Assembly (NCBI GenBank): GCA_944340905.1
Contig: CALVLT010000021.1
Span: 1 to 38,703 of the forward strand
Direction of reading: 5' to 3'
From: an uncultured Clostridia bacterium
GTDB taxonomy: Bacteria; Bacillota; Clostridia; Christensenellales; Borkfalkiaceae
Length of the DNA stretch: 38,703 nt
This document shows, piece by piece, positions 1-38,703 of this stretch; position 1 is the first letter of the stretch; each line of letters begins with the position of its first letter. The notes below the pieces were generated by a model. The model had not been told where the DNA came from, searched no databases, and was given only the letters and a program-made list of their open reading frames with translations. Both the position numbers and the translations under genes were made by a program.

Positions 1-44
1 GAATGAGCCCGGTTGGGTACCGTACTCATTCCCATACAATCTAA
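1..44 (+). pseudogene. IS3-family transposase, C-terminal end only
   Basis: The frame read from position 3 gives MSPVGYRTHSHTI followed by a TAA stop at 42-44. This matches the usual end of the IS3-family OrfB (DDE integrase) protein, where a G-[ML]-SPVxYR motif sits a few residues before the stop. Only the last 13 or so residues lie in the window, so the gene is partial because the window starts inside it; there is no sign in the visible part that it is broken. The terminal inverted repeat follows 7 nt after the stop, which supports the call. Confidence 0.8.
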
Positions 45-71
45 TATTTTTTGTCCAAACTTTGGGGGTCA
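1..71 (+). mobile_element. Right end of an IS3-family insertion sequence
   Basis: The transposase stop at 42-44 is followed at 52-71 by TGTCCAAACTTTGGGGGTCA, whose reverse complement TGACCCCCAAAGTTTGGACA is an IS3-type terminal repeat starting with TG. It matches the left-end repeat seen at 38650-38669 at 16 of 20 positions, as expected for the two ends of one IS3-type element. The element end lies 83 bp from the stop codon of the sugar permease gene. Confidence 0.8.
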
Positions 72-153
72 CTTCACATCCGGCGCAGACGGCTCTTTTT
101 ATGTTTTGCCTTGGGTGCGGGAAGTTTTGCCGCAGCAGATTGCGCGTATTTCA

Positions 154-1119
154 TCAGCTGAATAACCCCCTGTCCGTCAGTTTTTTGGAAATAGCGTTTG
201 CCGTCAGCATGAGAATGATGCCCGTAAGCGATTCAAACAACCCCATCGCCGTTGTATACGAATAGCGCCGGTCGATCATGCCCATCTGATAGATGTACGT
301 TGCAAGCACCTCGCTGCGCGAGATGTTTGCGGGATTCTGCAAAACATAGAACTGCTCAAAGTTGTTGGACAGCAGGTTTGAAACATTCAGCAGCAAAAAC
401 ACCGTGATCGTCGGTGCGATTCCGGGGAGCGTGATGTGGATCGCGCATTGAAAACGGTTGGCGCCGTCCAGCTCCGCCGCCTCATACAGTTCCGAACTGA
501 TGCCCGTGATTGCTGCAAGATAGATGACAGACCCCCATCCTACGCCCTTGATCATGGAAATCACGATCATAAGCCCCCAGAAATAGGGAGCGGTCAGAAG
601 ATTGATCGGCTCGTCCGAAGAGCCGATGCCGAATGCGTACAGAATGGGATTGATGATCCCCGTGGTCATATCTGCAAGCGCAATGACAATGCCGCCGAAC
701 ACCACCCATGAAATAAAATGAGGGAAAATCGACAATGCCTGAATGCCCTTTTTATACCGCTTGTGTCGGATGCTGTTGAGCAGAAGTGCAAAAATAACGG
801 GCGCCGGAAAATTGATAAGCAGCATGAGCAGATTCAGCCCGAGCGTATTGAGCACCACATCCCAGAACTTCTGGTCATTGAAAAAATCGATGAAGTTCTG
901 GAAACCGATGAATTCTCCATACTGGATAACGTCAAACAGATTAAAATACTGCGTATCATCCTTGAACGCGATCAGGATCCCCGCCATCGGGATATAAGAG
1001 AACACCAACAGAAACAACAGTCCGCAGCAGGCAACCGCGAACAGCGTATAATCGCGCGAAGTCCACTTTTTGTGTTTGCGTGCAGTGCGCCGATCGCGCC
1101 CCGCTCGTACTCCCTGCAT
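154..1119 (-). CDS. Sugar ABC transporter permease, LplB/YtcP-like
   Basis: Inner-membrane channel subunit of a carbohydrate ABC importer, 321 aa. It begins with a basic cytoplasmic tail, then about six hydrophobic spans (roughly residues 25-50, 92-115, 128-149, 178-204, 236-250 and 290-310). Residues 212-236, YEAAELDGANRF onward to LPGIAPT, are the EAA loop that docks on the ATPase. The start has a near-perfect ribosome site (AAAGGAGGT, 5-6 nt upstream). A possible -10 (TAGAAT, 1143-1148 on this strand) has no good -35, which fits a promoter needing an activator. The AraC gene beginning at 1298 is divergent and is the likely regulator. LplB genes are normally followed by a second permease and a solute-binding lipoprotein; here the next thing downstream is an IS3 end, so the partners are absent or on the far side of the IS. 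The family call is firm; the substrate is unknown. Confidence 0.93.
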   Translation of the reverse strand: MQGVRAGRDRRTARKHKKWTSRDYTLFAVACCGLLFLLVFSYIPMAGILIAFKDDTQYFNLFDVIQYGEFIGFQNFIDFFNDQKFWDVVLNTLGLNLLMLLINFPAPVIFALLLNSIRHKRYKKGIQALSIFPHFISWVVFGGIVIALADMTTGIINPILYAFGIGSSDEPINLLTAPYFWGLMIVISMIKGVGWGSVIYLAAITGISSELYEAAELDGANRFQCAIHITLPGIAPTITVFLLLNVSNLLSNNFEQFYVLQNPANISRSEVLATYIYQMGMIDRRYSYTTAMGLFESLTGIILMLTANAISKKLTDRGLFS

Positions 1120-1221
1120 GGCACACCTCCTTTGTCATGCTTATTCTAACAGATTCTGTCGGGAAAAGATATGGCTAAAACATTCATAAATATTTCATTT
1201 TCGCCGATTGCTGATTTTTAC

Positions 1222-1249
1222 TTGAAAATATTTTATTTTTTGATATAAT
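1222..1249 (+). promoter_or_regulatory. Sigma-A promoter of the AraC gene
   Basis: TTGAAA at 1222-1227, 16-nt AT-rich spacer, TATAAT at 1244-1249. Transcription would begin near 1256, giving a leader of about 40 nt before the ATG at 1298, which is preceded by CGGAG. Confidence 0.75.
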
Positions 1250-1297
1250 AAATACGTCAGTCATTCTGTATTTTTTCACATTTCATCGGAGAAAAAT

Positions 1298-2119
1298 ATG
1301 AAATTTCAGTTCATACATATCAATACTTATCACAAACCGATTCACGTCAATGCGCATGTCCATAAAGTCTATGAACTTGTATACTACATTTCGGCACAGG
1401 GCGTCTCACGCTACGGACACGGTTCCGCTTCGTTTGAAGACGGACACTTCATTGCCTACACCAACCATATTTCCGATGAAAAAGCGCTGTATTTCAGCAA
1501 CAACACCCTCGTTCTCATTCCGCCGGGGATCGTTCACGACGAGCAGCATATCATTGCGCCCTGTAACCTGATCGCCCTCGGATTCGACGCAGAGGACTTT
1601 CCTCTTGACCAGAATGCGCAGATGTTCAAAGACTACAACCTTTCCGCACTGCGCACCATGGAAAAAATCGCCGAAGAATACAAAACACGCAACTTCATGT
1701 ACCATAAAATCATTGAATCATTGATCACGAAACTGCTTGTCACCCTCTACCGCACGCAAAAAATGCATACACAGGCCGAACAGTTCGATCCCATTGCCTA
1801 TACGCTTACGTACATTGACGAATACTTTACGACGAACATCGACATCGAAAATCTTGCGGCATCGGCAAATTACAGTGTTTCACGGTTCCGCGAACTGTTT
1901 AAGGAACATACGGGTCTTTCCCCCAAGGCGTACATTCTCAACAAACGTATCGACTACGCCAGACAACTGCTCATCGGCACCGACCTGGGTATCGGCGAAA
2001 TCGCATCGCTCGTCGGATTCACGGATTATCCGCAATTCAACAAATTTTTCAATCATCGAACAGGCATGGCCCCCAAAGAATACCGCAATATGCATGACTC
2101 CCCGCATGCACTGCAATGA
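1298..2119 (+). CDS. AraC-family transcriptional regulator
   Basis: 273-aa one-component regulator. Residues about 1-100 are a cupin-like ligand-binding domain (HVNAHVHKVYELVYY, then LVLIPPGIVHDEQ, a typical beta-barrel PxGxxH pattern). Residues about 165-265 are the AraC DNA-binding domain with two helix-turn-helix units: IDIENLAASANYSVSRFRELFKE (first, 182-203) and IGEIASLVGFTDYPQFNKFF (second, 232-251), ending in the family signature GMAPKEYR. It is divergent from the sugar permease across a 178-bp gap, the usual arrangement for a local activator of a sugar uptake operon. Its own promoter is clear. The effector is unknown; a sugar is the likely guess from context only. Confidence 0.93.
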   Translation: MKFQFIHINTYHKPIHVNAHVHKVYELVYYISAQGVSRYGHGSASFEDGHFIAYTNHISDEKALYFSNNTLVLIPPGIVHDEQHIIAPCNLIALGFDAEDFPLDQNAQMFKDYNLSALRTMEKIAEEYKTRNFMYHKIIESLITKLLVTLYRTQKMHTQAEQFDPIAYTLTYIDEYFTTNIDIENLAASANYSVSRFRELFKEHTGLSPKAYILNKRIDYARQLLIGTDLGIGEIASLVGFTDYPQFNKFFNHRTGMAPKEYRNMHDSPHALQ

Positions 2120-2233
2120 CATTCAACCGATCATGACGGGAGTCTCCTCATGATAACATACGGAGCAAAAGCAGAACTCCCGACACGGTGCAAAAGCACA
2201 AATTATACTCAAAACTGCCGGACAGAACACAAT

Positions 2234-2261
2234 GAGCGCAAGGACAGTTGTCCTTGCGCTC
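2234..2261 (+). terminator. Strong stem-loop downstream of the AraC gene
   Basis: GAGCGCAAGGACA and its exact complement TGTCCTTGCGCTC are separated by 2 nt. It lies 114 bp past the AraC stop. No U-run follows (CGCTTTACTCG), so termination is an inference; it could also be a protein-binding palindrome. Confidence 0.45.
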
Positions 2262-2291
2262 CGCTTTACTCGTTATACGGTCAATTTCGCC

Positions 2292-2420
2292 TTAAATACT
2301 GTGCAAATACAGGGAAACAGACGTATAAATTCGTTCCATGCCCACAGCGGTCGGATGCAGTTTGTCGAAATAGTATTGCTCACAATTGTGATACGTTATC
2401 CCCGTCAGATCATTCTCAAG
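2292..2420 (-). pseudogene. SGNH/GDSL hydrolase, C-terminal remnant
   Basis: On the minus strand an open stretch of 42 codons ends at the TAA at 2292-2294 and is bounded upstream by an in-frame TAG at 2421-2423. It reads NDLTGITYHNCEQYYFDKLH, then PTAVGMERI. The DxxHP pattern followed by G and a hydrophobic helix is block V of SGNH/GDSL hydrolases, which carries the catalytic Asp and His. Blocks I-III (GDS, G, N) are not found upstream, where an IS3-type terminal repeat lies at 2436-2455. It is therefore a decayed 3' end, not a working gene. Such hydrolases often sit with sugar transporters, which matches the neighbours. Confidence 0.65.
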
Positions 2421-2435
2421 CTATTTAGTTATTTT

Positions 2436-2455
2436 TGTGCAGCTTTTGGGGTGCA
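2436..2455 (-). mobile_element. Solo IS3-type terminal inverted repeat
   Basis: The reverse complement reads TGCACCCCAAAAGCTGCACA, matching the IS3-type left end at 38650-38669 at 18 of 20 positions. No transposase lies on either side. It is read as the scar of a lost element, placed between the SGNH hydrolase remnant and ftsY. Confidence 0.55.
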
Positions 2456-2529
2456 TCGCAGGGAAGCCTTTATTTTTGCTATCGGCATAAGCTACTTCTG
2501 AACCCCCAGACAATCTGGGAAACAGATAC

Positions 2530-2557
2530 AAAAAGCGGCGCATTTGCGCCGCTTTTT
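2530..2557 (-). terminator. Terminator after ftsY
   Basis: AAAAAGCGGCGCA, a 2-nt loop, then TGCGCCGCTTTTT: a perfect stem flanked by A and T runs, so it can act in both directions. It begins immediately after the ftsY stop codon (2559-2561). Confidence 0.85.
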
Positions 2558-2558
2558 C

Positions 2559-3455
2559 TTATAAAAATCCTTCGACGAACTGCTCGGCATCGAAGAGTTC
2601 CAGATCGTCGATCTTCTCCCCCACCCCCGCGAACACGACGGGAATTTTCAGCTCGCCGCACAGCGAAAACACAAAGCCGCCCTTTGCCGTGCCGTCCAGC
2701 TTGGTGAGCACGATGCCGTCCAGCTCCACCGCCTCATCGAAAATCTTTGCCTGGTTGGTGGCGTTCTGCCCCGTGGTGGCGTCCAGTACCAGCAATTTTA
2801 GGAACTGCGCCTCGGGAAACTCGCGCGTGACGACGCGGTCCATCTTCTGCAATTCCTTCATCAGGTTGTCCTTCACGTGCAGCCTGCCCGCGGTGTCCAC
2901 GAGCACCACATCCGTGCCGCGCGCCTTGGCGGAGGAGACCGCATCGAAGATGACGGCGGAGGGATCGCTGCCGTCCTCGTGCTTGACGATGCGCACCTTT
3001 GCCCTGTTCGCCCAGATCTCAAGCTGGTCGATGGCGGCCGCGCGGAAGGTGTCCGCCGCCGCAACGGTCACGCTTTTTCCATGACGTACAAACCAATTTG
3101 CGACCTTGCCGATGGTGGTCGTCTTGCCGACGCCGTTGACGCCCACGAACATGATGACGCAGGGATAGGTAAGTTCTGGCACGGGCACTTCGTTCAGGGT
3201 GTCCTCCAGAATGTCCTTGAGAAGGTCCGTGACGAACTGCTGGTCCTTGACCTTCTGCCCGATCGCCTCCTCGCGCACCTGCTCCACGACGTCCTCCGCC
3301 GTGCGCACCGAGACGTCCGCGGAAATGAGGATCTCCTCCAGCTCGTCATAGAACGCCTCGCCGATCTTATCCTTGAGAAAGAGCTGGCGCAGTTTGAGCG
3401 ACACGCTGTCCTTGGTCTTTTTGAGCGCATCGCGGATTTTTCCGAAAAGTCCCAA
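2559..3455 (-). CDS. ftsY: Signal recognition particle receptor FtsY
   Basis: GTPase that receives ribosome-nascent chain-SRP complexes at the membrane. The chosen start is a TTG at 3453-3455 giving MGLFGKIRDALKKTK, 298 aa, because AAGGAG lies 7 nt upstream and the product then begins as FtsY proteins usually do; the frame is open further upstream but only through repeat DNA. Residues 1-90 are the helical N domain; no long acidic A domain is present, as in Gram-positive forms. G motifs are clear: GVNGVGKTTT (105-114), DTFRAAAIDQL (135-145), DTAGR (187-191), TKLDGTAKGG (251-260). It is the last gene of the plsX-rnc-smc-ftsY run, but about 700 bp of repeat DNA separate it from smc, and I see no clear promoter of its own. 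Confidence 0.96.
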   Translation of the reverse strand: MGLFGKIRDALKKTKDSVSLKLRQLFLKDKIGEAFYDELEEILISADVSVRTAEDVVEQVREEAIGQKVKDQQFVTDLLKDILEDTLNEVPVPELTYPCVIMFVGVNGVGKTTTIGKVANWFVRHGKSVTVAAADTFRAAAIDQLEIWANRAKVRIVKHEDGSDPSAVIFDAVSSAKARGTDVVLVDTAGRLHVKDNLMKELQKMDRVVTREFPEAQFLKLLVLDATTGQNATNQAKIFDEAVELDGIVLTKLDGTAKGGFVFSLCGELKIPVVFAGVGEKIDDLELFDAEQFVEGFL

Positions 3456-4171
3456 TGCCGTTCTCCTTATTTTGAAAGATGATATTGCGGAATCCGATAC
3501 CGCGTCATGCCGCACAGAACGTGGCAAGCATTTGCAGAATGCACCGATCCCCCCTGTCCTTCGGACATCCCCCCTTAAAACAAGTGTTAAGGGGGGGGGA
3601 ATAGGCTCCCTCCGTGAGGGAGCTGTCACGAAGTGACTGAAGGAGTTCTTGCCCCCCTTAATGCCCGCAAGGCTTTAAGGGGGGTGGCGCGTAGCGTCGG
3701 GGGGATTACTCCTTCCGTCACGGCTTGCGCCGCGCCACCTCCCTCTTAGAGGGAGGCTTATGCACGTTTTTATGCCCCTAAGACAATGTATGAGGGGACT
3801 CTTCGCTGCGCTCTGTCCGACGCGTAGCGGCGCACGCCCGACACGCGCAAGGAATACCTGCTTGCAGAAGTATTCCGCAGCCGTGGCGCACAAGAGCCAA
3901 AGGCTCGATGTAGACCCGAAGAGGCGAAGTTATGACGGTAACAAGCAAAAAGTGCCCTTGCTATAAAATACTCGCGCAAGGAGGGTTCCCCTCCGCCAGC
4001 GCCCCACATTTGCGCATACCTGCGCTCTTGCGGAAAGGTGAGCCGCCGCGGGCTATACTGTTGCGAAAACAGCGGCGGCGAGGAAAACCAAACGCAGAGC
4101 GCAGCGAACGTTGGGTTTTCTTTTCTCCTCACGACTTTTTTCCGCGTCAGTTCGCGGAAAAACGTGTGAAT
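3456..4171. repeat. Mosaic intergenic repeat block A
   Basis: This 716-bp gap between smc and ftsY holds no convincing gene. It contains a CCCCCTTAA/TTAAGGGGG palindrome (3569-3596), a GTCAC-GAA-GTGAC element (about 3626-3640), a second GC-rich stem ending near 3760, and a CCCCTAA/TGAGGGG palindrome (3775-3797). The same pieces recur in other gaps of this window (9.6, 31.07-31.5, 34.6 and 37.2-37.5 kb), sometimes inverted. A stem TTTTCCGCG/CGCGGAAAA near 4136-4160 lies just after the smc stop and may help end its transcript. Confidence 0.7.
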
Positions 4172-7100
4172 TTATATGACCGTATCTCCCCCCAGCCGTT
4201 CTTCGACTTCGGAGAGCTTGACGGAGACCACCTTGGAGACGCCCTTTTCCTCCATCGTCACGCCGAAGAGGATATCCGCCTGGTTCATGGTGGGCTTTCT
4301 GTGCGTGATGACGATGAACTGCGTCTCCTTGGAGAACTTTTTGAGGTACTTGGCAAAGCGGTCCACGTTCGCCTCGTCGAGTGCCGCCTCGATCTCGTCC
4401 AGAATACAGAAGGGCATGGGGCGGGACTTGAGGATGGCGAACAGGATGGCGATCGCCGTGAACGCGCGCTCGCCGCCCGAGAGCAGGGAAATTTTGGAGA
4501 GCTTTTTGCCCGGAGGCGACACGATGATCTCGATGCCGGCGTTGAGCGGGTCGTCGCAGTCGGTGTAGTCGAGCTGCATTTCCGCCTTGCCGCCGCCGAA
4601 CAGTTCGCGGAAAATTTTGGAAAAGTTCTCGTTGATCTCGTTGAACCCGTCGTCGAACTTCTTCTGCATCTCCGCCTTGAGCTGATCGAGCACCGCAGTG
4701 AGGTCGGCAATGCCCTTGTCGAGGTCCTCCTTCTGCGTCTGCATCTCGCTGTAGCGCGCGAGCAGGTTGTCGTAGTCCTCCTCCGCGTTCTGGTTGATGG
4801 CGCCCAGGCTTCCGATCTGGCGCTTTAAGCTGTTGATGCGCGATGCCGCCTGCGCAATGTCGTAATGTTCATCGCGGAGTTCCTGCGCCGTCTCATAGGT
4901 CAGCCCGTATGCCTCGTCGATGCGCTGTTTCATGTTCTCGAGGCCGGATTCCGCCTTGGAAATTTCCAGTTCGCATTCGTGGCGCACTTCGGAGAGCGCC
5001 ATCTGGCGGGTGAGCAGGCTGCGCTTTTCCTCGGCGAGCTTGTCGCGGCTCTCGCTGACGGCGCGCTTTTGCGCCTCCACGCCCGCAAGCCGTTCGCGCA
5101 GCTTGGCGACCGTGGCCTGCTCCTCGTCGGTGAGCGCCGCGCGCTCTTCGTCGCGCTTGAGCTGTGCGATGAGCTGCTCCGTCTTGGCGATGTCCGCGCG
5201 CGTCTCGTCCACCTTTTTGAGCAGGGACTGCTTTTCTTCGCGCAGGCGGCGCAGCGTCTCCTCGTCCGCCTCACGCGCCGAGGCGATGGACGCCCCCTCC
5301 ACGCGCAGCGCGTTCAGCTTTTCGAGCACGGCGTCGCGCTCCTTTTTGAGCTGATCGCCCTCCGCCTGCCGCGCGGACGCCTCCGCCGCCGCCTCCGAGC
5401 GGATCTTGCTGAGCAGTTCCTCGCTCTCCGCCGTGGAGAGCACCTCGTTCTTCAGATCGTCCGCCGTGCGGCTGAGCTGTTCGAGCAGCGAGCGGTATTC
5501 GCCCTCGTCGTGTTTTGCATCGGCGAGCAGGCTCTCGAGCGTGGCGGCGCGCTGGGCAAGGGCGGCAAACACGGCGGCCTGCTCCTGCACCTTCTGGCGG
5601 AACGCCTCGTAGGCCGCCTGCGCCTCCTCCAGTTCGGCATCGCAGTCCGCGAGCGCCTTCTTCAGCTTTTCCAGCGCCGCCTGCTTGCGCGCGATGCCCT
5701 CTTCGCACTCCTTGATGTGCCGCTCGCCCGCAAGAAGGTTGCCGCTCTCCCGCCGCCGCGAGCCGCCCGTCATGGCGCCCGACGAGGCGATGGTGTCGCC
5801 GTCCAGCGTGACCAGCTTGAAGGAATGCGGGTACTTGCGCGCGATGCGCGTGGCGTTCGCGATGGTGTCGCAGATGAGCGTATTGTCGAGAAGATATTTT
5901 ACAATGTTGGAATAATATTCGTCAAAGTGCACCAGCTCGTCGGCAAGCCCGAGCGCGCCCTCTTCGCCGAGCGCCGCCCTGATCTCGCGGCTGTTCCCGC
6001 GCGGACGCATCGCGTCCACGGGCAGGAAGGTGACGATGCCCCCGTTCGTGCGTTTCAAGTATTCGATGAGCCAGCGGGCGTCCTCCTGCGTGGCGGTGAC
6101 GAGGTTCTGCATGGCGCCGCCGATCGCCGTTTCGATGGCGACCTCGTACTGCCTGTCCGTGCGCACGATGTCCGCAATGGCGCCGCGGATGCGCTTTCCG
6201 ATCTCGGGATCGCGCTGCGCCGTGAGCTGCAGCCGCCTGACCGAATCGCGGTAGCCGTCAAACCTGTTCTTGAGGTTGACGTACATTTCCAGATTGTTCT
6301 GCAGGTTGAGAATGGAAGTGTTGCAGTCTACCACGTCCTCGGCGAGCTTTTGCCGCGAACGTTCGAGCGCGGCGATCTCGCCCTGCAGCTCCGCCTCCCG
6401 CTGCGGCTTTTCATCGAGGAACTTTTCGCACTTGGCGCGCTCGTCGGCGCACTCGGCGCTCTGCCGCTCGTATTCGGTGCGGCGGGCGAGCGCCTTTTCG
6501 AGCGCTGCGTTCACCTCGCCGATGCGCTCGTCCACCGCGTCCCGCCGTGCGGACAGGCTGCCCGCATTGGCGCGCACGTCCGCAAGGTTTTCTACCGACG
6601 AGAGCTCGCTCGCGCGCTTCTCGTCCGAGAGCCGCTCGAAGGCGGCAACGCGCGCCGAAAGCTGTGCAAGCTGTGCCTCCAGCTGCGTGCACTCGCGCTC
6701 GATCTCGCGGGCGCGGGCGGCGTTTTCCTGCGCGCGCTTGGCGCCCTCCCGTTCGAGGCGCTCGATCTCGGCGGTGCGGCGCAGCGAATATTCCACGTCG
6801 TCCGACGCCGTGCGCAGCTGGCGGTTGTAGGACTGGATGCGCTCGCTCAGCACCTTCGCCTCGCCCGTCTTGTGCTCCATGCCCACCTCGAACAGGCGCA
6901 GCTTTTCATTGAGCGAACGAAGGTCCTCGTCCGCCTTGGCGATCGCCTCGCGGGCGGCGTTGTCCTCGGTATCGAGGGCGGCGAGCCGCGCCTCGATGTC
7001 GGCGAGCTGCTGCGTGGCCCTTTCGATCTGCTCGCGCTGTTTGCCCGTCTCGTAGGCAAAGTTGTCGTAGCGCGCGAGGTAGGTGTTGACTTCCTCGTAG

Positions 7101-7768
7101 CGCAGTTGCTCGGTATAGGCGCGGTACTTCTTTGCCGTCTCCGCCTGCTTTTCGAGGGGGCGGAGCTGATTTTCCGCCTCGTCCATGCGCTGAACGAACA
7201 CGGTCAGGTTGTCGCGCGCGCTCTCCAGCTTGCGCTCGATCTCCCCCTTGCGCGCCTTGAACTGCATGACGCCCGTCGCCTCTTCAAAGATGGCGCGCCT
7301 GTCCTCGGGCTTGGCGTTCATGATCTGCTCCACCTTGCCCTGGCCGATGATGGAATAGCCCTCCTTGCCGATGCCCACGCCGTGCAGAAGCGCCACGATG
7401 TCCTTCAGGCGGCAGTTCTGCCCGTTGAGCAGGTATTCGCTCTCGCCCGAACGGTACAGGCGGCGGGTCATGGCGACCTCGTCATACTCGATATCGAACA
7501 TGCGGTTCGTATTGTCGAATACGAGCGTCACTTCGCAGTAGGAGAGCTGGCGGCGCGTCTGCGTGCCGCCGAAGATGACGTCCTGCATGGAGGAGCCGCG
7601 CAATGTCTTGGCGGACTGCTCGCCCAGCACCCACCTGACCGCATCCGCAACGTTGCTCTTGCCGCAGCCGTTGGGGCCGACGATACAGGTGACGCCGTCA
7701 TCGAATCTGATGGTGGTCTTGTCCGCGAAGGACTTGAACCCGACAAGTTGTATCTCTTTGAAATTCAT
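4172..7768 (-). CDS. smc: Chromosome segregation ATPase SMC
   Basis: 1,198-aa structural-maintenance-of-chromosomes protein, full length. It forms the ring that, with ScpA/ScpB (not in the window), organises and separates sister chromosomes. Walker A is GPNGCGKSN at 31-39. Two long coiled coils flank the hinge, roughly residues 500-680 (GAIADIVRTDRQYEVAIETA and GAMTGGSRRR). The C-terminal head has the ABC signature LLSGGERA at 1095-1102, and Walker B CILDEIEAALDEANVDRF at about 1121-1138. The ATG overlaps the rnc stop by 4 nt (ATGA), so translation is coupled. The gene is GC-rich and has long open frames on its complementary strand, which are by-products of that composition. Confidence 0.98.
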   Translation of the reverse strand: MNFKEIQLVGFKSFADKTTIRFDDGVTCIVGPNGCGKSNVADAVRWVLGEQSAKTLRGSSMQDVIFGGTQTRRQLSYCEVTLVFDNTNRMFDIEYDEVAMTRRLYRSGESEYLLNGQNCRLKDIVALLHGVGIGKEGYSIIGQGKVEQIMNAKPEDRRAIFEEATGVMQFKARKGEIERKLESARDNLTVFVQRMDEAENQLRPLEKQAETAKKYRAYTEQLRYEEVNTYLARYDNFAYETGKQREQIERATQQLADIEARLAALDTEDNAAREAIAKADEDLRSLNEKLRLFEVGMEHKTGEAKVLSERIQSYNRQLRTASDDVEYSLRRTAEIERLEREGAKRAQENAARAREIERECTQLEAQLAQLSARVAAFERLSDEKRASELSSVENLADVRANAGSLSARRDAVDERIGEVNAALEKALARRTEYERQSAECADERAKCEKFLDEKPQREAELQGEIAALERSRQKLAEDVVDCNTSILNLQNNLEMYVNLKNRFDGYRDSVRRLQLTAQRDPEIGKRIRGAIADIVRTDRQYEVAIETAIGGAMQNLVTATQEDARWLIEYLKRTNGGIVTFLPVDAMRPRGNSREIRAALGEEGALGLADELVHFDEYYSNIVKYLLDNTLICDTIANATRIARKYPHSFKLVTLDGDTIASSGAMTGGSRRRESGNLLAGERHIKECEEGIARKQAALEKLKKALADCDAELEEAQAAYEAFRQKVQEQAAVFAALAQRAATLESLLADAKHDEGEYRSLLEQLSRTADDLKNEVLSTAESEELLSKIRSEAAAEASARQAEGDQLKKERDAVLEKLNALRVEGASIASAREADEETLRRLREEKQSLLKKVDETRADIAKTEQLIAQLKRDEERAALTDEEQATVAKLRERLAGVEAQKRAVSESRDKLAEEKRSLLTRQMALSEVRHECELEISKAESGLENMKQRIDEAYGLTYETAQELRDEHYDIAQAASRINSLKRQIGSLGAINQNAEEDYDNLLARYSEMQTQKEDLDKGIADLTAVLDQLKAEMQKKFDDGFNEINENFSKIFRELFGGGKAEMQLDYTDCDDPLNAGIEIIVSPPGKKLSKISLLSGGERAFTAIAILFAILKSRPMPFCILDEIEAALDEANVDRFAKYLKKFSKETQFIVITHRKPTMNQADILFGVTMEEKGVSKVVSVKLSEVEERLGGDTVI

Positions 7769-8382
7769 TGCTGCATCAGTTTCCCGTAAAGTGATTTCGC
7801 CGCCGCCTGTTCCGCGAGCTTTTTGTTTGCCCCGCGTCCCGCGGCGCTTTCACCGAGCGCGCGTGCCTCGCACACGAACGCGCCCTCTTCCGCGCACGTA
7901 TCGTAGACGGGCGTCATATGGCTGCGCTGCTGCACATATTCCTGCAGGAGCGATTTATAGTTGCGCGTGTCCGTCTCGAACAGCGTGCGCGACAGAAAGT
8001 CCGCCGCCGCACCGTAGCCGCCGTCCAGATAGATGGCGCCGACGGCCGCCTCGTAGAGGTTGGAGGCCGTCTTGCCGCGCAGGGCGTCCTCTCCGCCCGC
8101 ATAGCGAAGATAGGGCAGCAGCCCCAAGCGGCACTCTGCCCCCTCCAGCGCCTCGCGGGAGACGTAGCGCTTTCTCAGTTCGGTGAGCTGCCCCTCCCGC
8201 GCCGAACTGTCGCGGTAGAGTTTTTCCGTCACATACAGCTCAAGCACCGCGTCGCCGAGGAACTCCAGCCGCTCGTTGCTCTCCTCCCCGCTGACGGAGG
8301 CATGGGTAAAGCACAGGCGCAGCAGCGCCTTCTCTTTGAACCGGTAGCCGAGCGCAGCCTCCGCGCGTGCAAGATCAGGCAT
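7765..8382 (-). CDS. rnc: Ribonuclease III
   Basis: 205-aa double-strand-specific endoribonuclease for rRNA and mRNA processing; slightly shorter than the usual 220-240 aa. The nuclease signature NERLEFLGDAVLEL is at 36-49, with E40 and D44 as expected metal and catalytic residues. The second motif is SNLYEAAVGAIYLDGG with E111; the Asp usually found three residues before this Glu is Asn (N108). Residues about 142-205 are the double-stranded RNA-binding domain (YKSLLQEYVQQRSHMTPVYD, then GRGANKKLAEQAAAKSLY). Its start lies inside the last codons of plsX (8-nt overlap) with AAGGGA upstream, and its stop overlaps the smc start. Confidence 0.96.
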   Translation of the reverse strand: MPDLARAEAALGYRFKEKALLRLCFTHASVSGEESNERLEFLGDAVLELYVTEKLYRDSSAREGQLTELRKRYVSREALEGAECRLGLLPYLRYAGGEDALRGKTASNLYEAAVGAIYLDGGYGAAADFLSRTLFETDTRNYKSLLQEYVQQRSHMTPVYDTCAEEGAFVCEARALGESAAGRGANKKLAEQAAAKSLYGKLMQQ

Positions 8383-9397
8383 CGGGCGTCCCTTCGTCCG
8401 CGCCGAGCATCTCCTCCATCATGCCGATCAGCCCGCCGCGGCAGGCATCGAGCGCCTGATAGACGGAGGGCTTGATGCTCTTGGCCTTGGAGGAGCCGTG
8501 CGATTTGACGACGACCTTTTTCAGCCCGAGAAAGACGGAGCCGCCGAACCGTGAGTAGTCGAGCGCGCGCGTCAGCCCCTGAATGGGCTTTTTGGCGAAC
8601 AGATAGCTGAGCTTGCTGCCCAGCGACGCCGTGAACTCCTTTTTGAGCATCTCGGCGACCGTCTTGCCGCAGCCCTCGATGGCCTTGAGCGCAATATTGC
8701 CCGAGAACCCGTCCGCCACGGCGACGTCCACATCGCCGTACATGATGTCGCGCCCCTCGATGTTGCCCACGAAGTGAATGCCCTTTGCCGCCTTGAGCAG
8801 CTGATGCGCCTCCTGGTGCAGCGGATCGCCCTTGTGCTCCTCCGTTCCGTTGGTCAGAAGGCCCACCTTCGGCTCCTTGACGCCGAACGCCGCCAGCGCA
8901 TATGCGGACGCCATCACGCCGAACTGCACGAGATAGGCGGGCTTGCACTCGGCATTGGCGCCGCAGTCGCACAGCAGCGTCTGCGTGCCGCGCACGTTGG
9001 GGATGCCGGGGCAGAGCGCGGGGCGCATGACGCCCTTGATGCGTCCGATGAACATGATGCCGCCCGTGAGCACCGCACCCGTCGAACCAGCCGAGACAAA
9101 TCCGCCCGCCGAAATATCGTTCTTTAAGATGTTCAGCCCCACGACGAGGGAGCTGTCGCGCTTGGAGCGCACGGCGGAGGTGGGCACATCGTCGTTGGTG
9201 ATGACCTGCGAACAGTGCACGATCTCCACACGGGAGGCGTCGTAGGTATATCGGTCAAGTTCGTGTTTGACGAGCGCCTCGTCCCCCGTGAAAATGACCT
9301 TGAAATCGCCCCTGTCGGCGAGCGCGTCCAGCGCCCCCTTGACGATCTCGGCGGGCGCGTTGTCGCCCCCCATCGCATCCACAACGATTTTCAACAT
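8375..9397 (-). CDS. plsX: Phosphate acyltransferase PlsX
   Basis: 340-aa enzyme making acyl-phosphate from acyl-ACP for phosphatidic acid synthesis. The start at 9397 (MLKIVVDAMGGDNAP) is chosen because it has GGAGGAG a few nt upstream and begins as PlsX proteins do; upstream in-frame codons lie in the promoter. The DAMGGDNAP motif, the SAGSTGAVLTGG stretch and the PNVRGTQTLLCDCGAN stretch are family hallmarks. It is the first gene of the plsX-rnc-smc run and overlaps rnc by 8 nt. The acyl carrier protein gene that usually sits between plsX and rnc is absent here. Confidence 0.96.
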   Translation of the reverse strand: MLKIVVDAMGGDNAPAEIVKGALDALADRGDFKVIFTGDEALVKHELDRYTYDASRVEIVHCSQVITNDDVPTSAVRSKRDSSLVVGLNILKNDISAGGFVSAGSTGAVLTGGIMFIGRIKGVMRPALCPGIPNVRGTQTLLCDCGANAECKPAYLVQFGVMASAYALAAFGVKEPKVGLLTNGTEEHKGDPLHQEAHQLLKAAKGIHFVGNIEGRDIMYGDVDVAVADGFSGNIALKAIEGCGKTVAEMLKKEFTASLGSKLSYLFAKKPIQGLTRALDYSRFGGSVFLGLKKVVVKSHGSSKAKSIKPSVYQALDACRGGLIGMMEEMLGADEGTPDA

Positions 9398-9433
9398 GCT
9401 CTCCTCCCCGGAAAAGTCCAATCCTTTTCGGAT

Positions 9434-9462
9434 ATTATACCATTTTTCGGAAAAATTGACAA
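9434..9462 (-). promoter_or_regulatory. Promoter of the plsX-rnc-smc operon
   Basis: On the minus strand TTGTCA (9457-9462), 17-nt spacer, TATAAT (9434-9439). Transcription would start near 9427, about 30 nt before the plsX ATG. Confidence 0.8.
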
Positions 9463-9529
9463 GAGGATAACACGCCTTTTCCGAAAAAATGCGAGCGCCG
9501 TCCCGAACAGTCGGAACGGCGCAAGCCAT

Positions 9530-9735
9530 GACGGAAGGAGTTGCCCTTTACCGTCATAACTTCGCCTCTTCGAGGCTCGTGTGCCGCCTGCGGCGGCGAG
9601 CAGAGCGGAACGAAGTGGAGCGAAGAATCCCCTAATACGTTGTCTTAGGGGCACAAAAACGCAGACAAAGCCTCCCTCGAAGAGGGACTCTGATCCTTCC
9701 CCAAGGGAAATATCAAGCCATCATGAAAGCCCGTC
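9530..9735. repeat. Mosaic intergenic repeat block B
   Basis: A stretch between plsX and the cation-efflux gene with the CCCCTAA/TTAGGGG palindrome at 9629-9651 in the opposite orientation to block A. It also has a GTCATAACTTCGCCTC segment (about 9554) that recurs near 34738 and, inverted, near 3918. No gene is seen. Confidence 0.65.
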
Positions 9736-9740
9736 GGTTT

Positions 9741-10841
9741 CTACTCCCGTTCCACCGTGACGGACGGCTCGTAGTCGCCCAAGAGGCGCACGGCGCGTGA
9801 AACGGTGTTTTCGACTTCAGAATCGCTCAGGGGACAGTCGAAGGGAATGCCCACCTCGAACACCGCCTTCTTGGTGGTGCCGCGCACAAGGCGGAAATCG
9901 TGAATGTTCACGCCCTCCGCAATGCCCTCGACGGCGGCGCGCAGGCGCTGCTCCAATTCCTGCGCCTCCTCGTCGCCCATCACCACGGGGTCGAGGTGCA
10001 AGGTCATGACGACGCCCGTCTCCTCCTGCACTTTTCGCTCCAGCCCGTCGAGCACGGCGTGCGAGGTGAGCGCGGGAAGCTGCGCGTCCATCTCCGCGTG
10101 CGCCGTGGCAAATGTCACCCCTTTTCCGTACCCGTATACACGAAGATCGTGCACGCCGAGCACCCCTTCCCCCGTCAGCAAGATGGCGCGCAGCCGCTCC
10201 ACGAGCGCCCGATCGGGCGCCTGCCCCAGCAGTTTGGACCCCGCTTCGAGCAGCAGTTTCACCCCCTGCCAGCCGATAAAGAGCGCAACGAGGATGCCCA
10301 CCCAGCCGTCGGCGGCGACGTGCGCATACTGCGCGAGCAGGGCGCCCGCCAATACCGCGAGCGTGGCGATGCAGTCGCAGGCGGAATCGGTGGCGGCGGC
10401 GCGCAGCGGATCGGAATCGGTGCGCTTTGCCACGGCGCGGTAGCCCACGAACATGCCCGCCTTGACGAGCACCGAAACGCCCAGCACGAGATATACCCAC
10501 CATACGCTCGCATCCTGCGTGCCCGCGAGGATCTTGTCCAGCGATTCGCGCGCAAATTCGACGGCGAGCACAAGCACGAGAAAGGCGATGCACATGGACG
10601 CCACATACTCCGCGCGGCGGTGTCCGTAGGGGTGTTCCCTGTCGGCGGGCTTTTGCGCGACGCGGAAGGAGATGAGCGCAACCACGCTCGACGCGCAGTC
10701 GCTTAAATTGTTGACGCCGTCGGCTACGACGGACAGCAGCCCCGTCAGCGCGCCCGCGGCGATCTTGCCCGCCGCGAGCAGCGCATTGCACACCATGCCG
10801 ATGACGCTCGCCCGCGTCTGGGCGGAAAATTTTTCGTTCAT
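9741..10841 (-). CDS. Cation diffusion facilitator family transporter
   Basis: 366-aa divalent metal:proton antiporter of the cytoplasmic membrane. Hydrophobic spans lie at about 12-35, 36-60, 80-100, 114-136, 157-172 and 180-199. Likely metal-site residues are D41 and N45/D48 in DGVNNLSD (span 2) and D152/D156 in TDSACD (span 5). The loop HPYGHRRAEY (70-79) is a family hallmark. The C-terminal 150 residues form the cytoplasmic metallochaperone-like domain (VHDLRVYGYGKGVTFATAHAE). Two Asp in span 5 instead of His-Asp may point to a metal other than zinc, which is an inference. The promoter is so close that the mRNA probably begins at the ATG; no Shine-Dalgarno site is present. Confidence 0.92.
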   Translation of the reverse strand: MNEKFSAQTRASVIGMVCNALLAAGKIAAGALTGLLSVVADGVNNLSDCASSVVALISFRVAQKPADREHPYGHRRAEYVASMCIAFLVLVLAVEFARESLDKILAGTQDASVWWVYLVLGVSVLVKAGMFVGYRAVAKRTDSDPLRAAATDSACDCIATLAVLAGALLAQYAHVAADGWVGILVALFIGWQGVKLLLEAGSKLLGQAPDRALVERLRAILLTGEGVLGVHDLRVYGYGKGVTFATAHAEMDAQLPALTSHAVLDGLERKVQEETGVVMTLHLDPVVMGDEEAQELEQRLRAAVEGIAEGVNIHDFRLVRGTTKKAVFEVGIPFDCPLSDSEVENTVSRAVRLLGDYEPSVTVERE

Positions 10842-10847
10842 ACGCCC

Positions 10848-10876
10848 ATTATACGCATTTTTTCACGCGCTGTCAA
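10848..10876 (-). promoter_or_regulatory. Promoter giving a leaderless transcript
   Basis: Minus strand: TTGACA (10871-10876), 17-nt spacer, TATAAT (10848-10853), then six bases GGGCGT, then the ATG at 10839-10841. The expected transcription start coincides with the A of the start codon. Confidence 0.8.
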
Positions 10877-10963
10877 CGCATGCAAAAGGTATAAACCGGC
10901 GAAAAGCGGGCTATCATGTAAGTACGGTCGGGTGCGGTGCGCAAAACGATGCGCCGTTACATA

Positions 10964-13900
10964 CTATGATAACGGAGAACTCGCACCGAAGAGGAAATTA
11001 TGGTCGTCAAACGCGGAGAACTGTATTATGCCGATCTCTCCCCCGTCGTGGGGAGCGAACAGGGCGGCGTGCGCCCCGTGCTCATCGTGCAGAACGACAC
11101 GGGGAACAAGTATTCGCCCACCATCATTGCGGCGGCGGTGACGAGCAAGATCGGAAAAGCCCGCCTGCCCACGCACATCGAGCTGCCCCACGCCTTCGGG
11201 CTTGCCAAGGACAGCGTCATCCTGCTCGAGCAGATCAGAACGCTGGATAAGCGGCGGCTGCTCTCGCGCATCGGCGCGCTGCCGCCCGCCACCATGTCCC
11301 GCGTGGACCGCGCCATTCTCATCAGCCTCGGCTTTGAGGACGGCGCGCGGCACTTTGTCTGAACGCCGCCTGTTTCCCCGAACCGCCTGTCCTCCCGAAA
11401 ACTCCTTTGCCCTCCTCTGAAAGAACACCTCTTGAAAATTGCGCGCGGACGCACCTGCGTCCGCGCGCATTGCATGTAGAAAAATGAATTGCCAGTAGTT
11501 GCCCTCCGTCACCGCGCCCTCCCCCTCAAACGGGTCGCTCTCGCTGTAATAATAAATTGTTGCAGAAGTCAGATACGAATTATTATAACCTATGCTGATG
11601 CTCTCCCACTCTTCCTCCGTACCATGGTAGTAGACATTTTCCAACGAATAACAATCATGGAACGCAGAATCACCAATGTATGTCACACCGCTGCCGATCG
11701 TCACACTTGTAAGGTTGCTGCAAGCATTGAACGCTCCACCACCGATGCTCGTGACACTGTCCGGTATTGCGATGCTCGTCAGTCCACTGCATTCATAAAA
11801 TGCATATAAATTGATTTCATACTCCATTACCTGCGTGCCGTTATACGCAGTGAATGATTGCGGGAGCGTGAGTTGCGTTTCCGTACCGAAATATCCCACA
11901 AGGTACCCCGTGCTGCCGTCGTAAAGGAATCGGTAGCCATCCTCCGTGTCAGACAACCATGATCCCCCTTCCTGCGTATAGATATTTTTTGCAAATAACG
12001 CCACATTTCCATTATCATAACTTCCTGCCGTGAGAGACAGATCACTCTTGTTGAATACTTCCACAAGCCGCATGCACCCACTGAACGCATTCATTTCAAT
12101 GCTCTTTACGCTGCTGCCGATCGTCACGCTTGCAAGGTTTTTACAAGCATTGAACGCATATTCCCCAATGTTTGTCACGCTGTTCGGAATAATAATTTCT
12201 GTCAGCCCATTGCACCCAAAAAACGCAGAATCCCCGATACTTTGTATGCCGTTCCCAAATTTTATTTTTGAAAGACTGTTGCATCCAAAGAAGACAGAAT
12301 CCCCTATGTTCTGTACGCCATTACCTAAAGTAACACTGGTTAACCCAAAACAATTATAAAATGCACCTGTATCAATGACTTTTACAGAATCTGGGATAAT
12401 TATCTCTTCCAGTTCGAGGCAATTTAAAAAAGCGAACCTTGAGATGCTCTGTACACCGCTACCGATCGTTACGCTTTTTAAAGCGGTGCATTCCTCAAAA
12501 GCTCTCTCTCCAATATTTTTAACAGAATTAGGAATAACAATTTCCTTTAACGTTGTACAAAACGAAAAGGCATTTCCTCCAATTCCAGCCGTATCGGAAC
12601 GCAACGTAACGCTTTCCAAACTGTCGATAGAGGAATCGTATCCCACAACCCATCGATCAACATAGTATACCCCATCTTGTAGCAGAGTGAGTGTACTGCA
12701 ATTAGAGAACGCCCTTTCGCCAATATACATGACGGAATCGGGAATAATAATTTCTTTAAGCCCTGTACAATCCGCGAATGCCCAATCTCCGATGCTTGTA
12801 ACAGAATTTGGAATGCTGATGCTTGTTATTTCGCGGCAAGCGCTAAATGCATAATCACCGATACTTGTGACGGTATCCGGAAGTACAATGTCTCCCGTCA
12901 AGGTCTCCCCATCGACATAAACTGTACCGTACGAACGCATTAATGTTTCAAGACCACTTATCCCGCACCAACTCGCAACACTTCCTTGGTAATATATATC
13001 AGATAACGATGTACACATGGAAAATGCACTATTGCCAATCGTCTGTATGCTAATCGGGAGTGTTACTGTCTCCAGCAAAATACATTTCTGAAATGCGTAA
13101 TCCCCTATTGCATGACATGCACTGCCTTCTTCAAAAGCTACGCTCTTCAAGTTAGCATTTGAACAAAATGCATTGTCGCGTATTTCTTGAACATGAGAAG
13201 GTATAATAAGGTTGGTTAAAAGCTGACCGCCTATGTACAAATTCTCTGCCAACCAAATTCCATAACTTGTATTATATTCAACATTTAGGTTGAGCCATCC
13301 GCTGATATCACCGTCATAGTAGTAATTTTTAATCTTGGTCTCAATCGGAAAAGCAGCAACACCGATATTTGTCAAACTTGCAGGAATCTGAATATAATTC
13401 ATAGAAATAGCGGATGCAAAAGCCAACGATCCTATGCTACGTAGCTGGCTGTTCTCTCCATACTGTACGCTTTGAATGTTTGAACATTCATAAAATGCAT
13501 AATCACCGATCACCTCTACGCTATCCGGCATCTTTATTATACCCCCTAAAGAGTCACAACCCAAAAAGGCTCTGTTCTCTACTGAAGATAACTGACTGTC
13601 TGTCTCAAACCTTAATCCGCTTATGGAAACACACTCTTCAAAAGCAGATACGCCTATTTTTTCTACGCTATAGGGAATATTTAAAATACCAGATAAAGCT
13701 GTACACCCGCAAAAGGCTTTCTCGCCAATTTCTGCGATACCGCTCCCCAATGTTAAAGTATATAAATTAACACAATTTGCAAATGTATAGGGTGCAATTA
13801 CTTCCAAATTATTATTGTTTTCAAATAAGACGGCAGTAAGCTTTGTACAACCATAAAAAGCATACTGTTCGATTTCCTGAACAGTCGTAGGAATATACAA

Positions 13901-16108
13901 TTCGCCCTGTAAATTAACGCAATCAGCAAATGCATACTCTTTGATTGATTGAAGATTGCTGTTATTCTCAAACACTACGCTCGTGATGTCAAGCCCCTTG
14001 AATGCATATGACTCAATAATGGCAACCTCTTTCGGTATAACAATTTCCCCTTTTAATTCAATACCATTTACATAAATCGGGACATTGGCTTCAACTAACT
14101 CCTGTAGCCCTTGAATCGCACACCAACCATTGATATTCCCTGAATATTCTATTTTAGATAGATTTGAACTTATGGGAAGACATCCCGCCTCTATTAAATT
14201 TATGCTTGCCGGTATTTTTATTTCTGCTATGCCGTTATTCCCATCTGGCCTGTATTGCCTGTAAAAAGCTTTCGTTGTTAAAACGGTTCCACCCAAAATA
14301 TCAATTCTTCTTAAATTGTACATATAGTTTGGCGTCTCAGATTCAAAAATATATCCTAAATAATTATTGATCGGATCATCTTTGGTTGCCCCCACAAACG
14401 GAATCGTTATACTATTTAGTTTAGTACTGTCAGACAATATTCCATACCCCATCCTCACCACTGTATCGGGAAACACTATCTCGGTCAAACCACTACAATT
14501 TTGGAAAGCATAATCGCAAACATACTGTAAATTGGTATCTGCCGAAAAAACGATTGTTTCTACATCTGTACAGGAAGAAAAAGCATATTCGGCTATTCCT
14601 TTTATAGGGAAATTGATATTAATCGATGTTGAATCATTATCACAGTCAAGTATCCAACCGCTCAAATGCATAATGCCATTCGTAAATTGCATATCTGCCG
14701 AGGCTATACCCGTATTCTGCCCGATATAAGTTAAACTATCGGGCAAATTAACCTCTTTCAGTGGCTCGTACCATGCTGCGAATGCCTGACTCCCTATTCT
14801 TGTGATTCCATCGGGAAGCTTGATTTCCTGAACATAAGAACATTTAAAAGCCTCGTCTCCAATTTCTTTGACCTGATAGCTTTTCCCATCTATCCATACT
14901 TCTTTCGGTACAGAAACAATCTCACTTGATCCGATATATCTGGAAACAACCACCCCTTGACTGGTCAAAACAAAGTGCATATCTTCTGTTGATACGAAAT
15001 TCTTATCTGTCACCTCGTAATAAGTAGTGTATTGAGCATCCAGCCATTGAACATCCGCTGCTTGATTTTCACAATATATAATCAGCGGGTTATTTGTTCC
15101 AAAGCCGTCATACCCCTCAAAAGCAAGGTTCCCCGCCTTTGTAATGGGATATTCCTTTTTGTTTTTCGTAATTGAATGAGGGATATAAACGGTTTTTTCC
15201 GACGTATTACACCTTGTCAAAATTGCATGGTCATCCTGAATAAGATATTCCAATCCTTCCTCTTGAACCAGTGCATCAAAAACGCAACCCCAATATATTT
15301 CAGTATTTGTGGAATAATGCCAATAATCATCCTTATGCCACAAAGGTGCATCGTCTCCAACATCTTGTTCGGCTAAACTATAAAATACGATATCGCCGCA
15401 ATATGAGAACGCATCGGCGCCCATTGTTGATAGATTTTTTGGTAAAATAACGCTTTTTAAAAAGGAGCACCTAAAAAATGCCTCATAACCAATCGTTTCC
15501 AAGTTGCTATTTTCGCCAAAAATTACAGAAAATATCGTAGAATCGGAAAATGCTCCATCATCAATTATTTTTATAGTATCAGGAAAAGTCACATCAAAAA
15601 TGGTTTTATCTGAAAACGCATTGCTTCCTATGCGAGTTACAGGCAAACCATTATATATTTCCGGTATAGTTATATTTCTTTCATTGAAATTCCCTTGCAT
15701 CCCGACACAGGAATATGATTGTTTATCTTCGTTCAATTGAAAATAGAATCCGGAAGTGTTTGATAAAAGAGTAATTTCAGTACGAGCATCACATCTAGAA
15801 CAATGGTATGATTTTTCTCCATCGTTTTGTTCTGTAGGAATAATATCTATTGTCCACTCCGTCTCCCACAAATGACCAGCTGGAATAACGGTGTCATAAA
15901 TCTCCAATTGACCTTCTGAATCAGAAAAGACCCTGTCACATAAAGAACAATGCCAATACTCTACATTGCCATCAGTAGTACAAGTCTCAGGTACAGCTTG
16001 TACATATTCTAATGAATGGTTATGGCCTGTTGTACACGAAGTGATGCCGAAGACGCAGAAAAGCGCCATCAGAACCGTGATCAATGCGATCGCCAATTTG
16101 TGTTTCAT
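10964..16108 (-). CDS. BspA-like leucine-rich-repeat lipoprotein
   Basis: Large cell-surface protein, 1,714 aa as an open frame. Residues 1-25 are a lipoprotein signal ending ITSC (C25). Residues about 28-112 hold two Cys-pair units (HCSLC, HCSRC) common ahead of such repeats. From about 130 to 1,520 run dozens of 23-residue repeats of the type [21 protein letters not shown], as in Treponema/Bacteroides BspA adhesins. The true C-terminus is probably near residue 1,539, after EGNYWQF (DNA about 11490), because similar proteins end soon after a GNYW motif; the remaining 175 residues translate a terminator stem (11441-11468) and the antisense of mazF, and look nothing like the family. Stop loss or a small deletion is inferred. 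Ribosome site AGGAGG is 7 nt upstream. The middle and N-terminal part of the gene is clearly AT-richer than its neighbours. Function: adhesion or binding, inferred. Confidence 0.88.
11000..11362 (+). CDS. mazF: MazF/PemK-family endoribonuclease toxin
   Basis: 120-aa sequence-specific mRNA interferase of the EndoA/MazF type. It starts [20 protein letters not shown], has [12 protein letters not shown] (R25) and [10 protein letters not shown] (T48); Arg25 and Thr48 match the catalytic pair known in Bacillus subtilis MazF. Ribosome site GAGG is 5 nt upstream of the ATG. No MazE-like antitoxin gene is found in the 158 bp to the cation-efflux gene or downstream, so it stands alone in the window. 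The opposite strand is fully covered by the extended reading frame of the leucine-rich-repeat gene. A weak -10 (TATGAT, 10965-10970) is visible without a good -35. Confidence 0.95.
11441..11468 (-). terminator. Terminator between mazF and the repeat lipoprotein gene
   Basis: GCGCGCGGACGCA, 2-nt loop, TGCGTCCGCGCGC: a perfect 13-bp stem. On the minus strand it is followed by AATTTTC, so it would mainly end the lipoprotein transcript; on the plus strand it lies 79 nt past the mazF stop but without a U-run. The lipoprotein reading frame passes straight through it. Confidence 0.6.
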
Positions 16109-16136
16109 ATCCTACCCTCCTTTTTTTTGCAGAGCG

Positions 16137-16168
16137 TAAAAAAGCGCGTCTTCAACCGAAGACACGCC
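16137..16168 (-). terminator. Intrinsic terminator in the leader of the repeat lipoprotein
   Basis: On the minus strand GCGTGTCTTC, 4-5 nt loop, GAAGACGCGC, then TTTTTT. It lies between the promoter (16282-16310) and the ribosome site of the lipoprotein gene, so it can only stop that gene's own transcript or read-through from citrate synthase. An outer pairing, TGCAGGGCGT with ACGCTCTGCA, overlaps the terminator stem and could compete with it. Confidence 0.65.
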
Positions 16169-16190
16169 CTGCATTAGTGTCTCCGATTGT

Positions 16191-16276
16191 TGCTACACAA
16201 ACTTTCACATAACGGAAAACAGAGATACGAAATGCCTGATTCGTATCCGTTATGTGAATATTCAGTTTGTGTAGCA
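16191..16276 (-). promoter_or_regulatory. Long stem-loop at the 5' end of the lipoprotein mRNA
   Basis: Three successive inverted segments pair across an 86-nt stretch: TGCTACACAAACT with AGTTTGTGTAGCA, TTCACATAACGGA with TCCGTTATGTGAA, and GATACGA with TCGTATC. The predicted transcription start (about 16275) sits at the first base of the structure, so the mRNA would begin with this hairpin and then meet the terminator at 16137-16168. It may be a regulatory RNA leader; a palindromic miniature element is the alternative. Confidence 0.55.
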
Positions 16277-16281
16277 CCTAC

Positions 16282-16310
16282 AGTATACCACAGGCGGAAA
16301 AAATATGCAA
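16282..16310 (-). promoter_or_regulatory. Promoter of the repeat lipoprotein gene
   Basis: Minus strand: TTGCAT (16305-16310), 17-nt spacer, TATACT (16282-16287). It gives a leader of about 165 nt that contains the long hairpin and the terminator. Confidence 0.65.
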
Positions 16311-16347
16311 CTCTGCCGCGGAAGATTCTCCAAAAAAATGAATAAAT

Positions 16348-16375
16348 GCGCGGCGGGGCAAATGCTCCGCCGCGC
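16348..16375 (-). terminator. Terminator after citrate synthase
   Basis: GCGCGGCGGGGCA and TGCTCCGCCGCGC pair with one G-U over a 2-nt loop. On the minus strand a T-rich run (ATTTATTCATTTTTTTGG) follows. It lies 100 bp past the citrate synthase stop. Confidence 0.7.
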
Positions 16376-16436
16376 AGATAGAACGATCGGCATTCATACG
16401 CCGCCCGACAACGACGGCATCATTCACCATAATAAC

Positions 16437-16461
16437 GCCGCCCGACGCGGCGTCGGGCGGC
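16437..16461 (-). terminator. Stem-loop next to the citrate synthase stop
   Basis: GCCGCCCGACG, loop CGG, CGTCGGGCGGC: a perfect 11-bp stem 13 bp past the stop codon. The tract after it on the minus strand (GTTATTATGG) is a weak U-run, so it may protect the 3' end while the next stem (16348-16375) terminates. Confidence 0.5.
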
Positions 16462-16474
16462 AATTTCTTCATAC

Positions 16475-17857
16475 TCACTTGCGTTCCTTGAGCGGCACAT
16501 AGTTTCTGCGTTCGGCAACGCTTGCGTAGGCGGGGCGGATGATCTTGCCCGCGTTGACAAGCTCTTCCATGCGGTGCGCGCTCCAGCCCGCCATGCGCGC
16601 AATGGCGAAGATGGGCGTGTACAGCTCCACGGGAATGTTCAACAGGCGATAGGCAAAGCCGCTGTAGAAGTCCACATTGGCGGATACGCCCTTGTAAATT
16701 TTGCGTTTTTTGCCGATGATCTCGGGCGCGAGCTGCTCCACGCGCCTGTACAGTTCGTATTCCTCGTGCAGCCCCTTTTCGTAGGAGAGTTTTTCGACAA
16801 ACTCCTTGAAAATCTTTGCACGGGGATCGGAAATGGAGTACACGGCGTGGCCGATGCCGTAAATCAGCCCCGCGCCGTCGAACGCCTTGCCGTCCACAAG
16901 GGCGGTGAGATAGTCGGCGAGCTGTTTGTCGTCGCGCGTGTCGATGTTCTTTTTCATGTCGTCGAACATCTGCATGACGCGGATATTCGCGCCGCCGTGG
17001 CGGGGGCCTTTGAGCGAGGCGAGCGCCGCCGCGATCGCCGAGTATGTATCGGTGCCCGAGGAGGTGACGACGTGCGTCGTGAACGAGGAATTGTTCCCCC
17101 CGCCGTGTTCGGCGTGCAGCACGAGCGCCATATCCAGCACGCGCGCCTCGAGGTCGGTATACTTGCAGTCCTGCCGCAGCATGTAGAGAATGTTTTCCGC
17201 CATCGTCAGATCGGTGCGCGGGCGGTGGATGACGAGCGAATCGTTGTTGTTGTAGAAGTTCGCCGCCGCATAGGAATACACCGCGAAGATGGGCACTTCC
17301 GCAATGAGCTGCAGGCACTGCCGCATGACGTTCTCGGGCGAGGTGTTGTTGGGGTCGGGGTCATACGGGAACAGGGACAGGACGCACCGCATCAGGGTGT
17401 TCATCATGTCGGACGAGGGCGACTTCATGATAATATCGCGCACAAAATTCTTGGGCAGCGTGTAGAATTCGCCCAGCAGCGAGGAAAAGGACTTGAGCTC
17501 GCGCTGCGTGGGCAGCTTGCCCGTCAGCAGAAGGTAGGTCGTCTCCTCAAACCCTGCCCGCTCATCCTTCAAGAATCCCTTGACCAGCTCGTTGACGTTG
17601 ATGCCGCGGTAGTACAGCTCGCCCTCCACGGGAACAAGCTTGCCGTCCACCGTCTCCATCGAGCGGATCTCGGAGATTTCGGTCAGCCCTGCCAGCACGC
17701 CCCGCCCGTCCAGATCGCGCAGACCCTTCTTGACGTCGTACTGCTCGTAGTATTTCGGATCGATGCGGCAGGCATCCGCGCATTGGCGCGTCAGGTCCCC
17801 GATCTTCATCCATTCATCCTTGGTAAGGAAGCCGTCTTCCCTTTCATTGACAGCCAT
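16475..17857 (-). CDS. gltA: Citrate synthase
   Basis: 460-aa enzyme condensing acetyl-CoA and oxaloacetate into citrate. All three catalytic positions are present: H287 in GPRHGGAN, H337 in GIGHAVY and D396 in NVDFYSG; the HAEHGGGNNSSFT stretch (248-260) matches the substrate-binding loop. An N-terminal extension of about 60 residues precedes the usual core (GLRDLDGRGV, then YYRGINVNEL). The end of the core reads LYTPIFAIARMAGWSAHRMEE, typical of the family. A 2-methylcitrate activity cannot be excluded. Ribosome site AAAGGAGG lies 8 nt upstream of the ATG; it has its own promoter and is a single-gene unit. No aconitase or isocitrate dehydrogenase is adjacent; the likely role is glutamate synthesis in an anaerobe (inference). 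Confidence 0.96.
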   Translation of the reverse strand: MAVNEREDGFLTKDEWMKIGDLTRQCADACRIDPKYYEQYDVKKGLRDLDGRGVLAGLTEISEIRSMETVDGKLVPVEGELYYRGINVNELVKGFLKDERAGFEETTYLLLTGKLPTQRELKSFSSLLGEFYTLPKNFVRDIIMKSPSSDMMNTLMRCVLSLFPYDPDPNNTSPENVMRQCLQLIAEVPIFAVYSYAAANFYNNNDSLVIHRPRTDLTMAENILYMLRQDCKYTDLEARVLDMALVLHAEHGGGNNSSFTTHVVTSSGTDTYSAIAAALASLKGPRHGGANIRVMQMFDDMKKNIDTRDDKQLADYLTALVDGKAFDGAGLIYGIGHAVYSISDPRAKIFKEFVEKLSYEKGLHEEYELYRRVEQLAPEIIGKKRKIYKGVSANVDFYSGFAYRLLNIPVELYTPIFAIARMAGWSAHRMEELVNAGKIIRPAYASVAERRNYVPLKERK

Positions 17858-17902
17858 AAAATTGCCTCCTTTGCCGCGCGAGGCGGTCCCGCGGCTGTTT
17901 TA

Positions 17903-17931
17903 ACCTTACCATATTTTTCGGATTTTGTCAA
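17903..17931 (-). promoter_or_regulatory. Promoter of citrate synthase
   Basis: Minus strand: TTGACA (17926-17931), 17-nt spacer, TAAGGT (17903-17908), about 40 nt upstream of the ATG. Confidence 0.7.
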
Positions 17932-18008
17932 ATCGCCCGCCCGCAAGACGAGACTTTGCACCCCATTTTCACGTATTTTTTCGAAAAATCTGCCTTTTTG
18001 CATAATCT

Positions 18009-18036
18009 GCGCCGCCGCACATCTGTGCGGCGGCGC
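18009..18036. other. Perfect palindrome between divergent genes
   Basis: GCGCCGCCGCACA, 2-nt loop, TGTGCGGCGGCGC. It lies between the citrate synthase promoter and the radical-SAM promoter, so neither transcript should cross it. There is no U-run on either side. It may be an operator or a REP-like element. Confidence 0.5.
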
Positions 18037-18045
18037 ATCTCCCCC

Positions 18046-18074
18046 TTGACGGGAGGACGGTTTTGTTGTATAAT
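18046..18074 (+). promoter_or_regulatory. Promoter of the plus-strand radical-SAM gene
   Basis: TTGACG (18046-18051), 17-nt spacer, TATAAT (18069-18074). Transcription would start near 18081; GAGG at 18090-18093 is the ribosome site for the ATG at 18098. Confidence 0.8.
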
Positions 18075-18097
18075 GCAGAAAAAACTTCCGAGGCGTT

Positions 18098-19117
18098 ATG
18101 AATTACAAAAACGGGTGGCTGATCCTGAACAGGGGGTGCAATCTGCGCTGCAAATGGTGCTATGCCAAGGGCACGGGCTATCGGGCGGAGGAGCAGATGG
18201 CGCCCGAGAAGGCGCGCGCCGTCATCGACCTGTGCGCCGAACTGCACCTGCGGCATCTGACGCTGATCGGCGGCGAGCCGACGGTGTACCCCCACCTGAC
18301 GGACGTCATCCGCTATGCGGCAGAGCGCGGCCTGCGCTGCGCCTTCGTCTCCAACGGCGTTGCCTACGCCGACGAGGGCTACGTCCGCACCCTGTGCGAC
18401 GCGGGGATGCGGCACTTTTCCATATCCGTGAAGGGAACGGACCGCGAAAGTTTTTACAAAACGACGGGGGCGGACAGATACGACGACGTGCTCAGGGGCA
18501 TTGAAAACTGCCTGAAGGCCGACGAGCGCACCGCCGTCTTTCTGGTGCTGTACGAGGAGAATATAGAGACCTTCCTCGGCTGCGTTGCACGGCTGCGGGA
18601 GATGGGCGTCAGGAAATTCAACTTCTCCTTTCTGTACCATTTCGACGATACTCCGGGTTACAAGGGCTATCTGGAGCGGTACAGGCCGCGCGCCGTCGTG
18701 CGCAGGTTCATGCAGCTCTACGGCGAACTGGACAGGCTGACGGAGGGCGGAATACGCATCACGCCCACCCTTCCGCCCTGCGCATGGGACGCGGATTTTC
18801 TGAACATGCTGGCGCAAAAAGGGCAGCTTGCGGGCGGATGTCAGCTGAAGGAACGCAGCGGGCTGGTCATTGACTACGACGGCAGCCTGCTGCCCTGCAA
18901 TGCCATGCAGTCCGTCAGACTCGGCAGGTTCGGCGTGGATTTTTGCGATGCGGAAAGCCTGCTTGCGTACAGCAAAACGCCATACGTGCACGAAATTTAT
19001 GACCGCCTGAGCGCACCTCCCGCAAAACAATGCAGCGACTGCACACACGAGAGAACGTGCGACGCTTGCGCCTGTCAGTGGACGAATTACACATTGGAAC
19101 AGCTTTTGGGCACTTAG
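18098..19117 (+). CDS. Radical-SAM/SPASM protein, putative peptide-modifying enzyme
   Basis: 339-aa radical S-adenosylmethionine enzyme. The [4Fe-4S] cluster motif CNLRCKWC (C14, C18, C21) is followed by the SAM-binding GGEPT at 58-62. The C-terminal part has the SPASM pattern for auxiliary clusters: C248-x13-G-x4-C267, then CSDCTHERTCDACAC (C312, C315, C321, C324, C326). Unlike the neighbour at 19252-20562 it has no N-terminal extension before the SAM core. It converges on that maturase and its peptide gene and shares their bidirectional terminator. SPASM proteins mostly modify peptides or help mature enzymes, so joint action on the 28-aa peptide is possible, but it is unproven; it might instead act on an unrelated substrate. 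The gene is high in GC like the housekeeping genes. Confidence 0.88.
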   Translation: MNYKNGWLILNRGCNLRCKWCYAKGTGYRAEEQMAPEKARAVIDLCAELHLRHLTLIGGEPTVYPHLTDVIRYAAERGLRCAFVSNGVAYADEGYVRTLCDAGMRHFSISVKGTDRESFYKTTGADRYDDVLRGIENCLKADERTAVFLVLYEENIETFLGCVARLREMGVRKFNFSFLYHFDDTPGYKGYLERYRPRAVVRRFMQLYGELDRLTEGGIRITPTLPPCAWDADFLNMLAQKGQLAGGCQLKERSGLVIDYDGSLLPCNAMQSVRLGRFGVDFCDAESLLAYSKTPYVHEIYDRLSAPPAKQCSDCTHERTCDACACQWTNYTLEQLLGT

Positions 19118-19127
19118 ATTCCCGCAC

Positions 19128-19166
19128 AAAAAGGGGGCGCCGAGAACTTCTCGGCGCCCCCTTTTT
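19128..19166. terminator. Bidirectional terminator between the two radical-SAM transcripts
   Basis: A-run, GGGGGCGCCGAGA, 3-nt loop, TCTCGGCGCCCCC, T-run. The stem is perfect over 13 bp and flanked by A5 and T5. It ends the radical-SAM gene on the plus strand and, 3 bp past the peptide stop, the maturase-peptide operon on the minus strand. Confidence 0.92.
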
Positions 19167-19168
19167 GT

Positions 19169-19255
19169 TCAGTCGATCCCCCAGTCGCAATCCTGGTTGC
19201 AGCAAGAAGTGACATCCGCCTCATATGACACGGAAGATTCCTTCAGAACGATCAT
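19169..19255 (-). CDS. Small Cys-rich RiPP precursor peptide (28 aa)
   Basis: Twenty-eight codons from the ATG at 19253-19255 to the TGA at 19169-19171. The first 15 residues are mixed and end in YEADV; the last 13 read TSCCNQDCDWGID with C18, C19 and C23, D22, D24 and D28. The ATG overlaps the maturase stop (ATGA, 4 nt), an AGGAGG sits 8 nt upstream inside the maturase 3' end, and a strong terminator begins right after the stop. These three signs together mark a translated gene in an operon with a radical-SAM/SPASM enzyme, the standard setting for sactipeptide or ranthipeptide precursors. C18 and D22 are spaced CX3D, the spacing used for Cys-Asp thioether bonds in PapA-type peptides; the real crosslink is not predictable. 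No leader cleavage motif such as GG is seen, and no peptidase or exporter gene is adjacent. I do not recognise the peptide family. Confidence 0.75.
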   Translation of the reverse strand: MIVLKESSVSYEADVTSCCNQDCDWGID

Positions 19256-20562
19256 TGCGCGCACCTCCTTTTTTCAATATATTTTCTGACCGACTTTTTC
19301 AGATGTTCCACCGTATACTCGCACTCGATCGCCTGGTCAAGCTCCAGGCGGCGGTGCGGGCAACCGCCCATGCAAACGGGCAGAATGGTACACGTTGCGC
19401 ATTTTTCGGGCAGCGGCTGATCCATGAACCGGCGGAAATAATCGTTGTAATTGAGTCCGGAGAAGATGCTCCCCACCGCGTGCGCCTCCACGCCGAAATC
19501 ATGCTCGCACTTATACAGTTCGCCGTGCACGCCCACGCAGAACACGTTCATACAGTGCTGTCCGCAGAACGTCTTTTTGGGTTCGCGCACCTTGGGGGGC
19601 TTGCCGATGAATTCCTCGAAATCGGACAAGATCTCCTCATATTCGGGCGTTGTGCAGTAATCATTGGTATCCTTGCAGAAGTCATAGCTGCGCAGACGCT
19701 CCAGGGAAAACATGACGTTGTTGTGGAAACGGCCGTCCGCCTTCAGGCTGCGCACAAATTCCTTGATGTCCCCGAGGTTACTGTTATCCACGTTCAGGCG
19801 CAGATTGATGGTGACTTTCAGCCCGTTGCGCGCGATATATTCGGACAGATCGAGGATATTCCCCACCGCCCTGCGGTATGCCTCGGGCGTCGTCCCCTTT
19901 CTGGCACAATATTCACGCTCCGTGCCGTCAAACGTGACCTGCGCAAAGTTCGTGTTGTGTTCGCGGAAGAGAAAGTCAAACTTTTCTTTCGACAAAAAGT
20001 AGCCGTTCGTGATGATGCCCGCGCGGAACGCAACGTTCATGCGGCTGCAGAGCGCATGCAGCTTTGCCTGCAGCGGGACGATCGCCTGTCCGTAGGCAAG
20101 GAGCGGCTCGCCGCCGAACCAGGTGATGCGCACGTTCTTTACATGCGGCGCGGCGGAGAGCTTTTTTTCGACCGCCGCAACGATGCCGTCCACCACTTCG
20201 GAGGACATGACGTCCTTTTGCCCCTTCGCCCCATGTTCAAAGCAATAGGGACAGTGATAGTTGCACGCCATCGTCGGCGCGATGACCAGCCCGATGGAGT
20301 CCTGCCCCGTGGCATACTGCCGCATCTTGGCGTTGTAAACGATCTCTTCGTATTCGTCGAGGTCGGCGCTGACCACGATGCCCTGTTTGCGCAGCCCGTC
20401 AAGGAGGGCCGCGACACGTGCGTCAGCATAATCCCCCCTGCCGAGCAGCTCCCATACGGGCCGTTCCAGCTCCACCACGCTGCCGCGCTTGGTGTTCCAT
20501 ACCGTCATGGTATCCCGCGTCTCGTCCGCAACAATGTTGTAATAGGAAAGTTTGTACTGCAT
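19252..20562 (-). CDS. Radical-SAM/SPASM peptide maturase
   Basis: 436-aa enzyme expected to install thioether or other crosslinks in a ribosomal peptide. Residues 1-85 are an N-terminal region (VWELLGRGDYADARVAALLD) placed where peptide-recognition (RRE-like) domains occur. The radical-SAM core starts LVIAPTMACNYHCPYCFE with cluster cysteines C100, C104 and C107, and GGEP at 150-153. The SPASM domain is canonical: C342-x4-G-x4-C352, then CATCTILPVCMGGC (C388, C391, C397, C401) and C414; extra C333 and C337 precede it. The start at 20562 (MQYKLSYYN) is chosen for its GGAGG site and promoter; the frame is open 25 codons further up but without a ribosome site. Its last codons carry the ribosome site of the downstream 28-aa peptide gene, its probable substrate. 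Confidence 0.92.
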   Translation of the reverse strand: MQYKLSYYNIVADETRDTMTVWNTKRGSVVELERPVWELLGRGDYADARVAALLDGLRKQGIVVSADLDEYEEIVYNAKMRQYATGQDSIGLVIAPTMACNYHCPYCFEHGAKGQKDVMSSEVVDGIVAAVEKKLSAAPHVKNVRITWFGGEPLLAYGQAIVPLQAKLHALCSRMNVAFRAGIITNGYFLSKEKFDFLFREHNTNFAQVTFDGTEREYCARKGTTPEAYRRAVGNILDLSEYIARNGLKVTINLRLNVDNSNLGDIKEFVRSLKADGRFHNNVMFSLERLRSYDFCKDTNDYCTTPEYEEILSDFEEFIGKPPKVREPKKTFCGQHCMNVFCVGVHGELYKCEHDFGVEAHAVGSIFSGLNYNDYFRRFMDQPLPEKCATCTILPVCMGGCPHRRLELDQAIECEYTVEHLKKSVRKYIEKRRCAQ

Positions 20563-20601
20563 TGCCCCTCCGCAGAAAAATCGCGCCCTTAAACTATATA
20601 G

Positions 20602-20630
20602 ATTATAGCAAACAACCGCACAAAAAGCAA
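20602..20630 (-). promoter_or_regulatory. Promoter of the maturase-peptide operon
   Basis: Minus strand: TTGCTT (20625-20630), 17-nt spacer, TATAAT (20602-20607). It lies 40 nt before the chosen maturase ATG, which supports that start. Confidence 0.75.
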
Positions 20631-20696
20631 GAGGCAAAACAAATTTTCCGCGGATTCCCTATAAGAACGGGGAAAATATGCCTCCGATAAACATTA

Positions 20697-20724
20697 CGGG
20701 CGCGGCTGTAAACAGCCGCGCCCG
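20697..20724 (-). terminator. Terminator after the giant beta-helix gene
   Basis: CGGGCGCGGCTGT, 2-nt loop, ACAGCCGCGCCCG, perfect 13 bp, 24 bp past the stop. On the minus strand TAATGTTTATC follows, a modest U-rich tract. Confidence 0.7.
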
Positions 20725-20748
20725 AACGTTGTTCAATCGGTGTTCCGC

Positions 20749-23700
20749 TTATTCTTCGCTGCCCTCGCCGGCGTCGGGTGCGGGCGTTTCGGCAGCCGTG
20801 CCGTCGGAAGGAGCCTCTGCGGCAGCGCTCTCCGCCTGTGCGGCGGCCTGCTGTGCCTGACGCTCCAGCCTGCGCTGGCGGCGCAGCTCTTTGCGGCGTT
20901 CCTTGGCAGCCTCGATGTCCTTTTCGATCTGGTCAACGGACAGGTCCACCATCGTGTAAGCCGTCTCCAGGTCGTCCTCGTCGCGGATGACAAGCTCGGT
21001 GGCACGAACCTTGAGTTTCGCCTCCGACTTGGCGTTCCTGCGGAAGGTCTTGAGCATCTCGTTCTCGAGCAGGAAGAGCGCCACCGGCATATCGCGCCGC
21101 ACGGTGAGCTTGACGACCTGCTTGCCCTCGCGCTTGACGACCACGCCGCCGCTCTGTTTGACTTCGACCGCGCCCTCCTTGGCGAGCGCATACTCCCTGA
21201 CTTTATTGAACAGGTCGCGCTGTTCGTCCGTCAGGTCCATATACGCCTCGCTGAACGAGCGCACGTTCGCCGCAATGACGATGTGCTCCTTGTCGCCGTC
21301 CTCTTCCGCCGCAAGCTCTTCCACGGGCGCCGCAGCAGGCGCTGCAGGCTCTTCGGCAGGTGCGGCAGGCTCTTCTGCGACCTCTTCGGGCTGTGCCGCG
21401 GCGGCGGGAGCGCTCTCCTCGGGCTGCGTCTCGGGCTGTGCCTGGGTTTGTGCAGCCACTTCCCTGCGCCCCTTCAGCAGCATTACGATGCACGCAACCA
21501 CGATGAGTACGAGTACGACGGCGAGCAGCACGTACACGCCCGTCAGGGACGGCGTATTCTGTGCGGACGCCTCTACAGAGGCGACCTGCGCACGGAACGT
21601 AGAGACCGCCGTGGTCACATCGGAGACGGTGGTCGCCGCGTCGATGGCGGCGAGCGCCTCGTTGTAGTACCTGAGCACAAGGTTGGCGTTGTCCTCGCTG
21701 AACGCCTGCGTGAGTCTGGCGTAGATATCGCCGTCCGTCGTCTCGGGGGTGTACGCTGCACGCGCCACGAGGATGCCCGCCTGTGCGCTGTCAGCGCCGA
21801 GCAGGCTGTCGAGATAATCGTTGAGCCAGTCGCGGAGATCCGTCATGGCGTTGTCCTTCGCCTCTTCGACGGCGGTGGATGCACTCACGCTGTTCGCGAT
21901 GCTGTCCACCGTGGTCTGGAGGGCGGCAATGTCGGCAAGAATATCCGTCAGATCGCCTGTGATGGCAGTGACGTCGTCGCCGTCGGCGAGCGATGCAATG
22001 CTCTGGCGGATGCTTTCAATGTCCGCGATCGCTTCCGTGATGGAGGAGGACAGTCCGCCGGAGGCATCCTGCAGTGCGCCCGTCAGGTCCCCAATTTCGG
22101 CAGCCGCGTTCGTCAGCGTGGTGTTCATCGAACCGAGCAGGCCGATCGAGCTGCTCCAGCTTTCGAGAAGTGTTTTCACTTCCCCGATCGCAGTATTCGC
22201 ATTGCTCACTGCGCTCAGAATGGAATCGAGCGTTGTTCCGTTTGTTCCGATCACACTGTCGATCTTTTCGAGGATCGAATCGATGCGATCGTCGATGCCG
22301 CTTGTACCGAGCAGCGCCTCTTTGACGGCGGTGAGGTCGTTCTGCAGGCTGTCGATCGTGCCGTTTTCCTCGAACGCCGCAATGACGTTTGCAAGGCTGT
22401 CGCTCAGATCGGAGATGGACATGCCGCCTTCGCCGTTCGCCGCGCCCATGATCTCGTTCTTGGCTTGCGTGATGGCATCGAAGATGTCCGAATCGCCCTC
22501 GAAATATCCGAGCAGGGTATCCAGCGTTCCGTTGCCTGCGAACGTGCCGTCTGCCTCGTTATACGCGCCGAGCAGCTCTTCCGCAAACGCATTGAGCAAT
22601 GTGTTGATCGTATCGAGCGAGCCTTGGATCGTTTTCGTCAGATACTCGTTAAGCTCGGCAAGCGAAGCCGCATCGGCATCCGCCGCAACGCCCGTGATCT
22701 GTTCGCGCGCCGCCTCGATGGTGTTCAGAATGCTGTCGATCGCGCCCGTATTATCGGTGAACAGACCGCTGTTGAGTTCGCCGACCGCCTTTTCGATCTC
22801 GTCAAGCTGCGTACTCTGCGCCGCGATCTGCGCGCGATAGCTGCGGATATCCGCGATCTCCGCAAGCGCGTTTTCAAGCAGGCTTTCCAATTCCGCCTTG
22901 TTGCGCGCCGCATAGATGGCATTGTAGGTGGCGGTAGGAACGACGACTGCCTCCTGTGCGGGCTGTCCGTCCGCCTCCTCCTTGGCCTCGGCTGCCGCGG
23001 CGATCTCACCCGCCGCCGCCGCCTTCATTCCGTCGAACTTGGCAAGCAGGCCGTCGAGCGCATTGATCGCCGCAAGGCGCGCCTGCGCCACGCTGTATTC
23101 GCTCGTCGCCTCCGTAATGTCGGCATACGCCGCAACCAGCGCCGCCGCATTGGCCTTGAGCAACGCCTCGCCCTCCTGCGCTGCAAGCTGTTCGACATAC
23201 GCCATCGTCCAGCCGTAAGCGGCAAGCGCGCCGCGCACATCCGCCTGCGCATTCGCCTGTGCGGTGAGGAGCGCCGCAAGGTCGTCCGAGACAGATTCGA
23301 TCACTTCATAGTAGCCCGTAGCGCCGTAGAACGCGCCCTCGTAGCCCTCGGCGAACAATCCCTCTGCGGGCAACTCGGCATACTGACCACCCGAAACAAA
23401 GCCGGTGATGTTTCTTGCCTCGACGGGAGCTTTGAATTTGCCACCCACGATGGAGATCGTAACCCCCTCGGAAGGAGTAACATCCTCTTTCCCGACGGTG
23501 TCAATTTCAAGGAAGGCTTTTCCGTCCGCGCCGGTCGCGTTGATCGTACCGCCGTTAACCGTCACGTCGATCGGACGCTCCGTGGTATGCTGCGAAACCG
23601 CAATGGCAACGCCGCCCACCGTGGTGCCGTCCGGGTTAGGAACGGGCTCCGTATATACGCCCGTCGCCGTGACTGTCGTTCCTTCATTGACGGTGAGTTT

Positions 23701-26700
23701 GCCCGCGCGGATCTCGATGCCCGTTGCGCCCTTGATCTCGCCGCCCGTGATCGTCGTTTCGCCGCTGCCCGGCAGATACATCGCCGTACCGGTGGCTTTG
23801 GGTGCGGAGACATTGGTATCGGTAAGACTGATCACGTTATTGTAGAATGTTCCGTTGGTAGCAATACCGTAATAGACGGTGCCGGAAATGGAGCTGTCCG
23901 TTGCCGTCAGACTCGTCTTGTTCGCAGATTCCTCCGCCGTACCGAACATTGCAACGCCGGCTACGCCGCCCGTAACGGTGGCGTTCGTAAGCACCGCATT
24001 GCCGCCGTCCGCGGTCGGAGTTCCGCCGTTGTAGTCGCCCAGCCTGATCGCCTGCCCGCCATTGGCATAATCCACGACAACGTCCTCGATCGTGAGCGTT
24101 GCGTTCTTCGTCACCACAAGACCGTGGTCCGCGCCGTCGCCGGTATACACGATGGCACCGTTATCTTCGCTGCTCTCGATCGTCACGTCTACGGTGATAT
24201 TGGCAGCCGTCCCTTCAGCACGGACCGTGTGTCCCGCAAGGTCGATCGTTACATTCTTATCGATCGTGAGCGCTTCGGTGAGATTCACATCGCCGAGGAG
24301 CACGACCGTATCGCCGTTCTGCGCAGCCTCGAGCGCGTTGACAAGGGTAGCATATCGATAGGAGACGCCGCTTGCGTCAATGATCATTGCCTGCGGCTCG
24401 CTGTTTTCAACAAGCGTATAGGCGTCCGTTTTCGAATCGTACTGCAACGCATACAGCGGGTTATCCGTGCCATCTCTGTCGAGGTAGTCCTCGGGCACGG
24501 GTTCACCGAACGTGCCGCCCGATACGGCGACCTCGCCAATATCTGTAGCGTAGCTGTTCTGCATAATGATCGTGCCGCCCGTGAAAGTACCGTCCGTAAT
24601 GGTCAGTTTACCCTGATCCATGGTATCGTTCAGATAACCATTGACGACGACGGCAAATGCCCCTTCGTTGATCTCAAACGTACCGCCGTTGATCTCAGCC
24701 ACGTTCCAGTTCATCACCGCCGCCTGCGAGATATTGCTGAACGTGCCGCCCGTGATCGTCAGTTGACCGTAATCATCGTTCTTGACGGTATTCAGGCCGC
24801 CCGAATATTCGCCGCCCTTGATGGTCATGACGGAAGGCTTCCGCTGCTTGTTATCATTGCCATCCTGCCAACCGTTCTCGATCAGGCTGGAATATCCGCC
24901 CGGCTGCTGAATAATGCCGTTGAGCGTTGCCGTGCCGTGGTTGAGCAGCACATAAAAGCTGTTGCCGCCGTTATTGGAGCTGCTGTTGCCCTTCTCGTTA
25001 CTTCTTGCAAGTCTGCCGCCGTCAAGGGTGAACGTGCCGCCCACTTCATTGTAGACCGCAGCCTTCCCATGCGAGAGCGCATCCACGTACACATTCTTTC
25101 CAACGGTCAACGTACCCGTGTTATAAATGGTATCAAAGTCGCTGGCAATCATGTTTGCGCTCGAACCATCGCCCGCATTGTCAACGATTACAAGCGTACC
25201 GTTGTTGGTAATGGTGTGATCGTCAACGTTCGTGATCGTACACCCGTTCAGGTCGAGAGTGACATTCTGTCCCCCGTCGATCGTTACGTCCTCGGTGACG
25301 TTCTGCAGCAATGTGATGGTCGCCGCATTCTCACCCGCCGCATCAATCGCCGCCTGCAGGGTTTCATACGCCGTATCGTTGCAGACAGCCGCAGCGTTTA
25401 CTTCTACCGTGTAGTTCCCCTCGCTGCCTTCGAGCGCATACCCCGCCGCAAGATAGCTGGCGTCAAACGTCTGCTGATAGCTGCCACCCGAAATGAACTT
25501 CGTGATATTCTTTGCCTCGACTTCGCCGTTGAACGTACCGCCCGTGATGGAAACAACGGGAGCGCCGTATGCAAATTCATGCGTTCCTTCGACCCCATCG
25601 TAGCTATCGTCACGGTTGGGATTATGATTGCCCTCATAGAACGCCCTGCCGTTCTCGGCCGTGAACGTGCCGCCGTCGATGGTGACAGACAGGGAAGTAT
25701 TTGCAATGTCATACTTGGACACCGCGATCGCCGCGCCGCCAAGCACGGTGTTACCGCCGACAGAGGGCGTTGCATTGGTCGAGAAGTCGCCCGTAGCGGT
25801 AACGGTCGTGTCGCCGGAGATGACCAGCGTCCCGTTTCTGATCTCGATGCCCGTCGTTCCGGTAATAGCGGCATTTGCAATGGTCGTGGTGCAGGTCGCC
25901 TGCGGCAGATACATTGCAACAGTTTTGTCGGAAGTAACGCTGCCGCCGAGAATATCGATGTTCAGCGTGCCAAACTCATCCCCATTGCCCATGATCGTAG
26001 CGCTGCTCCCCGACGACAGTGTGGCATAAGAAGTCAGGGAAACAGTATTGCCAACTTCGGCAAATACGAACACTGCGTTATGCCTTACATAATCTCCCGA
26101 TTCGATCGTCAAAGTGGATTCCAGAATCAGCTCGCCATCAGCTCCGACATCAGCAGTTCCGGAGTGCAGCTGAATCGCAGTCTTACGAACATCGATCGTA
26201 CCATTCCGGAATATGATCGTTGCATTCCCTACGCTGATGTCAAACAAGTTGTTCGGACATGAAGTACCGGTCGTCGAAATCGTATGACCGCCTAAATCAA
26301 ACGTAAGCGATTTGTTCTCAATCTCAATGGTTTTATTGACCGAATAACTGATGTCATCCAAAAGCGTGATCGTTGCGCCGTCATCTGCCATTGCAACAGC
26401 GGTCGAAAAGACAGTAAACCGATAGATGGTGCCGTCCGACATTTCCACCTGCACAGTTGCCGCCGCCGTTTTGATGATGCTTACCATGTTTTCGGTGGCA
26501 CTCAGCGTAAATTCATGCGTTTCGGGCACATACTGTGCAATATTCTGCCCGTCTGCATTCGTTAAAGCCTTTGCATACGAACCACCCTGAAGGCTGATTT
26601 CGCCGCCGTTTTCCGTAAACGTGACACTTTCGTCAAACTTGCCGCGCTCAAACCTAGCGGTGCTGCCGCCATTGGCAATAAATTGTGTTCCATTAAAAAC

Positions 26701-29700
26701 CGGATCCGCAACTCCGGCGGCGACCATCGTCCCATCGTTTTCGATCTTGCCGCCTTGGTACGTACCGCTGGCAATGGTCAGCACGCCGGAGTTTTCAACA
26801 TTCACATAGCGTGTTCCCGCGTTGAAATATACGATGCCACTGTTTGTGATGGTGACAAAATTGTCCTCATCTCCAACCTGTCCGGACGAATTGAAAATTT
26901 CCAGCCTTCCGCCCTTCTCTACAACAATGGAGCCAAGCAGTCTTACAGATTTGCTCCGAGAATAGAATTTGATGTTTTTTCCTTTTCCGATCGTAACTGT
27001 TTGCCCTTCATTGAGCTTAACCGGCTCACTGCCGGAAACCCTGAAATCAATGTCTGTATCGTACTCGTCGTTGAGTTCGTCCTCAGCGACGGGGTCAATG
27101 CTATCAATTGCCGCCTGTAAAGTGTTATAGCCCCTCTTGCCGACAAAGAAGTACACACCCGCTCCATTGGCATCGTTTTGCGTTCCCACACCATAGCCAT
27201 TGCCCGAGGTATAGAGATATCGGCTGCTCCCAAGATAATCCTCGGAGAATGCCGTATCAAACGTGCCGCCGGTGATAAATCTCGTAACATTCTCGCTGTA
27301 AATATCGCCCGTGAACGTGCCGCCGGTAATGGAAGTTTTGATTTGATCGGTTGCAGTCTGCGTCTCCTCAAAATCCACTTCATAGAAGGCATATCCGTTG
27401 CTTGCCGCATCGCCCACGGCACGATATGTCCCCTCAGAAATATTCACATTGACGGGCAAATTGGTGGAATGCTGCGAAATGACGATTGCTGCACCAATTA
27501 CGGTAGTACCGGAACGATAATTGCCTGGTACGGTATAGAAAGAACGATTTGCCTCAATTTTAACATTTTCGTCATTGATATTCAGCGTGCCCGAACGCAC
27601 TTCAATGCCTGCGCCGCCGGTCAAAGTGGTATTGCCGGTAAGCGTCAGAATGCCATTCTGCGGCTGGAAAATCGATGCATAATAACTGGTGAGCGTGCTG
27701 TCTGTCACGGTAATGTCCGTACCGTGCGCCTCACCGTGTCCTGCGATAGCATAATAACTTGACGAAGTGAGTGCAACTTTGATAGTCGTCCCTTCAACCT
27801 TTACAACGGTATATGTATCGTCAACCTCTTCCGGTACTGCATTGCCAGATGCATACATACCAAACACAGCAATTCCCTGCCATGCGGTATCGATCGTGCT
27901 GTTCTGTACAACCAGACTGCTGACGCCGCCTTCCTGTGAGCGGACTTCCACAGCATTGCCTGCGCCCGTCAGATAAATGATAGAACCGTCCGTAATCTCC
28001 ATATTGGCGCCGTTGCTGATTCCAACGCCCGCAGAAAGACTTCCGACTGCGCCCTTTACAGTAACAGAAACGCCGCTGAGCGTGACGCTGCCCGCACCGG
28101 TCGCCTGAATACCGCGCGCACCGTCAGCATTTGCCGTAACAGAAATTCCGTTAATTGTTACGCCCTCTTCCCCGGATATGCTGAGCTGCACAAGGATGCC
28201 GTTGCCGTATTCTGCAACAATTGCAGAACCGTTGCTGCCCGTGAGCATTGCACCGTCTGCTCTGATTTCAACAGCATACGTACCCGCTGATCCGCTATAG
28301 GTAATCGTATTCCCGTTCAGATCGAGCGTGAGAGCACGGTCGATCACGATGGATTCGGAAAGCTTAAGGTCTGCGCCAAGGCGGATGACGGAATAGGTGC
28401 CCGCAAGGGCATCGGCAATGCCTGCCGCCTTGTAAACGGTGACGACTGTTGCGGCCTCCGCGCTCCCGCTGTTTGCAACCGTGTAGACGGCATCCGCGCC
28501 CGCATCGATCGCCGCCTGTTCGGATTCATAGACGGTGAATTCGCCGGTGCCGTTGTAGCCGTCCGCGTCATACCCCACCGCGGCGTTCTCGTCGATGAAA
28601 TAGCCGCCCATATTGTCGTCGCCCTGTGCGGGATTGCGCCCGATAAAGGTACCGCCCGTAATAGTGACGTCCTCATAGGAGCCACTGTTGCTGACGTTCA
28701 CCGTAAGCGGCGCGCCGCCGCCGCGGGCATAGGTATCCGCTTTGTTTTCAAGCTTGCCGCCCGAGATTTCGATCCCGCCGCCATTGTAGGAAAATACGCA
28801 GGATTCCCATTCGGTATCGACGACGATGGCGCCGCTTATCATTTCAAAGGTGCCGCCCCACGCGCCGATGGGAACGGTATACTGCACGCCGTTTTGCGAT
28901 GCGTCGATTGCGCCATCCGTACCGCTGTCTACGAGGGTGAGATGGTAGCCCTCATAAATATAGATTGCGCATCTCGTATGGTCCGCATCGTCCCCGAATT
29001 CGCGAAGGGTGAGCGTGTTCCCGTTCAAATCGAAGGTGATCTCGATGGTGTTGGCGGGAACAGAAGAGCCATCGCTGCTACCAAGCCCGATCCGCTCTGC
29101 AAGCGTATAATTATCCGCGATCAGCGTGACGGTTCCGCCGCCTGCCTTCATCGCCGCGTCAAACGCCGCCTCGAGGGTGGTGAAATAGGTGATCGTACCG
29201 TCTGTTTCGATAGACGCAACGGCACCCGCGGGTTCGTTCAAATCTGCCGTAGAGGAAACAGAAACCTGTGCGCTGCCTTCCGTCAGCACATCGTTGTTGA
29301 ACAAGCCGTTTTCAGTGGTTTCAAGTGTGACGTCATTGACGGTAACATCTGCATTTGCAACCGCGCGGACGCCGCTGATCACTGCGTCTTCAGCGGTGCC
29401 GACCACTTTGAACGTGCCGCCGTCGATCGTGACCGTGCCGCTGCCTTCCGTGCCGTCTTTATCAGAAGAGGCATAGACGATGGCGCAATTGCCCCCGTCA
29501 TTGCGGACAGGATTTTCGAGCGTAAGCGTGCCGCCGCCCGTAATGGTCGCATTGGAGCCATAGGTCAGCACAACGTTCTGTGTATAATTGACAAGCTCGC
29601 CGCCTTCGATCGAGAGCGTACCGCTGTTGATTTTGACTGTGTTAGCACCGCCTGTCAGACTACCGCTCCTGATGGTGACAGAGGGATCGCCGCTGATGGT

Positions 29701-30825
29701 GGCGCTCTCATTGCTTACACTTATGACAAGCGAGGAGAACCCGCCCACGGCTTTTCCGTCTCCGTCCACAGTGCGGGTGGTGACGGTTGCCCCGTCAACA
29801 GTGAGAATACCGAAATTCTCGATCGTATAATAGCTGTTTTCGTTGCCTGAATAAGGCTCATATGTACCGGCCTCCTGACTTCTCGTGAACGTGCCGCCGT
29901 TGAGAATCGCCGTGCCGTAGTTTGTGAGCGCTGTACGAGCATGCGTCACGTTGTCCACCGTACCGTTGCCGACGATCGTCAGCGTGCCGTAGTTGGTGAT
30001 GGTGTGACCCGCCCTGTTCGTCAGCGTCTTGCCGTTCAGGTCAAGGGTAATATTCTGCCCTTCTGCAACGACAATATCTTCTTTTACGTTGCCGGACAGC
30101 GTGACCGTCTCGCCGTTATCCGCCGCGTTGACGGCGTCCTGCAGCGTGGCATATGTAACCGTCCCTACCGGACCGTCCGCCACAGATACGCGCTTCGCAT
30201 TGGTCACATCGAACGTGACATTGTTCAAATCCAGGCCGCCTGACACCAAAATCGCCGACGACGTATTGGCGGATGACCCATTCGCATTTGTGAAATCGAT
30301 ACGCACGTCTTCCAAGGTAAGCGTCGAAGAACCGTCTTCCCTCGTTCCTACCTGTATGAAATTTTCGGAAGACTTACCGGAAAGTGTACCATTACGAATG
30401 GTGACATCCACACCTGTCGATTGGTAGTAAACGATCGCACTTGATATGTAATCTGTAACAACGCGCAGAGTCTTCCCGTTCAAATCGAGTTCAAGATCAC
30501 GCGTTACGTACAAGGCATACCCGGGCATGCCCGCCGTTGTCATAGCAGTCTTCAAAGCATCATCGCTAATGAAATCAAATGTAATATCTTCGCCAAGTTT
30601 TATGATGCTGACATTAGAATTTGTGAAAGCAGACAACATGTCTTGCCACGAAGAGACCGTGGCGGTATTGCCTTCCACCGTCATGTCGTACGTTTCAGCC
30701 GTTTCCGTCTCGTCTGCCGCGCGGACGTCCCTTACGGGAACATTCATGCACAGAAATGCCGCAAGCACCAGCGCAAACAGCGCCGCAAACAATGCCGCAA
30801 TGCCCCTTACCTTTGCCTTTTTCAT
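20749..30825 (-). CDS. Giant beta-helix surface protein with membrane anchor and cytoplasmic tail
   Basis: About 3,358 aa. The start at 30825 (MKKAKVRGIAALFAALF) has GGAGG 5 nt upstream; residues 1-36 are a Sec signal ending VRA-AD. Residues about 40-2,508 are right-handed beta-helix repeats (DLNGKTLT, VTIDGGTF, GGTFTG patterns). A large module containing GIEIRNGTL, then AIAVSQH, then GTFTA and AFYE recurs near residues 1,070, 1,660 and 2,370. Residues about 2,510-3,090 are Ala/Glu/Leu-rich helices, a likely stalk. One membrane span (about 3,094-3,116, VYVLLAVVLVLIVVACIVML) is followed by a 240-residue cytoplasmic part: a Pro/Glu/Ala-rich linker, a compact domain (YMDLTDEQRDLFNKVREYAL, VVKLTVRRDMPVALFLLENE) and a basic coiled coil with an acidic end. 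No LPXTG motif or S-layer domains are seen. The role is probably adhesion or glycan binding, perhaps with inward signalling or cytoskeletal linkage; the tail domain is not one I recognise. Confidence 0.9.
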   Translation of the reverse strand: MKKAKVRGIAALFAALFALVLAAFLCMNVPVRDVRAADETETAETYDMTVEGNTATVSSWQDMLSAFTNSNVSIIKLGEDITFDFISDDALKTAMTTAGMPGYALYVTRDLELDLNGKTLRVVTDYISSAIVYYQSTGVDVTIRNGTLSGKSSENFIQVGTREDGSSTLTLEDVRIDFTNANGSSANTSSAILVSGGLDLNNVTFDVTNAKRVSVADGPVGTVTYATLQDAVNAADNGETVTLSGNVKEDIVVAEGQNITLDLNGKTLTNRAGHTITNYGTLTIVGNGTVDNVTHARTALTNYGTAILNGGTFTRSQEAGTYEPYSGNENSYYTIENFGILTVDGATVTTRTVDGDGKAVGGFSSLVISVSNESATISGDPSVTIRSGSLTGGANTVKINSGTLSIEGGELVNYTQNVVLTYGSNATITGGGTLTLENPVRNDGGNCAIVYASSDKDGTEGSGTVTIDGGTFKVVGTAEDAVISGVRAVANADVTVNDVTLETTENGLFNNDVLTEGSAQVSVSSTADLNEPAGAVASIETDGTITYFTTLEAAFDAAMKAGGGTVTLIADNYTLAERIGLGSSDGSSVPANTIEITFDLNGNTLTLREFGDDADHTRCAIYIYEGYHLTLVDSGTDGAIDASQNGVQYTVPIGAWGGTFEMISGAIVVDTEWESCVFSYNGGGIEISGGKLENKADTYARGGGAPLTVNVSNSGSYEDVTITGGTFIGRNPAQGDDNMGGYFIDENAAVGYDADGYNGTGEFTVYESEQAAIDAGADAVYTVANSGSAEAATVVTVYKAAGIADALAGTYSVIRLGADLKLSESIVIDRALTLDLNGNTITYSGSAGTYAVEIRADGAMLTGSNGSAIVAEYGNGILVQLSISGEEGVTINGISVTANADGARGIQATGAGSVTLSGVSVTVKGAVGSLSAGVGISNGANMEITDGSIIYLTGAGNAVEVRSQEGGVSSLVVQNSTIDTAWQGIAVFGMYASGNAVPEEVDDTYTVVKVEGTTIKVALTSSSYYAIAGHGEAHGTDITVTDSTLTSYYASIFQPQNGILTLTGNTTLTGGAGIEVRSGTLNINDENVKIEANRSFYTVPGNYRSGTTVIGAAIVISQHSTNLPVNVNISEGTYRAVGDAASNGYAFYEVDFEETQTATDQIKTSITGGTFTGDIYSENVTRFITGGTFDTAFSEDYLGSSRYLYTSGNGYGVGTQNDANGAGVYFFVGKRGYNTLQAAIDSIDPVAEDELNDEYDTDIDFRVSGSEPVKLNEGQTVTIGKGKNIKFYSRSKSVRLLGSIVVEKGGRLEIFNSSGQVGDEDNFVTITNSGIVYFNAGTRYVNVENSGVLTIASGTYQGGKIENDGTMVAAGVADPVFNGTQFIANGGSTARFERGKFDESVTFTENGGEISLQGGSYAKALTNADGQNIAQYVPETHEFTLSATENMVSIIKTAAATVQVEMSDGTIYRFTVFSTAVAMADDGATITLLDDISYSVNKTIEIENKSLTFDLGGHTISTTGTSCPNNLFDISVGNATIIFRNGTIDVRKTAIQLHSGTADVGADGELILESTLTIESGDYVRHNAVFVFAEVGNTVSLTSYATLSSGSSATIMGNGDEFGTLNIDILGGSVTSDKTVAMYLPQATCTTTIANAAITGTTGIEIRNGTLVISGDTTVTATGDFSTNATPSVGGNTVLGGAAIAVSKYDIANTSLSVTIDGGTFTAENGRAFYEGNHNPNRDDSYDGVEGTHEFAYGAPVVSITGGTFNGEVEAKNITKFISGGSYQQTFDASYLAAGYALEGSEGNYTVEVNAAAVCNDTAYETLQAAIDAAGENAATITLLQNVTEDVTIDGGQNVTLDLNGCTITNVDDHTITNNGTLVIVDNAGDGSSANMIASDFDTIYNTGTLTVGKNVYVDALSHGKAAVYNEVGGTFTLDGGRLARSNEKGNSSSNNGGNSFYVLLNHGTATLNGIIQQPGGYSSLIENGWQDGNDNKQRKPSVMTIKGGEYSGGLNTVKNDDYGQLTITGGTFSNISQAAVMNWNVAEINGGTFEINEGAFAVVVNGYLNDTMDQGKLTITDGTFTGGTIIMQNSYATDIGEVAVSGGTFGEPVPEDYLDRDGTDNPLYALQYDSKTDAYTLVENSEPQAMIIDASGVSYRYATLVNALEAAQNGDTVVLLGDVNLTEALTIDKNVTIDLAGHTVRAEGTAANITVDVTIESSEDNGAIVYTGDGADHGLVVTKNATLTIEDVVVDYANGGQAIRLGDYNGGTPTADGGNAVLTNATVTGGVAGVAMFGTAEESANKTSLTATDSSISGTVYYGIATNGTFYNNVISLTDTNVSAPKATGTAMYLPGSGETTITGGEIKGATGIEIRAGKLTVNEGTTVTATGVYTEPVPNPDGTTVGGVAIAVSQHTTERPIDVTVNGGTINATGADGKAFLEIDTVGKEDVTPSEGVTISIVGGKFKAPVEARNITGFVSGGQYAELPAEGLFAEGYEGAFYGATGYYEVIESVSDDLAALLTAQANAQADVRGALAAYGWTMAYVEQLAAQEGEALLKANAAALVAAYADITEATSEYSVAQARLAAINALDGLLAKFDGMKAAAAGEIAAAAEAKEEADGQPAQEAVVVPTATYNAIYAARNKAELESLLENALAEIADIRSYRAQIAAQSTQLDEIEKAVGELNSGLFTDNTGAIDSILNTIEAAREQITGVAADADAASLAELNEYLTKTIQGSLDTINTLLNAFAEELLGAYNEADGTFAGNGTLDTLLGYFEGDSDIFDAITQAKNEIMGAANGEGGMSISDLSDSLANVIAAFEENGTIDSLQNDLTAVKEALLGTSGIDDRIDSILEKIDSVIGTNGTTLDSILSAVSNANTAIGEVKTLLESWSSSIGLLGSMNTTLTNAAAEIGDLTGALQDASGGLSSSITEAIADIESIRQSIASLADGDDVTAITGDLTDILADIAALQTTVDSIANSVSASTAVEEAKDNAMTDLRDWLNDYLDSLLGADSAQAGILVARAAYTPETTDGDIYARLTQAFSEDNANLVLRYYNEALAAIDAATTVSDVTTAVSTFRAQVASVEASAQNTPSLTGVYVLLAVVLVLIVVACIVMLLKGRREVAAQTQAQPETQPEESAPAAAAQPEEVAEEPAAPAEEPAAPAAAPVEELAAEEDGDKEHIVIAANVRSFSEAYMDLTDEQRDLFNKVREYALAKEGAVEVKQSGGVVVKREGKQVVKLTVRRDMPVALFLLENEMLKTFRRNAKSEAKLKVRATELVIRDEDDLETAYTMVDLSVDQIEKDIEAAKERRKELRRQRRLERQAQQAAAQAESAAAEAPSDGTAAETPAPDAGEGSEE

Positions 30826-30926
30826 ACGATCCTCCTGCTTTTTTCTGAGCCTTTTTTCTGCTGTCGTGCGCTCATGTTTGCGCACCCGTGAAAATATCAA
30901 TCATTTCACGCTATTTTCACAGATAC

Positions 30927-30956
30927 AGTATACCCTCCCCCGAGCATATTTGTCAA
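30927..30956 (-). promoter_or_regulatory. Promoter of the giant beta-helix gene
   Basis: Minus strand: TTGACA (30951-30956), 18-nt spacer, TATACT (30927-30932). The leader to the ATG at 30825 is about 95 nt. Confidence 0.7.
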
Positions 30957-31065
30957 GTACTTGCAGAAAGAAAATATCCGAAACTTGCAAAATTTTTTAT
31001 CTTTACCGACAGATCGTGTCAGTTTTTGCCATACACGTGTTTGATGTTTCCTCGTTGCCGCCCTT

Positions 31066-31535
31066 CCTCTTGCCCCTAAGACAGTGTATGAGGGGATTCT
31101 TCGGGGGCTACGCCCCCTCTGAATGACGGTAACGGGCATTCTTTTGGCACCACGTCATTCAGAGGGCGACAGCCCGAAGAATCCCCTCGTGCGGAGCGAG
31201 CACCCCCATCCCCCCTGTCCTTCGCCCCCTTAAAACAAGTATTAAGGGGGGTGAGATAACCGCGTTCTCTTGCCCCTAAGACAATGTATTAGGGGACTCT
31301 TCGCTGCGCTCTGAGTGACGGTAACGGGCGCACTTTTGGCGCCACGTCATTCTGAGCCGCGCGCAGCGCGGCGTGAGAATCCGCTCGCTGAATGCGGAAT
31401 CCCCCCTGTCCTTCGCCCCCTTAAAACAAGTATTAAGGGGGGTGAGATAACCGCGTTCACTTGCCCCTAAGACAACGTATTAGGGGATTCTGCGCTCCAC
31501 TTCGTTCCGCTCTGAATGACGGTACCATTTTCCTG
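31066..31535. repeat. Tandem mosaic repeat array, block C
   Basis: Two and a half copies of a unit of about 190-200 bp. CCCCTAA-type palindromes start at 31073, 31273 and 31464; CCCCCTTAA-type palindromes start at 31225 and 31416. Each full unit ends GGGGTGAGATAACCGCGTTC. Between the palindromes the copies differ: the segment after the first is GGGGGCTACGCCCCC in copy 1 and CGCTGCGCTCTG in copy 2. No gene is present between the beta-helix promoter and the pnp terminator. Confidence 0.85.
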
Positions 31536-31587
31536 AATGACGGTCGGCGGGCATCCTCCCGCGGGTTTTACAACCGCAATGTAAAAC

Positions 31588-31616
31588 AAAAAAGCTGCGC
31601 GGGGCGCAGCTTTTTT
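31588..31616 (-). terminator. Terminator of the rpsO-pnp transcript
   Basis: AAAAAAGCTGCGC, loop, GCGCAGCTTTTTT, 160 bp past the pnp stop. It is symmetrical and can work in both directions. The 160 bp before it hold no gene that I can see. Confidence 0.85.
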
Positions 31617-31777
31617 CGGGATTGTAATATGTCTCCGTTCGTTTGCGGTTTTCGAGGTGTTTGCACGAGCGTGCGTTCACCGTTTTTTCAAACGTATAAG
31701 AAAATTGTGTTCCCCGTTTGCCGTCCTTTTCCCAACGGGAATGCGGCATCACAAATATTGCGTTCTGCGGCGAACGG

Positions 31778-33874
31778 TTACTCCATATCCATCTTTTCGA
31801 GCAGTTTGAAGTCAATGCCCTTCTCGCCGATCTTGATGATCTTGACCTTGACCACGTCGCCCACGGAGAGCACGTCCTCCACCTTCTCGATGCGGCGGTC
31901 CGCCATCTTGGAGATATGGATCATGCCGTCCTTGCCGGGTGCGAATTCGACAAACGCGCCCATCGTGGAAAGGATGCGCACGACGCGGCCGATGAACATA
32001 TCGCCCACCTCGGGATCGCGCACGATGCTCTCGACGATCGCCTTAGCGCGCAGCGCCGCCTCCGAATCGCCGAAGGAGGCGATGCACACGGTGCCGTCGT
32101 CCTCGATGTCGATCTTGGTGCCCGTCTCGGCAATGATGGAGTTGATGACCTTGCCCTGCTTGCCCACCACGTCGCCGATCTTTTCGGGGTCGATGTGGAA
32201 GGAGATGATGCGCGGCGCATACTTGGAAAGATCGGGCGCCACTTCGGGAACGCACTCGAGCATCTTGGAGAGGATGAACGTTCTGCCCTCGTTCGCCTGT
32301 TCGATGGCGGTGTGCATGATCTCTTCGGAGATGCCCTTGATCTTGATATCCATCTGAATGGCGGTGATGCCCTTCTGCGTGCCCGCGACCTTGAAGTCCA
32401 TGTCGCCGAGGAAGTCCTCCAGCCCCTGGATATCCGTCATAACGCGGAACTCGCCCGTCTGCTGATTCTTGATGAGGCCCATGGCGACGCCCGCAACGGG
32501 CGCCTTGATGGGCACGCCCGCATCCATGAGCGCCATCGTCGAACCGCACACGGACGCCATCGACGAGGACCCGTTGGAGGAGAGAATATCATTGACGACG
32601 CGGATGGCATACGGGAATTCTTCCACAGGGGGAATGACGGGAACGAGCGCGCGCTCCGCAAGGGCGCCGTGCCCGATCTCGCGCCTGCCGGCGCCGCGGA
32701 TGGCCTTTGCCTCGCCCGTGCAGTAGCCGGGGAAGTTGTACTGGTGCATATAGCGCTTGCTCGTTTCGTCGTCCAGCCCCTCGAGCTTCTGCGCCTCGGC
32801 GAGCATGCCGAGCGTGCAGGTGGTGAGCGTCTGGGTCTGTCCGCGCGTGAACACCGCGCTGCCGTGAACGCGGGGCAGGATATGCCGCTCGCACCAGATG
32901 GGGCGCACGTCCTTCAGGCCTCTGCCGTCGGGGCGGATGCCCTTGTCGAAGATCTTGGCGCGCACCTTCTCCTTGGTCAGATAGTAAATGGAATCCTTCA
33001 GCTCGCGCACGTTGTCGGGATAGATGTCCGCGAAGTGTGCAAGAACGTCCTTTTCCACCTCGTCCTGGCGCGCCTCGCGCTCCTGCCTGTCAAAGGTGTC
33101 GAGCGCCCAGTCGAGCTTGTCCGAGGCGTACGCGCGCACGGCGGCGTCAAGCTCTTCGGGAATGTGGTACAGCTCGATCTGCTGCTTGGGCTTGCCCACG
33201 GCGGGAACGATGACGTCCTCGATATACTTGCAGATCTTGGAAATTTCCTGCTGGCCGAACATGATGGCGCCCACCATCTCGTCGTTGGAGACCTCGTCCG
33301 CGCCCGCCTCGATCATGAGAATGGCGTCCTTCATGCCGGCAAGATTGAGGTGGATGGTGCTCTTTTCGCGCTGTGCGGCGTCGGGATTGATGACATACTC
33401 CCCGTCCACGAGGCCCACGACCACCGAACCGGTGGGGCCGCCCCAAGGAATATCGGAAATGGAGAGCGCAACGGAGGAGCCGATCATGGCGAGCGGCTCG
33501 GGGGAGACGTCCGGTTCGACGGAGAGCGCCGTTGCCACGACGACCACGTCGTTGAAGAGTCCCTTGGGGAAGAGCGGGCGCAGCGGCCTGTCGATGAGGC
33601 GGGCGGTGAGGATGGCCTTGTCGGCTGCCCTGCCCTCCCTGCGCTTGAAGCTGCCCGGGATCTTGCCCACTGCGTACAGCTTTTCTTCGTAGTCCACCTG
33701 CAGGGGGAAGAAGTCGATGCCCTCCCTCGGCGTCTTGGACATACACACCGTCACGAGGACGGCGGTCTCGCCGCAGCGCACAACGCACGATCCGTTTGCC
33801 TGCTCGGTGTACTTGCCCGTTTCGATGATGACCTCGCGGCCGCCGACGGGCATTCTGAATTCCTGGTAGTTCAT
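31778..33874 (-). CDS. pnp: Polyribonucleotide nucleotidyltransferase (PNPase)
   Basis: 698-aa 3'-to-5' phosphorolytic exoribonuclease of the RNA degradosome. Domains in order: first RNase PH domain (about 1-215; PREGIDFFPLQVDYEEKLYA), helical linker (about 230-310), second RNase PH domain (about 315-545; IRPDGRGLKDVRPIWCERHI, GRREIGHGALAERAL), KH domain (about 553-610; KIGDVVGKQGKVINSIIAET) and S1 domain (about 622-692; FIGRVVRILSTMGAFVEF). Length is normal. AGGAG lies 10 nt before the ATG. It follows rpsO, the widespread bacterial order; a stem CCTGCGCC/GGCGCAGG (33917-33937) sits in its leader, where PNPase autoregulatory stems occur in other bacteria. Confidence 0.98.
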   Translation of the reverse strand: MNYQEFRMPVGGREVIIETGKYTEQANGSCVVRCGETAVLVTVCMSKTPREGIDFFPLQVDYEEKLYAVGKIPGSFKRREGRAADKAILTARLIDRPLRPLFPKGLFNDVVVVATALSVEPDVSPEPLAMIGSSVALSISDIPWGGPTGSVVVGLVDGEYVINPDAAQREKSTIHLNLAGMKDAILMIEAGADEVSNDEMVGAIMFGQQEISKICKYIEDVIVPAVGKPKQQIELYHIPEELDAAVRAYASDKLDWALDTFDRQEREARQDEVEKDVLAHFADIYPDNVRELKDSIYYLTKEKVRAKIFDKGIRPDGRGLKDVRPIWCERHILPRVHGSAVFTRGQTQTLTTCTLGMLAEAQKLEGLDDETSKRYMHQYNFPGYCTGEAKAIRGAGRREIGHGALAERALVPVIPPVEEFPYAIRVVNDILSSNGSSSMASVCGSTMALMDAGVPIKAPVAGVAMGLIKNQQTGEFRVMTDIQGLEDFLGDMDFKVAGTQKGITAIQMDIKIKGISEEIMHTAIEQANEGRTFILSKMLECVPEVAPDLSKYAPRIISFHIDPEKIGDVVGKQGKVINSIIAETGTKIDIEDDGTVCIASFGDSEAALRAKAIVESIVRDPEVGDMFIGRVVRILSTMGAFVEFAPGKDGMIHISKMADRRIEKVEDVLSVGDVVKVKIIKIGEKGIDFKLLEKMDME

Positions 33875-33916
33875 TGTTCTTTATCTCCTTATCTTTAACG
33901 CCTTTCGTTCTTTGTC

Positions 33917-33937
33917 CCTGCGCCCCGACGGCGCAGG
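33917..33937 (-). promoter_or_regulatory. Stem-loop in the pnp leader
   Basis: CCTGCGCC, 5-nt loop, GGCGCAGG, about 43 nt before the pnp ATG. PNPase in several bacteria controls its own mRNA through an RNase III-cut leader stem; a similar role here is an inference. Confidence 0.35.
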
Positions 33938-33978
33938 AACGGTTCGGACCGCCGCGGCAGCTTCACCCGCGCGGCCCC

Positions 33979-34008
33979 AAAAAAAGAGCGGCAAAAAGCC
34001 GCTCCTTT
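33979..34008 (-). terminator. Terminator between rpsO and pnp
   Basis: On the minus strand GAGCGGC, 5-nt loop, GCCGCTC, then seven T. It lies right after the rpsO stop. I find no promoter between it and pnp, so pnp probably depends on partial read-through. Confidence 0.8.
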
Positions 34009-34016
34009 TCAAAGCC

Positions 34017-34271
34017 TTACTTTCTGAGTTCAAGCGCCGCGATGACCGCCCTGTAGCGCTCGATGTCCTTCGCCTTGAGATAGTCCAGAAGCCCCCTGCG
34101 GCGGCCGACCATTTTGAGAAGGCCCCTTCTCGAATGGTTGTCGTGCTTGTGCTCCTTGAGGTGCTCGTTGAGGTGGTTGATGCGCTCGGTCAGAAGCGCG
34201 ATCTGCACTTCGGGCGAACCCGTGTCCCCCTCGTGAGCGGCGAACTTGGCGATGATCTCCTGCTTTTCCAT
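34017..34271 (-). CDS. rpsO: 30S ribosomal protein S15
   Basis: 84 aa, slightly shorter than the usual 88-89. It binds 16S rRNA helices in the 30S platform. The family stretches [20 protein letters not shown] and the motif [19 protein letters not shown] are intact. AGGAGG lies about 10 nt upstream of the ATG. A clear promoter (34355-34383) gives a leader of about 75 nt able to fold into a closed stem structure, a place where S15 often binds to repress its own synthesis. Confidence 0.98.
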
Positions 34272-34303
34272 TTGCGTTTATCCTCCTATGGAATATTTGC
34301 CGC

Positions 34304-34344
34304 GTATGCCAAGCGCAGGGTGGAGAGCCGTGCTCCTCGCATAC
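34304..34344 (-). ncRNA. Candidate S15 autoregulatory leader
   Basis: In the rpsO mRNA leader, GTATGC and GCATAC enclose a 30-nt region with an inner GGAG/CTCC pairing and a CACGG loop. S15 leader RNAs that imitate the 16S binding site are known in Gram-positive bacteria; this has the right place and size but I cannot match it to a defined class by eye. Confidence 0.35.
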
Positions 34345-34354
34345 GTCAGCTCCT

Positions 34355-34383
34355 ATCTTACCATTTTTTGACGCGCTTGTCAA
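34355..34383 (-). promoter_or_regulatory. Promoter of rpsO-pnp
   Basis: Minus strand: TTGACA (34378-34383), 17-nt spacer, TAAGAT (34355-34360). Confidence 0.8.
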
Positions 34384-34449
34384 AGCTTTTTCGCGCCTTT
34401 GTCGCGCAACTTGGACCCGATCGGATATTTTTTTGAAATTTGACGCCCC

Positions 34450-34910
34450 CTTGCCCGCGTGAGGAACCGTCATTCTGCGCGGAACGCAGTGGAGCGTGAG
34501 AATTCCCTTGGGTGCAGTCAAACAAAAGCCCTCCCTGTGTAAGGGAGGGTGCCGAGCTTGCGAGGCGGGAGGGTTGTTGTGCATGTTTATAACGTACTTT
34601 GACAACCCTTTCGTCACGGCTTGCGCCGCGCCACCTCCCCTTGCACAGGGGAGGCTATCCCGCGTCATCATACCTGTAAGACAACGTATGAGGGGATTCC
34701 TCGCTCACGCTCGGAATGACGGTAGGCAAGGAACACGTCATAACTTCGGCTACGCCTCGTGTGCCGCCTGTGGCGGCGAGCAGAGCGGAGGGCGCAGCCC
34801 GCAGCGCCCGATGCGAGGAAAAATACTCACTTGCGGGAGTATTTTGACGATGCAGCGCACAAGGCGCAGCCGCAGTAAGAATCCCCTTGCAGAATGTGGA
34901 AAGCCCCTCG
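34450..34910. repeat. Mosaic intergenic repeat block D
   Basis: Gap between the rpsO promoter and the TIR/Sel1 gene. It holds the GCTTGCGCCGCGCCACCTCC segment (about 34620) also seen near 3725, a degenerate TAAGACAACGTATGAGGGG palindrome arm (34673-34695), and a GTCATAACTTCG segment (about 34738) shared with block B. No gene is seen. Confidence 0.65.
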
Positions 34911-34920
34911 CGGCAGACGC

Positions 34921-37077
34921 TCACCCTTTCAGCCGCGCCAAGTTGGCTTTTGCATCCTCATCTCCTTGTTCTGCGGCTTTTTCATACCACTTGATGGCTA
35001 CCGCAATACTCTTGGTAACGCCGCGCCCATTCTCATAGCACAAGCCCAAATTGTACTGCGCATCGACATTTCCCTGTTCGGCTGCCTTGCGGTACCACTT
35101 TGCAGCCTCGGCGTAGTCTTGCGTGACGCCATAGCCGTTCCGATAACACACGCCCAAGTTCTTTTGTGCAGTAGCATGCCCCTGCTCGGCTGCCTTACGA
35201 TACCACTTCACTGCCTCGGAATAATCCTTTACAACACCGTAACCATTTTCATAACACCATCCCAAATTGTTCTGCGCATCGGCATCCCCTTGCTCTGCAG
35301 CCTTACGGTACCACTTCACCGCCTCGGCGTAGTCTTGCGTGACGCCATAGCCGTTCCGATAACAGTCTCCCAAATAGCTCTGCGCATCGGCATTCCCCTG
35401 CTCGGCTGCCTTGCGGTACCATTTCACTGCCTCGGCATAATCCTGCACAACGCCTTTTCCGTTCTGATAACACCATCCCAAATTGTTCTGCGCATCGACA
35501 TATCCCTGCTCGGCTGCCTTGCGATACCACTTCACTGCCTCACTATAATCCTGCGCAACGCCTTGCCCATAGTAATACGACTCACCCAAATTGTTCTGCG
35601 CATAAATTTCCCCCTGCTCGGCTGCCTTGCGGTACCACTTGACCGCCTCGGAATAATCCTGTGCAACCCCATATCCCTTGTCATAGCAGTACCCCAAATC
35701 GGTTTGTGCTTTGGCGTACCCCATGCCCGCCGCCCGTTGCAGGAGGGGCAGTGCATTATGATGGTCTTTGTTATCAAAGTACTTTCTGCCCTCGGTGTAC
35801 AGTTCTTCCGCGCTCTTTTGCGGAACGGACGGCGCGGGTTTGGGATGCTGCGCGGGCATCTGCTGTGGAGCGGGTTTTGCGGCTGCCTCCTGCGCCTGTT
35901 TCTTCAGCTTTTCCAATTCGGCGCGCAGGCGGGCGATCTCTGAATCGGTATCGGCATGGCGTTTGCTCTCGTATTCCGCATACGTATCTGCAAATTCCCT
36001 GCCGCCGCATTCCAGACAGAGCTTGGCGCGCACGGGATTTTCCGTGCCGCAGGAGCGGCAGTACTTCACGGCTGCCGCCGGCTTGCTGGTGAGCAGTCCC
36101 AGAATACGCTGCGCCGCCGTGGCAGCGTCGTAGCAATATTCGCACCCTTCAAAAAATTCTTCCACAATGGCGTCCGCCGCCGTGTGCGTGTGCGCATCGA
36201 CAAGATATTCAATGCGCGGCTTTTTGTAGCGCGCGGGCATGCCCGCATAGTCGTTGCGGTACTGCGGCGCCGCCGCAATGTCTCTCTCGCGGATATAGGG
36301 CAGTTCCATGCTCAGCGCATCGCACGTGCGGCTGCGCGAGTTCTTTGACGATACGAACACCACCGTGCGGCAGTGATCCATGGCACGGCGTAACTGTTCT
36401 TCATAGTTTTGGATCGCGCCGTGCTGCAGATTGCGCGCCGCAACAAAACAACTGATCTTCTGCGCCTCGAGCGCCTCCACCAGTTCCCCCACCTGCGCCA
36501 TGTCCGCACTGCTGTAGGCGAGAAAGACGTCGCGCGGCAGCGTCACGTCGTATACGCCCGCATCCAGTTTTTGCGCCTCGGCAGCGAGCCGTTCGTTGTA
36601 TTTGTTGAAACGCTCCCTGTCCAACTCCGCCTCCCGCGCGCGGGAGAGCAGGTCGTTGACGGCGGTCAGCGTCTCCTCCCGCAGCGGGCGCAGCAGAAAG
36701 GAGAGCATGTCCCAGACATACATGCTCTGCGCCCTGACGTCCGCGGCGTAGAGAAAGGCGTTCAGCCTGTGCATATCCTTCCCCGCCGCCAACACGCAGA
36801 ACTGTGCAAAGAAGTCGTCGGGGAGAATGTTCAAAATTCCCTTGGCAAGTCGGGAAATTTCCGCGCGGTCGTAAAATTCTTCGTTGAACTCTTTCCACAA
36901 CTGCTGACGCAGGTTGGCGACGCGCTCCTGCTTTTGCTCGTCCAGAAGGCGCGCCATCTCGTCCGCGACGCGGCGGGCGCTTTCCGCGGCGTACTTCGCC
37001 CCGCACCCGGGGCAAATGTATTGATCCCCCCTCTGTTCCAACGCCAGCCCGCATTTTTCACACCGAATCAGCCGCAC
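34921..37077 (-). CDS. TIR-domain protein with two zinc ribbons and Sel1 repeats
   Basis: 718 aa, cytoplasmic (no signal or spans). Order: zinc ribbon CEKC/CPGC (C6, C9, C22, C25); helical region to about 175; TIR domain about 182-320 (DVFLAYSSADMAQVGELVEA, VVFVSSKNSRSRTCDALSME) with E258 where TIR NADases carry the catalytic Glu; second zinc ribbon CRSC/CLEC (C340, C343, C354, C357); coiled coil with a Pro/Ala/Gln linker 376-422; seven full Sel1 repeats and a half repeat from about 437 to 715 (NLGxCYxxGxGVxxDYxEAVKWYRKAAEQG). Start is GTG with AAGGAG 8 nt upstream and a strong promoter. TIR-plus-repeat proteins serve in antiphage defence or in signalling; Sel1 repeats could be the sensor. 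No sirtuin, cyclase or other known TIR partner is adjacent, so it may act alone. Function is inferred from domains only. Confidence 0.9.
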   Translation of the reverse strand: MRLIRCEKCGLALEQRGDQYICPGCGAKYAAESARRVADEMARLLDEQKQERVANLRQQLWKEFNEEFYDRAEISRLAKGILNILPDDFFAQFCVLAAGKDMHRLNAFLYAADVRAQSMYVWDMLSFLLRPLREETLTAVNDLLSRAREAELDRERFNKYNERLAAEAQKLDAGVYDVTLPRDVFLAYSSADMAQVGELVEALEAQKISCFVAARNLQHGAIQNYEEQLRRAMDHCRTVVFVSSKNSRSRTCDALSMELPYIRERDIAAAPQYRNDYAGMPARYKKPRIEYLVDAHTHTAADAIVEEFFEGCEYCYDAATAAQRILGLLTSKPAAAVKYCRSCGTENPVRAKLCLECGGREFADTYAEYESKRHADTDSEIARLRAELEKLKKQAQEAAAKPAPQQMPAQHPKPAPSVPQKSAEELYTEGRKYFDNKDHHNALPLLQRAAGMGYAKAQTDLGYCYDKGYGVAQDYSEAVKWYRKAAEQGEIYAQNNLGESYYYGQGVAQDYSEAVKWYRKAAEQGYVDAQNNLGWCYQNGKGVVQDYAEAVKWYRKAAEQGNADAQSYLGDCYRNGYGVTQDYAEAVKWYRKAAEQGDADAQNNLGWCYENGYGVVKDYSEAVKWYRKAAEQGHATAQKNLGVCYRNGYGVTQDYAEAAKWYRKAAEQGNVDAQYNLGLCYENGRGVTKSIAVAIKWYEKAAEQGDEDAKANLARLKG
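34960..35730 (-). repeat. 108-bp tandem repeats encoding Sel1 units
   Basis: Seven copies of a 108-bp unit (36 codons) lie in the 3' half of the TIR/Sel1 gene. Stretches such as TACCACTT followed by ACTGCCTCGG recur with few changes, so the copies are close at DNA level and could expand or contract by recombination. Confidence 0.8.
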
Positions 37078-37113
37078 AGTTTTTTCTCCTTGCCGTAGAT
37101 CTTTTCACACAAT

Positions 37114-37142
37114 AGTATAGCATCTTTCCATGGCGCTGTCAA
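37114..37142 (-). promoter_or_regulatory. Promoter of the TIR/Sel1 gene
   Basis: Minus strand: TTGACA (37137-37142), 17-nt spacer, TATACT (37114-37119), about 30 nt before the GTG start. Confidence 0.8.
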
Positions 37143-37179
37143 GACGCAATTACTACTTTTTTTAGTTTTTTACTATATG

Positions 37180-37505
37180 AAACAAGCAAAGGGATACGTC
37201 ATTCTGAGCGGAACGAAGTGGAGCGAAGAATCCCCTCATAGGACGACACCAAGCGCAATCCCCCCCTGTCCTTACACGGACATCCCCCCTTAAAACAAGT
37301 GTTAAGGAGGGCAAGAAAAAGGCTCCCTCTGAGAGGGTGAAAAGCGCGTAATGCGCATCAGCGCGGTGCGCTGTGCGCGCGCTTTGAACTAAGGATTTTG
37401 CTTTATCAGCGCAAAATCCGTGCCCGCAGGCGGCGCTTTCCATCGGCGCCGCCAAGACGCTGTCACGAAGTGACTGAAGCCTTCCCCCGCGGGGGAAGGC
37501 TTGAA
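37180..37505. repeat. Mosaic intergenic repeat block E
   Basis: Contains the degenerate CCCCCTTAA/TTAAGGAGG palindrome (37284-37311), the GTCACGAAGTGAC element (about 37462-37474) and a perfect palindrome GCCTTCCCCCG/CGGGGGAAGGC (37479-37500). The last one lies 37 bp past the stop of the small membrane protein gene and may end its transcript, though no U-run follows. Confidence 0.65.
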
Positions 37506-37536
37506 TCAGCGCAGGATAACAGGAACGAAGACGGGA

Positions 37537-37968
37537 TCAGCGCAAAATCACGGAACCTGACACAGCGCAGATCTCCTCGCCGTCCTTCAGCACAAGGGTA
37601 TCGCCGTGCGAGAAGTTGCGCACCAGTCCGCCGACGCGCAGCTTGAAGGTGTGCGCGGCATCGTTGGACGCCAGCAGCGTATAGGTGCCGGGCAGCAGTT
37701 CCCCCTCCCTTTGCGCGCGGTACGTCTTGCCCGCGGCAAGCACAAAGTCCCCCTCCGCATGGGTGACGTTCACCGCGCCGCCGCGCTCCACGGACGCATC
37801 GGCGGAATAGCGCACGCCGTCCTTGAGTACGACTTCCTGCGCATATCTGTTCCCCGACCCATCCTGCTTTTTCGTAGCGCGGTACTTGGCATATGCCACT
37901 ATGGCGCAGACAAGCGCCGCCGCCAGAGCGATGGCGAGCACCAAAATTACGATCTGTTCCGTTGTCAT
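37537..37968 (-). CDS. Small membrane-anchored protein of unknown function
   Basis: 143 aa. Residues 6-28 (IVILVLAIALAAALVCAIVAYA) are one membrane span with a short N-terminal tail, then a basic stop (KYRATKK). Residues 45-143 are predicted mostly beta: alternating hydrophobic strands and turns (VVLKDGVRYSADA, YRAQREGELLPGTYTLLAS, HGDTLVLKDGEEICAVSG), giving a small sandwich-like or FHA-like fold; I do not recognise a family. GGAGG lies 7 nt before the ATG and it has its own promoter, divergent from the next gene. Basic residues after the span suggest that the beta domain is cytoplasmic, but this is uncertain. Confidence 0.7.
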   Translation of the reverse strand: MTTEQIVILVLAIALAAALVCAIVAYAKYRATKKQDGSGNRYAQEVVLKDGVRYSADASVERGGAVNVTHAEGDFVLAAGKTYRAQREGELLPGTYTLLASNDAAHTFKLRVGGLVRNFSHGDTLVLKDGEEICAVSGSVILR

Positions 37969-38009
37969 CCGATACCTCCGCGCGCCGCATGCGGACGCGC
38001 CTTTTCTAC

Positions 38010-38038
38010 ACTATAGCACACCTTGCCGCGCTTGTCAA
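38010..38038 (-). promoter_or_regulatory. Promoter of the small membrane protein gene
   Basis: Minus strand: TTGACA (38033-38038), 17-nt spacer, TATAGT (38010-38015). Confidence 0.8.
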
Positions 38039-38066
38039 GATGCGCGCGCAAATTCGCGGCGTTATA

Positions 38067-38095
38067 TTGACAAACAGCGCAAAAAAGGATATAAT
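38067..38095 (+). promoter_or_regulatory. Promoter of the last complete gene
   Basis: TTGACA (38067-38072), 17-nt spacer, TATAAT (38090-38095). Transcription should begin near 38102. It is back to back with the minus-strand promoter 29 bp away. Confidence 0.85.
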
Positions 38096-38121
38096 GATAA
38101 AAAACACCTATGGGGGAACGT

Positions 38122-38613
38122 ATGCAGCCCATCAAGAAAGCTCTGCGCAAGAGCCTGATCATTTGCCTCATCCTCACGTTCTGTCTGCCGCTGGGCGGCG
38201 TGATGCTCGGCGTGGGACTGGCTGTTTCACAGCCCGCCGTCTGGGCGATCGGCATTGCCCTGCTCGTCGTCGGATTTTACGGCACCGCCATCGGCTGGGC
38301 GGTGGTCTACGTGCCCAAGAAAACGCTCTATCGCATCGTGAGCGCCGTCATGGAGGAACATCTGCACACCGTGCAGGAGATCGCCGTGCAGCTCTCCCTG
38401 TCCGAAAAGAACGTGCGCAACTTGCTCGACCAGTGCTTTCAGAAACAGTATCTGCCCGGCATCAAGCGCAACGGCGACACGCTCATCCTGAACGAAAACA
38501 CCGCCCTCGGAAAGGAGGAACACTATGCGGAGTGCACCGCCTGCGGTGCAAGATTTTTGTATACGAAGGAACAAAAGGCGTGCCCCTACTGCGGCACGCC
38601 CATCCGCAAATAA
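38122..38613 (+). CDS. Membrane protein with winged-helix-like domain and zinc ribbon
   Basis: 163 aa from the ATG at 38122, chosen because GGGGGAA lies just before it; an in-frame ATG at 38110 is only about 8 nt from the predicted transcript start. Two membrane spans (about 11-34 and 38-63) are followed by a cytoplasmic part: a helix-turn-helix-like stretch (LHTVQEIAVQLSLSEKNVRN, 81-100) with a beta hairpin (GDTLILNEN), then a zinc ribbon C138/C141 and C154/C157 (CTACG, CPYCG). The layout suggests a membrane-bound regulator or an adaptor that binds RNA, DNA or protein; I do not know the family. The IS3 element begins 37 bp past the stop. Confidence 0.75.
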   Translation: MQPIKKALRKSLIICLILTFCLPLGGVMLGVGLAVSQPAVWAIGIALLVVGFYGTAIGWAVVYVPKKTLYRIVSAVMEEHLHTVQEIAVQLSLSEKNVRNLLDQCFQKQYLPGIKRNGDTLILNENTALGKEEHYAECTACGARFLYTKEQKACPYCGTPIRK

Positions 38614-38649
38614 TTTCTTACAATTCCGCCGCCCCGCGCTTGATTGATA

Positions 38650-38703
38650 TGCACCCCAAAAGTTGGACAGACTTTAGGGGGTGCATATTTTTATGTCAAA
38701 AGG
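38650..38703 (+). mobile_element. Left end of an IS3-family insertion sequence
   Basis: Terminal repeat TGCACCCCAAAAGTTGGACA at 38650-38669. ATGCACCCC and GGGGTGCAT (38649-38685) can form a stem around it, a layout common at IS3 left ends. AGGGGG (38676-38681) is the ribosome site for an ATG at 38693. Confidence 0.8.
38693..38703 (+). CDS. IS3-family transposase OrfA, first codons
   Basis: ATG TCA AAA GG, reading M-S-K, then cut by the window end. The call rests on its place 23 bp inside the terminal repeat; the protein itself is not visible. Confidence 0.55.

Follow-up and report, generated by a model that had tools for sequence, protein, structure and literature searches.

Freyrasin and thermocellin are each produced by a radical SAM/SPASM maturase, PapB and CteB respectively, in combination with a Cys-rich peptide. 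PapB forms Cys-Asp thioethers and accepts 0-6 residues between the Cys and the Asp (PMC9413430, excerpts), and ranthipeptides are defined by their non-alpha thioethers (PMC11002830, excerpts). Two radical-SAM enzymes serve one RiPP system in thuricin CD (TrnC/TrnD; PMC12093266, excerpts) and in ruminococcin C (RumMC1/RumMC2; PMC8188230, excerpts), both of which are sactipeptides. For the thuricin CD pair, the excerpts of PMC12093266 describe a contact between TrnC and TrnD that is predicted mainly via two RRE domains, and state that TrnD also cleaves SAM.

The locus described here lies in a window of 38,703 nucleotides, the whole stretch of DNA analysed, from an uncultured Clostridia bacterium. 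It comprises genes for a 28-aa peptide, a 436-aa maturase and a second, 339-aa radical-SAM enzyme (Table 1). Close relatives of the maturase are encoded at two further loci, L002 in an uncultured Bacilli genome (58% identical) and L003 in an uncultured Eubacteriales genome (55%). The cassette resembles freyrasin and thermocellin in pairing a radical SAM/SPASM maturase with a Cys-rich peptide, and freyrasin in its possible Cys-Asp pairs, but differs from both in having a second radical-SAM enzyme and no Cys-x3-Asp repeat. Its precursor is also much shorter than those of freyrasin and thermocellin. Like thuricin CD and ruminococcin C it brings two radical-SAM enzymes together, but here the two differ in length and in best-matching models, and their genes are convergent.

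Clo7bot/CtpM (TIGR04334), a family with Cys-rich peptides, is the best NCBIfam match of the window maturase (172 bits), and the three Clo7bot peptides listed share a comparable M-[KR]-[FY]-I leader. In contrast to the cassette, seven precursors are annotated ahead of the maturase at the Clo7bot locus, an ABC transporter lies nearby, and the stretch seen has one radical-SAM enzyme. Four other loci (L005-L008, from genomes G123, G025, G649 and G523) encode maturases 33-37% identical to that of the window, and their peptides have an M-x-[IVL]-[IL] type of leader and many Cys and Asp. They are unlike the cassette in their longer precursors (43-65 aa, up to four per locus) with repeated Cys-x2-Asp, in the position of eight of the nine precursors upstream of the maturase, and in the absence of a 339-aa enzyme at E ≤ 1e-10.

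Table 1. Positions of the cassette features in the window
Feature	Position	Strand	Basis
Promoter-like TTGACG-17-TATAAT, upstream of second radical SAM gene	18046..18074	+	11/12 matches, consensus scan only
Second radical SAM enzyme, 339 aa; SPASM-like Cys pattern (by eye), no room for N-terminal RRE	18098..19117	+, convergent	same length and place in 3/3 cassettes
Hairpin, 20-bp, two-sided, terminator-like, between convergent genes	19126..19168	.	z-scores; hairpin between genes in L002 and L003 too
Peptide CDS, 28 aa, MIVLKESSVSYEADVTSCCNQDCDWGID	19169..19255	-	conserved in 3/3 cassettes, purifying selection
Ribosome-binding site AAAGGAGGT, inside maturase 3' end	19263..19271	-	identical nine bases in L002 and L003
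Maturase, 436 aa: putative RRE-like N-terminal region, radical SAM core (C100, C104, C107), SPASM C-terminus	19252..20562	-	SPASM domain model above cut-off

The peptide gene and its surroundings

The maturase stop and the peptide start share an ATGA (19252-19255), which confirms the 4-nt overlap described in the initial annotation. The peptide's own AAAGGAGGT, which that annotation had placed inside the maturase gene, is indeed present 7 nt ahead of the ATG (7-8 nt across all three cassettes); sites of this type with an ATG 4-10 nt further on number two in the window, against 0.02 expected. The small gene of L002 (6304-6384) overlaps the maturase end by 23 nt, and that of L003 (1653-1736) begins 4 nt past the maturase.

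The cassette peptides are 26-28 residues long. The window peptide ends in TSCCNQDCDWGID, and alignment shows that the Cys/Asp/Trp pattern first noticed there is kept as CC-x(1,2)-DCDW-x-[IV]-D-stop in all three peptides (window, L002 and L003), with the C-terminus conserved through the last residue except at two positions. Invariant residues are M1, V3, K5, E6, Y11, C18, C19, D22, C23, D24, W25 and D28. Over all codons of the three peptides pS is 0.85-1.08 and pN is 0.25-0.30, and from codon 16 onward pN is 0.13-0.25; this comparison indicates that synonymous change is near saturation and that the codons are under protein selection. The initial annotation had named two findings that would speak against the peptide, namely codons free of protein selection and homologous maturases with no small frame. 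The first is contradicted by these values, and both close homologues carry the conserved frame (2/2). The frame is kept only in this close maturase group, since the 33-37% identical maturases have other, longer Cys/Asp-rich peptides.

In general RiPP terms, the locus thus shows a small conserved gene tied to a family of enzymes that modify peptides. Sequence comparison gives good support, at the gene level, for a short RiPP precursor in which a C-terminal stretch of some 10-11 residues is conserved; this agrees with the very short precursor proposed earlier, for which a core of about 13 residues was suggested. None of the NCBIfam models matches the three cassette peptides at E ≤ 1, so the precursor group is new to NCBIfam, and no Pfam model matches the window peptide. 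Within open-licence papers, neither the peptide letters nor the nearest family name, 'Clo7bot', were found; the family accession returned, among the matches listed, unrelated uses of 'CCPM' only. Among the matches listed for ranthipeptides and two-enzyme systems, the titles and opening parts of abstracts mention no such cassette.

The hairpin that follows the peptide gene has a perfect 20-bp stem in which A and T tracts flank 13 bp of mostly G+C; its z-scores for the minus and plus strands are -7.7 and -8.6. A 13-bp terminator 3 bp beyond the stop had been proposed; that description of the terminator-like hairpin is approximately correct, although its stem is longer, two-sided and begins immediately after the stop. 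The hairpin of L002 lies near the peptide end, and a second stretch by the end of the other gene shows none (z -0.01), while in L003 a stable hairpin overlaps the end of the second radical-SAM gene. An attenuator or leader-peptide reading of the small frame was rejected, because nothing lies on the same strand beyond the hairpin before the convergent gene. Scanning for promoter-like consensus sequences gave two sites in the region, against 1.2 expected. The cassette is flanked by the citrate synthase gene (gltA; Pfam) and the gene for a 3383-aa protein; with these neighbours, the earlier statement that no protease or exporter is directly adjacent holds for the window.

The two radical-SAM enzymes

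The maturase retains the full SPASM Cys set in the alignment. Among the best 25 of 49 curated models, the SPASM-domain model alone passes its cut-off. The leading models for the window enzyme, Clo7bot (172 bits), CefB (164 bits) and TIGR04463 (162 bits), all fall far below theirs, and the L002 and L003 maturases have the same leading models, likewise far below cut-off. Against the Clo7bot cut-off of 600 bits the three maturases score 172.4, 197.5 and 180.9; for CefB (NF038107, cut-off 600) and TIGR04463 (cut-off 525) the highest scores among the three are 194.7 and 198.6 bits. The models for PapB (NF047865, cut-off 340 bits; scores 81.3, 96.5 and 106.2), SCIFF (TIGR03974, cut-off 425 bits; scores 69.2, 78.1 and 72.1) and QhpD are each matched by all three maturases below cut-off.

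The best fold matches of the maturase are 5why/5wgg, which we take to be CteB, and SuiB (424-460 columns, TM 0.41-0.52, rmsd ~9-13). The predicted structures are of low quality (mean pLDDT 57.1 and 58.7) and were used for the order of elements only; the N-terminus follows a strand-strand-strand-helix-helix order in a low-confidence model. Given the quality of these models, an RRE-like N-terminal region in the maturase is suggested rather than proven.

The second enzyme is exactly 339 aa long in all three cassettes, and the L002 and L003 copies are 44-46% identical to that of the window. All three score above the Pfam Radical_SAM cut-off. Invariant Cys comprise C14, C18 and C21 together with C138, C162, C228, C248, C267, C312, C315, C321, C324 and C326; because both the radical-SAM and the further Cys are retained in all three, the enzyme is expected to be catalytically active, with the same peptide as substrate. 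It matches the MoaA, heme-pathway, PapB, WgkB and StsB models in a generic way. The StsB sactipeptide maturase model is matched by all three copies (best E 4.8e-15), and similarity to the PqqE (E 5.6e-13) and mycofactocin (E 2e-14) models is weak. Other named families were rejected, as all models listed are far below cut-off (best 91 of 525 bits).

The second gene, which the initial annotation had not mentioned, is present in all three cassette genomes and in none of the four genomes with 33-37% identical maturases (E ≤ 1e-10, seven genomes searched). The locus is therefore better described as a two-enzyme RiPP cassette than as the 'minimal' RiPP locus of the initial annotation. The second enzyme could also serve something else and merely travel along.

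Relatives, distribution and genomic setting

In a tree of 13 maturases, the three cassette enzymes group together (100/99) and are nested in a supported group (100/99) with those of G123, G025, G649 and G523 and one maturase from a viral contig. L041 was left out of the tree because no frame passed the filter, L009, L035 and L060-L065 were excluded, and the frame used for L039 begins upstream of the gene as annotated. The clade-mate loci encode nine Cys/Asp-rich peptides, selected as having at least 3 Cys, at least 2 Asp, a Cys plus Asp content of at least 15% and a length of no more than 120 aa. The leader likeness is partly by choice in four of them (two each from L005 and L006), because an inner Met was picked by the leader pattern.

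Within these nine peptides Cys-x2-Asp occurs 36 times against 13.5 expected (0/5000 shuffles), and Cys-x3-Asp, the PapB spacing, is depleted (3 against 13.1 expected). This enrichment, together with the rarity of Cys-x3-Asp, argues for Cys-Asp bonds in the maturase clade with a spacing unlike that of PapB. The cassette peptides are not enriched in Cys-x2-Asp (3 against 2.5 expected), and their excess of Cys-x4-Asp (6 against 1.8 expected, 14/5000 shuffles) comes from three homologous, non-independent peptides with eight spacings tried; with so few and such similar peptides, no spacing rule of their own can be shown. The clade-mate precursors with repeated Cys-x2-Asp number two at L005 (1276-2965) and four at L006 (2778-4085). 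Scanning 3 of the 9 clade-mate peptides (2 of the 6 from L005 and L006) against NCBIfam gave no match at E ≤ 1, and the L005 and L006 precursors are possibly an uncharacterised ranthipeptide-like family of their own.

Only three cassettes are known, one of them on a 4.3-kb contig. The genome_contigs scan that yielded L002 and L003 returned 29 stretches matching a pattern, two of which encode relatives, a count that is a lower bound because the scan relies on exact short patterns. In a phylum sample of 398 genomes the second enzyme has a single match, in the window's own genome (E ≤ 1e-60), and in the other carriers' families it is limited to the carrier itself, 1 of 13 and 1 of 23 genomes (E ≤ 1e-50). 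Within the window's family the maturase has matches in 3 of 301 genomes (E ≤ 1e-40), and within its order in 5 of 396 (E ≤ 1e-60); among these, the window's own alone exceeds 37% identity; in the orders of the other carriers its profile matches 1 of 385 and 1 of 279 genomes, the carriers only (E ≤ 1e-80). By these counts the maturase and second enzyme look rare and patchy, travelling together in the three known cases. As the peptide and both radical-SAM genes occur together in three different bacteria, they probably represent a genuine but rare pathway to a cross-linked natural product of very small size.

Integrase sequences occur close to both other cassettes: in L002 a gene of phage type, about 340 bp away from the start of the second enzyme gene, and in L003 a fragment of IS type, about 100 bp ahead of the maturase. 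In the window, the interval between pnp and gltA measures 13.9 kb and contains the cassette and the 3383-aa gene. Among four longer stretches from the same genus, pnp adjoins gltA in G260 (~0.3 kb) and G210 (~1.1 kb), while G1740 and G111 have other genes beside gltA and no pnp there; the spot is thus variable, and an insertion reading rests on two genomes. gltA itself is found in 11 of 31 genomes of the genus, the window's own included (E ≤ 1e-100). Cassette genes are absent beside gltA in nine of the ten others (tblastn, E ≤ 1e-10), and the tenth, L048, has too little flank. The G+C content is 0.60 for the second gene and 0.57 for the maturase and peptide against 0.56 for the whole window, 0.30 for the L002 cassette with flanks of 0.37 and 0.30, and 0.32 against 0.40 in L003. 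The composition of the cassette is accordingly near that of its surroundings, least so in L003.

Two other genes in this part of the window were noted. The 3383-aa protein, encoded at 20749-30900 (minus strand) between pnp and the cassette, is repeat-rich and probably surface-bound (by eye), with one weak Pfam adhesive-domain match; its gene would have no room in the short pnp-gltA gaps of the two relatives. A BspA-type leucine-rich-repeat gene (10964-16108, minus strand), whose G+C content of 0.42 is low beside the window's 0.56, separates gltA from a MazF/PemK gene, two genes that are close neighbours in several relatives. Its true 3' end looks cut, because the open frame continues antisense through the MazF gene.

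A phage or virus origin was rejected, as no cassette turned up when viral_contigs was scanned with the maturase, with both alignments and with two peptide patterns. The maturase relatives found there are at most 31% identical, and 22 loci matched a peptide pattern, none with the leader in the in-frame stretch (by eye). Phage and plasmid records contain distant maturases only (24.6-30.9% identical, E ≤ 1e-20; 6 of 12 matches examined: H1, H2, H5, H7, H10 and H11). A Mesorhizobium plasmid (L039, 1458-4350) carries two adjacent radical-SAM genes, one of them distantly related to the maturase.

Proposed chemistry and alternative readings

Starting from what is directly established, namely the genes, their conservation, their co-occurrence and the selection on the peptide, we favour, at a probability of roughly 0.6, a three-gene RiPP cassette in which the leader is RRE-bound, the maturase forms Cys-Asp thioethers and the 339-aa enzyme acts on the same peptide or with the maturase. 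The leader would consist of the first peptide residues, M-x-V-[IL]-K-E, and would thus be very short; it may bind the RRE-like N-terminal region. In CC-x(1,2)-DCDW-x-[IV]-D, the three invariant Cys would be cross-linked by the maturase to the three invariant Asp; the likeliest bonds are S-to-C-beta thioethers like those of ranthipeptides, each with a mass change of -2 Da, for a total of up to -6 Da. Cys-to-Asp rings are expected because the nearest maturases adjoin Cys-x2-Asp-rich peptides. A one-to-one pairing of C18-D22, C19-D24 and C23-D28 leaves 3, 4 and 4 intervening residues, within the 0-6 that PapB accepts (PMC9413430, excerpts), and the product class leans towards ranthipeptide. The 339-aa enzyme, without an RRE of its own, could be a partner of the maturase or could introduce a further modification close to the invariant Trp and the C-terminal Asp. 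Thioethers would probably form before any second radical step, and cleavage or export, if any, would depend on genes elsewhere.

A more far-reaching version, which we put forward tentatively, is that two dissimilar radical-SAM enzymes act in turn on a core of about 11 residues: the RRE-bearing one would build as many as three interlocked Cys-Asp thioether rings, and the RRE-free one would add a second radical bond at the invariant Trp or the C-terminal Asp. Such a product would represent a new RiPP class and be among the smallest polycyclic ribosomal scaffolds.

The main alternative, possible although we doubt it, is that the two radical-SAM enzymes work jointly on a single kind of bond, as TrnC and TrnD do, with the second enzyme as a helper that adds no chemistry of its own. 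The co-occurrence of both enzymes in all three cassettes fits such a pair. However, the invariance of the radical-SAM and further Cys of the second enzyme suggests an active catalyst (although TrnD, too, cleaves SAM), this enzyme has no RRE region whereas the TrnC-TrnD contact is predicted mainly via two RRE domains, and its gene is convergent and outside the maturase operon. It is unlikely that the product is instead a sactipeptide, with the Cys sulfurs joined to alpha carbons and not to Asp beta carbons. The general architecture is shared with sactipeptide systems and the second enzymes match the StsB model, but the best models of the maturase are Clo7bot, CefB, TIGR04463, FlmE/OhkG, geopeptide and PapB, and three invariant Asp stand alongside the three Cys.

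The peptide could also yield a small cofactor- or signal-like product, its C-terminal CDW-x-[IV]-D being excised once modified, much as in PQQ or mycofactocin biosynthesis, where the precursors are very short as well. The small size of the cassette peptides, their conserved C-terminus and the weak resemblance of the second enzyme to the PqqE and mycofactocin models agree with this. That resemblance is generic, however, because MoaA and heme-pathway models give better matches to the second enzyme; moreover, the cassette has no peptidase or dehydrogenase as a direct neighbour in the window, and to our knowledge three conserved Cys have no part in the PQQ and mycofactocin pathways, which makes such a product improbable. 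We give very little weight to an unmodified metal- or cluster-binding peptide or a non-functional chance frame: CC-x(1,2)-DCD might bind metal, but the linkage to two radical-SAM enzymes in three genomes, the codon selection and the resemblance of the leader to that of Clo7bot precursors all argue against it.

If the favoured three-gene reading is correct, the cassette would provide a compact, fully genetically encoded substrate of 26-28 aa for the question of how two radical-SAM enzymes share one peptide, and would indicate how short a leader and core can be. The Cys-x2-Asp pattern of the clade-mates, in turn, suggests a spacing rule unlike the Cys-x3-Asp of PapB.
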